From Stutzerimonas kunmingensis (GTDB lineage Bacteria > Pseudomonadota > Gammaproteobacteria > Pseudomonadales > Pseudomonadaceae): DNA of 64,000 bases. Positions 1 through 64,000 of the stretch are shown piece by piece (the stretch's first letter is position 1; every line of letters begins with the position of its first letter). The position numbers were made by a program, and so were the translations under genes. Location of the stretch: positions 1,612,001 through 1,676,000 of the forward strand of contig NZ_CP090366.1 in assembly GCF_021432085.1 (NCBI RefSeq). The letters are read 5' to 3'. The notes under the pieces are model-generated. The model was not told the DNA's origin. It searched no databases and was given only the letters and a program-made list of their open reading frames with translations.

Positions 1-1
1 G

Positions 2-622
2 CCGATCGAGGTGGCGCTATCCGGGCCGACGCTGCGGCGTGATCCGGCATTGTGCTGGAAGTACCTGGCCGAAATTGGGCGGGCCTGCCTGCAGGCCGAA
101 CCCAATGCCGGCCACTTCGCCATCGCCGAGCTGCAGCGGCGCAAACCCGGCGCCTGGGTGCTCACGCAGAACATCGATGGCTTCCACCGCCGAGCCGGCA
201 GTCCGCCCGATCGCTTGATCGAGATTCACGGTCAGCTATCGCCGCTGTCGTGCATGGGCTGCGGCAAGGTCGATGAACGTCCACTGCCTTCGCTGCTGGA
301 TCAGCCATTGCCGCCGCGCTGCCTGACTTGCGACGGGGTGTTGCGTCCTGCCGTGGTGCTGTTCGAGGAGATGCTGCCGGACTCCGCCCTGACTGCATTG
401 CAGCAACAGGTGCAGCTCGGCTTCGACGCCGTGCTGGTGGTTGGAACCACGGCGAGCTTCGGCTACATCCTCGAGCCGGTATGGCGGGTGCGTCAGGCCG
501 GCGGCTCGGTCGTCGAGGTGAACCTGCAAGCCACCGAAATCAGTCCGCTGACGGACGTACTTCTGCAAGGAAGGGCCGCAGACGTTTTGTCGCAGCTGGT
601 TCGTCACATTTCGTCCGATTGA
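2..622 (+). CDS. Sir2-family NAD-dependent protein deacylase (5' end missing)
   Basis: The reading frame is open from the window edge, so the start and the N-terminal NAD-binding GAGxS segment lie outside. What remains shows the sirtuin core: the TQNIDGFHRRAG segment, the catalytic-base histidine in IEIHGQL, and two CxxC pairs (CMGC and CLTC) that would bind the structural zinc. The C-terminal Rossmann part contains VVGTTAS and VEVN. Family knowledge: these enzymes remove acyl groups from lysines using NAD+. A GTG at 11 could be read as a start, but it would remove the conserved N-terminus, so it is not the real one. The fragment ends 67 bp before the next gene. Confidence 0.9.
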   Translation, partial: PIEVALSGPTLRRDPALCWKYLAEIGRACLQAEPNAGHFAIAELQRRKPGAWVLTQNIDGFHRRAGSPPDRLIEIHGQLSPLSCMGCGKVDERPLPSLLDQPLPPRCLTCDGVLRPAVVLFEEMLPDSALTALQQQVQLGFDAVLVVGTTASFGYILEPVWRVRQAGGSVVEVNLQATEISPLTDVLLQGRAADVLSQLVRHISSD

Positions 623-689
623 ATTTGATCATCGAAGCGATAGCGGGCATAGTCGCCGGCACTTTGAAATCACCGACACGGCTGTGCCC

Positions 690-1322
690 ATGCGCCAACG
701 CTTCGCACCCCTCGTGCCTCTCGCACTCATCGCCCTGCTGACCGCCTGCGCCGGCCAGCCTGTACAGACCGAGCAGCAAGCCGACGCGCCTCGTCTGTCG
801 CAACACCATCCCCTGGCCGGATTCGACTTCGACGCGCTCGAAAAGAGCGAAGAGCAGTCGCTGGCAGAGCTTACCGATGAGCACGACTACCAGCTGCCGC
901 AGCTGGCTGACAGCATTCTCGAGCGCGGCTTCACCCTGGTCGGTACCCCGTATCGCTACGGTGGCAGCTCGGTGAAGAGCGGTTTCGACTGCAGCGGCTT
1001 CGTCGGCTTCCTGTTCCGCAAGGAGGCAGGTCTCGAGCTGCCGCGCTCCACTCGCGAGCTGATCAACCTCGACGCACCGGTGGTCAAGCGCAACGAGCTG
1101 GAACCCGGTGACGTGGTGTTCTTCAACAACCGTGGCCGTGGCCGGGTCAGCCACGCCGGCATCTACATCGGCGATGACCAGTTCATCCACGCCTCCAGCA
1201 GCCGCAGCGGTGGAGTGCGCATCGACAGCCTGGATGACCGTTACTGGCGCGCCAGCTACATGGAAGCAAAACGCGTGCTGGCCCTGGCGTCCGATCTGGT
1301 TCCGCACACAGCCCAGCACTGA
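690..1322 (+). CDS. NlpC/P60 family cell-wall hydrolase, lipoprotein
   Basis: A 210-residue protein with an N-terminal lipoprotein signal (LTAC lipobox near residue 21), so it is likely anchored in the outer membrane facing the peptidoglycan. The C-terminal half is an NlpC/P60 papain-like domain. The nucleophile Cys lies in FDCSGF (about residue 101), a His in SHAGIYIG (about 155) and the third polar residue, His, in QFIHAS (about 167). Family members cleave peptide stems of peptidoglycan, often D-Glu-mDAP bonds. A GTG two codons upstream is also in frame; ATG was chosen because the signal peptide then starts with MRQR. There is no clear Shine-Dalgarno. It is followed by a shorter paralogue. 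Confidence 0.88.
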   Translation: MRQRFAPLVPLALIALLTACAGQPVQTEQQADAPRLSQHHPLAGFDFDALEKSEEQSLAELTDEHDYQLPQLADSILERGFTLVGTPYRYGGSSVKSGFDCSGFVGFLFRKEAGLELPRSTRELINLDAPVVKRNELEPGDVVFFNNRGRGRVSHAGIYIGDDQFIHASSSRSGGVRIDSLDDRYWRASYMEAKRVLALASDLVPHTAQH

Positions 1323-1398
1323 TCCCGCGACCTGCGGGGGTTGCGTCTTCCCGCGCATGCCGGCAGAGTGATGGCTCATTGGCCTGGACCGCTCTGCC

Positions 1399-1926
1399 AT
1401 GCACTATCCGGCTCGTCTCACGCTCGTTGTTCTGACTGTGCTGCTGACCGCCTGTGCCGGAAAGGCACCCACGCCGCCGGTCGTGCAGACACCCAGGGTC
1501 CACCAACAGCCTGTGCCTGGCGCCGCTGAAGACGTGCTGTTCAGTGCGATTGGTCTGGTCGGCACGCCTTATCGCTGGGGCGGCAATACGCCGGATAGCG
1601 GTTTCGACTGCAGTGGCCTGATCGGCTACGTCTACCACGGCGCAGCCGGCATCCGGCTCCCTCGCACCACTCAGGCCATGAGCAATCTGCGCGGCCCCTC
1701 CGTACGGCGCGACGCATTGCAGCCCGGTGATCTGGTGTTCTTCGCTACCAGCGGTGGGCGCCGGGTCAGCCACGCGGGCATCTACGTTGGCGAAGACCGC
1801 TTCGTTCACGCGCCGTCTTCTGGCGGTACGGTACGCCTGGACAGTCTTACCGCCGGCTACTGGCAGAAGAGTTATCTGGGCGCCAAGCGCGTGCTCGACC
1901 AGGAGCAACTGGCCCGCAACCCCTGA
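1399..1926 (+). CDS. NlpC/P60 family cell-wall hydrolase, lipoprotein (paralogue)
   Basis: A 175-residue relative of the preceding gene, again with a lipobox (LTAC near residue 16) followed by a short proline-rich linker and a single NlpC/P60 domain. The catalytic residues are visible: Cys in FDCSGL (about residue 71), His in SHAGIYVG (about 125) and His in RFVHAP (about 137). It lacks the acidic spacer that the upstream copy carries between lipobox and domain. The tandem arrangement suggests an old duplication; substrate differences cannot be read from sequence. Likely a peptidoglycan endopeptidase in the periplasm. Confidence 0.88.
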   Translation: MHYPARLTLVVLTVLLTACAGKAPTPPVVQTPRVHQQPVPGAAEDVLFSAIGLVGTPYRWGGNTPDSGFDCSGLIGYVYHGAAGIRLPRTTQAMSNLRGPSVRRDALQPGDLVFFATSGGRRVSHAGIYVGEDRFVHAPSSGGTVRLDSLTAGYWQKSYLGAKRVLDQEQLARNP

Positions 1927-2118
1927 GCGTCATCCGCATAGAACCCCCGTCGTAGACGTCCTGTCTTTAGTCGTACTCACATGCTGAAACATTCTCCGTT
2001 TGACATGCGGTGATTTCGCTCGGCTGGCGCTTTGGCTATCATGCGCATCCCCAATTCCTCCCCGTGCGTCGTTCGGTCGCGCACAGCCCCTTTTTCCCCA
2101 CTTCCCATTAGGTGAAAT

Positions 2119-3372
2119 ATGCCTGAATTGCTGACGTACGTGCTGATTGCACTGGCGGTCGCGGCGCTGCTTGGCGTCGTGCTCGAAGAAATTACCCACG
2201 TGAACAAGGCCAAGGTGACGCTGTTCTTCGGCACCCTGGCCTGGCTGCTCTTGTTCATCTTCACACCGGTAGGCGAGGCGCGCGAAACCGTGCTGGAAAG
2301 CCTCAACGAGAACATCGCCGAGATCGCCGGATTGTGGATCTTCCTGGTGGCGGCCATGACCTTCGTTGCCTACCTGAACAAGAAGGGCATGATCGAGAAC
2401 CTGATCTATCTGGTGTTGCCCAAGCGGATCAGTGAGCGCGCGCTGCTGTTCCTCACAGCGACCTTTTGCTTCGTGTTCTCGTCGCTCGCCGACAACATCA
2501 CCGCGACGCTGGTCTCCATCACCCTGATTCTCTCGCTGCAGCTGGATCGGGCGAAGACCATCAAGTTCGCTACCTTGGTGGTTTTCTCCGTCAACTCCGG
2601 TGGGGTCGCGCTGATTACCGGTGACGTCACCACGCTGATGATCTTCCTCGCCGGCAAGGTGGCGATCCTCCAGCTGCTGGCACTGGCCGTGCCGGCATTC
2701 GTCGCGGTGATGGTGCTGGCCGCCATGCTGTCGATCGGCATGAAGGGCGAGGTGGCGGTGCAGGGCCAGCGCAACGATGTGCGCGGTGTCGACGTGGCGA
2801 TTGCACTGATCTTCCTGTGCACCATCCTCAGCACCATTGTCGGCAACTTCCTGTTCCAGATCCCGCCGGTGCTGACCTTCCTTGCCGGCCTCTCGGTGAT
2901 GTTCCTGGTTGCGCGCTTCTTCAGCGACGACAACGACTCCGATCCGATTCTCGAATACGTGCGCCAGGTGGAGTTCGAAACGCTGTTCTTCTTCCTCGGC
3001 ATCCTCCTGCTGGTAGGCATGCTCAAGGAGATTCGCGTTCTCGACGGGCTGGTGCACATCTATGACCAGGTACCGGCAGTGATGGCCAACTACCTGATGG
3101 GCCTGATGTCGGCGGCCATCGACAACGTGCCGCTGACTGCAGCGCTGCTGAAATCCGGGCTGGAAATGGGTGTCGCCGAATGGATGGTGCTGACCTATGC
3201 GGTCGGTGTTGGCGGCTCGCTGCTGGTGATCGGTTCGGCGTCGGGCATCGTCGCCATGAGCAAGGTGCCGGGGCTGACCTTCGGCAGCTACCTGCGCTAC
3301 ATGCTCTACCTGTTCATCGCCTTCAACATCGGCTTCGCCGGTGTTTATCTGGTCGGCCTGTCGGTGGGCTGA
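2119..3372 (+). CDS. nhaD: NhaD-type Na+/H+ antiporter
   Basis: A 417-residue polytopic membrane protein with about a dozen hydrophobic segments. It begins with the NhaD-like stretch EEITHVNKAKVTLFFG and carries conserved polar positions inside membrane segments (SLADNIT, NSGGVALITGDVTT, AAIDNVPLTAAL), as in the ArsB/NhaD ion-transporter superfamily. Family role: exchange of cytoplasmic Na+ (or Li+) for external H+ at alkaline pH or high salt. The gene stands alone. A 190-bp leader precedes it and contains a small hairpin at about 2064-2084, whose role is not evident. ATG follows a weak AGGTGA. Confidence 0.9.
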   Translation: MPELLTYVLIALAVAALLGVVLEEITHVNKAKVTLFFGTLAWLLLFIFTPVGEARETVLESLNENIAEIAGLWIFLVAAMTFVAYLNKKGMIENLIYLVLPKRISERALLFLTATFCFVFSSLADNITATLVSITLILSLQLDRAKTIKFATLVVFSVNSGGVALITGDVTTLMIFLAGKVAILQLLALAVPAFVAVMVLAAMLSIGMKGEVAVQGQRNDVRGVDVAIALIFLCTILSTIVGNFLFQIPPVLTFLAGLSVMFLVARFFSDDNDSDPILEYVRQVEFETLFFFLGILLLVGMLKEIRVLDGLVHIYDQVPAVMANYLMGLMSAAIDNVPLTAALLKSGLEMGVAEWMVLTYAVGVGGSLLVIGSASGIVAMSKVPGLTFGSYLRYMLYLFIAFNIGFAGVYLVGLSVG

Positions 3373-3396
3373 CCGCGCTTCGCGTGCGAGCGCGGG

Positions 3397-4200
3397 TCAC
3401 CAGCTCAGGTTGAAGTGCGAACCCAGCACGAAGCGACCGTCGAGCAGGTCCCAGCGTTCGACGCAGACCTTCTTCTGTTCGCCGGGGTGCAGCTTCAGCC
3501 GGTTGAAGGAGTTTGGCGAGGTGCCACGCAGGCGGGTCGAGAGCGTGGTGCCGGCCTGCACCATCCAGATCTCTCGCGCGAGACCGCTGTACTGCTTGGA
3601 CAACGGCAGCACGTAGGGCAGATGGATGTGCCCGCCCATGACCAGGTCCAGCCCGTGCTCGGCCCAGCGCTGCAGCGCGGGTTCGGCGCCGTGCTGCAGG
3701 TTGCTCAGATCGCTCGGCACCATCGCGCCGAATGGCTGGTGGGCCACCACGATGCGAATCTTGTGCGGGTTGCCATCGGCCAGCCGCTGCGCCACCCGCT
3801 CCACTTGTCGCCCCGTCACCACGCCGTCCTTGTGCCGGCGCGGATGGGTGGTATTGAGCCCGATCACCAGCATGTCGTCGTTCTCGAATACCGGCTCCAG
3901 CTCATCGCCGAAGTGTCGCCGGTAGTTGCCGTATGGCGTGAACAGGCGGGCGAAGAGGTTGTACAGCGGGATGTCGTGATTGCCCGGAATCACCAGCGTC
4001 TCGCCGACGCCATTGGCCTGCACGCGGCGCACGAAAGCGGCGGCACTGGCGAACTGTCCGCGACGGGCGCGTTGCGTGATGTCGCCGGAGAACACCAGCA
4101 GGTCGGCCCGGTGTTCGCGTACATGATCCTCCAGAGCCTGGACCACGGAAGGCTGTTCGGTACCGAAATGGGTGTCGGAAATCTGCACGATGCTGGTCAT
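3397..4200 (-). CDS. calcineurin-like metallophosphoesterase
   Basis: A 267-residue protein with the full metallophosphoesterase motif set: SDTHFG near the N-terminus, SGDIT, GNHD, a histidine in VAHQP, and GGHIH. These residues bind a two-metal centre that hydrolyses phosphomono- or diesters. Relatives in this class include cAMP phosphodiesterase CpdA and other class III enzymes; substrate is not decided by sequence. The frame is open about 330 bp further upstream, but the extension has no family similarity and overlaps the riboswitch region, so the ATG just before the first motif is taken as the start. It faces the nhaD gene tail to tail. Confidence 0.85.
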   Translation of the reverse strand: MTSIVQISDTHFGTEQPSVVQALEDHVREHRADLLVFSGDITQRARRGQFASAAAFVRRVQANGVGETLVIPGNHDIPLYNLFARLFTPYGNYRRHFGDELEPVFENDDMLVIGLNTTHPRRHKDGVVTGRQVERVAQRLADGNPHKIRIVVAHQPFGAMVPSDLSNLQHGAEPALQRWAEHGLDLVMGGHIHLPYVLPLSKQYSGLAREIWMVQAGTTLSTRLRGTSPNSFNRLKLHPGEQKKVCVERWDLLDGRFVLGSHFNLSW

Positions 4201-4360
4201 GGGCGTCGGATATGGGTCCTGGCTGATTGCTGGCATTGTTGCATTCGAAGCCTTTTGGCGTCCGCCGTTCCGAACGCCGAGATGCAAGCGGAAATTGCAG
4301 GGCGCTGCGACAACCCCGCGGTTGCGCCAAGCCCGGCCTTGGACTAACCTCCGCGTCGCC

Positions 4361-4560
4361 TCAGGTGCCCCCCTTGTCAAAGGAGGGGTGAAACAGGGAA
4401 GCCGGTCCATTCTCACGAAGATTCCGGCGCTGCCCCCGCAACGGTAGGCGAGTCGAGAAACCGCAACGGCCACTGTGCTCAACGCATGGGAAGGCGCGGT
4501 TTCGGGACGCCGCAAGGCATACGCTCGCAAGCCCGGAGACCGGCCTGTCGCATTTCACTG
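4361..4560 (+). promoter_or_regulatory. cobalamin (B12) riboswitch upstream of btuB
   Basis: The leader has the ordered blocks of a cobalamin riboswitch. There is an opening TCAGGTGCCCC, then GGGAAGCCGGT, then the core GCTGCCCCCGCAACGGTA (4428-4446). A GGGAAGGCG block follows, and the terminal B12 box with GCAAGCCCGGAGACCGGCCT is at 4527-4546. Adenosylcobalamin binding in such leaders normally shuts off translation or transcription of the downstream gene. Here that gene is btuB, and the joined cobalamin genes may follow it. The limits given are approximate. A 120-base spacer containing a further stem separates the B12 box from the btuB start. Confidence 0.93.
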
Positions 4561-4679
4561 ACAGTGCGGCGGGCGCTGGGCGGGTGCATATCCCTCGCGG
4601 TATTCCCTTCCTTTTGCGGTTCCTCGTCTGTCTTCGTCGACTTTCAGTCGTGCGGGTGGGCACGACGGAGACCTGTACC

Positions 4680-6545
4680 TTGACTTGCAAGCCCCGTTTC
4701 AAGCCAGCGGCCTATGTGCTGCTCGGCAGTTTTCCCTTTTCCATCGGCCAACTGGCCGCAGCCCCGCTGGATCTCCAGCAACAGGTGGTGACCGCCACCC
4801 GCACCGCGCAGACGGCTCAGCAGAGCCTGGCCGCGGTGACCGTGATCGACCGCGAGCGGATCGAACGCAGCCAGGCCAGTTCGCTGCCCGAGCTGCTCAA
4901 GCAGGTGCCTGGCGTATCGCTGGCCAACAACGGCGGGCCCGGCAAGTCCACCTCGCTGTTTATGCGCGGCACCGAATCCGATCACGTGCTGGTGATGATC
5001 GACGGCATCAAGATCGGCTCGGTCTCGGGCGGCGGCGCGGCCCTGCAGGATCTGCCGCTGGAGCTGATCGAGCGCATCGAGGTGGTCCGCGGTCCGCGCT
5101 CCAGCCTGTACGGCTCGGAGGCCATCGGCGGGGTGATCCAGATCTTCACCCGCAAGGGCCAGGGGCAGGGCGTCAAGCCGTTCTTCTCGGCCGGTTACGG
5201 CACCCATGACAGCTACACGGGCAGCGCCGGCGTTTCCGGTGGTGACGGTCGTGGCTGGTACAGCCTGGGCGTCAGCGGCTCGGACACCGACGGCATCAAC
5301 GTCAAGTCGACGGGCACCAGCGGCTATGAGGACGATGCCGATGGGTATCGCAACCTGTCCGCCACGCTTGCCGCCGGATACCGCTTCGACAACGGCCTGG
5401 AGCTGGACGCCAACCTGCTGCAGGCCAGATCCCATAACGACTACGACCAGGTTTCCTACAGCAAGAAACTCAAACGCAATATTGGCTTCGGCGCCAATGC
5501 CGATGGTGAGTCGAGGGTCTTCGGCACCCGTGCGCGCTTCAGTCCGCTGGAACCCTGGCTGGTGACGCTGCAGGCCGGGCGCAGCGAAGACAAATCCGAT
5601 GCCTATCAGGACGGGCAGTTCTATTCACGCTTCGACAGCCGTCGCGACACGCTCAGCTGGCAGAACGATATTGAGCTGACTGCGGGGCATACGCTGATTC
5701 TGGGTGCCGATCACCAGCGCGACGAGGTCAACGGCACTACGCCGTATGCCGAGGATTCCCGGGACAACGACGGCTACTTCGCTCAGTACCTGGGCGAGCT
5801 CGGCCGCCATGACTGGCAGTTGTCGCTGCGACGTGACGACAACGAGCAGTTCGGCCAGCACGACACCGGCAACATCGGCTACGGCTATGCGCTGACCGAC
5901 TGGTTGCGCGGCACCATCAGCTATGGCACGGCATTCAAGGCGCCGACCTTCAACGAGCTGTATTTCCCCGACTACGGCAATCCCGAGCTGGATGCGGAAA
6001 CCTCCGAGAGCCTCGAAGTCGGCCTTGCCGGGCAGCATGGCTGGGGCCACTGGGCGGTGAATGCCTATCGCACCGTGGTCGATGACCTCATCGCCTATGA
6101 CGCCAGCATTTCCGCGCCGGCCAACGTGCAGGAAGCGCGTATCCGCGGGGTCGAGCTGGTGCTCGGCAGCCAATTGTTCGGTTGGGACTGGAACGCCAAC
6201 TACAGCCTGCTGGAGCCGGAGAACCGCTCCGCCGGGGCCAACCGCGGCAACGAGCTGGCGCGCCGGGCCAAGCAGCTATTCAACCTTGACGTCGACCGCC
6301 GGCTCGGTGCCTTCAGCATTGGCGCCAGCCTGCACGCCGAAGGGCAGCGTTACGACGACCTGGCCAACACCCGCGAGCTGTCCGGCTACGCCACCCTCGA
6401 CCTGCGTGGCGAATACCGCATCACCCCGGAGTGGCGGCTGCAGGCGCGCGTCGCCAACCTGCTGGACGCCGACTTTGAGACCGCCGAGGGCTACAACCAG
6501 CCCGGCCAGGCGGCTTACCTGAGCGTGCGCTACCAGGCGCTGTAA
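4680..6545 (+). CDS. btuB: TonB-dependent vitamin B12 receptor BtuB
   Basis: A 621-residue outer-membrane receptor (E. coli BtuB is about 614). Order: signal peptide, mature N-terminus with a TonB-box-like VVTATR, plug domain (ELLKQVPGVSL, IERIEVVRGP, SLYGSEAIGG), then a 22-strand barrel ending in an aromatic/hydrophobic C-terminus (VRYQAL). I choose the TTG at 4680 as start: it has an ACGGAG ribosome site nine bases upstream and leads directly into a signal peptide. The longer in-frame ATG at 4584 lies in the riboswitch expression-platform region and gives no usable signal sequence. Import of cobalamin or cobinamide powered by TonB; control by the preceding riboswitch. Confidence 0.92.
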   Translation: MTCKPRFKPAAYVLLGSFPFSIGQLAAAPLDLQQQVVTATRTAQTAQQSLAAVTVIDRERIERSQASSLPELLKQVPGVSLANNGGPGKSTSLFMRGTESDHVLVMIDGIKIGSVSGGGAALQDLPLELIERIEVVRGPRSSLYGSEAIGGVIQIFTRKGQGQGVKPFFSAGYGTHDSYTGSAGVSGGDGRGWYSLGVSGSDTDGINVKSTGTSGYEDDADGYRNLSATLAAGYRFDNGLELDANLLQARSHNDYDQVSYSKKLKRNIGFGANADGESRVFGTRARFSPLEPWLVTLQAGRSEDKSDAYQDGQFYSRFDSRRDTLSWQNDIELTAGHTLILGADHQRDEVNGTTPYAEDSRDNDGYFAQYLGELGRHDWQLSLRRDDNEQFGQHDTGNIGYGYALTDWLRGTISYGTAFKAPTFNELYFPDYGNPELDAETSESLEVGLAGQHGWGHWAVNAYRTVVDDLIAYDASISAPANVQEARIRGVELVLGSQLFGWDWNANYSLLEPENRSAGANRGNELARRAKQLFNLDVDRRLGAFSIGASLHAEGQRYDDLANTRELSGYATLDLRGEYRITPEWRLQARVANLLDADFETAEGYNQPGQAAYLSVRYQAL

Positions 6546-6591
6546 GACCGCGGCGCGGGCATGTCGCCCGCGCCCACAGAAGGAGACTGCA

Positions 6592-7161
6592 ATGATCAAG
6601 CTTGCCCCGAGATACCAGCTGCTGGTCGGCCTCGCGCTTGCCGCGCTGCTGGCCATGACCCGCGGACAGCACTTCGCCAGCGTCAACCTGCCGAGCGCGT
6701 CCTGGGCGGTGTTCTTCCTCGCCGGCGTGCTGGTGCGGCCGAAGTGGGTGTTTCCGGCACTGTTTCTCGAGGCTTCGCTGCTGGATTTCGCCGCCATCCA
6801 GTGGGCCGGGGTCAGCGACTGGTGCATGTCGCCGGCGTACTGGATGCTGGTGCCGGCTTACGGTTCGCTGTGGCTGGGCGGCCGCCTGTACGCCCGTCTG
6901 CATCGTGACCAGTTCAGCAGCCTGGCGACCCTGGCGCTGTGCGTGATGGCCAGCGCCTTCGTCTGCTACCTGTTCTCCGGCGGCGGCTTCCTCTATTTCT
7001 CCGGGCGCTACCCCGAGCCGAGCCTGATGCTGCTGGTCGACCGAATCGCCACCTATTACCCGCGTTACCTGTCGACCCTCGCGCTGTATGTTGGCGTTGC
7101 GGCGCTGTTGTTCATTGGCCTGCGCGCCTGGAACGCCCAGCGCGGCGAGGCCCGCGCATGA
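6592..7161 (+). CDS. predicted inner-membrane protein of the cobalamin operon
   Basis: A 189-residue protein with about five or six hydrophobic segments and no soluble domain. It follows btuB with a good AGGAG site (AGAAGGAGACTGCA before ATG) and its stop overlaps the cobO start (ATGA). I do not recognise a named family with certainty. Size and topology resemble substrate-binding S components of energy-coupling (ECF-type) vitamin transporters, but no ATPase or T component is nearby. The position in a riboswitch-led cobalamin operon suggests a role in corrinoid or cobalt movement across the inner membrane. Confident as a gene, unsure on function. Confidence 0.8.
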   Translation: MIKLAPRYQLLVGLALAALLAMTRGQHFASVNLPSASWAVFFLAGVLVRPKWVFPALFLEASLLDFAAIQWAGVSDWCMSPAYWMLVPAYGSLWLGGRLYARLHRDQFSSLATLALCVMASAFVCYLFSGGGFLYFSGRYPEPSLMLLVDRIATYYPRYLSTLALYVGVAALLFIGLRAWNAQRGEARA

Positions 7162-7769
7162 GCGAGTCCAGTGAGCGCGATGATCGCCACAAGGCGCGCA
7201 TGCAGCGCAAGAAGGCGCTGATCGACGAGAAGATCGCCGAGGCGCAGGACGAGTACGGCCTGCTGCTGGTGCACACCGGCAACGGCAAGGGCAAGAGCAG
7301 TTCCGCCTTCGGCATGGTCGCGCGTGCCCTCGGCCATGGCATCAAGGTCGGCGTGGTGCAGTTCATCAAGGGCGCGGCCAGCACCGGCGAGGAGGCGTTC
7401 TTCCGGCGCTTTCCAGACGAGGTCCGCTACCACGTGATGGGTGAGGGCTTCACCTGGGAAACCCAGGATCGCCAGCGCGACATCGCCAAGGCCCGCGAAG
7501 CCTGGGCGGTCGCAGCCGAGCTGCTGGCCGATCCCGAGATCGGCCTGGTGGTGCTCGACGAACTGAACATCGCCCTGAAGTACGGCTACCTGGAGCTCGC
7601 GCCGGTGCTTGCCGACATCGAGTCGCGGCCGTTGTTGCAGCACGTGGTAGTCACCGGTCGCGGCGCGCCGACGGGTCTGGTCGAGGTGGCGGATACCGTC
7701 ACCGAGATGGGCCTGATCAAGCACGCGTTCAAGGCCGGCGTGAAAGCGCAGAAAGGCGTCGAATTTTGA
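7158..7769 (+). CDS. cobO: cob(I)yrinic acid a,c-diamide adenosyltransferase
   Basis: A 203-residue CobO/BtuR-type corrinoid adenosyltransferase. The P-loop GNGKGKSS is at residues 41-48; further family segments are VQFIKG, VVLDELNIAL and VTGRGAP. It transfers the 5'-deoxyadenosyl group of ATP to cob(I)alamin or cob(I)yrinic acid diamide in the cytoplasm. The ATG at 7158 overlaps the stop of the membrane protein gene. A much longer open frame exists upstream, but it is the shadow of that gene. The reading frame ends 124 bp before cbiA; that gap holds a large palindrome. Confidence 0.95.
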   Translation: MSESSERDDRHKARMQRKKALIDEKIAEAQDEYGLLLVHTGNGKGKSSSAFGMVARALGHGIKVGVVQFIKGAASTGEEAFFRRFPDEVRYHVMGEGFTWETQDRQRDIAKAREAWAVAAELLADPEIGLVVLDELNIALKYGYLELAPVLADIESRPLLQHVVVTGRGAPTGLVEVADTVTEMGLIKHAFKAGVKAQKGVEF

Positions 7770-7800
7770 TGCCTGCGCTCAAGACATTCACGGACCGTTG

Positions 7801-7874
7801 CGTAGGGTGGATGACGTCTGTTTCATCCACCCTCGGCGTGGTCGGTGGATGGGTGAAGCGTCATCCACCCTACG
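7801..7874. repeat. palindromic intergenic repeat between cobO and cbiA
   Basis: A perfect 16-bp inverted repeat, CGTAGGGTGGATGACG at 7801-7816 and its complement at 7859-7874, encloses a second partial palindrome (TTCATCCACCC at about 7821-7832 and GGGTGAAG at about 7851-7858). GTAGGGTGGAT-type palindromes recur in many Pseudomonas-group genomes as intergenic repeats; that statement is from memory. It sits between two genes of one operon, so it may affect mRNA stability or attenuate downstream expression. Confidence 0.75.
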
Positions 7875-7893
7875 CTGCTGATGAGAGACCGCA

Positions 7894-9186
7894 ATGACCA
7901 GTAGAAGCTGCCCGGCGCTGTTAATCGCCGCGCCGGCCTCCGGCCAGGGCAAGACCACCGTCACCGCTGCGCTGGCGCGGTTGCATGCGCGGCAGGGCAA
8001 GCGCGTGCGGGTGTTCAAGTGCGGGCCGGACTTTCTCGACCCGATGATCCTAGCGCGTGCCAGTGGCAAGCCGGTCTATCAGCTCGACCTGTGGATGGTC
8101 GGCGAAGAGGAGTCGCGACGCCTGCTCTGGGAAGCGGCGGGCGAGGCCGACCTGATCCTGATCGAAGGGGTGATGGGCCTGTTCGATGGTTCGCCCTCGG
8201 CGGCTGATCTGGCGCGGCGCTTCGGCGTGCCGGTGCTGGCTGTCATCGATGGCTCGGCTATGGCGCAGACCTTCGGCGCCATGGCGCACGGGCTGAGCAG
8301 CTTCCAGCCGGACCTGCCGTTCGACGGCGTGCTGGCCAATCGGGTCGGCAGCGCCCGGCATGGCGAGATTCTGCGCGACAGCCTGCCAGAGTCGATCCGC
8401 TGGTACGGCGCCCTGCCGCGCAGCGTCGAGGTAGAGCTGCCCAGCCGGCACCTGGGGCTAGTACAAGCCGAGGAGCTGGCTGATCTGGACGCCCGTCTGG
8501 ATGCCGCCGCCGATGCTCTGGCACTCAGTGCGGACACGGAGTTGCCTGCCCCGGTCACTTTCGCCGCGCCGGCCAGTGCGCTGCTCGAACCGCTGCTGGC
8601 GGGGGTTCGCATCGGCGTTGCACGCGATGCGGCCTTTGCCTTTCTCTACCAGGCCAATCTCGACCTGCTGCAGGCGTTGGGTGCCGAGTTGCTGTTTTTC
8701 TCGCCGCTGCGCTTTGCCCGCTTGCCGGCCGTGGACAGTCTCTATCTACCGGGCGGTTATCCCGAGCTGCACCTGCGCGGTCTGTCGCGCAACCGCGCCA
8801 TGGCCGAGGCGATCCGTGCGCATCATGAGTCGGGCAAGCCGATCCTCGCCGAGTGCGGCGGCATGCTCTACCTGCTCGACGGGCTGACCGACCGTGGCGA
8901 CGAGCGCGCGCAGATGCTCGGCCTGCTGCCCGGTGAGGCGCGCATGCACAAGCGCCTGACCGCGCTGGCGCTGCAGGAAGTGGAGCTGCCGGAAGGGCGG
9001 CTGCGCGGGCACACCTTCCATCATTCGGCGCTGGAGTCGCCACTCGAGCCGCTGGCTCGCGGCGAGTGTCCGAACTACAAGCGCACCGCCGAAGCGGTCT
9101 ACCGCCGGGGGCGGCTGACGGCGTCCTATATCCACCTGTACCTGCCGTCCGATCCGGCAGCCGCTGCGGCGCTGTTCCGGCCATGA
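7894..9186 (+). CDS. cbiA: cobyrinate a,c-diamide synthase
   Basis: A 430-residue two-domain enzyme (CobB in the aerobic-pathway naming). The N-terminal dethiobiotin-synthetase-like domain opens with the nucleotide-binding segment APASGQGKTT and contains VFKCGPDFLDP and IEGVMGLFDG. The C-terminal class I glutamine amidotransferase domain has the nucleophile Cys in ECGGMLYL and a His in HTFHHS. It amidates the a and c side chains of (hydrogeno)cobyrinate using ATP and glutamine. Its last bases overlap the bluB start (ATGA). Confidence 0.94.
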   Translation: MTSRSCPALLIAAPASGQGKTTVTAALARLHARQGKRVRVFKCGPDFLDPMILARASGKPVYQLDLWMVGEEESRRLLWEAAGEADLILIEGVMGLFDGSPSAADLARRFGVPVLAVIDGSAMAQTFGAMAHGLSSFQPDLPFDGVLANRVGSARHGEILRDSLPESIRWYGALPRSVEVELPSRHLGLVQAEELADLDARLDAAADALALSADTELPAPVTFAAPASALLEPLLAGVRIGVARDAAFAFLYQANLDLLQALGAELLFFSPLRFARLPAVDSLYLPGGYPELHLRGLSRNRAMAEAIRAHHESGKPILAECGGMLYLLDGLTDRGDERAQMLGLLPGEARMHKRLTALALQEVELPEGRLRGHTFHHSALESPLEPLARGECPNYKRTAEAVYRRGRLTASYIHLYLPSDPAAAAALFRP

Positions 9187-9830
9187 GCGCGCATGCCTTC
9201 AGCCCGCAGGAGCGCGCAGCGGTCTATCGCGCCATCGGCGAGCGTCGCGACATGCGTCATTTCGCCGGCGGCGAGGTGGCACCGGAGCTGCTGTCGAGGC
9301 TGCTCAACGCCGCGCATCAGGCACCCAGCGTCGGCCTGATGCAGCCGTGGCGCTTTGTCCGCATCACCCGCCCCGAGTTGCGCACGGCCATCGCCGATCT
9401 GGTCGGTGAGGAGCGCCAGCGCACGGCTCAGGCGCTTGGCGAGCGTTCCGCCGAGTTCATGCGGCTCAAGGTCGAGGGCATCGAGGATTGCGCCGAACTG
9501 CTGGTCGCCGCGTTGATGGATGGTCGCGAGCAACATATCTTCGGCCGCCGCACGCTGCCGGAGATGGACCTCGCCTCGCTGGCCTGCGCGATCCAGAATC
9601 TCTGGCTCGCGGCGCGGGCGGAAGGCCTGGGGATGGGCTGGGTGTCACTGTTCGATCCCGACGCGCTGGCCGCCTTGCTCGGCATGCCGGACGGTGCCAA
9701 GCCGGTGGCGATCCTCTGCCTCGGGCCGGTGCAGGAGTTCTACTCGGCACCGATGCTGGCACTGGAAGGCTGGACCACGCCGCGACCGCTGCACGAACTG
9801 GTTTTCGAGAATGCCTGGGAGGCGAAATGA
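9183..9830 (+). CDS. bluB: 5,6-dimethylbenzimidazole synthase BluB
   Basis: A 215-residue nitroreductase-fold flavoprotein. Typical BluB segments are RRDMRHF near the N-terminus, APSVGLMQPWRF, and GMGWVSLFDP, followed by a C-terminal extension. BluB cleaves reduced FMN with O2 to make 5,6-dimethylbenzimidazole, the lower ligand of B12. Its presence shows that the cell uses the aerobic route for the lower ligand. It overlaps cbiA by four bases, and its own stop overlaps the next start. Confidence 0.92.
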   Translation: MSAHAFSPQERAAVYRAIGERRDMRHFAGGEVAPELLSRLLNAAHQAPSVGLMQPWRFVRITRPELRTAIADLVGEERQRTAQALGERSAEFMRLKVEGIEDCAELLVAALMDGREQHIFGRRTLPEMDLASLACAIQNLWLAARAEGLGMGWVSLFDPDALAALLGMPDGAKPVAILCLGPVQEFYSAPMLALEGWTTPRPLHELVFENAWEAK

Positions 9831-10627
9831 GCAAGGGGCCGCAGCGCATCGTCTGCCTGTCCACCGAGACCTGCGAAACGCTTTACCTGCTGGGCGAGCA
9901 GGCGCGCATCGTCGGCATCTCCGGCTTCACCGTCCGCCCGCCGCAGGCGCGCAAGGAAAAGCCCAAGGTCAGCGGCTTCACCAGCGTCAAGCATGAGCAG
10001 ATTCTCGCCCTCGAGCCGGACCTGGTGCTCGGCTACAGCGACCTGCAGGGCGACATGCTCGCCGAGCTGGCGCGCGAAGGATTGGAGGTGCACCTGTTCA
10101 ACCAGCGCGATATCGCCGGCATTCTGCGCATGATCGAGACGCTCGGTGCGCTGGTGCACGCTGGCGAGCGCGCGCGAGCGCTGATCGGTGAGCTGCAGGC
10201 GGGGCTGGACGTCATCCGCGCCAGCGCCGCTGCCTTGCCGCGCCGGCCGCGGGTGTACTTCGAGGAATGGAACGAGCCGCTGATTTCCGGCATCGCTTGG
10301 GTCAGCGAGCTGATCGAACTGGCCGGTGGCGAGGACTGCTTCGCCGAGCTGGCGGCGTTCAAGCGTGCCAAGCAACGCATCATCGAGGACCCGCAGGAAG
10401 TGGTGCGCCGCGCGCCGGAGCTGATCGTCGGCTCCTGGTGCGGCCGCCGTTTTCGCCCGGAACAGGTGGCTGCACGGCCTGACTGGCACGCGATTCCGGC
10501 GGTGCGCACGGGCCAGCTGCACGAGATCAAGTCGCCGGACATCCTCAACCCCGGCCCGGCGGTGCTGACCGACGGCGTACGCCAGCTGCATGCGCTGATC
10601 AGTTCCTGCGCGCAGAGGGCCGAGTGA
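9827..10627 (+). CDS. BtuF-like cobalamin-binding protein without signal peptide
   Basis: A 266-residue protein with the bi-lobed fold signature of vitamin B12/haem-type binding proteins: [17 protein letters not shown] at the start, the [13 protein letters not shown] segment, a long connecting helix, and a C-terminal lobe with SWCGRRF and ELIVGS. BtuF normally has an export signal; here the chain starts directly with [11 protein letters not shown], so it looks cytoplasmic. No BtuC or BtuD gene is adjacent. It is ATGA-coupled on both sides within the cobalamin operon. It might bind a corrinoid intermediate or act after another export route. Confidence 0.8.
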
Positions 10628-11535
10628 GTCTGTTCCTCACCGTTAGCGCGGCGCTGCTGCTGGATGCGCTGCTCGGCGAGCCGAAGCGGGCGCATCCACT
10701 GGTAGCCTTCGGTCGCCTGGCCGATCGCCTGGAGCAGCATTTAAACGGGTCTGCGGCGCGCGGCTGGCGCAGCCACGGGGTGACCGCCTGGTGCCTGGCG
10801 GTGTTGCCACTGACCTTGCTGGCCTGGCTGCTCAGCCTGTTACCGACCGTCGGCTGGCTGGTGGAGATCGTTCTGCTCTATCTGGCCCTGGGCCTGCGCA
10901 GTCTGGGCGAGCATGCACTGCCGGTGGCGCAGGCGCTGTGGCGGCATGATCTGCCAGAGGCTCGCCGCCGCGTCGGCTGGATCGTCAGCCGCGACACCAC
11001 GCAGCTGGACGAGGAGGGCGTGGCCCGTGCGGCCACCGAGTCGGTGCTGGAGAACGGCAGCGATGCAGTGTTCGCCGCGCTGTTCTGGTTCATCGTCGCG
11101 GGCGCTCCAGGTGTGGTCCTGTACCGCCTGAGCAACACGCTGGACGCCATGTGGGGCTATCGCAACGCGCGCTTCGAGCGCTTCGGCTGGGCCGCGGCGC
11201 GCATCGACGACGTGCTCAACTACGTGCCGGCACGGCTGGTCGCGCTGACCTATGCATTGCTCGGGCGCACCCGCCGCGCGCTGCGTTGCTGGCGCACCCA
11301 GGCGCCGCTGTGGGACAGCCCCAATGCCGGTCCGGTAATGGCGTCCGGGGCTGGAGCGCTGGGTGTGGTGTTGGGTGGCGCCGCCATTTATCACGGTGAA
11401 GTGCATGCGCGGCCCGAGCTGGGCCGGGGCCAGGCGCCGCAGGCGCGGCATATCGAACATGCGCTGGACCTGGTCTGGGGTGGCGTCGGCGTCTGGCTGC
11501 TGACACTGCTGTTTGGTGGCTGGCTCTATGCTTGA
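10624..11535 (+). CDS. cbiB: adenosylcobinamide-phosphate synthase
   Basis: A 303-residue membrane protein (CobD in Pseudomonas denitrificans naming) with several hydrophobic segments. Family motifs include [20 protein letters not shown] at the N-terminus, [20 protein letters not shown] and [13 protein letters not shown]. It attaches the (R)-1-amino-2-propanol phosphate arm to adenosylcobyric acid. The start is GTG, overlapping the previous stop by four bases. The end overlaps the decarboxylase gene that makes its amino-propanol phosphate substrate. Confidence 0.94.
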
Positions 11536-12517
11536 GCACGGTGGACGTTTGCGCGCAGCCGCACAGCGCTACGGCATTCCGCTTTCGGATTGGCTCGACC
11601 TGTCCACTGGCATCGCCCCTTATCACCCGCCGTTGCCGAGCATTTCCAGCTGCGCCTGGACACGTCTGCCAGAGCCTGAAGATGGCCTGGAAGTAGCGGC
11701 CCGGCAGTACTACGGTGCGCGCGCGGTGTTGCCAGTGGCCGGTTCGCAGAGTGCCATCCAGGCCCTGCCGCGCCTGCGCGGGTCGGCGCGGATCGGCATC
11801 GTATCGCCCTGTTATGCCGAGCACGCCGAGGCCTGGCGTCGCGCCGGCCACCGTGTCGTCGAGCTCTGCGAGGCCAGCGTGCCGCGTGCACTGGATCAGC
11901 TCGACGTGCTGGTGGTGGTCAACCCGAACAATCCCACCGGCGAGCTGATTGCGCCGCAGCGCCTGCTGGAATGGCGCAGTGAGCTGGCGGCCTACGGCGG
12001 CTGGTTGGTGGTGGACGAGGCGTTCATGGACTGCACGCCGCAGCACAGTCTGGCCGAGCACAGCCATCTGCCCGGACTGATCGTGCTGCGCTCGTTCGGC
12101 AAATTTTTTGGCCTGGCCGGCGCGAGACTGGGTTTCGTACTTGCCCACACTGGCCTGCTGCATTCGCTCGCCAGGCTGCTTGGCCCCTGGACGGTGAATG
12201 GCCCGACGCGGCAGCTGGGCGCAGTGCTGCTGGCTGATCAGTCTGCTCAGCAGCGCCAGCGCGAATGCCTGCACTGCGACGGCCAGCGTCTGACCGACCT
12301 GCTACGCCGCCATGGCCTTGCGCCGCTGGGCGGCTGCGCACTGTTCCAGTGGTGGGTCAGCGACGACGCTGTTCTGCTGCATGACTTTCTCGCCCGTCGC
12401 GGCATTCTCACGCGGTTTTTCGCTCAGCCTTCCAGCGTGCGTTTCGGCCTGCCGACCCATATTGGTTGGGCGCGGCTTGATCAGGCTCTGCAATTTTTCA
12501 GGGAGCAACATCCATGA
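11528..12517 (+). CDS. cobD: L-threonine-O-3-phosphate decarboxylase
   Basis: A 329-residue PLP enzyme of the aspartate aminotransferase fold (CobC in P. denitrificans naming). It opens with [14 protein letters not shown], has [18 protein letters not shown], and the PLP-lysine segment [14 protein letters not shown]. It makes (R)-1-amino-2-propanol phosphate for the enzyme encoded just upstream. The ATG chosen overlaps the upstream stop by eight bases; the longer TTG/GTG forms would only add residues shared with the neighbour's coding sequence. Confidence 0.93.
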
Positions 12518-13971
12518 CGACGCTGATGGTGCAGGGGACCACCTCCGACGCCGGCAAGAGCACACTGGTGACGGCGCTGTGCCGCTGGTTGGCACGCCAA
12601 AGGGTTGCCGTCGTGCCGTTCAAACCGCAGAACATGGCGCTCAACAGCGCGGTGACTGCAGATGGCGGCGAAATCGGCAGGGCTCAGGCCGTACAGGCGC
12701 AAGCGGCGAACCTCGCGCCGCACACCGACATGAATCCGGTGCTCCTGAAGCCCAACAGCGACATTGGCGCCCAGGTGATCATCCACGGCCGCGCGGTGAC
12801 CAGCATGGATGCCGCCGCCTACCATGACTACAAGCGCGTGGCGATGCAGGCGGTGCTCGACTCGCACCAGCGGCTGTCCGCGGCTTATCGCGTGGTGATG
12901 GTCGAGGGCGCCGGTTCGCCTGCGGAGATCAATCTGCGCGCCGGCGATATCGCCAACATGGGCTTCGCCGAGGCGGTGGATTGCCCGGTGATCATGATCG
13001 CCGATATCGACAAGGGTGGGGTGTTCGCCCATCTGGTCGGCACCCTGGCGTTGCTCTCGGCAAGCGAGCAGGCGCGGGTTCAGGGCTTCGTCATCAACCG
13101 TTTTCGTGGCGACATCGCGCTGTTGCAGCCCGGTCTCGACTGGCTGGAGCAACGCACCGGCAAGCCGGTACTGGGCGTGCTGCCGTATCTGATGGATTTC
13201 CATCTGGAAGCGGAGGATGCCATCGACGTGCGCCAGTCCGGCAAGGCCGGCGACGCGCTGAAGGTGGTGGTGCCGGTGCTGCCGCGCATCAGCAACCACA
13301 CCGACTTCGACCCGCTGCGCCTGCACCCGCAGGTCGACCTGCAGTTCGTCGGTCCCGGGCAGCCGGTGCCGCCTGCCGATCTGATCATCCTGCCCGGCTC
13401 GAAAAGCGTACGCGCCGACCTCACCTGGCTGCGCGCCAACGGCTGGGAAGCAGCAATCCAGAAGCACCTGCGCTACGGCGGCAAATTGCTGGGCATCTGT
13501 GGCGGCCTGCAGATGCTCGGCACGCGCATTGCTGATCCGCTCGGGCTGGAAGGTCCGGCGGGGGAGAGCGAGGCGCTCGGGCTGCTGGATTTCGACACGG
13601 TTCTTGAGGCGGACAAGCAGTTGCGCAACGTCACCGGCCGGTTGCTACCGGGCGGCGTGCCGGTCAGCGGCTACGAGATTCATGCCGGCGTCAGCAGCGG
13701 CCCGGCCCTGGAGCAGCCTGCGGTGCAGGTCGACGACGGCCGCTGCGATGGCGCCATCAGCGCCGACGGGCAGGTGCTCGGCACCTATCTGCACGGCCTG
13801 TTCGAGGGGCCCGAGGCCTGTGCTGCGCTGCTGCGCTGGGCAGGCCTCGATGCGGTGGAAACTGTCGACTACCACGCGCTGCGCGAGCGCGACATCGAGC
13901 GCCTCGCCGACTTGGTCGAGACACATCTGGATACCGCGCGGTTACGCGCGCTCTGCGGGCTGGAAGACTGA
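12514..13971 (+). CDS. cobQ: cobyric acid synthase
   Basis: A 485-residue glutamine-dependent amidotransferase. The N-terminal domain begins with [19 protein letters not shown] and contains [10 protein letters not shown] and [12 protein letters not shown]; the C-terminal glutaminase domain has ILPGSKS and the nucleophile in [10 protein letters not shown]. It amidates side chains b, d, e and g of adenosylcobyrinic a,c-diamide. Four-base overlap with the preceding gene and a two-base gap to cobU mark it as part of the same operon. Confidence 0.95.
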
Positions 13972-13973
13972 GC

Positions 13974-14492
13974 ATGCTGGAACTGATTCTTGGCGGCGCC
14001 CGCTCGGGCAAGAGCCGCTTTGCCGAGCGTCTGGCTGCCGATAGCGGCCTGGCGGTTACCTATATCGCCACCAGCCAGCCGCTGGACGGCGAGATGACCG
14101 AGCGCATCGCCCATCACCGTGAGCGGCGCCCGGCGCACTGGACACTGGTCGAAGAACCCCTGCAACTGGCGCGGGTGCTGCGCGAGCAGGCTGCTGCGAA
14201 TCGCTGCCTGCTGGTCGACTGCCTGACCCTCTGGCTAACCAACCTGCTGATGCTGGACGACGCGGCGCGCCTCGCCGAGGAGCGTAATGCCCTGCTCGAA
14301 TGCCTGGACGGGCTGCCAGGGCGGATCCTGCTGGTCAGCAACGAGACCGGCCTCGGCGTGGTGCCGCTGGGCGAGCTGACCCGTCGCTATGTGGACGAGG
14401 CCGGCTGGCTGCACCAGGCCGTGGCGGAACGGGCGCAGCGGGTGACCTTTATGGTCGCCGGGCTGCCCATGACATTGAAGGACGCACATTGA
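13974..14492 (+). CDS. cobU: adenosylcobinamide kinase / adenosylcobinamide-phosphate guanylyltransferase
   Basis: A 172-residue bifunctional enzyme (CobP in P. denitrificans). It has the P-loop [12 protein letters not shown] right after the start, [12 protein letters not shown], the [10 protein letters not shown] segment with the histidine that is guanylylated in the family, and [11 protein letters not shown]. It phosphorylates adenosylcobinamide and then forms adenosylcobinamide-GDP, the substrate of CobS. The end is followed by a short repeated stretch (CATTGAAGGA twice) that provides the ribosome site for cobT. Confidence 0.94.
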
Positions 14493-14505
14493 AGGAAGCG
14501 CATTG

Positions 14506-15555
14506 ATGCACGATTGGTGGAACGAGCCATGCCACATGCTGGATGAATCCGTGCGCGCCCAGGCATTGGCGCGCCAGGATCAGTTGACCAAGCCACGTGG
14601 TGCGCTCGGCCAGCTCGAAGCCCTGGCGGTGTCGCTGGCAGCTATGCAGGGCAGCGAGCGGCCGCAGGTCGAGCGCCTGCATGTCAGCGTGTTCGCCGGC
14701 GATCACGGCGTGGTGGGAGAGGGTGTTTCGGCTTATCCGCAATCGGTGACCGGGCAGATGCTGCGCAATTTCGTCGGCGGCGGGGCTGCACTGAGCGTGT
14801 TGTCAAAGCGCCTGGGCGCGCCGCTGGAGGTGACCGACCTGGGCACGGTGGAACCGCTACAACTGGATGGCGTGAGCCATTTGCGACTCGGCCCCGGCAC
14901 GGCCAACCTGGCTCGCGAAGCGGCGATGAGTGACGAGCAAATGCGTCTGGCCCTGGCAGCCGGACGCGACAGCGCGCAGCGTGCTGCGGAAGGCTCTGCC
15001 CAGCTGTTCATCGGTGGCGAAATGGGCATCGGCAACACCACCAGCGCCAGTGCCTTGGCTGCCGTGCTGCTGCCGCGCTCGCCGTTGACCCTGGTCGGGC
15101 CGGGCACCGGGCTCGATCTGGCCGGTGTTCGCCACAAGGTTCAGGTGATCCAGGACGCGGTTCGGCTGCACGCCGAGCATTGTGTCGCGCCGCTTGAGGC
15201 CCTGCGCCGACTGGGTGGTTTCGAGATCGCGGCGCTGGCGGGTGCCTATCTGCGCTGCGCGCAGCTGGGCATTGCGGTACTGGTCGACGGCTTTATCTGC
15301 AGCGCTGCCGCGCTCTGTGCGGTGCGGCTGAACCCGGCATGTCGGCCCTGGCTGATCTTCGCCCATCGTTCTGCCGAGCCTGGTCACGTAGCGGTCCTGG
15401 AAGCGCTCGGTGCCGTTCCGTTGCTCGATCTCGGCTTGCGCCTGGGTGAGGGCAGCGGGGCGGCGCTGGCGGTGCCCTTGTTGCAGCAGGCCTGCGCGCT
15501 GCACAACGAAATGGCGACGTTCGCCGAAGCCGCAGTTTCGGACCGAACTGCATGA
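14506..15555 (+). CDS. cobT: nicotinate-nucleotide:dimethylbenzimidazole phosphoribosyltransferase
   Basis: A 349-residue enzyme. Recognisable parts are [12 protein letters not shown] near the N-terminus, [16 protein letters not shown], the [14 protein letters not shown] loop, and [12 protein letters not shown]. It activates dimethylbenzimidazole to alpha-ribazole phosphate, linking BluB's product to CobC and CobS. The ATG at 14506 follows GAAGGAAG; a TTG one codon before it is also possible. The stop overlaps cobC by four bases. Confidence 0.94.
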
Positions 15556-16103
15556 TTACGAGCATCGATCTGCTGCGCCATGGCGAGACCGAGCAGGGCG
15601 GTGGCTTTCGCGGCAGCCTCGACGATGCGCTGACTGAGCGTGGCTGGCAGCAGATGCGCGATGCGGTTGCTGGTGCCGGTCCCTGGGACGCGCTGGTCAG
15701 CTCGCCGCTGCAGCGCTGCGCCACCTTTGCCCGGGAGCTGGCCGCGCAGCACGGCTTGCCGCTGCAGCTGGAGCCGGACCTGCGCGAGCTGCATTTCGGC
15801 GACTGGGAAGGCCGTAGCGCCGCCGATCTGATGCAGCACAGTGCCGAGGTGCTCGGCCTGTTCTGGGCCGATCCCTACGGATTTACGCCGCCTGGCGGTG
15901 AGCCGCTGGTGCAGTTCGAGGCGCGCGTGCTGAATGCTATCGACAGCCTTCGGCAGCGCTTTGCCGGCCAGCAACTGTTGGTCATCTGTCATGCCGGCGT
16001 CATGCGCCTGCTGCTGGCGCGCGCGCGGGGCTTGCCAAGGGAGCGGCTGCTGGAGGTTGTCGTGGCCCACGGCGAACTGCTGTCGCTCTCCGTCGAGGAG
16101 TAG
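15552..16103 (+). CDS. cobC: alpha-ribazole phosphatase (histidine phosphatase family)
   Basis: A 183-residue member of the phosphoglycerate-mutase-like superfamily with [11 protein letters not shown] (catalytic His in the RHG motif), [19 protein letters not shown] and ICHAGVMR (second His). In the cobalamin context it is the enzyme that removes the 5'-phosphate of alpha-ribazole or of adenosylcobalamin phosphate. It overlaps cobT and sits nine bases before cobS. Confidence 0.88.
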
Positions 16104-16112
16104 GACCTGCCG

Positions 16113-16844
16113 ATGCTGCCACTATTGATCGCCCTGCAATTTCTCACCAGCCTGCCGATCCGCTTGCCGGCAATGCCGGAGCCAGAGCAGCAGGGGCGCT
16201 CATTGCTGTATTACCCCGTGGTCGGTCTGTTGCTCGGCGCGTTGCTCGGTTTGGCCGCGTTTGTGCTGGCTGGGGCTGCACCGCTGTTACAGGCGGCCTT
16301 GCTCCTCACCCTCTGGGTTGCGCTGACCGGCCTCTTGCACCTCGATGGCCTGGCCGACAGCGCGGACGCCTGGCTGGGTGGCTTCGGCGACCGCGAGCGC
16401 ACGCTGCAAATCATGAAGGACCCGCGCAGCGGCCCGGTCGCCGTGGTGGTTCTGGTGCTTTTGCTGTTGCTTAAATTCAGCGCGCTGTTGGCGTTGCTCC
16501 AGGCGCAACAGTACTCCGCACTGTTGCTGGCGCCGGTGCTGGGGCGGGCCGCGCTGCCAGCGTTGTTTCTCTTGACGCCGTATGTGCGGCCCAACGGACT
16601 TGGTCATGCGCTGGCAGCGAATCTGCCGCATGGCGAGGCGAGGGGCGTACTGGCGCTGGTCGCGGTGGGTTGTTTGCTGTTCGGCAGCAGCGGGCTGATC
16701 GCTCTGTCGTTGGCTGCGGTGACGTTTATGCTGGCGCGTCGCGCCGTGCTGCGCCGGCTTGGCGGCACCACCGGCGATACCGCTGGTGCGCTGCTGGAGC
16801 TGGTGGAGTGCACGGTATTGGTAGGGCTGGCGCTGCAGCTCTAG
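16113..16844 (+). CDS. cobS: adenosylcobinamide-GDP ribazoletransferase (cobalamin synthase)
   Basis: A 243-residue integral membrane protein (CobV in P. denitrificans) with six or seven hydrophobic segments. It carries the family's metal-binding motif LDGLADSADAWLGG and the following MKDPRSGPVA. It joins adenosylcobinamide-GDP and alpha-ribazole (phosphate), the last step in nucleotide-loop assembly. It ends the cobalamin operon and overlaps the convergent LysR gene by four bases, so no terminator separates them. Confidence 0.94.
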   Translation: MLPLLIALQFLTSLPIRLPAMPEPEQQGRSLLYYPVVGLLLGALLGLAAFVLAGAAPLLQAALLLTLWVALTGLLHLDGLADSADAWLGGFGDRERTLQIMKDPRSGPVAVVVLVLLLLLKFSALLALLQAQQYSALLLAPVLGRAALPALFLLTPYVRPNGLGHALAANLPHGEARGVLALVAVGCLLFGSSGLIALSLAAVTFMLARRAVLRRLGGTTGDTAGALLELVECTVLVGLALQL

Positions 16845-17776
16845 CGGTCTGCCACCGGTCGACGGTCGAGCACGGGCGCATGTTGCGCCATCAGTTCGAT
16901 GACCCAATCGATGAACACGCGCAGTTTGGCACTGACATGCCGATTCGGTGGGAACGCCAGGTACAGCGGCATTTCATCGAGCCGCCAGTCTTGCAGCAGT
17001 GGCAACAGCTCGCCGTTGGCCAGGTGCGTTCTGACCATGTACTCCGGCAGCCAGATGATGCCCAGCCCGGCCAGCCCCGCGGCCAGACAGGCATTGCCGT
17101 CGTCCACGGCAAGCGCATAGCGGCCGTGTACCTGAACCTGCTCATCCTGCCGCTGCATGACGTACGGTGTGGGTTTGCCGGTGCGCGCCCAGAGAAAGCC
17201 GACAACGCGGTGGTGGCTGTTTTCCAGCTCGCTCGGATGTGTCGGCACGCCGGCGCGTTCGAGGTAGCCAGGGGCCGCGTAGACGCCAAGGCGTAGGTCG
17301 CCAACATGGCGGGCGATCAGTGACTGGTCGGTGATTTCTCCACCGCGCACCACGCAGTCCACATTCTCCCCGATCAGATCCACCCGCCGATCACTGACGC
17401 CCATGTCCAGCTGGATGTCCGGATACTTCGCATAGAAGGCCGGTAATGCCGGAATCAGGATCATCCGCGCCAGTGGGCTGGGGACGTCCACGCGCAAGCG
17501 TCCTCGGGGCACTGCTGCTGCGGCGGACAGGCTTGTTTCGGCGTCGTCCAGATCGGCCAGAAGGTGCAGGGCGCGCTCGTAATAGGCCGCACCGTCGGCG
17601 GTGACGTTGACCTTGCGCGTGGTGCGGTTGAGCAGCCTGACGCGAAGCCGCGCCTCGAGTTGCTGGACCTGCTGGGTGACGCTGGTCTTGCTGATGCGAA
17701 GGGTTTCGGCGGCCTTGGTGAAGCTGCCGGTTTCCACCACGCGAACGAAGGCCTGCATCGCATCGAAACGGTCCAT
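16841..17776 (-). CDS. LysR-family transcriptional regulator
   Basis: A 311-residue LysR protein: N-terminal winged helix (MDRFDAMQAFVRVVETGSFT, then SKTSVTQQVQQLEARLRVRLL), a linker helix, and a two-lobed effector-binding domain. It is divergent from a RidA-family gene with about 130 bp between the starts, the usual arrangement for a LysR regulator and its target. The effector is unknown. It converges on cobS with a four-base overlap. Confidence 0.92.
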   Translation of the reverse strand: MDRFDAMQAFVRVVETGSFTKAAETLRISKTSVTQQVQQLEARLRVRLLNRTTRKVNVTADGAAYYERALHLLADLDDAETSLSAAAAVPRGRLRVDVPSPLARMILIPALPAFYAKYPDIQLDMGVSDRRVDLIGENVDCVVRGGEITDQSLIARHVGDLRLGVYAAPGYLERAGVPTHPSELENSHHRVVGFLWARTGKPTPYVMQRQDEQVQVHGRYALAVDDGNACLAAGLAGLGIIWLPEYMVRTHLANGELLPLLQDWRLDEMPLYLAFPPNRHVSAKLRVFIDWVIELMAQHAPVLDRRPVADR

Positions 17777-17907
17777 CTGAACTCCCGCGGATTGTTTGGA
17801 TTACGCAAATAGTGTTGAGCGACCTGGCGCGTTTATCCAGTGCTTTGCGACTTCTACAGTGAGGCCTTCATTCAACGGGTCGCTCCGACCCTTGCTGGAG
17901 GTTGCAC

Positions 17908-18312
17908 ATGACACCGCGTGACGTTGTTTTTCCGCCTGGCCGCCAGGCGCTCTACGAGCGCAATCGTTATTCCCCGGCCATCCGTGCCAATGGCTTGCTG
18001 TTCGTCTCCGGCCAGGTCGGCAGCCGCGAGGACGGCTCACCCGAACCGGAGCTGGAGGCGCAGGTTCGGCGCGCCTTCGATAACCTGAACGCGATCCTGC
18101 AGGCGGCGGGTTGTACGTTCGACGATGTCATCGACGTCACCGTGTTCATGGTCGATCCGCAGGCGATCTTCGAGCGGGTCTGGAGCGTCGTGCCCGAATA
18201 CTGGGGCGCAGCGCCGCATCCGACGCTGACTGCGGTTGGGGTTACCTGGCTGTACGGCTTCCAGTTCGAGATCAAGGTCATTGCCAAGCTGCCGGAACCG
18301 GCTGCGGCTTGA
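17908..18312 (+). CDS. RidA family protein
   Basis: A 134-residue Rid/YjgF-like protein with RYSPAIRANGLLFVSGQVG at the N-terminus and ALNPTLT-like chemistry replaced by HPTLTAVGVTWLYG. Family members deaminate reactive enamine/imine intermediates, but this one lacks the usual C-terminal pattern of archetypal RidA and is better placed in an Rid subfamily. The conserved arginine of RidA cannot be placed by eye, so activity is uncertain. ATG at 17908 has GGAGG eight bases upstream. Likely regulated by the divergent LysR protein. Confidence 0.85.
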   Translation: MTPRDVVFPPGRQALYERNRYSPAIRANGLLFVSGQVGSREDGSPEPELEAQVRRAFDNLNAILQAAGCTFDDVIDVTVFMVDPQAIFERVWSVVPEYWGAAPHPTLTAVGVTWLYGFQFEIKVIAKLPEPAAA

Positions 18313-18318
18313 GCCCGC

Positions 18319-19416
18319 TCAGCCCAGCAGCGCCACCGTCTTGATCTGCGCCCACAGCGCCTGGCCGGGTGTGATGGCCAGCTGATCGGCCGAGCGCCGG
18401 GTGATGCGTGCCAGCAGCGGCGTGCCACCGGCATCGAGGCGGACCAGCACATGCGCCGGCGTATCGGCCGCGACCATGGCCTCGACCCGAGCGGGGAGCA
18501 GGTTGGTGATACTGCTGCCTTCGGCGCGTTGCAACGCCAGGCTCACATCCCGTGCATGCACGCGAAAGCGCAGGCGCTGGCCCAGGGCTTCCGGACGCTG
18601 CGAGACCAGCACTTCGCCGCCGGGAAAGCTCAGTCGGGTCAGGTGGTACTCGGCATCATGTTCGGCAATCTCGCCTTCGATCACCACACCGGCGTCATCG
18701 CTGAAGGCGGTCGGCAGGTCCAGTCGCGCGAGCGTCTCGCGCAGTTCGCCCTGAGCGATGGCCCGCCCCTGTTCCAGCAGCACGACGTGATCGGCCAGGC
18801 GCGCCACTTCGTCCGGCGAGTGACTGACGTAGAGCACGGGGATATCCAGTTCGTCGTGCAGCCGTTCCAGATATGGCAGGATCTCGCTCTTGCGCTTGAG
18901 GTCGAGGGCGGCCAGCGGTTCGTCCATCAGCAGCAGGCGCGGGCTGGTCAGCAGTGCGCGGGCGATACCGACACGCTGGCGCTCGCCGCCGGAAAGCCGA
19001 TCCGGCATCCGCTCGAGCAGGTGATCGATGCCCAGCAGTTCCACCGCTTGCTCCAGCGCTACACGGCGATGTGGTGCCGGTACTCGGCGCATGCCGAACT
19101 CCAGATTGCGCCTCACCGATAGATGGGCGAACAGGTTGGCCTCCTGAAACACATAACCGATTGAGCGGCGATGCGGTGGCACGAACAGGTTCTGCGCGTT
19201 GTTCTGCCAACGCTCGCCATTGACGGTCAGCTGGCCCAGGCCTGAGTGCTCCAGGCCCGCCACGCAGCGCAGCAGGGTGGTCTTGCCCGAGCCGGAGTGA
19301 CCGAACAGCGCGGTCACTCCACGGCCGGGCAGTTGCAGATCGACGTCCAGGCTGAAGTCGGCATAGTCGAGGCGAAAACGTGCCTGGATCCCGCTGTTGC
19401 TTGCAGCACCGCTCAT
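18319..19416 (-). CDS. modC: molybdate ABC transporter ATP-binding protein ModC
   Basis: A 365-residue ABC ATPase with Walker [13 protein letters not shown], signature [15 protein letters not shown], Walker [13 protein letters not shown] and the switch His in [11 protein letters not shown]-terminal molybdopterin-binding (TOBE) domain follows ([14 protein letters not shown]), typical for ModC. The frame stays open upstream through modB, which is a shadow; the ATG overlaps the modB stop by four bases. It energises molybdate import at the inner membrane. Confidence 0.95.
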
Positions 19417-20093
19417 CCGCGCCACCCTTGCTTTAACCGGCTGCCATAAAGCACCAGCAGCACCAGGAAGGAGAACAGCAGCATGCCGCCAGCCAGCCAG
19501 TGCGCCTGGGCGTACTCCATGGCTTCGACATGGTCGTAGATCTGCACCGACACCACGCGTGTCTGCCCCGGAATGTTGCCGCCGATCATCAACACCACGC
19601 CGAACTCGCCGACGGTGTGGGCGAAACCGAGGATGCTTGCGGTAATGAAACCGGGGCGGGCGAGTGGCAGAACCACACTGAAGAAGGTGTCCCAGGGGCC
19701 GGCGCGTAGCGTGGCTGCGGCTTCTAGCGGGCGCTCGCCAATGGCTTCGAAGGCGTTCTGCAAGGGCTGCACCACGAACGGCAGCGAGTAGAACACCGAG
19801 CCGACCACCAATCCGGCAAAGGTGAACGGCAGGGTGCCGAGCCCAAGACTCTGGGTGAACTGGCCGATGAAACCGTTGGGGCCCATGGCTACCAGCAGGT
19901 AGAAGCCGAGCACCGTCGGCGGCAGCACCAGCGGCAGCGCGACCACGGCCCCAATCGGGCCCTTCATGCGCGAGGTGGTGCGCGCCAGCCACCAGGCGAT
20001 GGGTGTGCCGATCAGCAGCAGGACCAGCGTGGTCACGCTGGCCAGTTTGAAGGTCAGCCAGATTGCTGCCAGGGCCACGCTGTCCAGCGGCAT
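19413..20093 (-). CDS. modB: molybdate ABC transporter permease ModB
   Basis: A 226-residue inner-membrane permease with five to six hydrophobic segments and the ABC-coupling EAA-like loop ([20 protein letters not shown]). [15 protein letters not shown] is typical of ModB. The ATG at 20093 has GGAG seven bases upstream and lies four bases after the modA stop; a longer form from 20117 would overlap modA. It forms the channel used by ModA and ModC. Confidence 0.94.
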
Positions 20094-20097
20094 GCTG

Positions 20098-21553
<1,456 letters not shown>

Positions 21554-21557
21554 AAAC

Positions 21558-21585
21558 AAAAAGCCCCGGCGGACCGGGGCTTTTT
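21558..21585. terminator. bidirectional rho-independent terminator
   Basis: Perfect GCCCCGG/CCGGGGC stem (21563-21569 and 21574-21580) with a CGGA loop, flanked by five A on the left and five T on the right. It serves both the peroxidase gene on the plus strand and the fadL-type gene converging from the right. Confidence 0.93.
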
Positions 21586-21600
21586 CGTTCTTTCGCTACA

Positions 21601-22869
21601 TCAGAAGCGGTAGCTCAGAGCAGCGCCAAAGCCGTGGGCACTGTTTTCGTAGGTGGCGTTGTAGGTGCCACGGGTCGGACTATTCCGGCGAACCTTGGTG
21701 TCTTCTTCCCATAGATAGGAGTAGGCCAGGTCGACGGTGATGTCGTCCGTTGGGTTCCAGCCTAGGCCGAAACTCACCGCAGTACGGTCACCGGAAGGGA
21801 TGCGCGGCGAACGATCCACATTGTTGGTGGGGCTCTGGTCGAAGGCCAGACCGGTACGCAGCGTCCACTCGCGGTTCAGTTTGTAAGCCGCACCGAGCGC
21901 ATAGGACCAGGTGTCATGCCATTCCTGATCTTCGATGATCGGGTTGAGCGGGCCAGAAGGAAGTCCTTCGTTTTCGATGACGATCGCTTCGAAGCGGCTC
22001 CAACGTGTCAGCATGGCGCCGGCGTACAGCGTCCATTGGTCGTTGAGTTCGTGCGTGACAGAGACGTCGATGGATTCGGGCGTGGTCAGATCCAGCGATG
22101 CATCGTACTTGCCACCGAGCTGAGTTAGGCCGAAACCTTCTTTCAGCTCGGTATCGCCTTCCAGGGTGTACTCAACTTTAGAGCGATAGGTCAGGCCCAT
22201 CCGAGTATGAGGGGTGAATTCGTAAAGGATACCGGCGTTGAAGCCAACGGCGGTGTCGTCACCTTTAACGTTTACACGCCCATCGGGAATTCCAGGTCCG
22301 AGGTACGTCGCGCTCTGAAGTTCACCATCGATGCGGTTTAAGGTCGGGCCGAAACCAACAGACAGTTTTTCATTGAAGCGGTAGCTGATCGTCGGTTGAA
22401 CCGTGATGACTCTGACTTCGCTGTAGTCGCCGTGATAGCGACCCTGATAACCGCCTTCGTAGTCCGAAATCATGCCGAACGGTACATAAAGGCCTACACC
22501 CACGGCCCACTTCTCATCGATCGGCTTGACGTAGTAGCCCATAGGTACTGCGGTGAACGGGACCATATCGCCATCGTTACTGCCGCTAACGGGTGTGCCA
22601 AATGCAGTGGTAGCTGATGTGTCCTTTATATCGGTCTTCGCATGAATCGCCGCCATGCCGAAGCTGACTTCCTCACGCTTCAGGCGGGACATGCCGGCAG
22701 GGTTGCCGAACAGGGTGGTGGCGTCGTCGGCGGAAGAGGAGCGACCTGCGAAGGAGGTGCCCATGCCACTGATGCTTTGTTCGTTGAGGGCAAAACCGGC
22801 GGCCATGGCCTGGGTGGACAAGGCGCCTACGGCTACCGCGAGCGCGGTCTTCAACCATGTTGTTTTCAT
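21601..22869 (-). CDS. FadL/OmpP1-family outer-membrane transporter
   Basis: A 422-residue beta-barrel protein. After the signal peptide (ending TQAMAA) come GFALNEQSISGMGTSFAGR and the hallmark FGNPAGMSRLKREEVSFG; the protein ends in an aromatic residue (SYRF). FadL-type proteins carry long-chain fatty acids or other hydrophobic molecules across the outer membrane. The ATG follows CCGGAG; an in-frame upstream extension lacks signal-peptide character. Confidence 0.92.
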   Translation of the reverse strand: MKTTWLKTALAVAVGALSTQAMAAGFALNEQSISGMGTSFAGRSSSADDATTLFGNPAGMSRLKREEVSFGMAAIHAKTDIKDTSATTAFGTPVSGSNDGDMVPFTAVPMGYYVKPIDEKWAVGVGLYVPFGMISDYEGGYQGRYHGDYSEVRVITVQPTISYRFNEKLSVGFGPTLNRIDGELQSATYLGPGIPDGRVNVKGDDTAVGFNAGILYEFTPHTRMGLTYRSKVEYTLEGDTELKEGFGLTQLGGKYDASLDLTTPESIDVSVTHELNDQWTLYAGAMLTRWSRFEAIVIENEGLPSGPLNPIIEDQEWHDTWSYALGAAYKLNREWTLRTGLAFDQSPTNNVDRSPRIPSGDRTAVSFGLGWNPTDDITVDLAYSYLWEEDTKVRRNSPTRGTYNATYENSAHGFGAALSYRF

Positions 22870-23066
22870 TGTTCTACTACTCCGGGATGAAAGCGGGTCG
22901 GAACCTAGCAACTTTCTCCGACAGGTAGCAAGACAATGAATTGCAATTTTTCGTAAAGATGACGACTAACGGTCGTGAAAACAAATGTAACTTCGGTGAA
23001 AACCCCGTGGACGTATTCTGACTGGCGAGCCACGCTGCGCGTTGGGCGCAGCGGGTCTCGTCGGTA

Positions 23067-23912
23067 TCAGGCGCGTGGCCGGCTTGGGTCGGTGATCCAT
23101 TCGCTCCATGAACCTGGGTACAGCGTCGCCAACGGGTAGCCTGCCAGACAGAGCGCGAACAGGTTGTGACAGGCGGTGACACCGGAGCCGCAATAGGCCA
23201 CCGCGGTTCGCGGTGACTTGCCGTCTAGCAGCTGATCGAATCGGCCGCGTAGCTGCTCGGCATCGAGAAAGCGACCATCACTGCCCAGGTTCTCGCTGAA
23301 GGGTACGCAAACGGCACCTGGAATATGCCCGCCGATCGGGTCTATGGGCTCGACCTCGCCGAGGAAACGCGGCAGGGCGCGTGCGTCGAGCAGTGCCAGC
23401 TCGGGGCTATGCAGGCGTTCTTGCAGTCGCGCTGCATCGACGACCATGCTGTCGTCTGCGTTGCCGTCGAAATGGCCCGGCTGCACCTCGGGCGTGGTGC
23501 TTTCCATTGGCAACCCCGCTTCTCGCCAAGCGTTTACGCCCCCGTCCAGCAGGTAGACGCCCTCACGCTTGCCCAGCCACAGCAACAGCCACCACGCCCG
23601 AGCGGCAAACGCGCCGGGGCCGTCGTCATAGAGCACCACTTCGCTGCCGTCACCTAGGCCCCATTGGCGCAGGCGAGTCAGCAACTGCTCAGGATCCGGC
23701 AGTGGGTGGCGCCCGGTGGTGCCGGGGATCACCGGGCCAGACAGGTCTTTTTCCAGATCGGCGAACTGCGCCCCGGGAATATGCGCCTCCCTGTAACTAC
23801 GTTCGCCATACGCCGGATCTTCCAGGGCGAACCGGCAATCCAGAATCAGCAGGTCGGGGGTGTGCAGGCGCTGGGCAAGCTCAGCGGAAGTAATGAGTTG
23901 GGCCAGTGGCAT
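23067..23912 (-). CDS. sseA: sulfurtransferase (tandem rhodanese domains)
   Basis: A 281-residue protein with two rhodanese modules. The N-terminal inactive module contains LILDCRFALEDP and the second holds the active loop CGSGVTAC with the catalytic Cys; CGSGVTA is typical for 3-mercaptopyruvate sulfurtransferases. It transfers sulfane sulfur to cyanide or thiols. It stands alone, divergent from rnd with a 140-bp gap. Confidence 0.9.
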   Translation of the reverse strand: MPLAQLITSAELAQRLHTPDLLILDCRFALEDPAYGERSYREAHIPGAQFADLEKDLSGPVIPGTTGRHPLPDPEQLLTRLRQWGLGDGSEVVLYDDGPGAFAARAWWLLLWLGKREGVYLLDGGVNAWREAGLPMESTTPEVQPGHFDGNADDSMVVDAARLQERLHSPELALLDARALPRFLGEVEPIDPIGGHIPGAVCVPFSENLGSDGRFLDAEQLRGRFDQLLDGKSPRTAVAYCGSGVTACHNLFALCLAGYPLATLYPGSWSEWITDPSRPRA

Positions 23913-24053
23913 CGGTGCGGCTCCAGGCGGATTGATCGGCCAACACTACCAGCGCGCGTGGCGGTCATGAATGCCCCGGCCGCTCGGATGCTCGATATAT
24001 ACTGCGCGCCTCGTTCGGCCGCGCGCCGGTCGTCAGCCGAAAAGGAGGGCCGT

Positions 24054-25178
24054 GTGGCCATCGAAACTCAATGGGTTCTGGATGATGAACATCTGACCCG
24101 CCTGTGCGCCGAATGGCGCCAGCTGCCCTATGTGGCAGTGGATACCGAATTCATGAGGGTCGATACCTTCTACCCCATCGCCGGGCTGATACAGGTCGGT
24201 GACGGGCGGCGTGCCTATCTGATCGACCCGCTGAGCGTACGTGACTGGTCCGCGTTTGCCGCGTTGCTGCAAGACCCGGCGGTGGTGAAAGTGCTGCACG
24301 CCTGCAGCGAAGACCTCGAAGTACTGCTGCGTCTGACCGGTAGCCTGCCGCAGCCGCTGTTCGACACCCAGCTGGCGGCCGGTTACCTGAATATCGGTTT
24401 CTCCATGGGCTACTCGCGGCTGGTCCAGGCGGTACTCGGCATCGAGTTGCCCAAGGGCGAAACGCGCTCGGACTGGTTGCAGCGGCCTCTGAGCCACATG
24501 CAGGTGCAATATGCCGCCGAGGATGCCCAGCATCTGGCCGAATTGTACGAAGCACTGCTGCCGAAGCTGTCCGAGGACAAGCGTGCCTGGGTACTGGAGG
24601 ATGGTGCCGAGCTGGTGGCCAACCTGCAGCGCGAATCCGATCCCGATGAAGCCTACCGTGATGTGAAGCAGGCCTGGCGGCTCAAGCCGCAGCAGCTCGC
24701 CGTGCTCAAAGTGCTGACGGCCTGGCGCGAGCGTCAGGCCCGTGCGCGCAACCAACCGCGCAATCGCGTGCTGCGCGAAGCCAGTCTCTGGCCGCTGGCG
24801 CGCACCCAGCCGCGCGATCTGGTGACGCTGGCCCGGATCGAGGACATGCATCCGCGTACCGTGCGCCAGGATGGTGAATTGCTGCTGGAGATGATCCGTG
24901 AGGCCGCGGCGACGCCCGAACAGGATTGGCCGGCACCGCTGCCGGAGCCATTGCCGCTGGAGGTGTCGTCCGTACTGAAAAAGCTGCGTGCGGTCGGCCA
25001 GCGCGAAGCGCAGGTGTTGGATATCGCACCGGAGCTGATGTTGCGCAAGAAAACGCTCGAGGCGCTGCTCAAGAGCGGCTATCCCGATGGACCCTATGAA
25101 CTGCCCGAATCGCTGCGCGGCTGGCGCCGTGAGCGGATGGGGCAAGCCCTGCTCGATGCTCTGGAAAAACGACCATGA
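24054..25178 (+). CDS. rnd: ribonuclease D
   Basis: A 374-residue 3'-5' exonuclease. The DEDDy motifs are visible: VDTEFMR near residue 28, a middle segment with [10 protein letters not shown], and YAAEDAQHL. An HRDC domain follows ([20 protein letters not shown]). RNase D trims 3' ends of tRNA precursors. The start is GTG with AAGGAGG seven bases upstream; the frame is open much further left but that part is antisense to sseA. It overlaps ycgL by four bases. Confidence 0.93.
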
Positions 25179-25468
25179 AAGTCATCTGTTCCATCTACAA
25201 AAGCCCACGCAAGGACGGAATGTACCTTTACGTCGAAAAGCGCGATGCGCTCAAGCGTGTCCCCGAAGGCCTGATCGCGGCGTTCGGGCCGCCGCAGCTG
25301 GCCTTCGAAATGGTGCTGACGCCCGAGCGCCAGCTGGCACGCGAAGACATCACCAAGGTGCTCGCCAATCTCCAGGCACAGGGTTATCACCTGCAGATGC
25401 CGCCCGCCGAGGATGATTACATCGAGCATCTGCCCGAAGAGCTGCTGCGCATGAACGATCCGATGTAA
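25175..25468 (+). CDS. YcgL domain-containing protein
   Basis: A 97-residue protein with the YcgL signature [20 protein letters not shown] and [12 protein letters not shown] at the end. Function of the family is not established; it is commonly found directly after rnd in gammaproteobacteria. ATGA overlap with rnd indicates translational coupling. Confidence 0.9.
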
Positions 25469-25555
25469 ATCCCTGCTCGATCCTGACGCTGGACAAGATG
25501 CGTCGGCCGGATCGGAACTACGCTCTTCTGACCGTACATGCGTAAGGAGACGACG

Positions 25556-25957
25556 ATGAAAACGCGTTCTTTGGTGATCGGTTCGGTAATGGCGGCTCTG
25601 GCGATGTCGGCCGGCGCGCAGGCGCCCTCCAGCGATAACGAAGCCTGGCAGCAGCATTGGCAGAAGATGCAGGAGTCCCGGCAGGCCTGGCAGTCTGCGA
25701 AGACCCCGCAGGAGCGACAGAAACTTCGCGAAGAGCATTGGCAGAGCATGCAGTCCGGTATGGGTGGCATGGCCGGCTGCCCGATGGGCGGGCCCGGCGG
25801 CGGGATGGGCAAGCAGGGTGGCAAGCCGATGCAGGGCGCCATGGGTGGCGGCATGATGGGCGCGCCGTCCAAGGAGATGCTCGACATGCGTATCCAGCAC
25901 ATGGAGCAGATGCTCGAGCAGATGCGTAGTCACCGGCAGATGCTCGACAAGCAGTAG
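25556..25957 (+). CDS. small exported methionine/glycine-rich protein
   Basis: A 133-residue protein of no recognised family. An N-terminal signal peptide (SLVIGSVMAALAMSAGAQA) is followed by a charged Gln/Trp-rich helix (EAWQQHWQKMQESRQAWQ), a central Gly/Met-rich tract (MGGMAGCPMGGPGGGMGK) and a C-terminal helix full of Met and Gln (MRIQHMEQMLEQMRSHRQ). Met-rich periplasmic proteins often bind copper, but no metal gene is adjacent. AAGGAG precedes the ATG; an ATG six codons upstream is less likely. Confidence 0.75.
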   Translation: MKTRSLVIGSVMAALAMSAGAQAPSSDNEAWQQHWQKMQESRQAWQSAKTPQERQKLREEHWQSMQSGMGGMAGCPMGGPGGGMGKQGGKPMQGAMGGGMMGAPSKEMLDMRIQHMEQMLEQMRSHRQMLDKQ

Positions 25958-25968
25958 CGCTCGATGTA

Positions 25969-25990
25969 GCCGCCGGCTCCTACCGGCGGC
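25969..25990. repeat. short perfect palindrome after the Met-rich gene
   Basis: GCCGCCGG (25969-25976) and CCGGCGGC (25983-25990) form a perfect eight-bp stem with a six-base loop. No T-run follows, so it is more like an intergenic REP-type element than a classical terminator. Confidence 0.6.
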
Positions 25991-26062
25991 ATCCGCCTGG
26001 CGGCTCTTGGCCGGACATCCGACAGTGGCTAGACTTGCCGGTTTTTACCGGTAGTGACAGTC

Positions 26063-26512
26063 ATGGCGGCCAAGGTCGAACCCTTCTGGATGCGCAAAAC
26101 CCTTGCCGAACTCGATGCGGCGGAATGGGAGTCGCTGTGCGACGGATGCGGCCTCTGCTGCCTGCAGAAGCTCGAGGACGAGGAAGACGGCGCCGTTTAC
26201 TACACACGTATCGCCTGCAAGCTGCTCGACTTGAAGACCTGCCGCTGCAGCGATTATCCCAACCGGCGCGCCAGTGTACCGGACTGCATACAGCTGAACG
26301 CTTCCGATGCTGCTCAGTTCAAATGGCTACCGCCCACCTGCGCCTACCGCCTTGTGGCCGAGCGCAAGGACCTGCCGCTCTGGCATCACCTGGTCTGTGG
26401 CGACCCTGAAGCGGTGCACGTCGAGCGGGTTTCCCAGTCGGGCCGGATGCTCGCCGAAGGCAGCGTTGCCGAGGAGCACTGGGAAGATCACCTGATTTTC
26501 CGTGCCGGTTGA
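26063..26512 (+). CDS. YcgN/UPF0260-family cysteine cluster protein
   Basis: A 149-residue protein with a cysteine array: CDGCGLCC near residue 30, then [11 protein letters not shown], and PDC. The spacing matches the YkgJ-type Zn/Fe-S cluster family to which YcgN belongs. The biochemical role is not established. A GTG three codons upstream could also be a start. It lies close to the following peptidase gene. Confidence 0.88.
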
Positions 26513-26579
26513 ATCTAAGCCTCGTTTGCATCGTCTCAAGATCAGCACACCCCGCGTGTTTCCGATGGAGTTCTCCTTG

Positions 26580-27800
26580 ATGCTTGTTCGACTGCTGTCG
26601 CTGTTCGCTCTTGTTCTTTTCGTCAGCGCCGAGGCCCACGCGGCCAAGCGGGTCGACCTGGACTATCTCGTGCGTTTTCTGCCCGACGAGGATCAGGCCG
26701 AGGTGCAACTGATCCTGGAGAAAGGCGAAGCGGTTCGTAGCCTGGAGTTCAATCTGGGCGATGACGGCTACTACAGCGATTTCGTAGCGGATGGCGAGTG
26801 GTTGCAGGCGTCGCCGGAGCGTGGTGCCTGGCGACCCGCCGAAGGCAAGGCGCGTCTCAGCTACCGCGTGCGTATCAGCCATCCGCGCGACAACGGACGC
26901 TACGACGCACGGATGACCAGTGATTGGGCGCTGTTCCGTGGCGATGATCTGGTGCCGCCGGCCCGGCTCGATCAGGTCGACGGTGTGAAACTGGTTTCGC
27001 GCATCACCTTCGAGCTGCCCGAGGGTTGGAAGAGCATCGAAACCGGCTGGCCGCGTGTCGGCAAGAATCGCTTCCGCGTGGATAACCGTGAGCGGCTGTT
27101 CGACCGGCCGACCGGCTGGATGCTCGCCGGCAAGCTCGGTACCCGTCGCGCCAAGCTCGGCGAAACGGACGTCACCATCGCGGCGCCGGTTGGCGAGGGC
27201 GTCCGGCGGATGGATATTCTGACGATGCTGACCTTCGTCTGGCCGCAGGTACAGAATGTCTTTCCCCGCGACCCGGCGAAACTGCTCATCGTCGGTGCCG
27301 GCGACCCCATGTGGCGTGGCGGGTTGTCCGGTCCGAACTCCCTGTACATGCACGCCGACCGGCCGATGGTCAGCGAGAACGGTACAAGCTCGCTGGTGCA
27401 TGAGCTTGTTCACGTCTTTAGCCGCATCAAGGACAGCGACCGCAGTGACTGGATCACTGAGGGGTTGGCCGAGTACTACGCCATTGAGCTGGTGCGTCGC
27501 GCCGGTGGCATGAGCGAAGACCGCTACCAGGCGGTACGTGAGCATCTGACCAAGTGGAGTCGCAAGGTCGACAGCTTGCGCACCGAGCGCTCGACAGGGC
27601 CGATCACCGCCCGTGCCGTGCTGCTGTTGCAGGAGCTGGACAAGGAGATCCGTCAGCGCAGCAAGGGCCGCCATTCGCTCGACGACGTCAGTCGTGGCTT
27701 GATGCGCATGGATACGGTCAGCACCGACGCCTTCATCGAAATGACCGAGACGCTGCTGGGTGGTGGCTCGAAGGTGCTCGATACGCGCCTGCTGCGCTGA
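26580..27800 (+). CDS. exported gluzincin-type metallopeptidase-like protein
   Basis: A 406-residue secreted protein: signal peptide (LLSLFALVLFVSAEAHA), a beta-rich N-terminal half, then the zinc motif HELVHVF (HExxH) near residue 275 and the downstream acidic ligand in EGLAEYYA. This order is that of M1/M61-like gluzincins, though the protein is shorter than those aminopeptidases. Its substrate is unknown. I chose the ATG at 26580 because GGAG stands nine bases before it and the signal peptide begins there. Confidence 0.82.
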   Translation: MLVRLLSLFALVLFVSAEAHAAKRVDLDYLVRFLPDEDQAEVQLILEKGEAVRSLEFNLGDDGYYSDFVADGEWLQASPERGAWRPAEGKARLSYRVRISHPRDNGRYDARMTSDWALFRGDDLVPPARLDQVDGVKLVSRITFELPEGWKSIETGWPRVGKNRFRVDNRERLFDRPTGWMLAGKLGTRRAKLGETDVTIAAPVGEGVRRMDILTMLTFVWPQVQNVFPRDPAKLLIVGAGDPMWRGGLSGPNSLYMHADRPMVSENGTSSLVHELVHVFSRIKDSDRSDWITEGLAEYYAIELVRRAGGMSEDRYQAVREHLTKWSRKVDSLRTERSTGPITARAVLLLQELDKEIRQRSKGRHSLDDVSRGLMRMDTVSTDAFIEMTETLLGGGSKVLDTRLLR

Positions 27801-27850
27801 CGGCGGCCGCGGTAGCGTCGTTGGCCTTGTCCTGAGCCCGAGGAGATCTC

Positions 27851-28867
27851 ATGTCCGTGATTGATCTACGAAGCGACACCGTTACCCAGCCCACCGCAGC
27901 AATGCGCGAAGCGATGCTTGCCGCCGAAACCGGTGACGATGTCTATGGCGAAGATCCAACGGTCATTCTGCTCGAACGGCGCCTCGCAGCCGACCTAGGC
28001 TTCTCTGCGGGGATGTTCGTGCCGTCCGGCACCATGAGCAATCTGCTGGCGCTGATGGCGCACTGCGAGCGTGGCGATGAATACATCGTCGGGCAGCAGG
28101 CCCATACCTACAAATACGAGGGCGGCGGAGCGGCCGTGCTCGGCTCGATCCAGCCCCAGCCGATCGAAATGGAAGCCGACGGAACGCTGGATCTGGCGCG
28201 TGTCGAGGCTGCGATCAAACCAGACAATTTTCACTTTGCCCGCAGTCGCCTGCTCGCGCTGGAAAACACCATGCATGGCAAGGTTCTGCCGCTGGACTAC
28301 TTGGCCGCGGCTCGCGACTTCAGCCATCGTCACGGGCTGGCGCTGCACCTTGATGGCGCGCGGCTGTACAACGCTGCAGTGAAGCTCGGCTGCGATGCGT
28401 GCGAGATCACCCGGCATTTCGATACGGTGTCGGTCTGCCTGTCCAAGGGCCTCGGCGCGCCAGTCGGCTCGGTGCTGTGCGGCAGCGAGGCGTTCATCGC
28501 CAAGGCTCGGCGTCTACGCAAGATGGTCGGCGGCGGCATGCGCCAGGCCGGCATTCTCGCCGCCGCTGGCTTGTACGCGCTGGAGCACAACATCGGGCGA
28601 TTGGCCGATGATCATCGTCGTGCACTACAGCTCGGCGATGAGTTGGCAGCCCTCGGCTTCGCTGTGGAGCCGGTGCAGACCAACATGGTCTATGTCGAGA
28701 TGGGGGAAAAGGCAGCGGCGCTGACGGCCTTCTGCGCGCAGCGTGGCATTCGCCTGACGCCTGCGACTCGGCTGCGGCTGGTTACCCATATGGACCTGCA
28801 TGACGAGCATCTTCCGGTAGTGGTGAATGCATTCGCCGAATTTGCCGAAAACATGGGCCGTTGCTGA
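27851..28867 (+). CDS. ltaE: low-specificity L-threonine aldolase
   Basis: A 338-residue PLP enzyme. It starts [18 protein letters not shown], has [11 protein letters not shown], and carries the PLP lysine in [14 protein letters not shown]. It cleaves L-threonine and L-allo-threonine to glycine and acetaldehyde. AGGAGATCTC precedes the ATG. Monocistronic, 170 bp before alaS. Confidence 0.92.
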
Positions 28868-28923
28868 CGTCGAATTGCTTGATTCAATCGCCTTTATCCC
28901 CTATACCCGGCGCGCAGGCCCGA

Positions 28924-28929
28924 TATAAT
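28924..28929 (+). promoter_or_regulatory. probable -10 box of the alaS promoter
   Basis: A consensus TATAAT lies 109 bp upstream of the alaS start, followed by a GC-rich start region (GCGGCC). No good -35 hexamer could be aligned at 16-18 bp spacing. Confidence 0.45.
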
Positions 28930-29037
28930 GCGGCCCTTTGCCGGCTATCCGTTGGGTAGTTGCGAACCGGTTTTCGGTAGTCTCGCCTCGCCGTGTCGTT
29001 TTGCAGCCGTTCGGCCGCAGTCCTCTGGAAGAAATCT

Positions 29038-31662
<2,625 letters not shown>

Positions 31663-31782
31663 TTCAGTTACCGTGCTGCGTCCCGCCGGCGCCCGTCGAG
31701 CGGGTCTGGTTGAGTCGGTGCTTGGCAGGTTTCGGGGTTGTTTGATTAATGATCGCCCCTCAGGGGCTCTAGGCGGCTAACA

Positions 31783-33021
31783 ATGGCTTTGATCGTACAG
31801 AAGTTTGGAGGCACCTCGGTCGGCACTGTCGAGCGGATCGAGCAGGTGGCCGAGAAGGTCAAGAAGTTCCGCGACGGTGGAGACGATATCGTCGTGGTCG
31901 TCTCGGCAATGAGTGGCGAAACCAACCGCCTGATCGATCTCGCCAAGCAGATCAGTGATCAGCCGGTCGCCCGAGAGTTGGATGTGATGGTTTCCACCGG
32001 TGAGCAGGTGACCATTGCCCTGTTGGCGATGGCGCTTATCAAGCGCGGCGTACCGGCGGTGTCCTACACTGGCAATCAGGTTCGTATCCTCACCGACAGC
32101 GCCCATACCAAGGCGCGCATCCTGCAGATCGATGGCCAGCGGATCCAGCGCGACATCAAGGCTGGGCGCGTTGTTGTGGTGGCTGGCTTCCAGGGCGTGG
32201 ACGAGAAGGGCAATATCACTACCTTGGGTCGTGGCGGCTCGGATACCACAGGCGTGGCGCTGGCCGCTGCGCTGAAGGCCGACGAATGCCAGATCTATAC
32301 CGATGTGGATGGCGTCTATACCACCGATCCTCGGGTCGTGGCCAAGGCTCAGCGACTGGACAAGATCACCTTCGAGGAGATGCTGGAAATGGCCAGCCTC
32401 GGCTCCAAGGTGCTACAGATTCGGGCGGTTGAGTTCGCCGGTAAGTACAGCGTCCCGCTGCGCGTACTGCACAGTTTTCAGGAGGGTCCGGGTACCCTCA
32501 TTACCCTTGATGAAGAGGAATCCATGGAACAGCCCATCATTTCCGGCATCGCCTTCAACCGCGACGAGGCCAAGCTGACCATCCGTGGGGTCCCGGATAC
32601 GCCCGGCGTGGCGTTCAAGATCCTCGGGCCGATCAGCGCCGCGAACGTTGAAGTGGATATGATCGTGCAGAACGTCGCGCACGATAACACCACCGACTTC
32701 ACGTTCACTGTGCATCGCAACGACTACAACAATGCGTTGCAGGTATTGCAGGGCATTGCATCCGAGATGGGCGCTCGTGAGGTCATCGGCGATACGGATA
32801 TCGCCAAGGTGTCCATCGTCGGCGTAGGCATGCGTTCGCATGCCGGCGTAGCCAGCCGCATGTTCGAGGCCCTGGCCAAGGAAAATATCAACATCCAGAT
32901 GATTTCGACGTCGGAAATCAAAGTGTCGGTAGTGATCGAGGAGAAGTACCTCGAGCTTGCCGTGCGTGCTTTGCATACTGCGTTCGAACTTGATGCGCCC
33001 GCCGGCAATACTGCGGAATGA
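31783..33021 (+). CDS. lysC: aspartate kinase
   Basis: A 412-residue enzyme: kinase domain starting IVQKFGGTSVGTVERI, with RGGSDTTGVALAAAL and YTDVDGVYTTDPR, followed by two ACT domains that bind lysine/threonine for feedback control. It phosphorylates aspartate, opening lysine, threonine and methionine synthesis. Inside the gene an ATG at 32524 with AGAGGAA just before it would start a 165-residue beta form made of the ACT domains, as known for alpha2-beta2 aspartokinases. It lies between alaS and rsmA, the common Pseudomonas order. Confidence 0.96.
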   Translation: MALIVQKFGGTSVGTVERIEQVAEKVKKFRDGGDDIVVVVSAMSGETNRLIDLAKQISDQPVARELDVMVSTGEQVTIALLAMALIKRGVPAVSYTGNQVRILTDSAHTKARILQIDGQRIQRDIKAGRVVVVAGFQGVDEKGNITTLGRGGSDTTGVALAAALKADECQIYTDVDGVYTTDPRVVAKAQRLDKITFEEMLEMASLGSKVLQIRAVEFAGKYSVPLRVLHSFQEGPGTLITLDEEESMEQPIISGIAFNRDEAKLTIRGVPDTPGVAFKILGPISAANVEVDMIVQNVAHDNTTDFTFTVHRNDYNNALQVLQGIASEMGAREVIGDTDIAKVSIVGVGMRSHAGVASRMFEALAKENINIQMISTSEIKVSVVIEEKYLELAVRALHTAFELDAPAGNTAE

Positions 33022-33025
33022 TTCG

Positions 33026-33053
33026 CAGAAGGCGCGCTAGTCCGCGCCTTCTG
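33026..33053 (+). terminator. terminator-like hairpin after lysC
   Basis: An 11-bp perfect stem, CAGAAGGCGCG (33026-33036) and CGCGCCTTCTG (33043-33053), begins four bases after the lysC stop. The following bases (TCGTATT) are only weakly T-rich, so termination may be partial. Confidence 0.65.
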
Positions 33054-33200
33054 TCGTATTGGGTCATGCGAAAAGGAACTTTAGGCTCCTGCGCGCGGGT
33101 CAATACCTGTTGAAAGGCTCTAGCTTCATGTTTTACGGACATTTTCCGTATTTATCTTTGCAGACTGTTTACTGAACTGAATCCGTTTAAGGAGAAAGGA

Positions 33201-33386
33201 ATGCTGATTCTGACTCGCCGGGTTGGAGAAACCCTGATGGTGGGTGACGATGTGACTGTCACCGTGTTGGGTGTGAAAGGAAACCAAGTACGTATCGGCG
33301 TCAATGCGCCCAAGGAGGTGGCGGTGCATCGCGAGGAGATTTACCAACGGATCCAGAAAGAGAAGGATCAGGAACCAAGCCACTAA
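33201..33386 (+). CDS. rsmA: carbon storage regulator RsmA/CsrA
   Basis: A 61-residue RNA-binding protein starting [18 protein letters not shown] and containing [19 protein letters not shown], the CsrA signature. It binds GGA-containing hairpins in mRNA leaders to block translation and is itself titrated by small RNAs. AAGGAGAAAGGA stands before the ATG. Its position between lysC and tRNA-Ser is the usual one for Pseudomonas rsmA. Confidence 0.96.
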
Positions 33387-33406
33387 TTTTTCTGTAATTT
33401 TCGGCT

Positions 33407-33434
33407 TTGCAAACGGGGCAAAGATGGGTATTAT
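33407..33434 (+). promoter_or_regulatory. sigma-70 promoter of tRNA-Ser
   Basis: -35 TTGCAA (33407-33412), 16-bp spacer, -10 TATTAT (33429-33434), then a GC-rich discriminator GCGCCCC, typical for stringently controlled stable-RNA promoters. Confidence 0.7.
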
Positions 33435-33448
33435 GCGCCCCGTGTTGC

Positions 33449-33539
33449 GGAGAGGTGGCCGAGTGGCCGAAGGCGCTCCCCTGCTAAGGGAGTACACCTC
33501 AAAAGGGTGTCGGGGGTTCGAATCCCCCCTTCTCCGCCA
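33449..33539 (+). tRNA. tRNA-Ser(GCT)
   Basis: A 91-base class II tRNA with a long variable arm. Acceptor stem GGAGAGG pairs with the segment before GCCA; the anticodon loop reads CTGCTAA with anticodon GCT, reading AGC/AGU serine codons. The CCA end is encoded. Confidence 0.95.
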
Positions 33540-33609
33540 TTTTGCATTTTAGGGTTCAAGGTTCTCGCGGCAGCCTGCTTTCACGCAAGAAAGCGCCACG
33601 GCAAAGTGC

Positions 33610-33637
33610 TTGACCGTCAATGTTTACTCCCTATAAT
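33610..33637 (+). promoter_or_regulatory. sigma-70 promoter of tRNA-Arg
   Basis: -35 TTGACC (33610-33615), 16-bp spacer and a perfect -10 TATAAT (33632-33637), 13 bp before the mature tRNA. Confidence 0.78.
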
Positions 33638-33650
33638 GCGCACGCTCAGC

Positions 33651-33727
33651 GCACTCATAGCTCAGCTGGATAGAGTACTCGGCTACGAACCGAGCGGTCG
33701 GAGGTTCGAATCCTCCTGAGTGCGCCA
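33651..33727 (+). tRNA. tRNA-Arg(ACG), copy 1
   Basis: A 77-base tRNA. Acceptor stem GCACTCA/TGAGTGC, anticodon stem CTCGG/CCGAG around loop CTACGAA, anticodon ACG (A34 presumably edited to inosine to read CGN). The CCA is encoded. Identical to the copy at 33799. Confidence 0.96.
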
Positions 33728-33798
33728 CACTTCGAATGATCGGCAGAAATGCGGATCACTCAAGCCACCAGCGGTGATCTGGTCTAACAAGCACTTAC

Positions 33799-33875
33799 GC
33801 ACTCATAGCTCAGCTGGATAGAGTACTCGGCTACGAACCGAGCGGTCGGAGGTTCGAATCCTCCTGAGTGCGCCA
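33799..33875 (+). tRNA. tRNA-Arg(ACG), copy 2
   Basis: Base-for-base identical to the upstream tRNA-Arg(ACG), 71 bp after it and with no separate strong promoter, so both are probably processed from one transcript ending at the terminator that follows. Confidence 0.96.
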
Positions 33876-33885
33876 ACCAAGAGAA

Positions 33886-33912
33886 GGGCCTGCAGCGATG
33901 CAGGCCCTTTTT
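33886..33912 (+). terminator. rho-independent terminator of the tRNA-Arg pair
   Basis: Perfect nine-bp stem GGGCCTGCA/TGCAGGCCC (33886-33894, 33899-33907) with a GCGA tetraloop and a TTTTT tail. Confidence 0.92.
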
Positions 33913-33924
33913 CGTTTTCGAGCG

Positions 33925-34407
33925 TTAGCGTCTACCAAGAACGCAGCCGAACTCGTCGAAGCTGACGGTGCGTACCTGGCCGCTGCTGCTGCGAAAGCGC
34001 AGGCGTTCTCGCCCGTTGCTGCTTGTGATGCTCTCCGGTCGTCCGAATGCGCTTTCGACGTCACTGCGAGTCATGCCGGTGCGGATCTGTTTGTTGATGA
34101 TCGCGCTGCGCCGTTCGCTGCCGGTTACTCTGTTGCCGCAACCGTCATCTCGTTCGGCGACTATCGCCAGGCTTTCGCCTTCACTTCCGGCAGGGCTTTT
34201 CCTGGTCTTGAGGGTCGCCATTGGCACGGCTTTCCCTGAGCTGGGTGTTGGATTGGTTGCGCGCTGCCGTTGCTGTCTTTGGTTTTCCGGGCAACCTTGC
34301 TGGCTGAAGGTGACATGCCCGGATTGGTCGATGCAGCGAAATACGCTTGCTGAAAATGCGGGGGTGGATAGCAATAGCAGGCTCACGCCTATGGACAGTG
34401 CTCTCAT
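33925..34407 (-). CDS. exported DUF4124-type protein of unknown function
   Basis: A 160-residue protein with a signal peptide (ending PAFSA) and then VFRCIDQSGHVTFSQQGCP, the two-cysteine DUF4124 pattern. The C-terminal part (QIRTGMTRSDVESAFGRPESI) resembles the SmpA/OmlA-type small lipoprotein fold. Function unknown. GGAGG precedes the ATG. It converges on the tRNA-Arg operon. Confidence 0.82.
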   Translation of the reverse strand: MRALSIGVSLLLLSTPAFSASVFRCIDQSGHVTFSQQGCPENQRQQRQRATNPTPSSGKAVPMATLKTRKSPAGSEGESLAIVAERDDGCGNRVTGSERRSAIINKQIRTGMTRSDVESAFGRPESITSSNGRERLRFRSSSGQVRTVSFDEFGCVLGRR

Positions 34408-34741
34408 TCTCGTCCTCCATGACTGAACAACTGTCCATTCAGGCTACTCAATAAAAGCTGCTCGTACATTCGTGTCTCTTCGCAGCGTGAAGGCGTCGAC
34501 AGAATGTCGGCTTCTCCGTCGCAAGCGCTTCTGCATCTTTGACGCAGCCCTTGTGATGGCCGTGTTTGAGCGCGTCGGGCCGCTGATTGCGATGTTATGA
34601 TGCCCGCATCTGCCCCTCAGGGTTTGTGGAACAACCTTTCTTTATGGACTTACCCAGTAGTCGTTCACGTTTCCAATTTGCCAATCACGTACTGATTGAT
34701 TGATTTTCCCTGGCGTGCTCCCGGCCAGGGTGGAGTGCGCC
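34408..34741. other. non-coding region upstream of mgtE
   Basis: No convincing gene. It must hold the divergent promoters of the DUF4124 gene and mgtE. A TATGAT (34596-34601) could be a -10 box for mgtE, without a good -35. A stem CCCTGGC/GCCAGGG (34708-34714, 34724-34730) ends directly at the mgtE ribosome site. Confidence 0.5.
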
Positions 34742-36175
34742 ATGACAGAAGTAGAAGCAAAAAAGCCCCAAGAGACCCTGCAGGATCGCCTGGCGCAGGT
34801 GGTCGATCTGCTGCAGCGCCGTCGCCTCGGTGAGGACGGGGAGTACCGGCAGGACGGCGAGCAGGGTGAGATCTACGACGAGAGTCAGATTCTCGCCGAG
34901 CTGCAACGCAAGCTCGACGAATTGCATCCTGCTGACGTCGCTCACATTCTCGAAGCGCTGCCGCTCGAAGAGCGACTGACCGTCTGGCAACTGGTCAAGG
35001 CCGAGCGAGACGGCGATATCCTGCTTGAGGTGTCCGACGCAGTTCGGGAAACGCTGATCGCCGATATGGACGATCACGAACTGCTTGCCGCGGCGAAGGA
35101 AATGGACGCCGACGAGCTGGCAGACCTGGCGCCGGAGTTGCCGCGCGACGTCGTTCATGAGTTGATGGAAAGCCTCGATGCGCAACAGCGCGAGCGCGTG
35201 CGATCAGCGCTGTCCTACGAAGAGGATCAGGTCGGGGCGCTGATGGACTTCGAGATGGTGACCATCCGTGAGGATGTCAGTCTCGAAGTGGTGTTGCGTT
35301 ATCTGCGCCGCCTCAAGGAGTTGCCGGGCCACACCGACAAGCTGTTCGTGGTCGACTACGACGGCGTGCTCAAGGGCGTGCTCCCGATCAAGCGTTTACT
35401 GGTTAACGATCCGGACAAGCAGGTCGCGGAGGTGATGGCCAGCGATCCCGTCACCTTTCACCCGGATGAAGACGCCTATGACGCGGCGCAGGCCTTCGAA
35501 CGTTATGACTTGGTATCGACGCCGGTCGTCGACAAGGGTGGCAAGCTGATCGGGCGTCTGACCATCGATGAGATGGTTGACCTGATCCGTGAGGAGAGTG
35601 AAAGCGAAGTTCTCAACATGGCCGGTCTGCGCGAGGAGGAAGACATCTTCGCCTCCGTCTGGAAATCCGTCCGTAACCGTTGGGCCTGGCTCGCGGTCAA
35701 CCTGGTCACTGCATTTATCGCCTCCCGGGTAATCGGCCTGTTCGATGGCTCGATCGAGAAGCTGGTGGCCCTCGCGGCCCTGATGCCAATTGTCGCAGGC
35801 ATTGGCGGAAATTCGGGTAATCAGACAATCACCATGATCGTGCGCGCAATGGCGTTGGATCAGGTGGGTACCGGTAATACGACCCGACTGTTGCGCAAGG
35901 AGGTCGGGGTTGGCCTGGTCAACGGGCTGGTCTGGGGTGGTGTGATCGGTGCGGTGGCCTGGTGGCTGTATGGCAGCTGGTCTCTGGGGGTAGTCATGAC
36001 GGCGGCTATGACACTGAACCTGCTGCTCGCTGCGCTTATGGGGGTGCTGATTCCTATGACGCTGGCGCGCCTGGGGCGCGATCCGGCAATGGGGGCAAGC
36101 GTCATGATCACTGCCATGACAGACAGCGGCGGGTTCTTCATTTTCCTTGGATTGGCGACCATTTTTCTGCTGTAG
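34742..36175 (+). CDS. mgtE: magnesium transporter MgtE
   Basis: A 477-residue protein in MgtE order: an acidic alpha-helical N domain (ELQRKLDELHPADVAHILEAL), two CBS domains (VMASDPVTFHPDEDAYDAAQ and following), a connecting helix, then five transmembrane helices with GGNSGNQ and the final MTDSGGFFIFLGLA. It forms a Mg2+-gated Mg2+ channel. ATG follows GGTGGAG. Confidence 0.94.
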   Translation: MTEVEAKKPQETLQDRLAQVVDLLQRRRLGEDGEYRQDGEQGEIYDESQILAELQRKLDELHPADVAHILEALPLEERLTVWQLVKAERDGDILLEVSDAVRETLIADMDDHELLAAAKEMDADELADLAPELPRDVVHELMESLDAQQRERVRSALSYEEDQVGALMDFEMVTIREDVSLEVVLRYLRRLKELPGHTDKLFVVDYDGVLKGVLPIKRLLVNDPDKQVAEVMASDPVTFHPDEDAYDAAQAFERYDLVSTPVVDKGGKLIGRLTIDEMVDLIREESESEVLNMAGLREEEDIFASVWKSVRNRWAWLAVNLVTAFIASRVIGLFDGSIEKLVALAALMPIVAGIGGNSGNQTITMIVRAMALDQVGTGNTTRLLRKEVGVGLVNGLVWGGVIGAVAWWLYGSWSLGVVMTAAMTLNLLLAALMGVLIPMTLARLGRDPAMGASVMITAMTDSGGFFIFLGLATIFLL

Positions 36176-36315
36176 CGGTACTTTTCGCGCTTTATTGGGG
36201 TTTGCCTTATTTCGCTGTTTCGGGCTAAGGTTCGGCCGTTTCGTGTGTCGCGAAACGTGTCCGAACCCACGCAGCGAATAACAAGCAGCTTGAGCTGCTG
36301 ACAAGGGAACTCCCG

Positions 36316-36558
36316 ATGACCCCCAGCCAACTCCTGCTCGAAGGCGTCGAACTCATGCTGTTCGGCATCGGTTTCGTCTTCGCCTTTCTCGTTCTGTTGA
36401 TCCTCTGCATTCGCTTGATGTCCTACCTCGCCGGCCGCTTCGTCACTGAGCCGGCGCCTCGAGTAGCGGCCGCTCAGGTTACGAGCGCTGAAACAGATGC
36501 GGATATTCTTGCAGCCATCCAGGCCGCGATTCATCAACACCGCGCGCGACGCGGTTGA
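36316..36558 (+). CDS. oadG: OadG-family small subunit (decarboxylase gamma chain)
   Basis: An 80-residue protein with one N-terminal transmembrane helix ([20 protein letters not shown]) and a soluble tail. In Na+-translocating decarboxylases the gamma chain holds alpha and beta together and binds zinc through its tail. The order gamma-alpha-beta with short gaps supports the call. AGGGAACTCCCG precedes the ATG. Confidence 0.85.
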
Positions 36559-36580
36559 CTCTGGAAAGGGAGTTCCTTCC

Positions 36581-38365
36581 ATGACCATTGCTAAACAGCC
36601 GCTCGGCATAACCGATGTGGTGCTGCGTGATGCGCACCAATCCATTCTAGCCACCCGTGTTCGCTTGGAAGACATGTTGCCGATCGCTGCCAAGCTCGAT
36701 CAGGTTGGTTTCTGGTCGGTGGAAAGTTGGGGCGGCGCGACCTTCGATGCCTGTATCCGCTACTTGGGAGAAGACCCTTGGGAGCGCATTCGCGAACTCA
36801 AGAAGGCCATGCCCAACACGCGCCAGCAGATGCTGCTGCGAGGCCAGAACCTGCTGGGCTATCGGCACTACGCCGATGATGTCGTGGAAAAATTCGTCGA
36901 GCGCGCCGCTGTAAATGGCGTCGATGTCTTTCGCGTATTCGACGCTATGAACGATCCGCGCAATCTCGAAACTGCCCTGCGTGCCGTCAAACAACAGGGC
37001 AAGCATGCACAAGGCACCATTTCCTATACCACCAGTCCGGTGCATACGCTGGAGATGTGGGTCGATCTGGCAAAGCAGATCGAGGATATGGGCGCCGACT
37101 CGGTGGCGATCAAGGATATGGCAGGCATCCTTACGCCGTACATGGCGTTCGAGCTGGTGTCGCGCTTGAAGTCCAGCCTTGCGATTCCGATCCATATGCA
37201 GTGCCACGCTACAGCCGGCCTGTCGACGGCCGCCATTCTCAAGGCAGTAGAGGCGGGTATCGACAATGTCGATACAGCCATTTCGTCGCTATCGATGACC
37301 TACGGACATTCTCCGACGGAATCGGTGGTGGCTATTTTCCAGGGCACGGAGCGCGATACCGGCTTGAACCTGGAGCTGCTCGAGGAAATCGCGGCGTACT
37401 TCCGTGAGGTTCGCAAGAAGTACGCGAAATTCGAGGGCACCCTGCGCGGTGTCGACTCGCGAATCCTCGTGGCTCAGGTGCCCGGCGGCATGTTGACCAA
37501 TATGGAAGGTCAGCTGAAGGAGCAGGGCGCTCTGGACAAGTTCGACGACGTGCTTGCTGAAATCCCTCGCGTTCGTGAAGACCTCGGCTTCATCCCGCTG
37601 GTGACGCCCACGTCGCAAATCGTCGGTACCCAGGCGGTGATCAATGTGCTGATGGGAGAGCGCTACAAGTCGATCACCAAAGAGACGGCAGGCGTGCTCA
37701 AAGGTGAATACGGTGCGGCCCCTGCGCCTTTCAATTCCGAGCTGCAGGCTCGTGTGCTGGAGGGGGCCGAGGTGATCACCTGTCGTCCCGCAGACCTACT
37801 GCAGCCGGAAATGGATCGACTTACTGCCGAACTGAAAGGGATCGCAAAAGAGAAAGGCATCAAGCTCGCTACGGATTCGATCGATGATGTGTTGACCTAT
37901 GCACTATTCCCCCAGATCGGATTGAAGTTTTTGGAGAACCGTGGAAACCCATCCGCGTTCGAGCCGGCGCCAACCGGAGGCGATCTACCACCGCGAGAGG
38001 CGGGCAAGCCGGAGGTCTACACCGTTGAAGTCAACGGCAAATCTTTCGTCGTACAAGTGAGCGATGGCGGCGATATCGAGGGCATCAAGCCTCTCGGCGC
38101 TGGTGGCGGCGCTACCAGCGCGGTGGCTGGTTCTGCCGCCGTGCCTGCCAGTGGTGAAACCCAGGCGGCGCCGCTGGCGGGCAACATATTCAAAGTGCTG
38201 GTGCAGCCCGGACAGTTGGTCCAGGAGGGCGATCTGGTGATGATTCTCGAAGCCATGAAAATGGAAACCGAGATCCGTGCGTTCAAGGCCGGCACCGTCG
38301 CCTCCGTCAGCGTTAAGGTGGGCGACGCGGTTTCGGTCGGTGACAGTCTGCTGAGCATCGGCTAA
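36581..38365 (+). CDS. oadA: oxaloacetate decarboxylase / carboxyltransferase alpha subunit
   Basis: A 594-residue protein: an N-terminal carboxyltransferase TIM barrel ([17 protein letters not shown], metal ligands in [10 protein letters not shown]), a conserved linker domain, an Ala/Pro-rich hinge, and a C-terminal biotinyl domain with the acceptor lysine in EAMKMETE. It decarboxylates oxaloacetate via biotin. The same domain plan occurs in pyruvate carboxylase subunit B, but the flanking OadG and OadB genes favour the Na+-pump complex. A good GGGAG lies before ATG. Confidence 0.92.
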
Positions 38366-38375
38366 GGGGAGTCCC

Positions 38376-39512
38376 ATGGAAAAGTTGCTCAAGCTGTGGC
38401 ACGGAACCGGCCTGTACCATCTGGAGCCAGGGCAGGCGCTGATGATCTTCGTCTGTCTGGGGCTGATCTATCTGGCGATCCGGAAGGGATTCGAACCTTT
38501 GTTGCTGATCCCTATAGGGTTCGGTGGCATCCTGGCAAACATCCCGGTTGCCAACATGGGCGAGGGTGCCGGAATTCTGCATCTGTTTTATGAGGTAGGG
38601 TTACCGACCAGCGTCTTTCCTCTGTTGATCTTCATGGGCGTTGGCGCGATGACCGACTTTGGCCCCATGCTTGCCAACCCAAAGACCCTGCTGCTTGGTG
38701 CCGCGGCGCAGTTCGGAATCTTTGCGACCCTGCTAGGCGCTCTTGCTCTGACCGCTGCCGGGATTCCGGGTATGGAGTTCACGCTGCGCGAGGCAGCGTC
38801 GATCGCTATCATTGGGGGTGCAGACGGTCCAACGTCGATCTTCGTGACATCCAAGCTTGCCCCAGAGTTGCTCGGTCCGATTGCGGTTGCCGCGTATTCC
38901 TACATGGCCCTCGTGCCGCTGATTCAGCCGCCGATCATGCGTGCGATGACCACAAAAGAGGAGCGTGCAATCGTCATGACGCAACTGCGTCATGTCGGGC
39001 AGGTCGAGAAGATAGTATTCCCGCTGGTGCTCTGTTTGCTGGTCGGCTTGCTACTGCCGGATGCCGCACCGCTGGTGGGTATGTTCGCCTTCGGTAATCT
39101 GTTGCGCGAATGTGGTGTGGTGGATCGCCTGGCGGATACTTCACGAAATGCCCTGATCAACATCGTTACCATTGCTCTTGGTCTGACAGTCGGTTCGAAG
39201 CTATCGGCCGAGGCCTTCCTGCAGATGAAAACCTTGGGGATTCTCGTGCTGGGTATGGTTGCCTTTTGCGGTGGTACCGCAGCGGGTATTTTCATGGCCA
39301 AAGTGATGAACCGTTTCAGTGAGAACAAGATCAATCCGTTGATCGGTTCCGCAGGAGTCTCTGCTGTGCCGATGGCTGCACGTGTATCGAACAAGGTGGG
39401 GCTGGAGGCCAATCCTCAGAACTTCCTGCTGATGCATGCCATGGGGCCCAACGTGGCAGGTGTCATCGGCTCTGCGGTTGCGGCCGGGGTGCTGCTCAAC
39501 TTTGTAGGCTAG
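38376..39512 (+). CDS. oadB: Na+-translocating decarboxylase beta subunit
   Basis: A 378-residue membrane protein with about nine to eleven hydrophobic segments. Segments [20 protein letters not shown] and [20 protein letters not shown] are typical of the beta subunit, where the conserved Asp and Ser/Asn form the Na+ path. It decarboxylates carboxybiotin and pumps Na+ out. Ten bases after oadA. A short GGCGCC/GGCGCC stem (39520-39525, 39537-39542) may end the operon. Confidence 0.94.
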
Positions 39513-39735
39513 TTGTATAGGCGCCTCTGCAACGGGGGCGCCTTGCTGCATCCAAGTTCTAACTTCTTATCGAGCGCGGATCTCGGGTCGACCATAGATT
39601 CGGCGCAACCCGTGTGTCCGAAGCACATTCGTGCCTGTCTTGATTGGCTAGGACGATGATGAAGGGGGGAACTGATGCGGCTGGCTGACTTGTTGACCGC
39701 CTGAGAGTGGCAGCCGGAAGCAGGGGGTAATCAGA

Positions 39736-39790
39736 GACAGCGTCAGCTGGAGCCAGTCACCTGGCTCCAGCTGGTGGCTGGTCCGCTGTC
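39736..39790 (-). terminator. long hairpin after amrZ
   Basis: Core stem of 13 perfect bp (39744-39756 with 39761-39773) around a TCAC loop, extended by an outer GACAGCG/CGCTGTC pair (39736-39742, 39784-39790) that reaches the amrZ stop codon. No T-run, so it may end transcription inefficiently or protect the mRNA 3' end. The rest of 39543-39735 holds nothing I recognise. Confidence 0.6.
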
Positions 39791-40112
39791 AATCTTCTTT
39801 GGCGAGCTCGGTGTCCTGGGCGATCAATGCAATGAGCGCGTTCTGCTGGCGATGAGCGAGCTGGCGAAAGCGCTGCAGAAGCTCTCGCTCGTGAAGAGAC
39901 AGCTCTGGGCTGTCGAGACGCATGCTCAGATCTTCATCCAGTGCGCCTTCCTGCAGCAGGCTCTGCTCCAATCTGGCGATGATTTCTGAGTTCATGCTGC
40001 GGTGATGATTCCGCGCTACCTCGGCGATGCGTTCACGCATGCCGTCGGGAAGCCGAACAACGAATTTGTCAGCCGTACGGCTGGAATAAACTGCCTGTTT
40101 CATAGGGCGCAT
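39789..40112 (-). CDS. amrZ: ribbon-helix-helix regulator AmrZ
   Basis: A 107-residue Arc-type DNA-binding protein. The N-terminus [21 protein letters not shown] and the RHH helices ([30 protein letters not shown]) closely match my memory of AmrZ/AlgZ of Pseudomonas, as does the tail [28 protein letters not shown]. AmrZ tetramers control motility, exopolysaccharide and c-di-GMP genes. The start MRP is chosen by that resemblance; there is no clear ribosome site. The frame is open 22 codons further upstream. Confidence 0.9.
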
Positions 40113-40326
40113 AATTAACCGGTTAGTCAGGTGGGCGTGCTGGCGTATTGCCGGGGTAGTCACCGGTCTGACAACCACCAGTACTCGCTGTTCCGTCAGC
40201 CAGGTTAAAAATTAGGAGACGGCTTCATGACGCCAATTGTACGTCGATATTCTGATTAGTAAAGTGCTCGTGCTATCAAAATGCCTTTACTGTGAACCAG
40301 TCTAATTATCGTCCGACTGTGGGGTC

Positions 40327-40512
40327 TTAGCGCAGCACTGGATCGAACTTGATCCTGCGTCCGATCATGAGTGCGATCAGGGATAAGCTTCCGAATATGC
40401 CAAGTCCTGCCTTGCACAAGGTATCCAAGGTCGCCAGGCTTTGGGGGGCCAGGAAGGCACCGTAGCCGCACGCTGCGGTGAGAAGCAAGCAAGTCAATGC
40501 AAATCTGGACAT
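40327..40512 (-). CDS. small membrane protein
   Basis: A 61-residue protein with two hydrophobic helices (ALTCLLLTAACGYGAFLA and GIFGSLSLIALMIG) and a basic C-terminus. AAGGAG seven bases before the ATG supports it as a real gene. I do not recognise the family beyond resemblance to small uncharacterised Pseudomonas membrane proteins. Confidence 0.65.
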   Translation of the reverse strand: MSRFALTCLLLTAACGYGAFLAPQSLATLDTLCKAGLGIFGSLSLIALMIGRRIKFDPVLR

Positions 40513-40555
40513 GAGTAACTCCTTTTGCGGAACCATCCGCGCTCAACTGAATCCC

Positions 40556-40768
40556 TTAGAACACCCAGCGTTGCGGTTGAGTGAGCACGCTCGCCTCGCC
40601 TGAGTTGAGGGTGGTGATCTGTGCGCGTTCCAAATTGCTTGTGCGCTGAATGGAGAACTGGGAAGAGGGCTCGTATCGCTGTTGCTGCGGTTCGGCGGAT
40701 GGCAGCTGCGAGGCTGTCAGGGCGGCAAATGTAAAGCCTGTAGTAAGAAGAAAAGCCGACTTGATCAT
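40556..40768 (-). CDS. small exported protein of unknown function
   Basis: A 70-residue product with a signal-like N-terminus (SAFLLTTGFTFAALTASQ) and a polar Gln/Ser-rich mature part. AAGGA before the ATG. It lies just upstream of the small membrane protein gene in the same direction (44-bp gap), so they may share a transcript. Not recognised. Confidence 0.6.
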   Translation of the reverse strand: MIKSAFLLTTGFTFAALTASQLPSAEPQQQRYEPSSQFSIQRTSNLERAQITTLNSGEASVLTQPQRWVF

Positions 40769-41037
40769 GAGCGTTATCCTTCGCGTCACGTTAACTTTGC
40801 CTAGCTATTGCAGTAGCTGTGCCAAAGTTTATCTGGATAAAAACTGTTATAAATCAATAAGTTGGCTTTGTGTTGGAGCGAGTGTTGCTTGCGCTTTGCA
40901 CGGATGACTGATAGTGGTCATGCAATTTGCATTGCTGAGTGTGAGAGGCGTATTCGGCTGTAGGAGGCTGCATGGCATCAGGTCTACGATGCGCATGACA
41001 AATCATGCTTGGCTCGTTACCATGCCCGCCGCGTGAT

Positions 41038-41114
41038 GTCCCAGTAGCTCAATTGGATAGAGCATCCCCCTCCTAAGGGGAAGGTTGTGAGTTCGAACCT
41101 CGCCTGGGACGCCA
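41038..41114 (+). tRNA. tRNA-Arg(CCT), integration site
   Basis: A 77-base tRNA: acceptor GTCCCAG/CTGGGAC, anticodon loop CTCCTAA with anticodon CCT (reads AGG), CCA encoded. Bases 41067-41114 and two more (the anticodon arm to the 3' end) are repeated exactly at 50942-50991, marking integration of the element that follows. The tRNA stays intact. Confidence 0.96.
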
Positions 41115-41116
41115 TA
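41067..41116 (+). repeat. attL core (left copy of the 50-bp repeat)
   Basis: Runs from CCCCTCCTAAGG in the anticodon arm through the tRNA end to GACGCCATA. Identical in all 50 positions to 50942-50991. Confidence 0.97.
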
Positions 41117-41163
41117 TCCCATGGGGCCTCCAGCGATTTAGAGTCTGCACCTGCTCCCCTCCA

Positions 41164-41184
41164 TGGGTGCAATGTGGGTGCAAA
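41164..41184 (+). repeat. candidate integrase arm-type site, left
   Basis: Two direct copies of GGGTGCA eleven bp apart, inside a 21-bp stretch that matches 50830-50850 in 20 positions and in the same orientation. It lies 48 bp inside the left att core. Confidence 0.7.
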
Positions 41185-41203
41185 TGCCCAGCCTTATGCG
41201 GGC

Positions 41204-41230
41204 GTTAACCTTGTTAACAGGTCCGTTAAC
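41204..41230. repeat. three GTTAAC palindromes in the left arm
   Basis: GTTAAC occurs at 41204-41209, 41213-41218 and 41225-41230. The rest of 41117-41313 shows no gene. The cluster could be a protein-binding region of the att arm or an operator. Confidence 0.5.
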
Positions 41231-41313
41231 CGGAAGAAAATCCGCGCGTGGGTGAGGTCGCGGTTTCCTGCATTAACGGTTCTCGGGCTTTTTGCATACC
41301 CCCTCCCGATTCG

Positions 41314-41607
41314 CTATGTCAGGAGTTCACGCAATTCACCGCCAACGCCGAATAGCTGGTTGGCAGATTCAACGAATCGCTCCTTGCCACGTTGCTCACT
41401 CGCCCGGATCTCCATCGCAAGCTCAGCAGTGATTGGCCCGGAATGTAGGGCGGCGGCAAAGCTGCGGCCGAACATCATGCCGGCTTGCTCTGCCATTGCC
41501 CTGATCTCGTGCATCGGCGTTTCCGCAGTGATCGTCCTATACCCGCACACTTCGGTAGCTACTCGAATCAGCTTTTCTTCCAGTTCAGCCACATCGTAAT
41601 CAATCAT
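41314..41607 (-). CDS. small element protein of unknown function
   Basis: A 97-residue acidic protein beginning MIDYDVAELEEKLIRVATEVCGY. Not recognised. ATG at 41607 has GGAGG five bases upstream; an ATG four codons earlier lacks a ribosome site. It is the last gene of the minus-strand structural block, 15 bp after the tape-measure stop, where tail phages often carry minor tail genes. Confidence 0.7.
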   Translation of the reverse strand: MIDYDVAELEEKLIRVATEVCGYRTITAETPMHEIRAMAEQAGMMFGRSFAAALHSGPITAELAMEIRASEQRGKERFVESANQLFGVGGELRELLT

Positions 41608-41622
41608 CTCAACCTCCATTGG

Positions 41623-43812
41623 TTATCTACCGGCTGGGCTTAGGCCGAACTTCTGCGCGATTGCTCTGGCTCGCGGGCCATCGCCGAAGATATCCGACAC
41701 GAATACGTTCACCTCTTCACGTCCGTCTGCACCGGTGCGCCGTTCTGTTGTGCCGCGCTTGCTGGCGTCCTCGATCACGTTAACGGTGGTCCCGCCGCCA
41801 GTGTTCCCGCCTTGGATATCGCTCAGGGTCTTGTCGAGCTTTGCGCTGGTTTCTGCCGTGGTGACGCGCTCGCCTTTTTCCAGCAGCCAGGTTCCTGTCT
41901 GCGGAATGGAATCGATGCCATCGTGCGCCATACCAATCGCGCCGATGTTGCTAACGATACTGGCTGTCGCTGCGGCTACAGAGGCCATTGCCGCCAAGTT
42001 TGCAGGCCAGGGGTTGGCTGCGGCCATTGCGATACCTTGCTGAATGGCTACCGCTGACTGCGCGATCGCCGCGGCCTTCTGGACCGCAAACATAGCCTTG
42101 TAGAGCCCTGACTGCTCGCCGGCAAAGGTCTTTGTCAGCCCTGCGAGGTCTCCGAAGATGCTTTCTGCCGATGCCAGCTGCGCCATCTGGCGGGCCTGTT
42201 CGATTCGTGCAAGCTCGTCTTCGTGCTGCTGCTTCAGTGCTAGCTCTTCCTCATCCCACACCGCGGCGAGGTCGGCGCGGTCCTGGCGGAACTGCTCGAG
42301 CATTTCAAGCTGCGTGTCGTACCACTCCTGCAGCTTCTCCTCAGCTTCGTCGATCTTCAGCAGTTCGCCAAACGGGCCGCCCACAGCAGCATCTAGCCCG
42401 CCGAACTCTGGCGCGTCAGTTGTTGCGGCTCCGGCGATCCGGCCGGCAACCTTCATGCGCTCATCAGGCTCGATGCCCTGCATCGCGTCGAGCACAGCCA
42501 GGCGCTCGCGCATCTGGTCGGTTAGCTGTTCCTCGTCTGTTCGCAGGTCAGCTATCAGGCGCTGGTAGGCCTCAAGCGCCTTGTTCTGCTCCTTGACCGC
42601 TTCGTCCTGGCTCTCGATGGCCTTGGTTGTGCTCGTGATAGCAGCCGGCAGAGCGCCGGGGGCCATAGTGGTTTGCAGCTCGTTAAATAGCTCGGTGAGT
42701 GTTTCCAGGCGGGTTGATCCGCCACCGCCGTTGCCCTGACCGTCGAGCTTATTCAGGAACTCGCCGTAACCCTGCGCAAGCTGGTCGAGACCAGAGACGC
42801 TATCGCTAAAGGTCTCCTTGATCTCGTCCATACTCTCGAAGGCGCGGTAGATCCGTACCGGTGGCAGGTAAGTCTCCCACCAGGAACCGCCACCCTTGGA
42901 CGCCTCGTTCAGGTCGTAGAGGTCCTTCAGTGCGCTGCCGGCAATGTGGATTGCTGCCACTGCGCCGACTGCTGCCTTGCCAACCGCTCGAAGCGATCCG
43001 GCCAGATCTTCCGAAACGGTAGCGGCAAGGCTGCCATCCACGGTGACGCCGGAAAGCCCGTCTGCGAAGTCGCCCAGGACGGGTATCAGCGCGCTGCCTA
43101 TCTGGTTTTTCAGACCTGTCGTTGCCTGGTCCATCAGGTACATCGCCGCCCGGAGCTTGTTGGCTTCCGCGATGGTCTGTTCACTCAAGATGGCGCCGGC
43201 GCGCTCGGCCTCATCGGCGAAACCCTTCATGGCTGCGCCGTTGTCCTTCAGTAGCGGAATCAGCGCAGTGGCATCAGATGCCAGACTTTCCATATAGAAC
43301 GTCATCTGCTGCTGACTTACGCCTGCCTTCTCCAGCGTGTCGACGTACAGGCCGAGTGCTTGTGGGCCTGATAGGGCGGCGAACTGGTCAGCCGTGACGC
43401 CGACTTGCGGGGCGATCTGCTCGAAAAAGTCCTTCATGCCGCCGCCGCCAGTTGCCGCGAACTCGCCGGCTTTCTCGGTCACGTCCTTCAGAATATCGGC
43501 GAGCTTGTCCTGCTCGATGCCGACGAGCTGAGCGCCGGCTGCGAACTTCTGGAACTCAGTGGACGACGAGCCAGCGATGGTCGATAGCTTGCTGATCTCA
43601 GCCGCTGCGTTCACCGTCGATACGGTGATGGCGGTGAGGCTTGCGATCGCCGCTGCAGATCCAGCGCCGAAAGCTGCGCCGACAGCCTTGGCGTTCTTCT
43701 CTACTTCCTTGCGCCACTTCTCAGAGCTGCGCTCGGCCTTATCCATACCGCTGACAAACGAGCCGGTTCGGGCTACGAGATCGAGCGTCAGGGTTCCTAA
43801 CGATTTACTCAT
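41623..43812 (-). CDS. phage tail tape-measure protein
   Basis: A 729-residue protein. The N-terminus (LGTLTLDLVARTGSFVSGMDKAE) and the long Ala-rich helical tract typical of tape-measure proteins are followed by hydrophobic stretches in the middle (AAVGAVAAIHIAGSALKDL), coiled-coil helices rich in Glu/Gln, another Ala-rich hydrophobic region (AAIAQSAVAIQQGIAMAAA), and a Gly/Thr-rich end. Such proteins set tail length in siphophages. No tail tube, tail terminator or baseplate gene accompanies it. The ATG lies inside the stop region of the preceding gene; a GTG three codons upstream is an alternative. Confidence 0.85.
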   Translation of the reverse strand: MSKSLGTLTLDLVARTGSFVSGMDKAERSSEKWRKEVEKNAKAVGAAFGAGSAAAIASLTAITVSTVNAAAEISKLSTIAGSSSTEFQKFAAGAQLVGIEQDKLADILKDVTEKAGEFAATGGGGMKDFFEQIAPQVGVTADQFAALSGPQALGLYVDTLEKAGVSQQQMTFYMESLASDATALIPLLKDNGAAMKGFADEAERAGAILSEQTIAEANKLRAAMYLMDQATTGLKNQIGSALIPVLGDFADGLSGVTVDGSLAATVSEDLAGSLRAVGKAAVGAVAAIHIAGSALKDLYDLNEASKGGGSWWETYLPPVRIYRAFESMDEIKETFSDSVSGLDQLAQGYGEFLNKLDGQGNGGGGSTRLETLTELFNELQTTMAPGALPAAITSTTKAIESQDEAVKEQNKALEAYQRLIADLRTDEEQLTDQMRERLAVLDAMQGIEPDERMKVAGRIAGAATTDAPEFGGLDAAVGGPFGELLKIDEAEEKLQEWYDTQLEMLEQFRQDRADLAAVWDEEELALKQQHEDELARIEQARQMAQLASAESIFGDLAGLTKTFAGEQSGLYKAMFAVQKAAAIAQSAVAIQQGIAMAAANPWPANLAAMASVAAATASIVSNIGAIGMAHDGIDSIPQTGTWLLEKGERVTTAETSAKLDKTLSDIQGGNTGGGTTVNVIEDASKRGTTERRTGADGREEVNVFVSDIFGDGPRARAIAQKFGLSPAGR

Positions 43813-44098
43813 TTGGTTCACCAGAATGGTTGTCGAGGGCGGTCAACGCCTCGTCGGTGAGACGCTGGCGTTCCTGTTGCTCGAACTCCAGGGCTGCGGC
43901 GTGTGCCTTGCGGTTAATTTCGGCTTTCTGTGCTTTCGTCAGCCTCGCGCGTGCGGGCGCCTGACGCGCGCACAACGGGGCGTCGTGCATGTGTTTTGGC
44001 TCGATATTTAGACGAAGATGTAAAAGAAGACTTCGGGCGCGGTCTTGAGCGGCCGAGGGTTTGAGGATCTGACTACCCCCTACCACCTGGCAGGCCAT
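43805..44098 (-). CDS. small phage protein upstream of the tape measure
   Basis: A 97-residue frame; the C-terminal half (TKAQKAEINRKAHAAALEFEQQERQRLTDEALTALD) is a charged helix. Its stop overlaps the tape-measure start and its 5' end overlaps the previous small gene. In siphophages this slot is often a tail assembly chaperone, but no sequence feature proves that. A shorter start at 43990 is possible; neither has a strong ribosome site. Confidence 0.6.
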   Translation of the reverse strand: MACQVVGGSQILKPSAAQDRARSLLLHLRLNIEPKHMHDAPLCARQAPARARLTKAQKAEINRKAHAAALEFEQQERQRLTDEALTALDNHSGEPNE

Positions 44099-44220
44099 CT
44101 CTTAAGCTCGCTGGCGGCCTTCGTTGACGGCGCGTAGTGGTACGCCTTGCCGTCCTGCTTGGGTGCCTTGGGCAGCGTCCTGGCGCGGTAGATACCGAGG
44201 AAATCGATCAGGTCTTTCAT
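44080..44220 (-). CDS. very small phage-type protein
   Basis: A 46-residue basic protein, MKDLIDFLGIYRARTLPKAP..., with TTGAGG before the ATG. It overlaps the following gene by 19 bp. The frame is open to 44319 but without a better start. Not recognised; could be spurious. Confidence 0.45.
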   Translation of the reverse strand: MKDLIDFLGIYRARTLPKAPKQDGKAYHYAPSTKAASELKRWPARW

Positions 44221-44378
44221 GGCTGCCTCAAGTGAATTAGTTGCCTGCCACCGTCTTGCGAGAATCTGAAGGATTTGACGCGCAGGCTGTCGCGGTTCTT
44301 TCATGACCTGGTGACTCACGACTATACCCAGGGCCGGACTTTCCCTTTCGGGCCGCTCCGGCAGCGGGATATCACCGT

Positions 44379-45455
44379 TTAAGCAGCGTCGACGATCTTG
44401 CGGACTGCACCGGTAGCGAACACGGCCAGGCCATAGCGGGCTTCAGCCAGAATGGTGGTTTGGTTCGTGGTGAAGTTGGTGCCGTCTTCACGGCTGGCCA
44501 TCACGGTCACGCCTTCACGGTTCAGCACAGCAACCTGGGACTGGTCGAGAATCAGCGTGGTACCGGAAGCGATCGCCGGAGTGGTCAGGACCGGGATACC
44601 CCACAGGCTCGGGCCGGCCGGGTCGCGCGGGCTGCCCAGGACATACTGCTCATCGGTAGCACGCTCGGACGCAATCACGAACCAGTCGGCCGGGTTCATC
44701 ACGATCAGGCTCGGAACCCAACCATCGGCTTCCATTGCGGCCTTCGCTTCGCCGATCTTGTCTGCCTTGGCGGTCAGAGTCGGAACGAACGCGGTAGCCT
44801 GAGGCACGAGGCCCAGGATCTTGCCGGCACCGCCTGCGCCGTTGATAAGCTCGCTTTCGAGCTTGGCGGTCACGCCGTAGCGCAGCAGGTTGTCGATCTG
44901 CATCGAGAGGGCGGGGGCGTCGGCCAGGATCTGGTTCGATGCCTTGATCCAATGCGCGATGGTGCTGATGTTGGCCTGCACGATCTGGGTTGGCAGCGAT
45001 GCCTCTGCCTTTACGTCGCCTTCCAGCACCTGTACGGCTGCAGCGTTGACGTAGCCGTTGAGCTGCATGAACTCGAACACGCCAGTATTGACGGCCAGGC
45101 TCGGCAGAGCCGACAGCAGAGACAGGGCGCGCTGCGGGTTGTTGAACAGGCCCGGTGCGCGTTCTGCCTGCACGTCATGGGTTGCGCTGGTGATGGTTGC
45201 CTTCACTTCCACGCGGCCAGTGGTAGGCGCGCCGGTCAGCATCGACTTGAATTGCGGCGATTGCACGAACTGAGCTGCGACCGACTCGTTATTGGCCTTC
45301 ACGCCGAAACCGTTCGGAATTCCGCCTTTCTGCGCCAGGTCGATCATCTGCTCGCGCAGAGTCTTGATTTCGCCGTCGACTTTTTCCAGGCGGTTGGTGG
45401 CGAACTCGTTGATCTCCGCCAGTTTGCTTTTTACCTGCTCAACATAATCAGTCAT
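44379..45455 (-). CDS. HK97-type phage major capsid protein
   Basis: A 358-residue protein. The first 45 residues form a charged coiled coil (KLAEINEFATNRLEKVDGEI) like the HK97 scaffolding delta domain; the rest has the capsid core with the E-loop region (TGVFEFMQLNGYVNAAAVQVLEGDVK), KASNQILADAPALSMQID, VMNPADWFVI and the P-domain end LILDQSQVAVLNREGVTV. The gene starts with ATGA overlapping the upstream small frame. Normally a head protease gene precedes it and portal and terminase lie further upstream; none is here. The mature shell would need a helper's protease, or none. Confidence 0.93.
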   Translation of the reverse strand: MTDYVEQVKSKLAEINEFATNRLEKVDGEIKTLREQMIDLAQKGGIPNGFGVKANNESVAAQFVQSPQFKSMLTGAPTTGRVEVKATITSATHDVQAERAPGLFNNPQRALSLLSALPSLAVNTGVFEFMQLNGYVNAAAVQVLEGDVKAEASLPTQIVQANISTIAHWIKASNQILADAPALSMQIDNLLRYGVTAKLESELINGAGGAGKILGLVPQATAFVPTLTAKADKIGEAKAAMEADGWVPSLIVMNPADWFVIASERATDEQYVLGSPRDPAGPSLWGIPVLTTPAIASGTTLILDQSQVAVLNREGVTVMASREDGTNFTTNQTTILAEARYGLAVFATGAVRKIVDAA

Positions 45456-45628
45456 TTGGTGTTCCTCGAAATTCTGTTGTGCCGCTGATGCGGCCGGATG
45501 CTCGTTGCTTCGCCGTGCCCCGAATCACTCGGCTTACGGGAAGTGCCGCCAATCAGGGGAGCTAGTCCTGCCAGGCGGTGTGAAAACCCACGAGCATCAC
45601 GCACAGGGTTTTCGATGGTTCGGTTCAT
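45452..45628 (-). CDS. candidate 58-residue coupled ORF before the capsid gene
   Basis: The frame begins at an ATGA overlap with the preceding stop and ends at an ATGA overlap with the capsid start, covering the whole gap. Product MNRTIENPVRDARGFSHRLA... is basic and unrecognised, with a Ser/His/Arg-rich end. It may be a true small protein or only a coupling frame that brings ribosomes to the capsid start (GAGGAA before the capsid ATG). Confidence 0.4.
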   Translation of the reverse strand: MNRTIENPVRDARGFSHRLAGLAPLIGGTSRKPSDSGHGEATSIRPHQRHNRISRNTK

Positions 45629-45798
45629 CGCAGATCGCTCTCCAGCAGATAGGCGAGATCGGAGACGCGAAGGTCTGACTTCGGCCCTTTAACGTGCCAC
45701 CCGCCTGGGATGCGTTCAGCGGTTGCGCGGTAGCGCTTCAGCATCTCAGCGGCTTCCTCGCGCTTCTTCTGGTTCGACGGGCTGTTGACGGCGCTCAT
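45625..45798 (-). CDS. 57-residue coupled small protein
   Basis: Product MSAVNSPSNQKKREEAAEML... is a charged helix followed by a compact segment (PGGWHVKGPKSDLRVSDLAY). AGGAG stands 11 bases before the ATG, and both ends overlap neighbours by ATGA. Not recognised. Confidence 0.6.
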   Translation of the reverse strand: MSAVNSPSNQKKREEAAEMLKRYRATAERIPGGWHVKGPKSDLRVSDLAYLLESDLR

Positions 45799-46130
45799 TT
45801 GGTTTCGAGCTCCTGTGCGGCCTGTGCGCGGTCCAGGGCTGCGAAAACCGTGCTTCGGAAATTGCCGATGGCGGCGTTCATGTCTTCTTGGGTATGGCGC
45901 GAGCGCTGGCGGGAGGCCTCAGCCTCTACCGTAATGGTCAGCCGGCGAATCTGGCTGCCAAGTTCCTCGGTCGCTTCGATCTGCTCGGCAAGCTTGGTCA
46001 GGAACAGTGCGGACGCCATCGCGCTAAGGTCGCCCCGGTCAGCGGCCTCACGGATGCTCTTCAGGTAGGCGCGCTGTTCGGGCTGGGTCGGAAGAAGTTG
46101 GCGGCCGCGTGGCGGGGTGGGTTGGTTCAT
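45795..46130 (-). CDS. 111-residue element protein, first gene of the capsid operon
   Basis: A largely helical charged protein (AYLKSIREAADRGDLSAMASALFL, then TKLAEQIEATEELGSQIRRL). No known family. It starts the minus-strand structural operon just after the repeat-rich control region and is ATGA-coupled to the 57-residue gene. Confidence 0.7.
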   Translation of the reverse strand: MNQPTPPRGRQLLPTQPEQRAYLKSIREAADRGDLSAMASALFLTKLAEQIEATEELGSQIRRLTITVEAEASRQRSRHTQEDMNAAIGNFRSTVFAALDRAQAAQELETK

Positions 46131-46313
46131 GGTTGGCCTCTATATGTAAACTATGGCGACGTGACGTCTTAATGGCTACATATTAGGGGCTTTTTTGGTG
46201 CTGGCCAGCGCTGATTTATGGCTAATCCCGCTCTGCCGTCCGGGTTCGTTCGGTTTCGTTTTGTCCTGAAAATTCCCGACGAACGGTCATTCGTTGTACG
46301 GCGAGTGAGCCGT

Positions 46314-46351
46314 TTTGGTCTCACTGAGACGGTTTGGTCTCGGTGAGATAT
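46314..46351. repeat. 19-bp tandem repeat pair
   Basis: TTTGGTCTC begins at 46314 and again at 46333; each unit also contains a TGAGA half that makes a small palindrome (GTCTCACTGAGAC in the first). Confidence 0.65.
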
Positions 46352-46377
46352 CCCCAGTTCTGGGGAATACCCTCTGC

Positions 46378-46423
46378 CTTGATAGCGGGAAACCCCCGGT
46401 CTTGATCGTGGGAAACCGCCGAT
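46378..46423. repeat. 23-bp tandem repeat pair
   Basis: CTTGAT-N3-GGGAAACC units at 46378-46400 and 46401-46423 agree in 19 of 23 positions. Head-to-tail repeats of this length look like iterons or operators. Confidence 0.7.
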
Positions 46424-46544
46424 CTGGTCCGAGTCGGACAGGTTGGTCTGTCTCGCGTGTCGAAAACGACACAGTGTGTTGATTCCTACACAGTGGAAAC
46501 CCAGCGATAACCCAGCCGGTTAGGGTTGGGTTTCAACGGTTGTT

Positions 46545-46570
46545 GAACAGGTGTTGAACGATCGCTGAAC
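46545..46570. repeat. three GAAC motifs at exact 11-bp spacing
   Basis: GAAC at 46545, 46556 and 46567, each preceded by TT or CT plus G, all on the same face of the helix. Confidence 0.55.
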
Positions 46571-46605
46571 GCTTGGTGCACGAAACGTGCTCAGTTCTGA
46601 GCGCA

Positions 46606-46631
46606 TTAAAAACCCCGCACGGCGGCGGGGT
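46606..46631 (-). terminator. rho-independent terminator ending the regulatory block
   Basis: Stem CCCCGC/GCGGGG (46613-46618, 46625-46630) with AAAAA on its left, which is a T-run in the minus direction. It lies nine bases after the 70-residue gene. Confidence 0.85.
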
Positions 46632-46639
46632 CTGGTGGG

Positions 46640-46852
46640 TCAGTGGATGCGCCGCGTATCGAGCGAGGCCAGATCCTCGTCGCTGAGCACGCCGGCAGCG
46701 AACAGGCCCTGCAGGAACCCCGACAGCATCTGGGTATCCAGCTCGCCCCGGTCGGCATCGGCCTGGTACATCTCCAACGCGGCGACCGCTCCGTCACAGT
46801 GGGTGACCATTGGCGCGATCTTGGCGAACAGTGAGCGCTCTCCCGGCTTCAT
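46640..46852 (-). CDS. 70-residue element protein
   Basis: Product MKPGERSLFAKIAPMVTHCDGAV... is acidic and helical; not recognised. ATGA overlap with the upstream gene and a terminator right after it make it the last gene of the early block. Confidence 0.65.
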   Translation of the reverse strand: MKPGERSLFAKIAPMVTHCDGAVAALEMYQADADRGELDTQMLSGFLQGLFAAGVLSDEDLASLDTRRIH

Positions 46853-47058
46853 GGTTCGTAGCGCTCCAGCAGCTTGCCAAGGCGCTTCGCGATCCCGTCC
46901 AGGGCAATGGCCCCGTTTGGAGCGATCTCGCCATCACGAAGCTGGCAGAGGTCGGAGAAGATGCCGAGCAGCATCGCCTGGCCGAATGCGTCGATCTGCG
47001 CGCCTTGGTCATCGACCACGATTCCGCAGTCAGGGTCGATATGAACGATGTTGGTCAT
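46849..47058 (-). CDS. 69-residue element protein
   Basis: Product MTNIVHIDPDCGIVVDDQGA... ; not recognised. GAGGAG stands nine bases before the ATG, chosen over an in-frame upstream start (47136) that lacks one. Coupled to the 70-residue gene. Confidence 0.65.
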   Translation of the reverse strand: MTNIVHIDPDCGIVVDDQGAQIDAFGQAMLLGIFSDLCQLRDGEIAPNGAIALDGIAKRLGKLLERYEP

Positions 47059-47128
47059 GCGTGACGCTCCTCGTTTGTAGCCACTTGCTGCCCTGAATAT
47101 CAGTAGATACCTGGCAGAATCTAAAAGG

Positions 47129-47277
47129 GTGTTCACTTTCTGAACACGTAGAACAGCGATTACGGTTCGGTTTCTGGATACGTAGGCGATAACGCCAAAC
47201 CGAACCGGATAAACCCGAACGAACAGAATTCGCTACGTGTTCACTATCTGAACCGCTACGTGTTCATTTTCTGAACA
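47129..47277. repeat. three palindromic GTGTTCA-N5-TGAACA sites
   Basis: Sites at 47129-47147 (perfect seven-bp arms), 47237-47253 and 47260-47277. The last two are part of 23-bp direct repeats starting CGCTAC at 47231 and 47254. They lie in and after the 3' end of the winged-helix gene and upstream of the 69-residue gene, so they could be a replication origin or an operator. Confidence 0.75.
47163..47207. repeat. 11-bp perfect inverted repeat between the iteron-like sites
   Basis: CGGTTCGGTTT at 47163-47173 and its complement at 47197-47207, 23 bp apart. It could form a large cruciform or bind a dimer. Confidence 0.65.
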
Positions 47278-47688
47278 GGAAGAAATCGAATTGAGCAGTG
47301 TCGGCAAAGGGCGCAGCGGTGCTCTAGTCGGGCCTACCTCAAGGTCTTTGCCGGGGCACTCGTTTACCGGAAGCCAGGACAGTGCGTAGAGCGCGCAGCG
47401 AGCGCCGTGCTTATTGAACAGACTGCTACGAGTCTGAGTGATCCAGCCTGCCGACTCGAGATCGCTGAGCGCCTTCTGTAGCGTCGACGGTGAGCCGATC
47501 CCCCATTCCCTAGCCATCGTGCGCGTGGCTGACAGATCGCCGTTGTTGCCCCCGTTGTACTGAGACATCAGCTCTTGCAGCACCACGCGGGCAACGAAGC
47601 TCAATGCTCGATGCCCGGGCGATTGAACGAGGCGCCGCTCCAGCCGGAAGAAAGGTGGCCCCGATTTGGGCTTTGATTTGCCTGCCAT
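47233..47688 (-). CDS. winged-helix protein, possible replication initiator or regulator
   Basis: A 151-residue protein. PPFFRLERRLVQSPGHRALS, LQELMSQYNGGNNGDLSATRTMA and the HTH-like GSPSTLQKALSDLESAGWI resemble a family of phage and plasmid winged-helix proteins, some annotated as replication proteins. The C-terminal 15 residues are encoded by two of the palindromic repeats, so the gene and the repeats are physically joined. An upstream TTG at 47703 is an alternative start. Confidence 0.7.
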   Translation of the reverse strand: MAGKSKPKSGPPFFRLERRLVQSPGHRALSFVARVVLQELMSQYNGGNNGDLSATRTMAREWGIGSPSTLQKALSDLESAGWITQTRSSLFNKHGARCALYALSWLPVNECPGKDLEVGPTRAPLRPLPTLLNSISSCSENEHVAVQIVNT

Positions 47689-47742
47689 ATCGAACTCGCG
47701 CAATGGCTGGCAGGGCAGGGCGCCCCGCCAGCGTTATGGCCG

Positions 47743-47982
47743 CTAGGCCGCGGCTTCTTGCATCAGGACGTATTGCCCCACGCGGTGCGGTGGCCGTCCT
47801 GCTTCGGTGGCCTGATAGGCCCATTGTGTGCGGATATCAAAGCCACGACGACGCAGACGGCGGACCGTTGACGGCGGGTGGACGATATCCAGGTCGTTGG
47901 CTGCCTCGATGGTTGTCACTGGATGAATTCTCAGTGCTTCCAGAAGGCGCCGGTCTTGCTCGGTTGCGGAGTGTGATGGCAT
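47743..47982 (-). CDS. helix-turn-helix phage-type protein
   Basis: A 79-residue protein: DRRLLEALRIHPVTTIEAANDLDIVHPPSTVRRLRRRGFDI is a winged HTH of a type common in phages and islands. GAGG lies about eight bases before the ATG. Likely DNA-binding; role not known. Confidence 0.75.
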   Translation of the reverse strand: MPSHSATEQDRRLLEALRIHPVTTIEAANDLDIVHPPSTVRRLRRRGFDIRTQWAYQATEAGRPPHRVGQYVLMQEAAA

Positions 47983-48068
47983 AGTTCAGTCCTCACTTGG
48001 TGCTATCCAATGTGTTTGCCCCTGGCGGTGTTGCAGCACCGCTTCGGGTTTCCTCTCTGCTTCCTTTC

Positions 48069-48314
48069 TCATGTCCATTCGTCCCTGTCCGGGGCGGCGT
48101 AGCCCCATGCTTCGTTGGCGGCCGCGTAGATCATCGAGCCCAGGGCGGCCACCGCATACGCAAGGCTGCTCCGGTCGTCGTCGCTTAGGTGATGCTCCGA
48201 TTCGTCGGCACCCAATAGCCGGCCGATACCTTCCAACCCTTTGCCGGCGTTCGTCAGCACCGCGGTGTTGCGCTGGATCATCTCGAACGCCTCGCGATCA
48301 GTGATGCGGCTCAT
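48069..48314 (-). CDS. 81-residue element protein
   Basis: Product MSRITDREAFEMIQRNTAVL... has an acidic middle and an Ala-rich end (SLAYAVAALGSMIYAAANEA). GGAGG eight bases before ATG; coupled by ATGA to the upstream gene. Unknown function. Confidence 0.7.
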   Translation of the reverse strand: MSRITDREAFEMIQRNTAVLTNAGKGLEGIGRLLGADESEHHLSDDDRSSLAYAVAALGSMIYAAANEAWGYAAPDRDEWT

Positions 48315-48550
48315 TGCAGCCCCTCCACACGCTTGATGCGCTCCGCTTCGCAATCCATGTGGTTGCTCAGATCGTCGGCGAGGTACTGCGCCAGGTTGGC
48401 GAGGTCCAGCGCATCAGCGCCATTCTTGTGCTTGCAGTTGAGCTGGATCGCTCGTGCTATCGAGCCAAGCCATTTGCCGTGCTCGCGCGCCAGGGTGGCC
48501 AAGTCGTAAGCGTCGATCGCATCCACTTTCTCAGTTGTTGCAGTGTTCAT
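48311..48550 (-). CDS. 79-residue element protein
   Basis: Product MNTATTEKVDAIDAYDLATL... , helical, unknown. GGAG before the ATG; ATGA overlaps on both sides. Confidence 0.7.
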   Translation of the reverse strand: MNTATTEKVDAIDAYDLATLAREHGKWLGSIARAIQLNCKHKNGADALDLANLAQYLADDLSNHMDCEAERIKRVEGLQ

Positions 48551-48702
48551 TTCGCTAGCTCCAGTCGAGAGGCGCCAAGGTGGCGCAGGTGTTCCAAGTC
48601 AATCAGTCGGGTATTGGTTGGCAGTGCCAGCCACCCAATGACTTTGCCGCTGCGGTCGATTAGATGGAAGGCCCGTTCCAGGGCCTCAAAATGGGCGTTC
48701 AT
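48547..48702 (-). CDS. 51-residue element protein
   Basis: Product MNAHFEALERAFHLIDRSGK... with VIGWLALPTNTRLIDLEHLR. Too short for most gene finders, but it fills the gap between two ATGA overlaps exactly, which argues for real translation. Unknown function. Confidence 0.65.
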   Translation of the reverse strand: MNAHFEALERAFHLIDRSGKVIGWLALPTNTRLIDLEHLRHLGASRLELAK

Positions 48703-48899
48703 CGTGCGTTGTCCTTCGCCATACGGTTCAGCCAGGCGCGCAGTTCCTCAACAAGGATCAGGCGACGCTTGCCTGCCTTGAACGACACAAGTTCGCCTCG
48801 GGCGATGGCTTCATAGATAGCGGATCGGGTGGTGCCGGATGCGCGGGCGGCCTCTTCAGGACCGACGGCGAGGGGTTGCAGCGTTGCGAGTTGGGACAT
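48699..48899 (-). CDS. AlpA/excisionase-type MerR-like DNA-binding protein
   Basis: A 66-residue protein with PLAVGPEEAARASGTTRSAIY followed by the wing RGELVSFKAGKRRLILVEELRAWL, the pattern of AlpA-like or excisionase-like winged helices. Such proteins switch on integrase/excision in islands and satellites. It is the first gene of the early minus-strand operon, with GGAG eight bases before the ATG. Confidence 0.82.
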   Translation of the reverse strand: MSQLATLQPLAVGPEEAARASGTTRSAIYEAIARGELVSFKAGKRRLILVEELRAWLNRMAKDNAR

Positions 48900-48958
48900 G
48901 GTTCTTCTCCATCTGACCGGTTGTGTTTGGATAGCGGGATTGTCGACCAGATGTGTGC

Positions 48959-48987
48959 ATCCTAGATGTAAGTAACAGCAATCGCAA
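48959..48987 (-). promoter_or_regulatory. candidate promoter of the early operon
   Basis: Read on the minus strand: -35 TTGCGA (48982-48987), 17-bp spacer, -10 TAGGAT (48959-48964), 60 bp before the AlpA-like start. Confidence 0.55.
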
Positions 48988-49044
48988 GCACAAGTTGATA
49001 CTTTCGTTAGCGTCGCTTACTGTGGCGCCATTAAGGAGACGGTG

Positions 49045-49611
49045 ATGGCTAACAGATCAAAGAAGACAGTGCTATCGGTCAGGGTGTCGGGCTACGCCAA
49101 GTCATGCTTGGACGTGCTCGCTGCGATCGAGCAGAAGAGCCTTCCGGACACTATTGAGGGTTTGCTTGAGCACGCTTTCGACCGAAAGTCGATCGCGCCG
49201 CCGGCTTTCATCCGGCAAGACAAGCTCACAAAACAAGGCGAGCCGCGGATTTTGCTGGGCGAGCTTATGCGAGCCCTTTGGACGGAGGATCAGGAGCTTT
49301 TCAAGCTAAGGCTGCATTTGATTGAGCCTGCAGCGCTCAATGACCGAGACCAGGTCGTTACCGGAACAGTATTCAAGAATCTCGACATCTTCGCGGGTGA
49401 CGACGATCTGTTCGACAAGAAGGCCCGTGAGCTGGTTGTTGAAAGCCCGGCAATTCCTAAGCTCAGCCTTTCGCTGGTCAGCATTTACTGGCCTTTGTTG
49501 AATGACTACGCGCGCTTCCTGGCGAACAATTCGCTCAATCTCAGCTTCCCCGACTATGTCGATATGCTTCGCAAAAGCGGTGAGCTCGACGAAATTTTCG
49601 AGGTGCTCTAG
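49045..49611 (+). CDS. divergent element gene of unknown function
   Basis: A 188-residue protein, the only plus-strand gene in the element. The N-terminus (KKTVLSVRVSGYAKSCLDVLAAIEQKSLPDTIEGLLEHAF) is reminiscent of a ribbon-helix-helix DNA-binding unit; the rest is helical with no recognised domain. AAGGAG precedes the ATG at 49045. Divergence from the AlpA-like gene suggests a repressor that keeps the element silent, or a cargo gene. Its stop overlaps the integrase stop by four bases. Confidence 0.75.
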   Translation: MANRSKKTVLSVRVSGYAKSCLDVLAAIEQKSLPDTIEGLLEHAFDRKSIAPPAFIRQDKLTKQGEPRILLGELMRALWTEDQELFKLRLHLIEPAALNDRDQVVTGTVFKNLDIFAGDDDLFDKKARELVVESPAIPKLSLSLVSIYWPLLNDYARFLANNSLNLSFPDYVDMLRKSGELDEIFEVL

Positions 49612-50819
49612 AGAAGATCCACTGCAGCCGCCTTGCTGTCTGGTGCAAGGTGGGCGTAGCGCAGCGTCATCTTGATATCAGCGTGCCCCAGCAGATCGCG
49701 CACCGTGTTGAGCGGTGCGCCAGCCATCACCAGCCGCGACGCGAAGTCGTGGCGCATATCGTGCCAGCGGAAGCCGACGATGCCGGCGTTCTTCAGCAGC
49801 TCCAGCCAGGCGGTTTTCACGTCTGTCATGGGCTTGTCCTTCTCGCCGGGGAAGATGTAACCGGTGCCGCTCGCCTGGTCGTACCATCCCTGCAGCGTGG
49901 CCAGCGCTTCGGCGTTGAGCGGGATATGCCGTGTCTCGCTGGTCTTCGCGCCTTCACCGGCTACCGTCAGGGTTTTGGCTTGCAGGTTGGCGTGATGCCA
50001 GCGCAAATTGAACAGCTCGCCGCGCCTCATTCCGGTATTGAGCGATAGCAGAACCATCGGCTTCAGGTGATCGGCGAAGGGGAGGGTGCGAAGGTCTGGC
50101 AAAGCCCCTCTGCCGCGTTTTGCGCGCCATTCGTTTGCGCTGTCACGCTCTGCCCTGATTCGCTCCTCGCGTGCGTCTAGCGCGTCCCTGAGGGCTTTGG
50201 CTTCGTCTTTCGAAAGGTAGCGGATGCGGCCGATCGAATCGACCTTCAGTTGCTTGACCTTCTCCAGGGGCGACGCGGGCAGGTAGGCCCATTCCACGGC
50301 GCGGCTGAATACTCCGCTGATGCTGCCCATCTTGCGGTTGGCGGTGGACGGCTTGTTGCCGCCGTTGAGCCAGGCGGTGCGGATCTGCTCCAGATCGCGG
50401 CCGGTGATCTCATCGAGGCGACGGTGCATGATTGGCTCGAAGCTAGTGTCGAGCGTGTGCAGAGTCTTCTCGTGGCCTTTGTGGTGGGCCTTGAACCACG
50501 GCATATAGTGGTCATCGATGAAGCTGCGCAGGGTAGGGGTTGTGGCACCGCGGCGGCCTTGTGTGACGGCCAGCGGCTCGCCGTGCTTGCGGGCCTCGTT
50601 GAGGTATTGCAGCGCCTCCTCGCGGGCCTGCTCCAGCGTCAGGATGCCGACACGGCCGAGCGCCTTTTTGCGACCACGCGCCCAGGTCACAACGTAGGAC
50701 TTCGCCCCGGCCGCCGTCACGCGCACGAACAGGCCGGGCACGGTGGTGTCGTGGACTTCGTATTCCTTGCCGGTGACTTCCAGGCTGTTCAGTCGGCGCG
50801 CCGTCAGCTTCTCTCGCAC
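49608..50819 (-). CDS. int: tyrosine-type site-specific integrase
   Basis: A 403-residue recombinase. N-terminal arm-binding domain (EVHDTTVPGLFVRVTAAGAKSY, a DUF4102-like fold), core-binding SAM-like domain, and catalytic domain with Arg in NTGMRRGEL, the HxxR box in HDMRHDFASR, His in LLGHADI and the tyrosine in TLRYAHL. The GTG at 50819 has GGGGA just upstream; an in-frame TTG at 50849 is possible but lies in the arm-site repeat. It lies next to attR and points into the element. Confidence 0.93.
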   Translation of the reverse strand: MREKLTARRLNSLEVTGKEYEVHDTTVPGLFVRVTAAGAKSYVVTWARGRKKALGRVGILTLEQAREEALQYLNEARKHGEPLAVTQGRRGATTPTLRSFIDDHYMPWFKAHHKGHEKTLHTLDTSFEPIMHRRLDEITGRDLEQIRTAWLNGGNKPSTANRKMGSISGVFSRAVEWAYLPASPLEKVKQLKVDSIGRIRYLSKDEAKALRDALDAREERIRAERDSANEWRAKRGRGALPDLRTLPFADHLKPMVLLSLNTGMRRGELFNLRWHHANLQAKTLTVAGEGAKTSETRHIPLNAEALATLQGWYDQASGTGYIFPGEKDKPMTDVKTAWLELLKNAGIVGFRWHDMRHDFASRLVMAGAPLNTVRDLLGHADIKMTLRYAHLAPDSKAAAVDLL

Positions 50820-50829
50820 GTTGTCCCCG

Positions 50830-50850
50830 TGGGTGCAGTGTGGGTGCAAA
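50830..50850 (+). repeat. candidate integrase arm-type site, right
   Basis: Same 21-bp motif as 41164-41184 with one change, two GGGTGCA copies eleven bp apart, immediately upstream of the integrase start and so also placed to allow autoregulation. Confidence 0.7.
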
Positions 50851-50891
50851 AGTGACTATACGGGGCTGATTTACCGGATGCAACTGGACGC

Positions 50892-50931
50892 TAAGTGCTT
50901 GATTTGCAAGGTAAGTGCTTGATTTGTAAGG
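50892..50931. repeat. 20-bp perfect-type tandem repeat in the right arm
   Basis: TAAGTGCTTGATTTG-AAGG units at 50892-50911 and 50912-50931 differ at one position, ten bp from the att core. Confidence 0.7.
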
Positions 50932-50941
50932 GGCTTGTTTG

Positions 50942-50991
50942 CCCCTCCTAAGGGGAAGGTTGTGAGTTCGAACCTCGCCTGGGACGCCATA
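50942..50991 (+). repeat. attR core (right copy of the 50-bp repeat)
   Basis: Exact copy of 41067-41116; only the 3' half of the tRNA is present, so no tRNA is formed here. It marks the right end of the element; flagellar genes resume after it. Confidence 0.97.
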
Positions 50992-51110
50992 AGATTTCGC
51001 ACAGCGATCACGTTCAGATAGCAAGGCTTTTGACTCGGCTGTGCCGCTTTTTCGCGACAAGCCTTGAGCTGAGCGGTGGTCTGGCAAGGCGCGCTGCGCT
51101 GCGCGGCGCG

Positions 51111-51857
51111 TTAGCCGAACGGTGAGGCGGAATTGTCGCGGCGTGCGTCGCGTTGAAGCTGGTACACGAGCTTTTCAATCTGCCGTTGCGTCAGTCCGCT
51201 GAGGCGATGAAAGCGCAGCCCGCAGATCGAAGTTCCAGACTTTTCATCAATGGCCACGTGACGAAGCTCGACTTCCGTCTGGATCGCGCCAATTGGCAGC
51301 TTCGCGATCATCTCGTAGACCTGTCCCGTTTGAAGAATGGCCTGTTGGTCGCCCTTTACGCTCAGCTTGCAGCCAGTAGCCGATATATCGAGCAGCCTGC
51401 CTTCCAGGGCTTTTCTTACTGTTGAGCCGCCGAGCTGCGCAGCGACGGCGATCTCTTTCAGCTGTGCGCGATAAGCATTGCGGCGCTGATGGTAAGTGAG
51501 CGTTGTCGGGGTTGGGATCCAATAGCAGCGAGCGCCATCAATTTCGCCGGTATGAACCTGTTGGTCGCTCGTCCAGGAGAGTCGTGCGCCTTCGTAGAAT
51601 CCTTCGATATGAATCGGCTCGCCTTGCAATAGCAGTCTCTCGCCGTCATTGGGGATCAATTCGTCGAGCGCTATCCAGCCGGTTTCACGGTTCATTTCAA
51701 CCAGAAAACTCTGGTAGCGCTGGTTGCGCTCATGGAAGCGAAGCGTGAGGGGGGTGTTGTTGTCGAGAAGGGGACGCAGATTGGCGTAAATCTCGAGTGG
51801 CGCCGTCAGTACCTTGGGAGGCTGCGGGCCTTCATCGCCGAGGAATAAGCTAGACAC
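51111..51857 (-). CDS. flgZ: PilZ-domain flagellar brake protein FlgZ/YcgR
   Basis: A 248-residue protein: YcgR-type N-terminal domain, then a C-terminal PilZ domain with the c-di-GMP motif RRNAYR and DISATGCKL. Family knowledge: c-di-GMP-loaded YcgR/FlgZ slows the flagellar motor. Third gene after flgM and flgN, the order described for Pseudomonas flgMNZ. Confidence 0.9.
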   Translation of the reverse strand: MSSLFLGDEGPQPPKVLTAPLEIYANLRPLLDNNTPLTLRFHERNQRYQSFLVEMNRETGWIALDELIPNDGERLLLQGEPIHIEGFYEGARLSWTSDQQVHTGEIDGARCYWIPTPTTLTYHQRRNAYRAQLKEIAVAAQLGGSTVRKALEGRLLDISATGCKLSVKGDQQAILQTGQVYEMIAKLPIGAIQTEVELRHVAIDEKSGTSICGLRFHRLSGLTQRQIEKLVYQLQRDARRDNSASPFG

Positions 51858-51920
51858 GGGCCGATGCTCTCCGGCGCATTGTTGTGACCATCGCGTTGCG
51901 TCCTTGTGGCGGTCTATCGT

Positions 51921-52391
51921 TCAGGCTTGGCTCAGAGGCCGTTGCGGCTTGTTCTTGGCGGAACCGCCACGATTGTCATACAGGCCGGGTGTATCGTCCT
52001 TGCCTTGGAGAATGTGCAGCATTCCGCCGAGGGCGCTTTGATTGGCTCGGATGAGACGGCCATTTCTTTCATTGGCGCTACGGCAGCGCTCAAGCTCTGT
52101 CTCCAGCGATAGCGCTCGCTCAAGGATAAGCGCACCGTCCTTCGATCTATTTGCGGCCGCTTCAAGTCCGGCGCGATCAGGCGTCAGCTGTAATCCCGCA
52201 AGCCACTGGCTACGCTGAGTGCCATGCTGTCCAAGCAGTGCCAGTAACGGCTGCTTCTTCGCTAATATCGCCTCTAGCTCCGCCAGATTGCGTTCACCCA
52301 GTGCGGTGAATTCTTGATCGATGAGTTCAAGGAGCTGGCGTGCGATGCCGATATCATCGGTTAGCTGCTCAAGCAGGGCTGTATCTTGCAT
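51921..52391 (-). CDS. flgN: flagellar hook-filament chaperone FlgN
   Basis: A 156-residue all-helical protein with LLEQLTDDIGIARQLLELID and the chaperone region ANERNGRLIRANQSALGGML. FlgN binds FlgK and FlgL before export. It follows flgM by 42 bp. Confidence 0.9.
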   Translation of the reverse strand: MQDTALLEQLTDDIGIARQLLELIDQEFTALGERNLAELEAILAKKQPLLALLGQHGTQRSQWLAGLQLTPDRAGLEAAANRSKDGALILERALSLETELERCRSANERNGRLIRANQSALGGMLHILQGKDDTPGLYDNRGGSAKNKPQRPLSQA

Positions 52392-52433
52392 TTCGTGCTC
52401 TGGGCTTGCTCGCGTGTATGTGTCGGCTCAGGT

Positions 52434-52763
52434 TCAGCGCTGGGTCTCGAACGCGAGCAGCTTGGATGCGACGCGTTGGCTATCAACCTGGTAGGAGCCA
52501 TCAGCGATCGCCTGTTTCAGCTTCTCAACGCGCTCCTGGTCCACTGCGGGCTGCTCGTTCAATTTGTCAGCCGCGTGCTGCAGGCGCTGGGCTTCAGGGC
52601 TCAGTTGAACGGTGTCGCTAGTGTTGGAGTTGACGCTGTCGGTTTTAGGCGCTTCGCTAGCAGGCCCTTGCTGGGTGCCGGCAGTACGCTCGTTGCCTTG
52701 TACGCCGCTGCGCCCGTTAGGGGCGTTCAGTGGACTGTTGGGCCGATTGAAGTCGATGACCAT
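52434..52763 (-). CDS. flgM: anti-sigma-28 factor FlgM
   Basis: A 109-residue protein, disordered in the first half, starting [13 protein letters not shown], with the C-terminal sigma-binding helix [20 protein letters not shown] and VASKLL. It holds FliA inactive until exported through the finished hook. A FliA-type promoter lies just upstream. Confidence 0.93.
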
Positions 52764-52799
52764 GATGCAAACCTCGAAGGAATCAGGACGCTTGCCATG

Positions 52800-52826
52800 T
52801 GTTCGGCAACAATGGAGGAAACTTTA
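52800..52826 (-). promoter_or_regulatory. sigma-28 (FliA) promoter of flgM
   Basis: On the minus strand: TAAAGTTT, 11-bp spacer, GCCGAACA; the consensus is TAAAGTTT-N11-GCCGATAA. It lies 37 bp before the flgM start. Confidence 0.88.
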
Positions 52827-52874
52827 GCCTTTTTTTCCAGCGAACACACTGGAAAACTGCGGCATGCGGACATG

Positions 52875-53624
52875 CTACATTGCCACTTCAACCTGGCCTG
52901 GGCCAGTCACTCGGGCCTTGATCGTGCGACCGGAACGTTGGTTCTTGACCGGGATCTGTTTGCCCGTAACGCCATCGGCCATCGCCTCGCCGGGCATGCG
53001 TACGCTTATCGAGCCCGACCTGGCCGTGATGACCACCTGATCACCTTTGCGTACTACCTTCGCCATTTCCAGCTGATTAGGCGTGATGACCTGATCTGGC
53101 TGAGCCGGCCGTGTCAGCTTGTTACCCAGCGCCTCGTCGTGTCTTGTCAGGTATCCCTGAGTAAGGATGGACACGTCCCGTTCGGCTAGCCTCACGTCGG
53201 CATCGGTCAATACTGTGCCGCGCAGAAGTGATTTGCTGGCGACAAGGACCTGACGATAAAGGCGGACGTGGCTAGGGATGAATACCGACCATGGGCTGCT
53301 GCCTTCGCAACTTACCCGTACGCTCACACGTCCTACAGGGATAGCGGTGCTGCCAAGGCTGGTCGTGAGAGTTTGATCGCATTGATTCAAGCGCAAACGA
53401 GGGTCCAGCCTGGCTACTTCGACCTCGTAGCGTGCATCGATAGCGCTGCGGCTTAAATACTCGCTTACTGTCTGCTCAAGAAACTGCTCGGTCACGTCGA
53501 TAAGCTGCTGAGGATGTGACAAGGTTGACGCGTGGGTGAACTGAGAAAACACGCACAGCATTGATAGCAGCACATTTCTGTACGGTAGCCGGCCGCGCCG
53601 GAAAATGGTCATTTGGACGTTCAT
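52875..53624 (-). CDS. flgA: flagellar P-ring chaperone FlgA
   Basis: A 249-residue exported protein: signal-like N-terminus (ending FTHA), an N-terminal domain and the C-terminal SAF domain (SKSLLRGTVLTDADVRLAERDV, TARSGSISVRMPGEAMADG). FlgA helps assemble the P-ring from FlgI in the periplasm. The start is uncertain: the sigma-54 match upstream would begin transcription near 53625, one base before this ATG, so the ATG at 53612 or a later start is possible. Confidence 0.9.
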   Translation of the reverse strand: MNVQMTIFRRGRLPYRNVLLSMLCVFSQFTHASTLSHPQQLIDVTEQFLEQTVSEYLSRSAIDARYEVEVARLDPRLRLNQCDQTLTTSLGSTAIPVGRVSVRVSCEGSSPWSVFIPSHVRLYRQVLVASKSLLRGTVLTDADVRLAERDVSILTQGYLTRHDEALGNKLTRPAQPDQVITPNQLEMAKVVRKGDQVVITARSGSISVRMPGEAMADGVTGKQIPVKNQRSGRTIKARVTGPGQVEVAM

Positions 53625-53635
53625 ATCCCAACCAA

Positions 53636-53651
53636 AGCAAGGGGCGTGCCG
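53636..53651 (-). promoter_or_regulatory. sigma-54 promoter of flgA
   Basis: On the minus strand CGGCACG-CCCC-TTGCT matches TGGCACG-N4-TTGCW in all but one position. It lies in the 70-bp gap between divergent flgA and cheV. Confidence 0.75.
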
Positions 53652-53694
53652 CGTCCTCGGCCCCAATAATCTGCAAGCAGAGAGGAAGACTGGC

Positions 53695-54627
53695 ATGGCC
53701 GGTGTATTGGATTCGGTTAACCAGCGTACCCAGTTGGTGGGGCAAAACCGTTTGGAGCTGCTGCTTTTTCGTCTCGAAGGCGAGCAGCTATATGGCATCA
53801 ACGTGTTCAAGGTGCGCGAAGTGTTGCAGTGCCCGCGCCTGACCGTGATGCCCAAATGCGGCCGGGTGGTACGGGGCGTTGCAAGCATTCGCGGCAGCAC
53901 CCTGCCTATCCTCGATCTGTCGCTCGCCACGGGCAAGTCGGCGCTGATGGATTTGCAGAATTCTTTCGCTGTCATCACCGAGTACAACAACAGAACGCTG
54001 GGTTTCCTGGTGAGCTCGGTTGAAAGGATCGTCAATCTGAACTGGGAAGCGATCCTGCCTCCGCCAAAGGGTGCAGGACGCGATCATTACCTGACGGCCG
54101 TAACTCACATCGACAACAGGCTGGTAGAGATCATCGATGTGGAAAAGGTGCTGGCAGAAGTTGCGCCGACCTCCGAAGAGGTGTCAGCTGATGTGGTCGA
54201 TGACGATACCCGTGCCAGGGCGCTTTCGTGTCGCGTGCTCATCGTCGACGACTCGTCTGTGGCGCGTAAGCAGATTGCTCGTTGCCTGGAAAATATCGGT
54301 ATCGAGGTCGTCAAGCTGAATGATGGACGGGAGGCCCTCAATTATCTGAAGCGAATGGCTGACGAGGGCAAGAAGCCGGCTGAAGAGTTTCTGATGATGA
54401 TTTCCGATATTGAAATGCCGGAAATGGATGGCTATACCCTGACTACCGAGGTGCGGCACGATCCGCGCATGCAAGGTATGCATATACTCCTGCATACTTC
54501 CCTTTCCGGCGTGTTCAACCAGAACATGGTGAAACGGGCGGGGGCGGATGACTTCCTCGCCAAGTTCCAGCCTGATGATCTCGCTGCCCGAGTGGCTGAG
54601 CGGATCAGGCAGGCGGATGCAAACTGA
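53695..54627 (+). CDS. cheV: chemotaxis coupling protein CheV
   Basis: A 310-residue protein: N-terminal CheW-like domain (LELLLFRLEGEQLYGINVFKV) and C-terminal response-regulator domain (VLIVDDSSVARKQ, phospho-acceptor Asp in MISDIEMPEMDGY). It couples receptors to the kinase CheA and tunes signalling. AGAGGAAG before ATG. Directly followed by cheR. Confidence 0.94.
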   Translation: MAGVLDSVNQRTQLVGQNRLELLLFRLEGEQLYGINVFKVREVLQCPRLTVMPKCGRVVRGVASIRGSTLPILDLSLATGKSALMDLQNSFAVITEYNNRTLGFLVSSVERIVNLNWEAILPPPKGAGRDHYLTAVTHIDNRLVEIIDVEKVLAEVAPTSEEVSADVVDDDTRARALSCRVLIVDDSSVARKQIARCLENIGIEVVKLNDGREALNYLKRMADEGKKPAEEFLMMISDIEMPEMDGYTLTTEVRHDPRMQGMHILLHTSLSGVFNQNMVKRAGADDFLAKFQPDDLAARVAERIRQADAN

Positions 54628-54661
54628 GGCTAGTTCCTCTCTCATGATGGTGAGGCTTTGA

Positions 54662-55489
54662 TTGGTGTCAGTCGATCTGGATTTTGAGCAGTTCCGGGTG
54701 TTTCTTGAAAAGACGTGCGGCATTCTGCTGGGCAGTAACAAGCAGTATCTGGTGTCCAGTCGGCTGAACAAGCTGATGGAACAACAAGGCATCAAGACGC
54801 TGGGCGATCTGGTCCGGAAGATTCAGGCACAGCCACGTAGCGGGCTTCGGGAATTAGTCGTCGATGCTATGACGACCAACGAAACGCTCTGGTTTCGTGA
54901 CACCTACCCGTTCGAAGTGCTCAAGAGTCGTGTGCTGCCAGAGATGCTCAAGACTGGTGCGGGGCAGCGTCTGCGGATCTGGTCGGCGGCATGCTCGTCC
55001 GGGCAGGAGCCGTACTCTCTGTCGATGTCCATCGATGAGTACGAGCGCAGCAATCCCAGTCAGGCGAAAACCGGGGTGCAGATCGTGGCTACCGAGCTGT
55101 CCGGCGCGATGCTTGCGGCGTGCAAGGCGGCAGAATACGACAGTCTGGCAATTGCTCGCGGCCTGTCCAGTGACCGCCTGCAGCGCTACTTCGATGTCAA
55201 GGCACCAGGGCGGTGGGCGGTAAAGCCCGTGATCCGTTCGCGGGTCGAGTTCAGGGTGCAGAATCTGCTCGACAGCTATGCCGCGCTGGGCAAGTTCGAC
55301 ATCGTGTTCTGCCGTAACGTGCTGATCTACTTTTCCGCCGATGTGAAGAAGGACATTCTCAAGCGCATTCATGCGACGTTACGCCCAGGCGGCTATCTGT
55401 TTCTTGGCGCCTCCGAAGCGCTCAACGGCCTGCCTGAGCTGTATCAGATGGTCCAGTGCAGTCCGGGAATCATCTACAAGGCGAAATAG
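54662..55489 (+). CDS. cheR: chemotaxis methyltransferase CheR
   Basis: A 275-residue protein with the CheR N-terminal helices (DFEQFRVFLEKTCGILLG), and the SAM-binding domain with IWSAACSSGQEPYSLSM and FCRNVLIYF. It methylates glutamates of chemoreceptors. Starts with TTG or the GTG one codon later (GAGG six to nine bases upstream). Confidence 0.93.
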   Translation: MVSVDLDFEQFRVFLEKTCGILLGSNKQYLVSSRLNKLMEQQGIKTLGDLVRKIQAQPRSGLRELVVDAMTTNETLWFRDTYPFEVLKSRVLPEMLKTGAGQRLRIWSAACSSGQEPYSLSMSIDEYERSNPSQAKTGVQIVATELSGAMLAACKAAEYDSLAIARGLSSDRLQRYFDVKAPGRWAVKPVIRSRVEFRVQNLLDSYAALGKFDIVFCRNVLIYFSADVKKDILKRIHATLRPGGYLFLGASEALNGLPELYQMVQCSPGIIYKAK

Positions 55490-55542
55490 CCGGCATGACG
55501 CCGGCGGCAGAAAACCGTCATGCAACATGGCGGGTGCGGCAA

Positions 55543-55568
55543 AAAAGCGGTAAAGCCTTGCCGCTTTT
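55543..55568 (+). terminator. terminator after cheR
   Basis: AAAAGCGG/CCGCTTTT stem (55543-55550, 55561-55568) with a ten-base loop and T-rich right arm. Confidence 0.7.
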
Positions 55569-55627
55569 GACGCCCTCTAACCGAGATTTCTCTGGTTAGT
55601 CTAATAAAATCAATGATTTGCCTTCAG

Positions 55628-55643
55628 TGGCATGAGCTTTGCT
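55628..55643 (+). promoter_or_regulatory. sigma-54 promoter of the flgBCDE operon
   Basis: TGGCATG-AGCT-TTGCT, one mismatch from TGGCACG-N4-TTGCW, 44 bp before the flgB start. Confidence 0.85.
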
Positions 55644-55686
55644 GGTGTTTGCGTAAGCAGACTTGTATCCGGCAGAGGGCCAGATC

Positions 55687-56091
55687 ATGAGCATCAATTT
55701 CGATAAGGCACTGGGTTTACACGAGAAGGCACTCGGTTTTCGCTCGCAGCGCGCCGAAGTGCTGGCGAACAATATCGCCAACGCCGACACGCCCAACTAC
55801 AAGGCCCGCGATCTGGACTTCAGCAGCGTGCTTGCCGAGCAGTCCGCTCGCAGCCAGGGTGGGTTCGGGGTAACGCGGACCAGTGACAAGCATATTGCCG
55901 CCGAGGGGTTGGAGATTGCCGATGCCTCCTTGCGCTTCCGCACTCCAGCGCATCCCTCGCTTGATCAGAACACTGTCGATCTGCAGATCGAGCAATCCAA
56001 CTACGCGAAGAACGCCGTTGACTTTCAGGCGAGCTTCACTCTGCTCAATAGTAAGTTCAAAGGGCTGATCAGTGCCCTGCGCGGCGAGTAA
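55687..56091 (+). CDS. flgB: flagellar proximal rod protein FlgB
   Basis: A 134-residue rod subunit with EVLANNIANADTPNYKARDLDF, the rod/hook N-terminal signature, and C-terminal helix residues NYAKNAVDFQASFTLLN. First gene of the operon; AGAGGG before ATG. An ATG at 55663-frame extension upstream has no support. Confidence 0.95.
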   Translation: MSINFDKALGLHEKALGFRSQRAEVLANNIANADTPNYKARDLDFSSVLAEQSARSQGGFGVTRTSDKHIAAEGLEIADASLRFRTPAHPSLDQNTVDLQIEQSNYAKNAVDFQASFTLLNSKFKGLISALRGE

Positions 56092-56102
56092 AGGAGTTTC
56101 CC

Positions 56103-56546
56103 ATGTCTCTAAGCAGCGTCTTCAATATTGCCGGTAGTGGCATGAGTGCCCAGAGCACCCGTCTGAACACTATATCCAGCAACATCGCGAACGCCGAAAC
56201 CGTTTCATCCAGCGTCGATCAGACTTACCGCGCTCGGCATCCCGTGTTTGCGACCGTGTTTCAGCAGGCCGGCGGCCAGCCCGACCAGTCGCTTTTTGCG
56301 GAGCAGGATCAGGCGGGCGTAGGTGTTCAGGTGTTGGGTGTGGTCGAGGATCAGGGCGAGCTGCAGGCGCGCTACGAACCCAATCATCCGGCCGCTGATG
56401 AGGCTGGCTACGTGTATTACCCGAACGTCAATGTGGTGGAAGAGATGGCCGACATGATTTCAGCCAGTCGCGCGTTTCAGACCAACGCCGAGCTGATGAA
56501 TACGGCCAAGACCATGTTGCAGAAAGTGCTGACGCTGGGTCAGTGA
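56103..56546 (+). CDS. flgC: flagellar proximal rod protein FlgC
   Basis: A 147-residue rod subunit: GSGMSAQSTRLNTISSNIAN, then VNVVEEMADMISASRAFQTN in the C-terminal helix. AAAGGAG before ATG; 11 bp after flgB. Confidence 0.95.
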   Translation: MSLSSVFNIAGSGMSAQSTRLNTISSNIANAETVSSSVDQTYRARHPVFATVFQQAGGQPDQSLFAEQDQAGVGVQVLGVVEDQGELQARYEPNHPAADEAGYVYYPNVNVVEEMADMISASRAFQTNAELMNTAKTMLQKVLTLGQ

Positions 56547-56565
56547 TCGTTACGAGAGCGCATTC

Positions 56566-57249
56566 ATGAGCACTACAAGCGGCGTTGGCGGTACCAGTTC
56601 GATACTCGAGCAGTACCAGTTCGGAGAGGATCGCGAGGTCAAGGGGAACGACCTTGGCAAGAACGAGTTCCTTGAACTGCTGGTTGCCCAGATGAACAAC
56701 CAGAATCCACTGGAACCCCAGGAAAACGGCGAGTTCATCGGTCAGCTGGCGCAGTTCAGCACCGTCGAGGGTGTCGAGAAACTGAATTCCAGTATGGAAA
56801 CCATCCTTTCCGGCTATCAGTCTTCGCAGGCGCTCCAGGCCTCGTCCCTGGTCGGGCGCAAGGTGATCGTGCCGGCCGACAAGGCCGTGGTCGATACCAG
56901 TGAAACCTTCAAGGCCAGCCTGGTGCTGCCGACGTCGAGCAGCAACGTGTTCGTGAATGTGTACGACAGCACCGGAGCCTCGGTTGGTCGAGTGAACATG
57001 GGCGCGCAAGAAGCCGGGAACATTTCCTTCATGTGGGATGGCAAGGATTCCAGCGGCAAGGTCTTGCCGCCCGGGACCTATCGATTCGAGGCGCAGGCTA
57101 CCTACCAGGGTGAAACCAAGGGGTTGTATACCTTGCTGCCGGCTAACGTCGACAGCGTGACCCTCGGGCAGAACGGCGGGGAGCTGATGCTCAACCTTGC
57201 CGGTGTTGGCAGCATCGGGCTTTCTCAAGTCCAGGTCATCGGACAATAA
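56566..57249 (+). CDS. flgD: flagellar hook-capping protein FlgD
   Basis: A 227-residue protein with LGKNEFLELLVAQMNNQNPL and QLAQFSTVEGVEKLN in the N-terminal part and the FlgD Ig-like/Tudor-like domain (MWDGKDSSGKVLPPGTYRFE). It forms the scaffold cap for hook polymerisation. Confidence 0.95.
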   Translation: MSTTSGVGGTSSILEQYQFGEDREVKGNDLGKNEFLELLVAQMNNQNPLEPQENGEFIGQLAQFSTVEGVEKLNSSMETILSGYQSSQALQASSLVGRKVIVPADKAVVDTSETFKASLVLPTSSSNVFVNVYDSTGASVGRVNMGAQEAGNISFMWDGKDSSGKVLPPGTYRFEAQATYQGETKGLYTLLPANVDSVTLGQNGGELMLNLAGVGSIGLSQVQVIGQ

Positions 57250-57279
57250 CCGCCGGCACTTCGGCAAAGGAGCGATTCA

Positions 57280-58704
57280 ATGTCCTTCAATATCGGTCTT
57301 AGCGGCCTGCGTGCGGCGAGTAAAGACCTCAATGTCACCGGCAACAATATTGCCAACGCCGGCACCGTGGGCTTCAAACAATCGCGTGCGGAGTTCTCCG
57401 ATGTGTATGCGGCCTCCGTGCTCGGCACCGGGAAAAACCCGCAGGGCAGCGGTGTGCTGATGTCGAACATTTCTCAGCAGTTCAATCAGGGCAACATCAA
57501 CTACACGCAGAATGCGCTGGATCTGGCGATCAATGGCAACGGCTTCTTCCAGGTCAGCAACAATGGCGCAGTCAGCTATACGCGCGCGGGTTATTTCGGT
57601 ACCGACCGTGAGGGCTTCCTGGTCGATAACTTCGGCTACAAGCTGCAAGGCTTCCCGGTAGATGACAACGGCAATCTGCAGAACGGTGTCGTGGGTAACT
57701 TGCAAGTGCAGACGACCAACCAGGCGCCGAAAGCGACCAGCCAAATCAATACCGCCTTCAACCTGAATTCGACGCAGAAGTCTCCTGCAACATGGCAGGC
57801 GGCTTACGATGCTGAACTTGCGAGCTCTGGAGATGCCACGGCGGCTCTGGCTGCTGCAGGCGCAACGTTCAATCCCTCGGATCCCACGACCTACAACAGT
57901 TCCACGTCGTTGAACATCTACGACTCGCAGGGTAACGCGCACGTCATGACGCAGTATTTCGTCAAGACCAGCGCCAATACCTGGGACATGAAGGTGCTGG
58001 TTGACGGACGCAATCCGGCTGAGCCAGGACAGGAGCCGCCTCAGCCCTATGTCATGGGGCTGGCATTCGATTCGTCCGGTGCGCTGCAGAGCATCGATAC
58101 CGGCGCGTCGCCGATGTTCAGCGTTTCGGCGGATAACAAGATCACCCTGAACAGTGCGACGGCGGCCGAGGCTGCCGCCGGAACCGGCAACGGCTGGATT
58201 CCTGCCATATCCGACGGCGGTACGCCTGCTACATGGGCGGCCAACGGCGCGCTGGCCAACCCGGACGGCATCGTTCTCGACTTTTCCAAGTCATCGCAGT
58301 TCGCCAGTGCCTTCGCGGTGAACAGTGTTGCTCAGGATGGTTACACCACCGGTGAGTTGGCAGGCCTGGAAATCGACGACAGCGGTGTGATCTTCGCTCG
58401 CTATACCAATGGTCAGTCCAAGGTGCAGGGGCAAATCATCTTGGCGAACTTCGCCAATGTCCAAGGCCTTACCCCGGTGGGCAAGTCGCAGTGGGTGCAA
58501 TCGTTCGAGTCAGGTGAGCCCGTGGTCGGTACGCCTGGCTCCGGTACGCTCGGTGCACTGCAGGCCGGTGCGCTGGAGGACTCCAACGTCGAACTGTCAG
58601 ACCAACTGGTCAATCTGATCGTCGCCCAGCGCAACTATCAGGCGAACGCCAAGACCATCGAAACCGAAAGCGCCATCACGCAGACCATCATCAATCTGCG
58701 GTAA
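57280..58704 (+). CDS. flgE: flagellar hook protein FlgE
   Basis: A 474-residue hook subunit: NIGLSGLRAASKDLNVTGNNIANAGTVGFK at the start, a variable central region, and the C-terminal NVELSDQLVNLIVAQRNYQANAK. It polymerises into the hook under the FlgD cap. A terminator follows. Confidence 0.95.
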   Translation: MSFNIGLSGLRAASKDLNVTGNNIANAGTVGFKQSRAEFSDVYAASVLGTGKNPQGSGVLMSNISQQFNQGNINYTQNALDLAINGNGFFQVSNNGAVSYTRAGYFGTDREGFLVDNFGYKLQGFPVDDNGNLQNGVVGNLQVQTTNQAPKATSQINTAFNLNSTQKSPATWQAAYDAELASSGDATAALAAAGATFNPSDPTTYNSSTSLNIYDSQGNAHVMTQYFVKTSANTWDMKVLVDGRNPAEPGQEPPQPYVMGLAFDSSGALQSIDTGASPMFSVSADNKITLNSATAAEAAAGTGNGWIPAISDGGTPATWAANGALANPDGIVLDFSKSSQFASAFAVNSVAQDGYTTGELAGLEIDDSGVIFARYTNGQSKVQGQIILANFANVQGLTPVGKSQWVQSFESGEPVVGTPGSGTLGALQAGALEDSNVELSDQLVNLIVAQRNYQANAKTIETESAITQTIINLR

Positions 58705-58760
58705 TAGCCAGCGGCAAAGAAGGTTGCCGCTGACGGCATTATTCCGCCGCTCCTTTCGAA

Positions 58761-58787
58761 GAAGGCCCGTAAGGGCCTTCTTTGTTT
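58761..58787 (+). terminator. rho-independent terminator after flgE
   Basis: Perfect GAAGGCCC/GGGCCTTC stem (58761-58768, 58773-58780), GTAA loop, TTTGTTT tail. Confidence 0.93.
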
Positions 58788-58833
58788 CTGTAAAACCTAT
58801 ATAAATCAGCTCCTTAAGTGGTCCTTTCGGTGA

Positions 58834-58849
58834 TGGCACGCGCCTTGCA
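58834..58849 (+). promoter_or_regulatory. sigma-54 promoter of the flgFGHIJK operon
   Basis: TGGCACG-CGCC-TTGCA, a perfect match to TGGCACG-N4-TTGCW, 48 bp before flgF. Confidence 0.92.
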
Positions 58850-58896
58850 TTTTTCATCTGCAACAGAATCGCAAGTGTCAAACTCGCGTCTCGGAG

Positions 58897-59643
58897 ATGT
58901 CGATGGACAAGATGCTCTACGTGGCCATGACCGGTGCCAGCCAGAATGCGCGGGCCCAGCAGGCCCATGCCAACAATCTGGCGAATATTTCCACCACCGG
59001 CTTTCGCCGGGATTTCGAGCAAGCCCGCTCGATGCAGGTCTTTGGCGACAGTCATCCTGCGCGGGTGTATGCGATGTCCGAGCGTCCGGGCACCGACTTC
59101 ACGCCGGGCACCTTGCAGGAAACCGGCCGTGATCTTGATGTCGCCGTCGAAGGCGAGGGCTGGATTGCGGTGCAGGCGCCAGATGGCAGTGAGGCCTACG
59201 TCCGCACCGGCAGCCTGAATATTGACGTGCTTGGCATGTTGCGTACCGCGGACGGTATGCCGGTGCTGGGCAATGGCGGGCCGATCGCGATTCCGCCGGA
59301 AGAGAAGGTGGACGTCGGCAATGACGGCACCATCAGTATTCGCGCGCTGGGCGAGGACCCGAACGTTGTGGTCACCGTGGATCGCATCAAGCTGGTCAAC
59401 CCTGATCCGCAGCAGCTGGAAAAGGGCACTGATGGCCAGATTCGGCTGAAGGATGGCCAGCCTATCGAGCCTGACGCGAACGTACGGGTCGTCTCGGGTT
59501 TTCTCGAGGCGAGCAATGTGAATGCGGTATCCGAAATGACTTCCATCCTGGCGCTGTCTCGCCAGTTCGAACTGCACGTAAAGATGATGCGCACCGCCGA
59601 AGATGACGCGGCTGCCATGGCGCGCGTACTGCAACTCAGCTAA
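58897..59643 (+). CDS. flgF: flagellar rod protein FlgF
   Basis: A 248-residue rod subunit with MTGASQNARAQQAHANNLANISTTGF at the start and VNAVSEMTSILALSRQFELH at the end. First gene of its operon. Confidence 0.95.
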   Translation: MSMDKMLYVAMTGASQNARAQQAHANNLANISTTGFRRDFEQARSMQVFGDSHPARVYAMSERPGTDFTPGTLQETGRDLDVAVEGEGWIAVQAPDGSEAYVRTGSLNIDVLGMLRTADGMPVLGNGGPIAIPPEEKVDVGNDGTISIRALGEDPNVVVTVDRIKLVNPDPQQLEKGTDGQIRLKDGQPIEPDANVRVVSGFLEASNVNAVSEMTSILALSRQFELHVKMMRTAEDDAAAMARVLQLS

Positions 59644-59678
59644 TAGTGTGGCGCCGGCGGCGCACGAGGAGAAAGCTC

Positions 59679-60464
59679 ATGCTTCCAGCACTTTGGGTCA
59701 GCAAGACCGGACTGTCCGCCCAGGACATGAACCTGACGACCATTTCCAACAACCTGGCCAACGTTTCTACCACCGGCTTCAAACGTGACCGTGCCGAGTT
59801 TCAGGACCTGCTCTATCAGATTCGCCGTCAGCCTGGCGGTCAGTCCAGCCAGGACAGCGAACTGCCCTCCGGCCTTCAGTTGGGTACCGGTGTGCGGGTG
59901 ACCGGCACGCAGAAGATCTTCACCGCCGGTAGCCTGCAGACCACCGAGCAGCCGCTGGACATGGCGGTCAACGGTCGCGGTTTCTTCCAGGTACTGCTGC
60001 CCGATGGCACGGTTTCCTACACCCGTGACGGCAGCTTCCATCTGAGCTCCGATGGCCAATTGGTGACCTCCAACGGCTATGCGCTGGAGCCGGCCATCGT
60101 GGTACCGCCGGAGACTCAGACCTTCACCGTGGGCGAGGACGGAACTGTCTCGGTGACCACCGTGGGCAATCCTCAGCCGCAGATCATCGGCAACCTGCAG
60201 ACGGCCGACTTCATCAACCCGGCAGGTCTGCAGGCGATGGGCAGCAACTTGTTCCTGGAAACTGCCGCCAGTGGTGCGCCGCAGGTGAGTACGCCGGGCC
60301 TCAACGGTTTGGGTACGGTGCTGCAGAACACCCTGGAAAATTCCAACGTCAGCGTCGTCGAGGAACTGGTGAACATGATCACCACCCAGCGCGCCTACGA
60401 GATGAATTCCAAGGTCATATCCACCGCCGACCAGATGCTGTCGTTCGTCACGCAGCAGCTCTGA
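59679..60464 (+). CDS. flgG: flagellar distal rod protein FlgG
   Basis: A 261-residue subunit: LPALWVSKTGLSAQDMNLTTISNNLANVST, the FlgG-specific early loop (FQDLLYQIRRQPGGQ), and EELVNMITTQRAYEMNSKVI. ATG at 59679 with GAGGAG before it; the open frame continues upstream without a start. Confidence 0.95.
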   Translation: MLPALWVSKTGLSAQDMNLTTISNNLANVSTTGFKRDRAEFQDLLYQIRRQPGGQSSQDSELPSGLQLGTGVRVTGTQKIFTAGSLQTTEQPLDMAVNGRGFFQVLLPDGTVSYTRDGSFHLSSDGQLVTSNGYALEPAIVVPPETQTFTVGEDGTVSVTTVGNPQPQIIGNLQTADFINPAGLQAMGSNLFLETAASGAPQVSTPGLNGLGTVLQNTLENSNVSVVEELVNMITTQRAYEMNSKVISTADQMLSFVTQQL

Positions 60465-60548
60465 TCGCGCGTTCGCCGTTGTATACGGGCACGCACGCCT
60501 TGTGCTGCTCGCAGTAGTTTCGATGGCCTGTCATGGCTTGAGGTGTTT

Positions 60549-61244
60549 ATGAGCCGTTTGCTGATTGTTGTGTCGATGTCGTCCGCCCTGGCGCTGGCCG
60601 GATGTGTTGCCCCTGCGCCGAAACCGAACGATCCGTACTACGCACCGGTGCTGCCTCGCACACCGCTGCCAGCGGCGCAGAACAACGGCGCGATCTATCA
60701 GGCAGGCTTCGAGACCAATCTCTACGATGACCGCAAGGCCCATCGGGTCGGCGACATCATCACCATCACGCTCAATGAGCGTACTCAGGCCAGCAAGAAC
60801 GCCTCGTCGCAGCTTTCGAAGGACAGCAGCGCCAACATCGGTCTCGGCTCGCTGTTCGGCGGAGCCGTCTCGATGGCCAATCCGTTGACCGGCAACTCGA
60901 TGAGTCTGGGCGCCGAGTACGACGCGTCACGAGATACTTCCGGTTCTGGACAGGCCGGACAGAGCAACAGCCTGTCCGGTTCGATCACCGTGACTGTCTC
61001 CGAAGTGCTGCCCAACGGCATCCTCGCCGTGCGCGGCGAGAAGTGGATGACGCTCAATACCGGCGACGAGCTGGTGCGCATTGCGGGCCTGGTTCGCGCA
61101 GACGATATCTCCACCGACAACACGGTCCCGTCTACCCGCATTGCCGATGCACGCATTACCTATTCGGGCACCGGCGCCTTTGCCGATGCGAGCCAGCCTG
61201 GCTGGCTAGACCGATTCTTCATGAGCCCGATGTGGCCCTTCTGA
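60549..61244 (+). CDS. flgH: flagellar L-ring lipoprotein FlgH
   Basis: A 231-residue lipoprotein with lipobox LAGC, then [30 protein letters not shown], and the L-ring core ([24 protein letters not shown]). Forms the outer-membrane ring. ATG at 60549 preferred to the GTG two codons earlier. Confidence 0.95.
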
Positions 61245-61258
61245 CCGGAGCTGATGTC

Positions 61259-62359
61259 ATGTGGAAAAAACTGTTTCTGCTCGCGGGTTTGCTCACGCTC
61301 TGTGCTGGCGCACAGGCCGAGCGTCTGAAGGATGTCGCGACCATCCATGGTGTTCGTAGCAACCAGCTGATCGGCTACGGCCTGGTTGTCGGCTTGAACG
61401 GTAGCGGTGACCAGACCACCCAGACGCCGTTCACCGTGCAGACCTTCAACAACATGCTGGCCCAGTTCGGCATCAAGGTGCCGGCCGGTGGCAACATTCA
61501 GCTGAAGAACGTCGCGGCGGTGTCGATTCATGCCGAACTGCCACCGTTCGCCAAGCCGGGACAGACCATCGACATCACCGTCTCGTCTATCGGTAACGCC
61601 AAGAGCCTGCGTGGCGGCAGCCTGTTGATGGCGCCGCTGAAGGGTATCGACGGCAACGTCTACGCCATCGCCCAGGGCAACCTGGTGGTAGGAGGCTTCG
61701 ATGCCGGTGGCGCCGATGGCTCGCGGATCACCGTCAATTCGCCGTCGGCTGGCCGGATCCCGGGTGGCGCGACGGTCGAACGGCCGGTGCCGAGCGGCTT
61801 CAATCAGGGCAATACACTGACGCTGAATCTCAACCGTCCGGACTTCACCACGGCCAAGAACATCGTCGATCAGATCAACGACCTGCTAGGCCCGGGTGTA
61901 GCGCAGGCGCTCGACGGCGGCTCGATCAGCGTGACCGCGCCGCTGGATCCGAGTCAGCGCGTGGACTACCTGTCGATTCTGGAAAATCTCGAAGTAGAGG
62001 TTGGCCAGGCCGTGGCCAAGGTCATCATCAACTCGCGTACCGGCACCATCGTGATCGGCCAGAACGTGCGGGTTCAGCCTGCTGCCGTCACCCACGGCAG
62101 CCTGACCGTCACCATCAGCGAAGATCCACAGGTGAGCCAGCCGGAGCCCTTCTCGGATGGTCAGACCGTCGTCGTGCCCAACAGCAAGGTAAAAGCCGAT
62201 CAGGAAGCCAAGCCGATGTTCAAGTTCGGCCCGGGTACCACGCTGGATGAAATCGTCCGGGCGGTGAACCAGGTGGGCGCTGCGCCCAGCGACCTGATGG
62301 CAATTCTTGAAGCACTGAAGCAGGCTGGCGCTCTGCAAGCCGACCTGATCGTGATCTAA
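61259..62359 (+). CDS. flgI: flagellar P-ring protein FlgI
   Basis: A 366-residue exported protein: signal peptide (ending AGAQA), [31 protein letters not shown], and [28 protein letters not shown] at the end. Forms the ring in the peptidoglycan layer with FlgA's help. GGAG before ATG. Confidence 0.95.
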
Positions 62360-62369
62360 GGGCAGGGAT

Positions 62370-63542
62370 ATGGAAAATCGTCTCGGAAGCGGAGCGCGCG
62401 GCCTCGACAGCGGCAGCTACAACGACCTCAATCGTCTCAGCCAGCTCAAAGTTGGCAAGGATCGGGACGGTGAGGAGAACGTGCGCAAGGTTGCGCAGGA
62501 GTTCGAGTCGTTGTTTCTCAACGAAATGCTCAAGTCGATGCGTTCGGCAACCGAAGTGCTGGCCAAGGACAACCCGCTGAACAGTCAGGCCAGCAAGCAG
62601 TACCAGGATATGTATGACCAGCAGCTGTCTGTCAGTCTTTCGAAGGAAGGCGGTGGCATCGGGCTGGCGGACGTACTGGTGCGCCAGTTGAGCAAGCAGA
62701 CCGAAACCGCGACACGCAACAATCCGTTTGCCCAGGTTGCGCAGACCGAAGGCGCCGCATGGCCGAGCAAGCCGGCCGCTGCCGTCGAGTCCGCACGAGA
62801 TGATTCCCGGTTGCTGAATCAGCGTCGTCTTGCGTTACCAGGCCGGGCGATCGAGCGGCAAGTGGCAGATGTATCGGCGACTGCGCAGAAACCTGCCGCA
62901 GAAGGTGTGCAGCCTCTGGTCGACCTCGATTGGAAACCCGCCACGGCGTTCGTGCCCCCCAAGGACAAGCCGTTGGTCGTCAACGGTGTCGAGAAAAGTG
63001 CGCCCAACGCGCCGAGCAAGACGCGGTTCAATTCGTCCGAGGAGTTCATCGCCACCATGCTGCCCATGGCAGAGAAGGCGGCCGAACGCCTGGGCATCGA
63101 GCCGCGTTTCCTGGTCGCACAAGCTGCGCTGGAGACCGGCTGGGGTAAATCCATGATCCGTCAGAAGGACGGCAGCAACAGCCACAACCTGTTCGGCATC
63201 AAGGCGACCGGGTGGAAAGGGGATTCGGCTACCGTGATGACCACCGAGTACGTCAACGGTACGGCAACCCGCGAGAGAGCGGGCTTCCGCGCCTACGATT
63301 CGTTCGAGCAGAGCTTCGACGACTTCGTCAGCCTGCTGGAAAACAACGACCGTTATCGGACCGCCATTCAGGTGGCGAGCAATACCGGCGATTCGGAACG
63401 CTTCGTCAAGGAGCTGCAGAAAGCCGGCTACGCCACCGACCCACAATACGCGCGCAAGATCAGCCAGATCGCCCGCAAGATGCAGACCTACCAGACCGTT
63501 GCCGACGCGAATTCGGTGCCCGCCATGCGGACCAGAGGCTAA
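62370..63542 (+). CDS. flgJ: flagellar rod-cap protein / muramidase FlgJ
   Basis: A 390-residue two-domain protein: N-terminal rod-scaffold domain (EFESLFLNEMLKSMRSATE), a long Ala/Pro-rich linker, and a C-terminal glucosaminidase domain with the catalytic Glu in AALETGWGK and HNLFGIKATGW. It caps the growing rod and opens the peptidoglycan. Confidence 0.95.
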   Translation: MENRLGSGARGLDSGSYNDLNRLSQLKVGKDRDGEENVRKVAQEFESLFLNEMLKSMRSATEVLAKDNPLNSQASKQYQDMYDQQLSVSLSKEGGGIGLADVLVRQLSKQTETATRNNPFAQVAQTEGAAWPSKPAAAVESARDDSRLLNQRRLALPGRAIERQVADVSATAQKPAAEGVQPLVDLDWKPATAFVPPKDKPLVVNGVEKSAPNAPSKTRFNSSEEFIATMLPMAEKAAERLGIEPRFLVAQAALETGWGKSMIRQKDGSNSHNLFGIKATGWKGDSATVMTTEYVNGTATRERAGFRAYDSFEQSFDDFVSLLENNDRYRTAIQVASNTGDSERFVKELQKAGYATDPQYARKISQIARKMQTYQTVADANSVPAMRTRG

Positions 63543-63545
63543 ATC

Positions 63546-64000
63546 ATGGCTGACCTATTGAGCATTGGCCTTTCCGGCCTGTCTGCCAGCAAAACCCAAC
63601 TTTCCATCACCGGACACAACATCACGAACGTCAACACGCCTGGCTATAGCCGCCAGGATGCGAGCCAGGCGACACGCTCGCCGCAGTTCAGCGGTGCCGG
63701 TTACATTGGATCGGGTACCTCGCTGGTAGACGTGCGTCGCTCCTACAGCGAATTTCTCACCAGCCAGCTGCGTAGCAGCACATCGCTGAACAGTGATGTC
63801 AAGGCTTACAAAAGCCAGATCGATCAGCTCGATTCATTGCTGGCTGGCACCACCACCGGTATCACGCCTTCGCTGCAAAAGTTCTTCTCGGCCTTGCAGA
63901 CAGCTGCCGAGGACCCGGCGAATATCCCGGCGCGCCAGCTGGTGCTGGCGGAGGCTGAGGGATTGGCGCGGCGTTTTAATACCGTATACGACCGACTATC
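63546..64000 (+). CDS. flgK: flagellar hook-filament junction protein FlgK (3' end missing)
   Basis: The first 151 residues of FlgK: ADLLSIGLSGLSASKTQLSI, NVNTPGYSRQD, and the junction-protein helix region. The frame runs off the window end. Substrate of FlgN encoded at 51921. Confidence 0.93.
   Translation, partial: MADLLSIGLSGLSASKTQLSITGHNITNVNTPGYSRQDASQATRSPQFSGAGYIGSGTSLVDVRRSYSEFLTSQLRSSTSLNSDVKAYKSQIDQLDSLLAGTTTGITPSLQKFFSALQTAAEDPANIPARQLVLAEAEGLARRFNTVYDRL

Follow-up and report, generated by a model that had tools for sequence, protein, structure and literature searches.

A 9,875-bp element in a Stutzerimonas chromosome, integrated into tRNA-Arg(cct), is best read as a phage satellite and not as a decaying prophage. 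It probably joins a chassis common to capsid-forming PICI-type elements to a virion cassette consisting of an HK97-type capsid protein (MCP) and a tape-measure protein (TMP), with the remainder of the virion supplied by a helper phage. The element lies in a window of 64,000 nucleotides, the whole stretch of DNA that was analysed, and its ends are exact 50-bp direct repeats. In two close relatives, L283 and L284 (L numbers denote the loci compared), the site is empty and the att core is present in single copy. PICI-type chassis comprise an integrase, an AlpA-like regulator, a replication gene and an att site in a tRNA, and all of these features are present in the element (Table 1).

Table 1. 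Features of the element and its integration site, in window positions.
Feature	Position	Strand	Basis and comparison
tRNA-Arg (cct), integration target	41038..41114	+	ARAGORN
att core copy 1, 50 bp, within 3' part of tRNA	41067..41116	.	exact direct repeat; single copy at empty sites
o101, small gene after TMP, 101 aa	41314..41619	-	65% in L103, 98% in L071; no PHROG
TMP, 732 aa from GTG, 729 aa from next ATG	41623..43821	-	phrog_2854, trees, dN/dS
o97, small gene overlapping TMP and o79c	43805..44098	-	no PHROG
o79c, small gene, adjoins MCP in L100, L103, L014 and L246	44080..44319	-	no PHROG
HK97-type MCP, satellite clade, 358 aa	44379..45455	-	Pfam, PHROG, tree, cross-link residues, structure model
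o58, small gene	45452..45628	-	93-94% in L100/L014
o57, small gene	45625..45798	-	ORF; relatives compared
o111, small gene, first of cassette; N-terminal part recurs near head of other cassettes	45795..46130	-	
Non-coding, repeat-bearing region	46131..46639	.	putatively origin-like or regulatory
Cassette junction	near 46300	.	inside non-coding region
40-bp motif common to other satellites	46457-46496	.	inside non-coding region
o70, chassis gene	46640..46852	-	85-94% across cassette types
o95, chassis gene	46849..47136	-	63-95% across cassette types
Replication-initiation-like HTH protein	47233..47703	-	weak O-like matches; phrog_270 E 6.7e-4
o79, chassis gene	47743..47982	-	comparison with relatives
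o94, chassis gene	48069..48353	-	comparison with relatives
o79b, chassis gene	48311..48550	-	comparison with relatives
o51, chassis gene	48547..48702	-	comparison with relatives
AlpA-like HTH regulator/excisionase	48699..48899	-	HTH_17 E 4.7e-9; phrog_66 E 6.2e-6
Divergent gene, 189 aa, putative regulator by position	49042..49611	+	93-96% in L246/L255; no family
Tyrosine integrase	49608..50849	-	PF00589 E 2.8e-31
att core copy 2	50942..50991	.	exact direct repeat

The MCP matches the Pfam family PF05065 (E 3.3e-33) and PHROG major head proteins (E 3.1e-41), with phrog_10 as the top family. Its structure model is nearest to HK97 prohead I, at a mean pLDDT of only 72.6, and an N-terminal helix is predicted at residues 3-43. 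The D3-like phage MCPs compared with it are 26-34% identical. The HK97 cross-link residues (K169, N356 and E363) are present at each position in 33 of 34 satellite MCP rows, the one lacking them being truncated, and are also retained by phage MCPs. A complete triad is compatible both with a shell of the element's own and with a role like that of the SaPIbov5 protein Ccm discussed below.

The TMP matches the tape-measure family phrog_2854 (E 1.1e-157). Both reading frames are open, which bears out the earlier note's description of an intact capsid protein and an intact tape measure, and both genes are under purifying selection, with low dN/dS values of 0.06-0.28 (MCP) and 0.18-0.34 (TMP). The rows for the L071 TMP and the L227 integrase were dropped as artefacts that read past a break. 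Two of the small genes, o58 and o97, show dN/dS above 1 against L100, arising from few changes. The best 47 TMP relatives listed (at least 84% identity) all measure 702-734 aa, and 12 of the 31 contigs below 40 kb among them are 9.9-10.5 kb long; this 10-kb peak is weak in the list of MCP relatives (5/35). In trees, the N-terminal part of the TMP clusters with satellites and the C-terminal half with phages. The C-terminal half is a mosaic with the TMPs of D3-like phages. The genes o79c and o97, which lie ahead of the TMP gene, were considered as tail chaperones; they match no PHROG and none of the D3 and HK97 queries.

Terminase, portal, protease, connector, tail-tube and lysis families were all absent from a PHROGs scan of the 18 element proteins. 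In tblastn searches with D3 and HK97 proteins, which may overlook dissimilar portals or terminases, only the MCP and the TMP of the element were matched, and the same queries recover most of these proteins when run against full phages. The absence of packaging machinery, tail tube and lysis genes claimed in the earlier note is thus upheld by both searches. Neither a packaging site nor a small terminase was found in the element, and no cos site of a helper was identified; the relatives L102, L104 and L246 carry TerS. The non-coding region at 46131-46639 was tried as a cos site and rejected. Its 40-bp motif also occurs in cf-PICI-type elements with their own terminase, so an origin or regulatory site is more likely. 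Short matches between this region and phage replication genes, from D3 and further Pseudomonas phages, lean in this direction too but fall short of significance (E 0.2-2).

The survey of relatives covers 31 genome loci (L100-L130) with related MCPs at 35% identity or more; it includes near-copies, such as L107/L110, L123/L124 and L125/L126, and L226, L227 and L230-L233 are further copies of loci already counted. A large terminase or portal within the element is found in none of the 31. In 30 of them the sequence retrieved, at most 10 kb per side, has no TerL or portal match at all; the exception, L120, has such matches 6-9 kb from the MCP, inside a D3-like prophage. The same queries detect TerL and/or portal in all four genome loci L131-L134 and in 60 of the 64 IMG/VR loci L136-L199 (80 IMG/VR loci in all, L200-L214 being left out). 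A full prophage with an MCP of the satellite clade occurs in none of the 31 clade loci and nowhere among the 35 genome loci. Terminal repeats were seen in 0 of 13 viral contigs tested, L135 being the sole member of the MCP clade among them. Identity alone fails to part satellite MCPs (at least 35%) from phage MCPs (up to 38%), but the tree does so: 31 satellite and 27 sampled phage proteins are divided by a single split with an SH-aLRT of 100, with L114, L127 and L130 omitted for short or partial MCPs.

Elements that pair an MCP with a TMP but have no packaging genes are found repeatedly, at sites in tRNA-Arg, -Thr, -Leu and -Val (L100, L103, L109, L128 and L129). This is the recurrent layout that the earlier note had named as support for a satellite. 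The TMP is a minority trait within the MCP clade, a D3-type match being present in six of the 31 loci (the same five and L105). Nine loci have a gpI match in its place, and eight have an HK97-type protease match beside the MCP, with S78 assigned by Pfam in L103 and L105.

Seventeen bounded elements, namely 16 of the 31 genome loci and the one in the window, fall into two size classes, nine at 9.18-10.25 kb and eight at 13.40-14.30 kb; the boundaries of L119 and L125 rely on 14-bp matches. The classes, of about 9.6 and 13.8 kb, track the MCP tree, and element size is near-constant despite differing gene content. A gap of this kind arose in 1 of 100,000 draws, in a test that ignores kinship. Left out of the set were L101 (25-bp repeat, 9.5 kb) and L120 (26-bp repeat, 8.9 kb), both lacking a tRNA, as well as L104 (9.5 kb) and L122 (13.1 kb), whose ends carry 6/22 mismatches. 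At 8.9 kb, L120 would break the pattern, because its MCP belongs to the large class.

The integrase-AlpA-Rep chassis also occurs, at the same tRNA, with cf-PICI head and packaging cassettes and with others, and the chassis meets the cassette near position 46,300 in most cases. Where chassis blocks align, their DNA is 76-94% identical to that of the cf-PICI-type elements L248, L249, L255 and L258. The element is one member of a larger family that combines a common chassis for replication and integration with exchangeable virion-building cassettes. A broader and tentative reading is that the satellites of Pseudomonadaceae might form a modular platform, in which whole virion cassettes are exchanged on one chassis at a near-fixed hinge. 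Packaging-free cassettes would then combine a head-size determinant (a capsid protein of the satellite clade, or a protease together with a scaffold-like protein) with a TMP that has acquired its helper-facing end by recombination with current helper phages, and the capsid lineage would set genome size at about 9.6 or 13.8 kb, perhaps as T=3 and T=4. Such a satellite would change helper and particle size by swapping its cassette. General background to this reading is the scaling of T number with genome size and the orientation of the TMP.

Each half of the design has a precedent, in SaPIbov5 Ccm on the one side and in the TMPs of PLEs and the putative ones of cf-PICIs on the other. Satellites with MCP and TMP and free of packaging genes are not described in the full-text literature searched, a body outside which preprints and most subscription papers fall. 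The cf-PICIs are defined in PMC10690885 by a capsid formation set of MCP, maturation protease, portal and head-tail connectors. Elements of this type use the same chassis and tRNA-Arg site, have an HK97-type capsid protein of their own and presumably use helper tails. In contrast, the element holds only the MCP of the formation set and nothing of the packaging set (TerS, TerL, HNH). TerS and TerL queries do match L248, L249 and L255, and HNH is detected in L248 by Pfam. Furthermore, the best family of the L248 MCP is phrog_617 instead of phrog_10, and the cf-PICI cassettes on the same chassis yielded no TMP. The earlier note held that known capsid-forming satellites lack a tape measure, a statement now outdated: according to PMC12987554 (2026), putative tmp genes are listed in cf-PICIs, and the TMPs of PLEs enter virions and form chimeric tails. 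In PLE11 of Vibrio cholerae, the satellite TMP was shown there to replace the helper TMP, by TEM, western blot and mass spectrometry. A satellite-encoded TMP is common to both systems, and that of the element may likewise enter hybrid tails. By description, the PLE additionally encodes two tail proteins, a putative chaperone and a baseplate hub, and its capsid protein is that of ICP1, whereas the element has a siphophage-type TMP and its own MCP.

A parallel on the capsid side is Ccm of the cos-type SaPI SaPIbov5, a capsid-protein homologue with 24% identity to the helper protein and a removable N-terminal domain, which by itself makes no capsid; the account in PMC8569155 identifies no protease in SaPIbov5. 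This system is staphylococcal, the heads of its helper phi12 are prolate, and in the passages covered no SaPI-encoded TMP is reported. Within Pseudomonas, AH14b is a proposed satellite of the prophage AH14a with integrase and AlpA-like genes. It encodes a homologue of tail assembly protein I, as do L113, L115 and other relatives of the element. AH14b differs in its 16.8 kb, the suggested packaging as a trimer and, as its authors state in PMC4936722, the lack of a structural head or tail set.

It is best inferred that the element brings its own shell and ruler and borrows the other parts from a helper, and we propose that an own or mixed small shell is combined with a chimeric tail on helper parts. 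Upon infection by, or induction of, a D3-like siphophage, the element would excise and replicate. A small shell of the HK97 type may then form from the satellite MCP, either by itself or, in the manner of Ccm, together with helper capsid protein; this shell would assemble on the helper portal with the helper protease. Approximately 9.9 kb would be packaged by the helper terminase, and the helper tail tube may polymerise around the satellite TMP, whose C-terminal half would fit the helper tail tip.

It is also quite possible that the MCP makes no shell by itself and only joins the helper capsid lattice, for instance as pentamers, thereby shrinking it, the TMP being a secondary gain. The Ccm precedent, the equal lack of a protease in the element and the 26-34% identity of the MCP to the D3-like phage MCPs compared favour this reading, but the protease matches beside the MCP in related loci fit self-made shells. 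Interference, in which MCP and TMP poison helper assembly to protect the host or the satellite and do not enter virions, is improbable. Prophage and satellite genes that disturb tail and virion assembly are known, as reported in PMC11364771 and PMC10884400. However, the full-length proteins, conserved cross-link residues and phage-tracking C-termini of the TMP look like working parts, and the TMPs of PLEs do enter virions.

A prophage remnant that has lost most of its genes is very improbable and was rejected. The small number of structural genes would suit it, as would the sister copy L014/L071, in which the TMP is split by a phage-like insertion, and L103, with its truncated integrase. These two lesions weigh slightly against the satellite reading. 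The satellite is preferred because no full prophage among the 35 genome loci has an MCP of the clade, the layout recurs in tRNA sites, both genes show low dN/dS and the site is empty in two relatives, in agreement with the earlier note's preference for a satellite over a deletion-ridden prophage. The constancy of TMP length among the best 47 relatives listed, the near-constant element size and the conserved chassis with exchangeable cassettes likewise contradict decay.

If the satellite model holds, the element replaces both size-setting parts of the virion, the shell and the tail ruler, and steals packaging and all else. Tail manipulation, demonstrated for Vibrio PLEs in 2026, would then also be a feature of siphophage satellites in Pseudomonadaceae. 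Closely related chassis with differing cassettes are natural sets, in which comparing cassettes would be a direct test of capsid size, of tail-tape specificity and of helper range. Elsewhere in the element's genome there is no D3-like TMP, a point against the model; the other TMP is part of an HK97-like prophage, and a second portal match lies at 4.39 Mb.

The 9,875-bp element integrated in tRNA-Arg(cct) is, judged from its sequence, best read as a phage satellite. It is bounded by two exact 50-bp repeats. Nine relatives were compared for an empty site, which was judged in L283 and L284, the other seven being more diverged; in both, flanks 98–99% identical to those of the window are contiguous and have exactly one 50-bp copy in common with it. 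As defined in this analysis, 17 of the 18 element genes lie on the minus strand, and the sole divergent gene encodes 189 amino acids. The integrase is followed by an AlpA-like HTH protein, small genes, an O-like replication protein (REP, assigned from a weak match), a 509-bp non-coding region and then o111-o57-o58-MCP-o79c-o97-TMP-o101, where o-names denote small genes by length in amino acids.

Coordinates of the element's features in the window
Feature	Position	Strand	Remark
tRNA-Arg(cct)	41038-41114		
att repeat, copy 1	41067-41116		inside tRNA-Arg(cct)
TMP (tape measure protein)	41623-43821	-	
MCP (major capsid protein)	44379-45455	-	
att repeat, copy 2	50942-50991		

The earlier note had described an intact capsid and tape measure without packaging machinery, and this description holds. 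The MCP is a complete HK97-type protein and the TMP is full length; no terminase, portal, protease, connector, tail-tube or lysis gene was found in the element by PHROG scans of its 18 proteins or by tblastn with the genes of the siphophages D3 and HK97. K149, N331 and E338 of the MCP, the three HK97 cross-link residues, are each kept in 33 of 34 satellite rows of the MCP alignment, the exception being a truncated row, and in 71–72 of 72 phage rows. The dN/dS of the MCP is 0.06 against the sister copy L014, 0.25 against satellite locus L100 and 0.28 against L103, with corresponding TMP values of 0.18, 0.34 and 0.26; for o58 and o97, the ratio against L100 is above 1, calculated from few changes.

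Among 957 MCP matches in 50,697 phage records, none reaches 60% identity, and the best-ranked 30 lie at 31.6–37.8%. A genome scan gave 35 loci, 31 of which (L100–L130) carry an MCP at least 35% identical, and 18 of 398 surveyed Pseudomonadaceae genomes hold a match at E 1e-50 or better. In 30 of the 31 loci, no large terminase (TerL) or portal was matched by D3 and HK97 queries in stretches of up to 10 kb on each side (L102, L114 and L127 sit on short contigs), nor did Pfam detect either in a set of 39 larger ORFs taken from 17 of the loci. A small terminase (TerS) is present in L102 and L104. The exception, L120, has TerL and portal matches 6–9 kb beyond its MCP, within a D3-like prophage. 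TerL and/or portal were found in the four remaining genome loci and in 60 of 64 IMG/VR loci (L136–L199, MCP 29–38%; exceptions L157, L168, L176 and L184). The identity ranges of satellites and phages overlap at 35–38%; a tree built from 31 satellite and 27 phage MCPs places all the satellites on one side of a single branch (SH-aLRT 100, stem 1.09). L184, a 10,364-bp viral contig with a 34% MCP, TerS and protease and no TerL or portal match to the D3 and HK97 queries, may be a satellite whose capsid belongs to a different lineage.

The window element and 16 of the 31 genome loci could be given attachment ends. The bounded elements occupy tRNA-Arg, -Phe, -Thr, -Leu, -Val and -Met genes and fall into two size classes with none between, 9.18–10.25 kb (n=9) and 13.40–14.30 kb (n=8). 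All eight large elements lie within one MCP subclade, whose sister, L121, measures 9.6 kb; for L120, in the same subclade, a repeat left out of the count would give 8.9 kb. Elements of one class vary in content (TMP, tail assembly protein gpI, helicases, defence-like genes) yet keep their size, the pattern expected from a limit set by the capsid; shared ancestry may also underlie the constancy within a class. By volume scaling from the HK97 shell (T=7, 39.7-kb genome), shells of T=3 and T=4 would be about right for the two classes. Contigs shorter than 40 kb hold 31 of the first 47 TMP relatives (at least 84% identity), and 12 of these 31 contigs measure 9.9–10.5 kb, roughly the length of one element; the corresponding figure among the first 40 MCP relatives is 5 of 35 contigs. 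This suggests that unit-length contigs may be excised or packaged unit genomes. The 9,865-bp circular 'plasmid' pPSEST02 of S. stutzeri RCH2 (NC_019938.1, L295), with AlpA, VapE-domain and TerS genes and a cassette common to L247 and L259, resembles an episomal satellite in the size class of the window element. In the 13.8-kb lineage (L115–L120, L123, L125, L126), a second tyrosine-recombinase-like gene lies directly upstream of the capsid gene, and gpI is matched in 7 of the 9 loci.

For Vibrio PLEs, satellite TMPs have been shown in chimeric tails, and capsid-forming PICIs (cf-PICIs) are listed with putative tmp genes (PMC12987554); SaPIbov5 Ccm is a satellite capsid-protein homologue, with no protease identified in that island (PMC8569155). 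The window element unites both precedents on a chassis (the integrase-AlpA-Rep half) common to cf-PICI-type elements. From this combination, a small shell with a hybrid tail is the likeliest mechanism: the TMP would direct a hybrid tail built on helper parts, and the MCP would form a small shell. The earlier proposal of a satellite with its own shell and ruler and the rest borrowed is supported as to the satellite, through the empty site, the MCP clade and the recurring sizes; its shell may be its own or mixed with helper capsid protein.

TMP kinship makes a D3-like siphophage the likely helper. No further D3-like TMP was found elsewhere in the host genome, where the other TMP belongs to an HK97-like prophage. 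An HK97-like siphoprophage (G000:C1 ~1563600-1587000; L234, L235) lies ~25 kb before the window in the same chromosome and has matches to TerL, portal and M-L-K-I-J-type tail genes. In Pseudomonas capeferrum, the L120 satellite lies a few kb from a D3-like prophage (L120 17122-21107; portal 72% to D3), and the two are a possible helper pair.

The TMP is mosaic. Over residues 1–290, a satellite clade (support 95) unites the window with L100, L103 and L105. No such clade appears over residues 390–732: L100 pairs with prophage L228 (support 100), and the shortest path from the window sequence leads to phages L020 and L023, with 81% identity to L020. The satellites probably acquired a TMP on more than one occasion, since those of L109, L128 and L129 are placed elsewhere among phages. 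The C-terminus of a TMP points to the tail tip, and the mosaicism fits a tail-length ruler whose end at the tip is adapted anew to helper tails. In a sister element (L014 ~8167, L071 ~9994; IMG/VR 2546826726_000002), the TMP holds a ~39-kb insert whose first bases are TGT and last bases ACA; these ends and a short duplication of the target are what would be expected of a Mu-like transposable phage.

The element's architecture turns out to be more modular than the earlier note supposed. Chassis were surveyed by scanning the viral collection for a 27-bp form of a motif in the non-coding region, plus one further search. The scan gave 13 stretches, 11 with window-type chassis genes; the remaining two, L245 and L250, belong to the 13.8-kb lineage. 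The virion-gene half, or cassette, is the cf-PICI set capsid-protease-portal-HNH-TerS-TerL in L242, L243, L248, L249, L255, L258 and L262, and in L251 as far as the contig end; contigs that run further also hold an adaptor or closure gene. L246 carries protease-MCP-o79c-TerS-TMP, its TMP being of another family, and L247 a phrog_684 virion protein. G028 (18.8 kb between att copies) and L292–L294 carry a 284-aa protein, coiled-coil-rich by eye, and a TMP, with a phrog_53 protease in G028 and L292. No TMP was matched in chassis-borne cassettes that have TerL and portal; in those without them, one is matched wherever the stretch extends far enough, except in L247/L259. L100 is collinear with the window over most of its length. 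Chassis-side DNA similarity to the window stops at 46,299-46,325 in L103, L247, L248, L249, L253 and L292, at 46,275 in L246, at 46,300 in G028 and at 46,603 in L255 and L258. The L103 and window MCPs are 53% identical and most chassis genes 87–98%, with REP at 46% and o95 at 69%. L237/L241, 18.8 kb between att copies, combine the chassis with the 284-aa coiled-coil-rich protein, the phrog_53 protease, a 656-aa TMP and, over several further kb, other genes; in the related L253, this stretch includes a gene that is HsdR-like.
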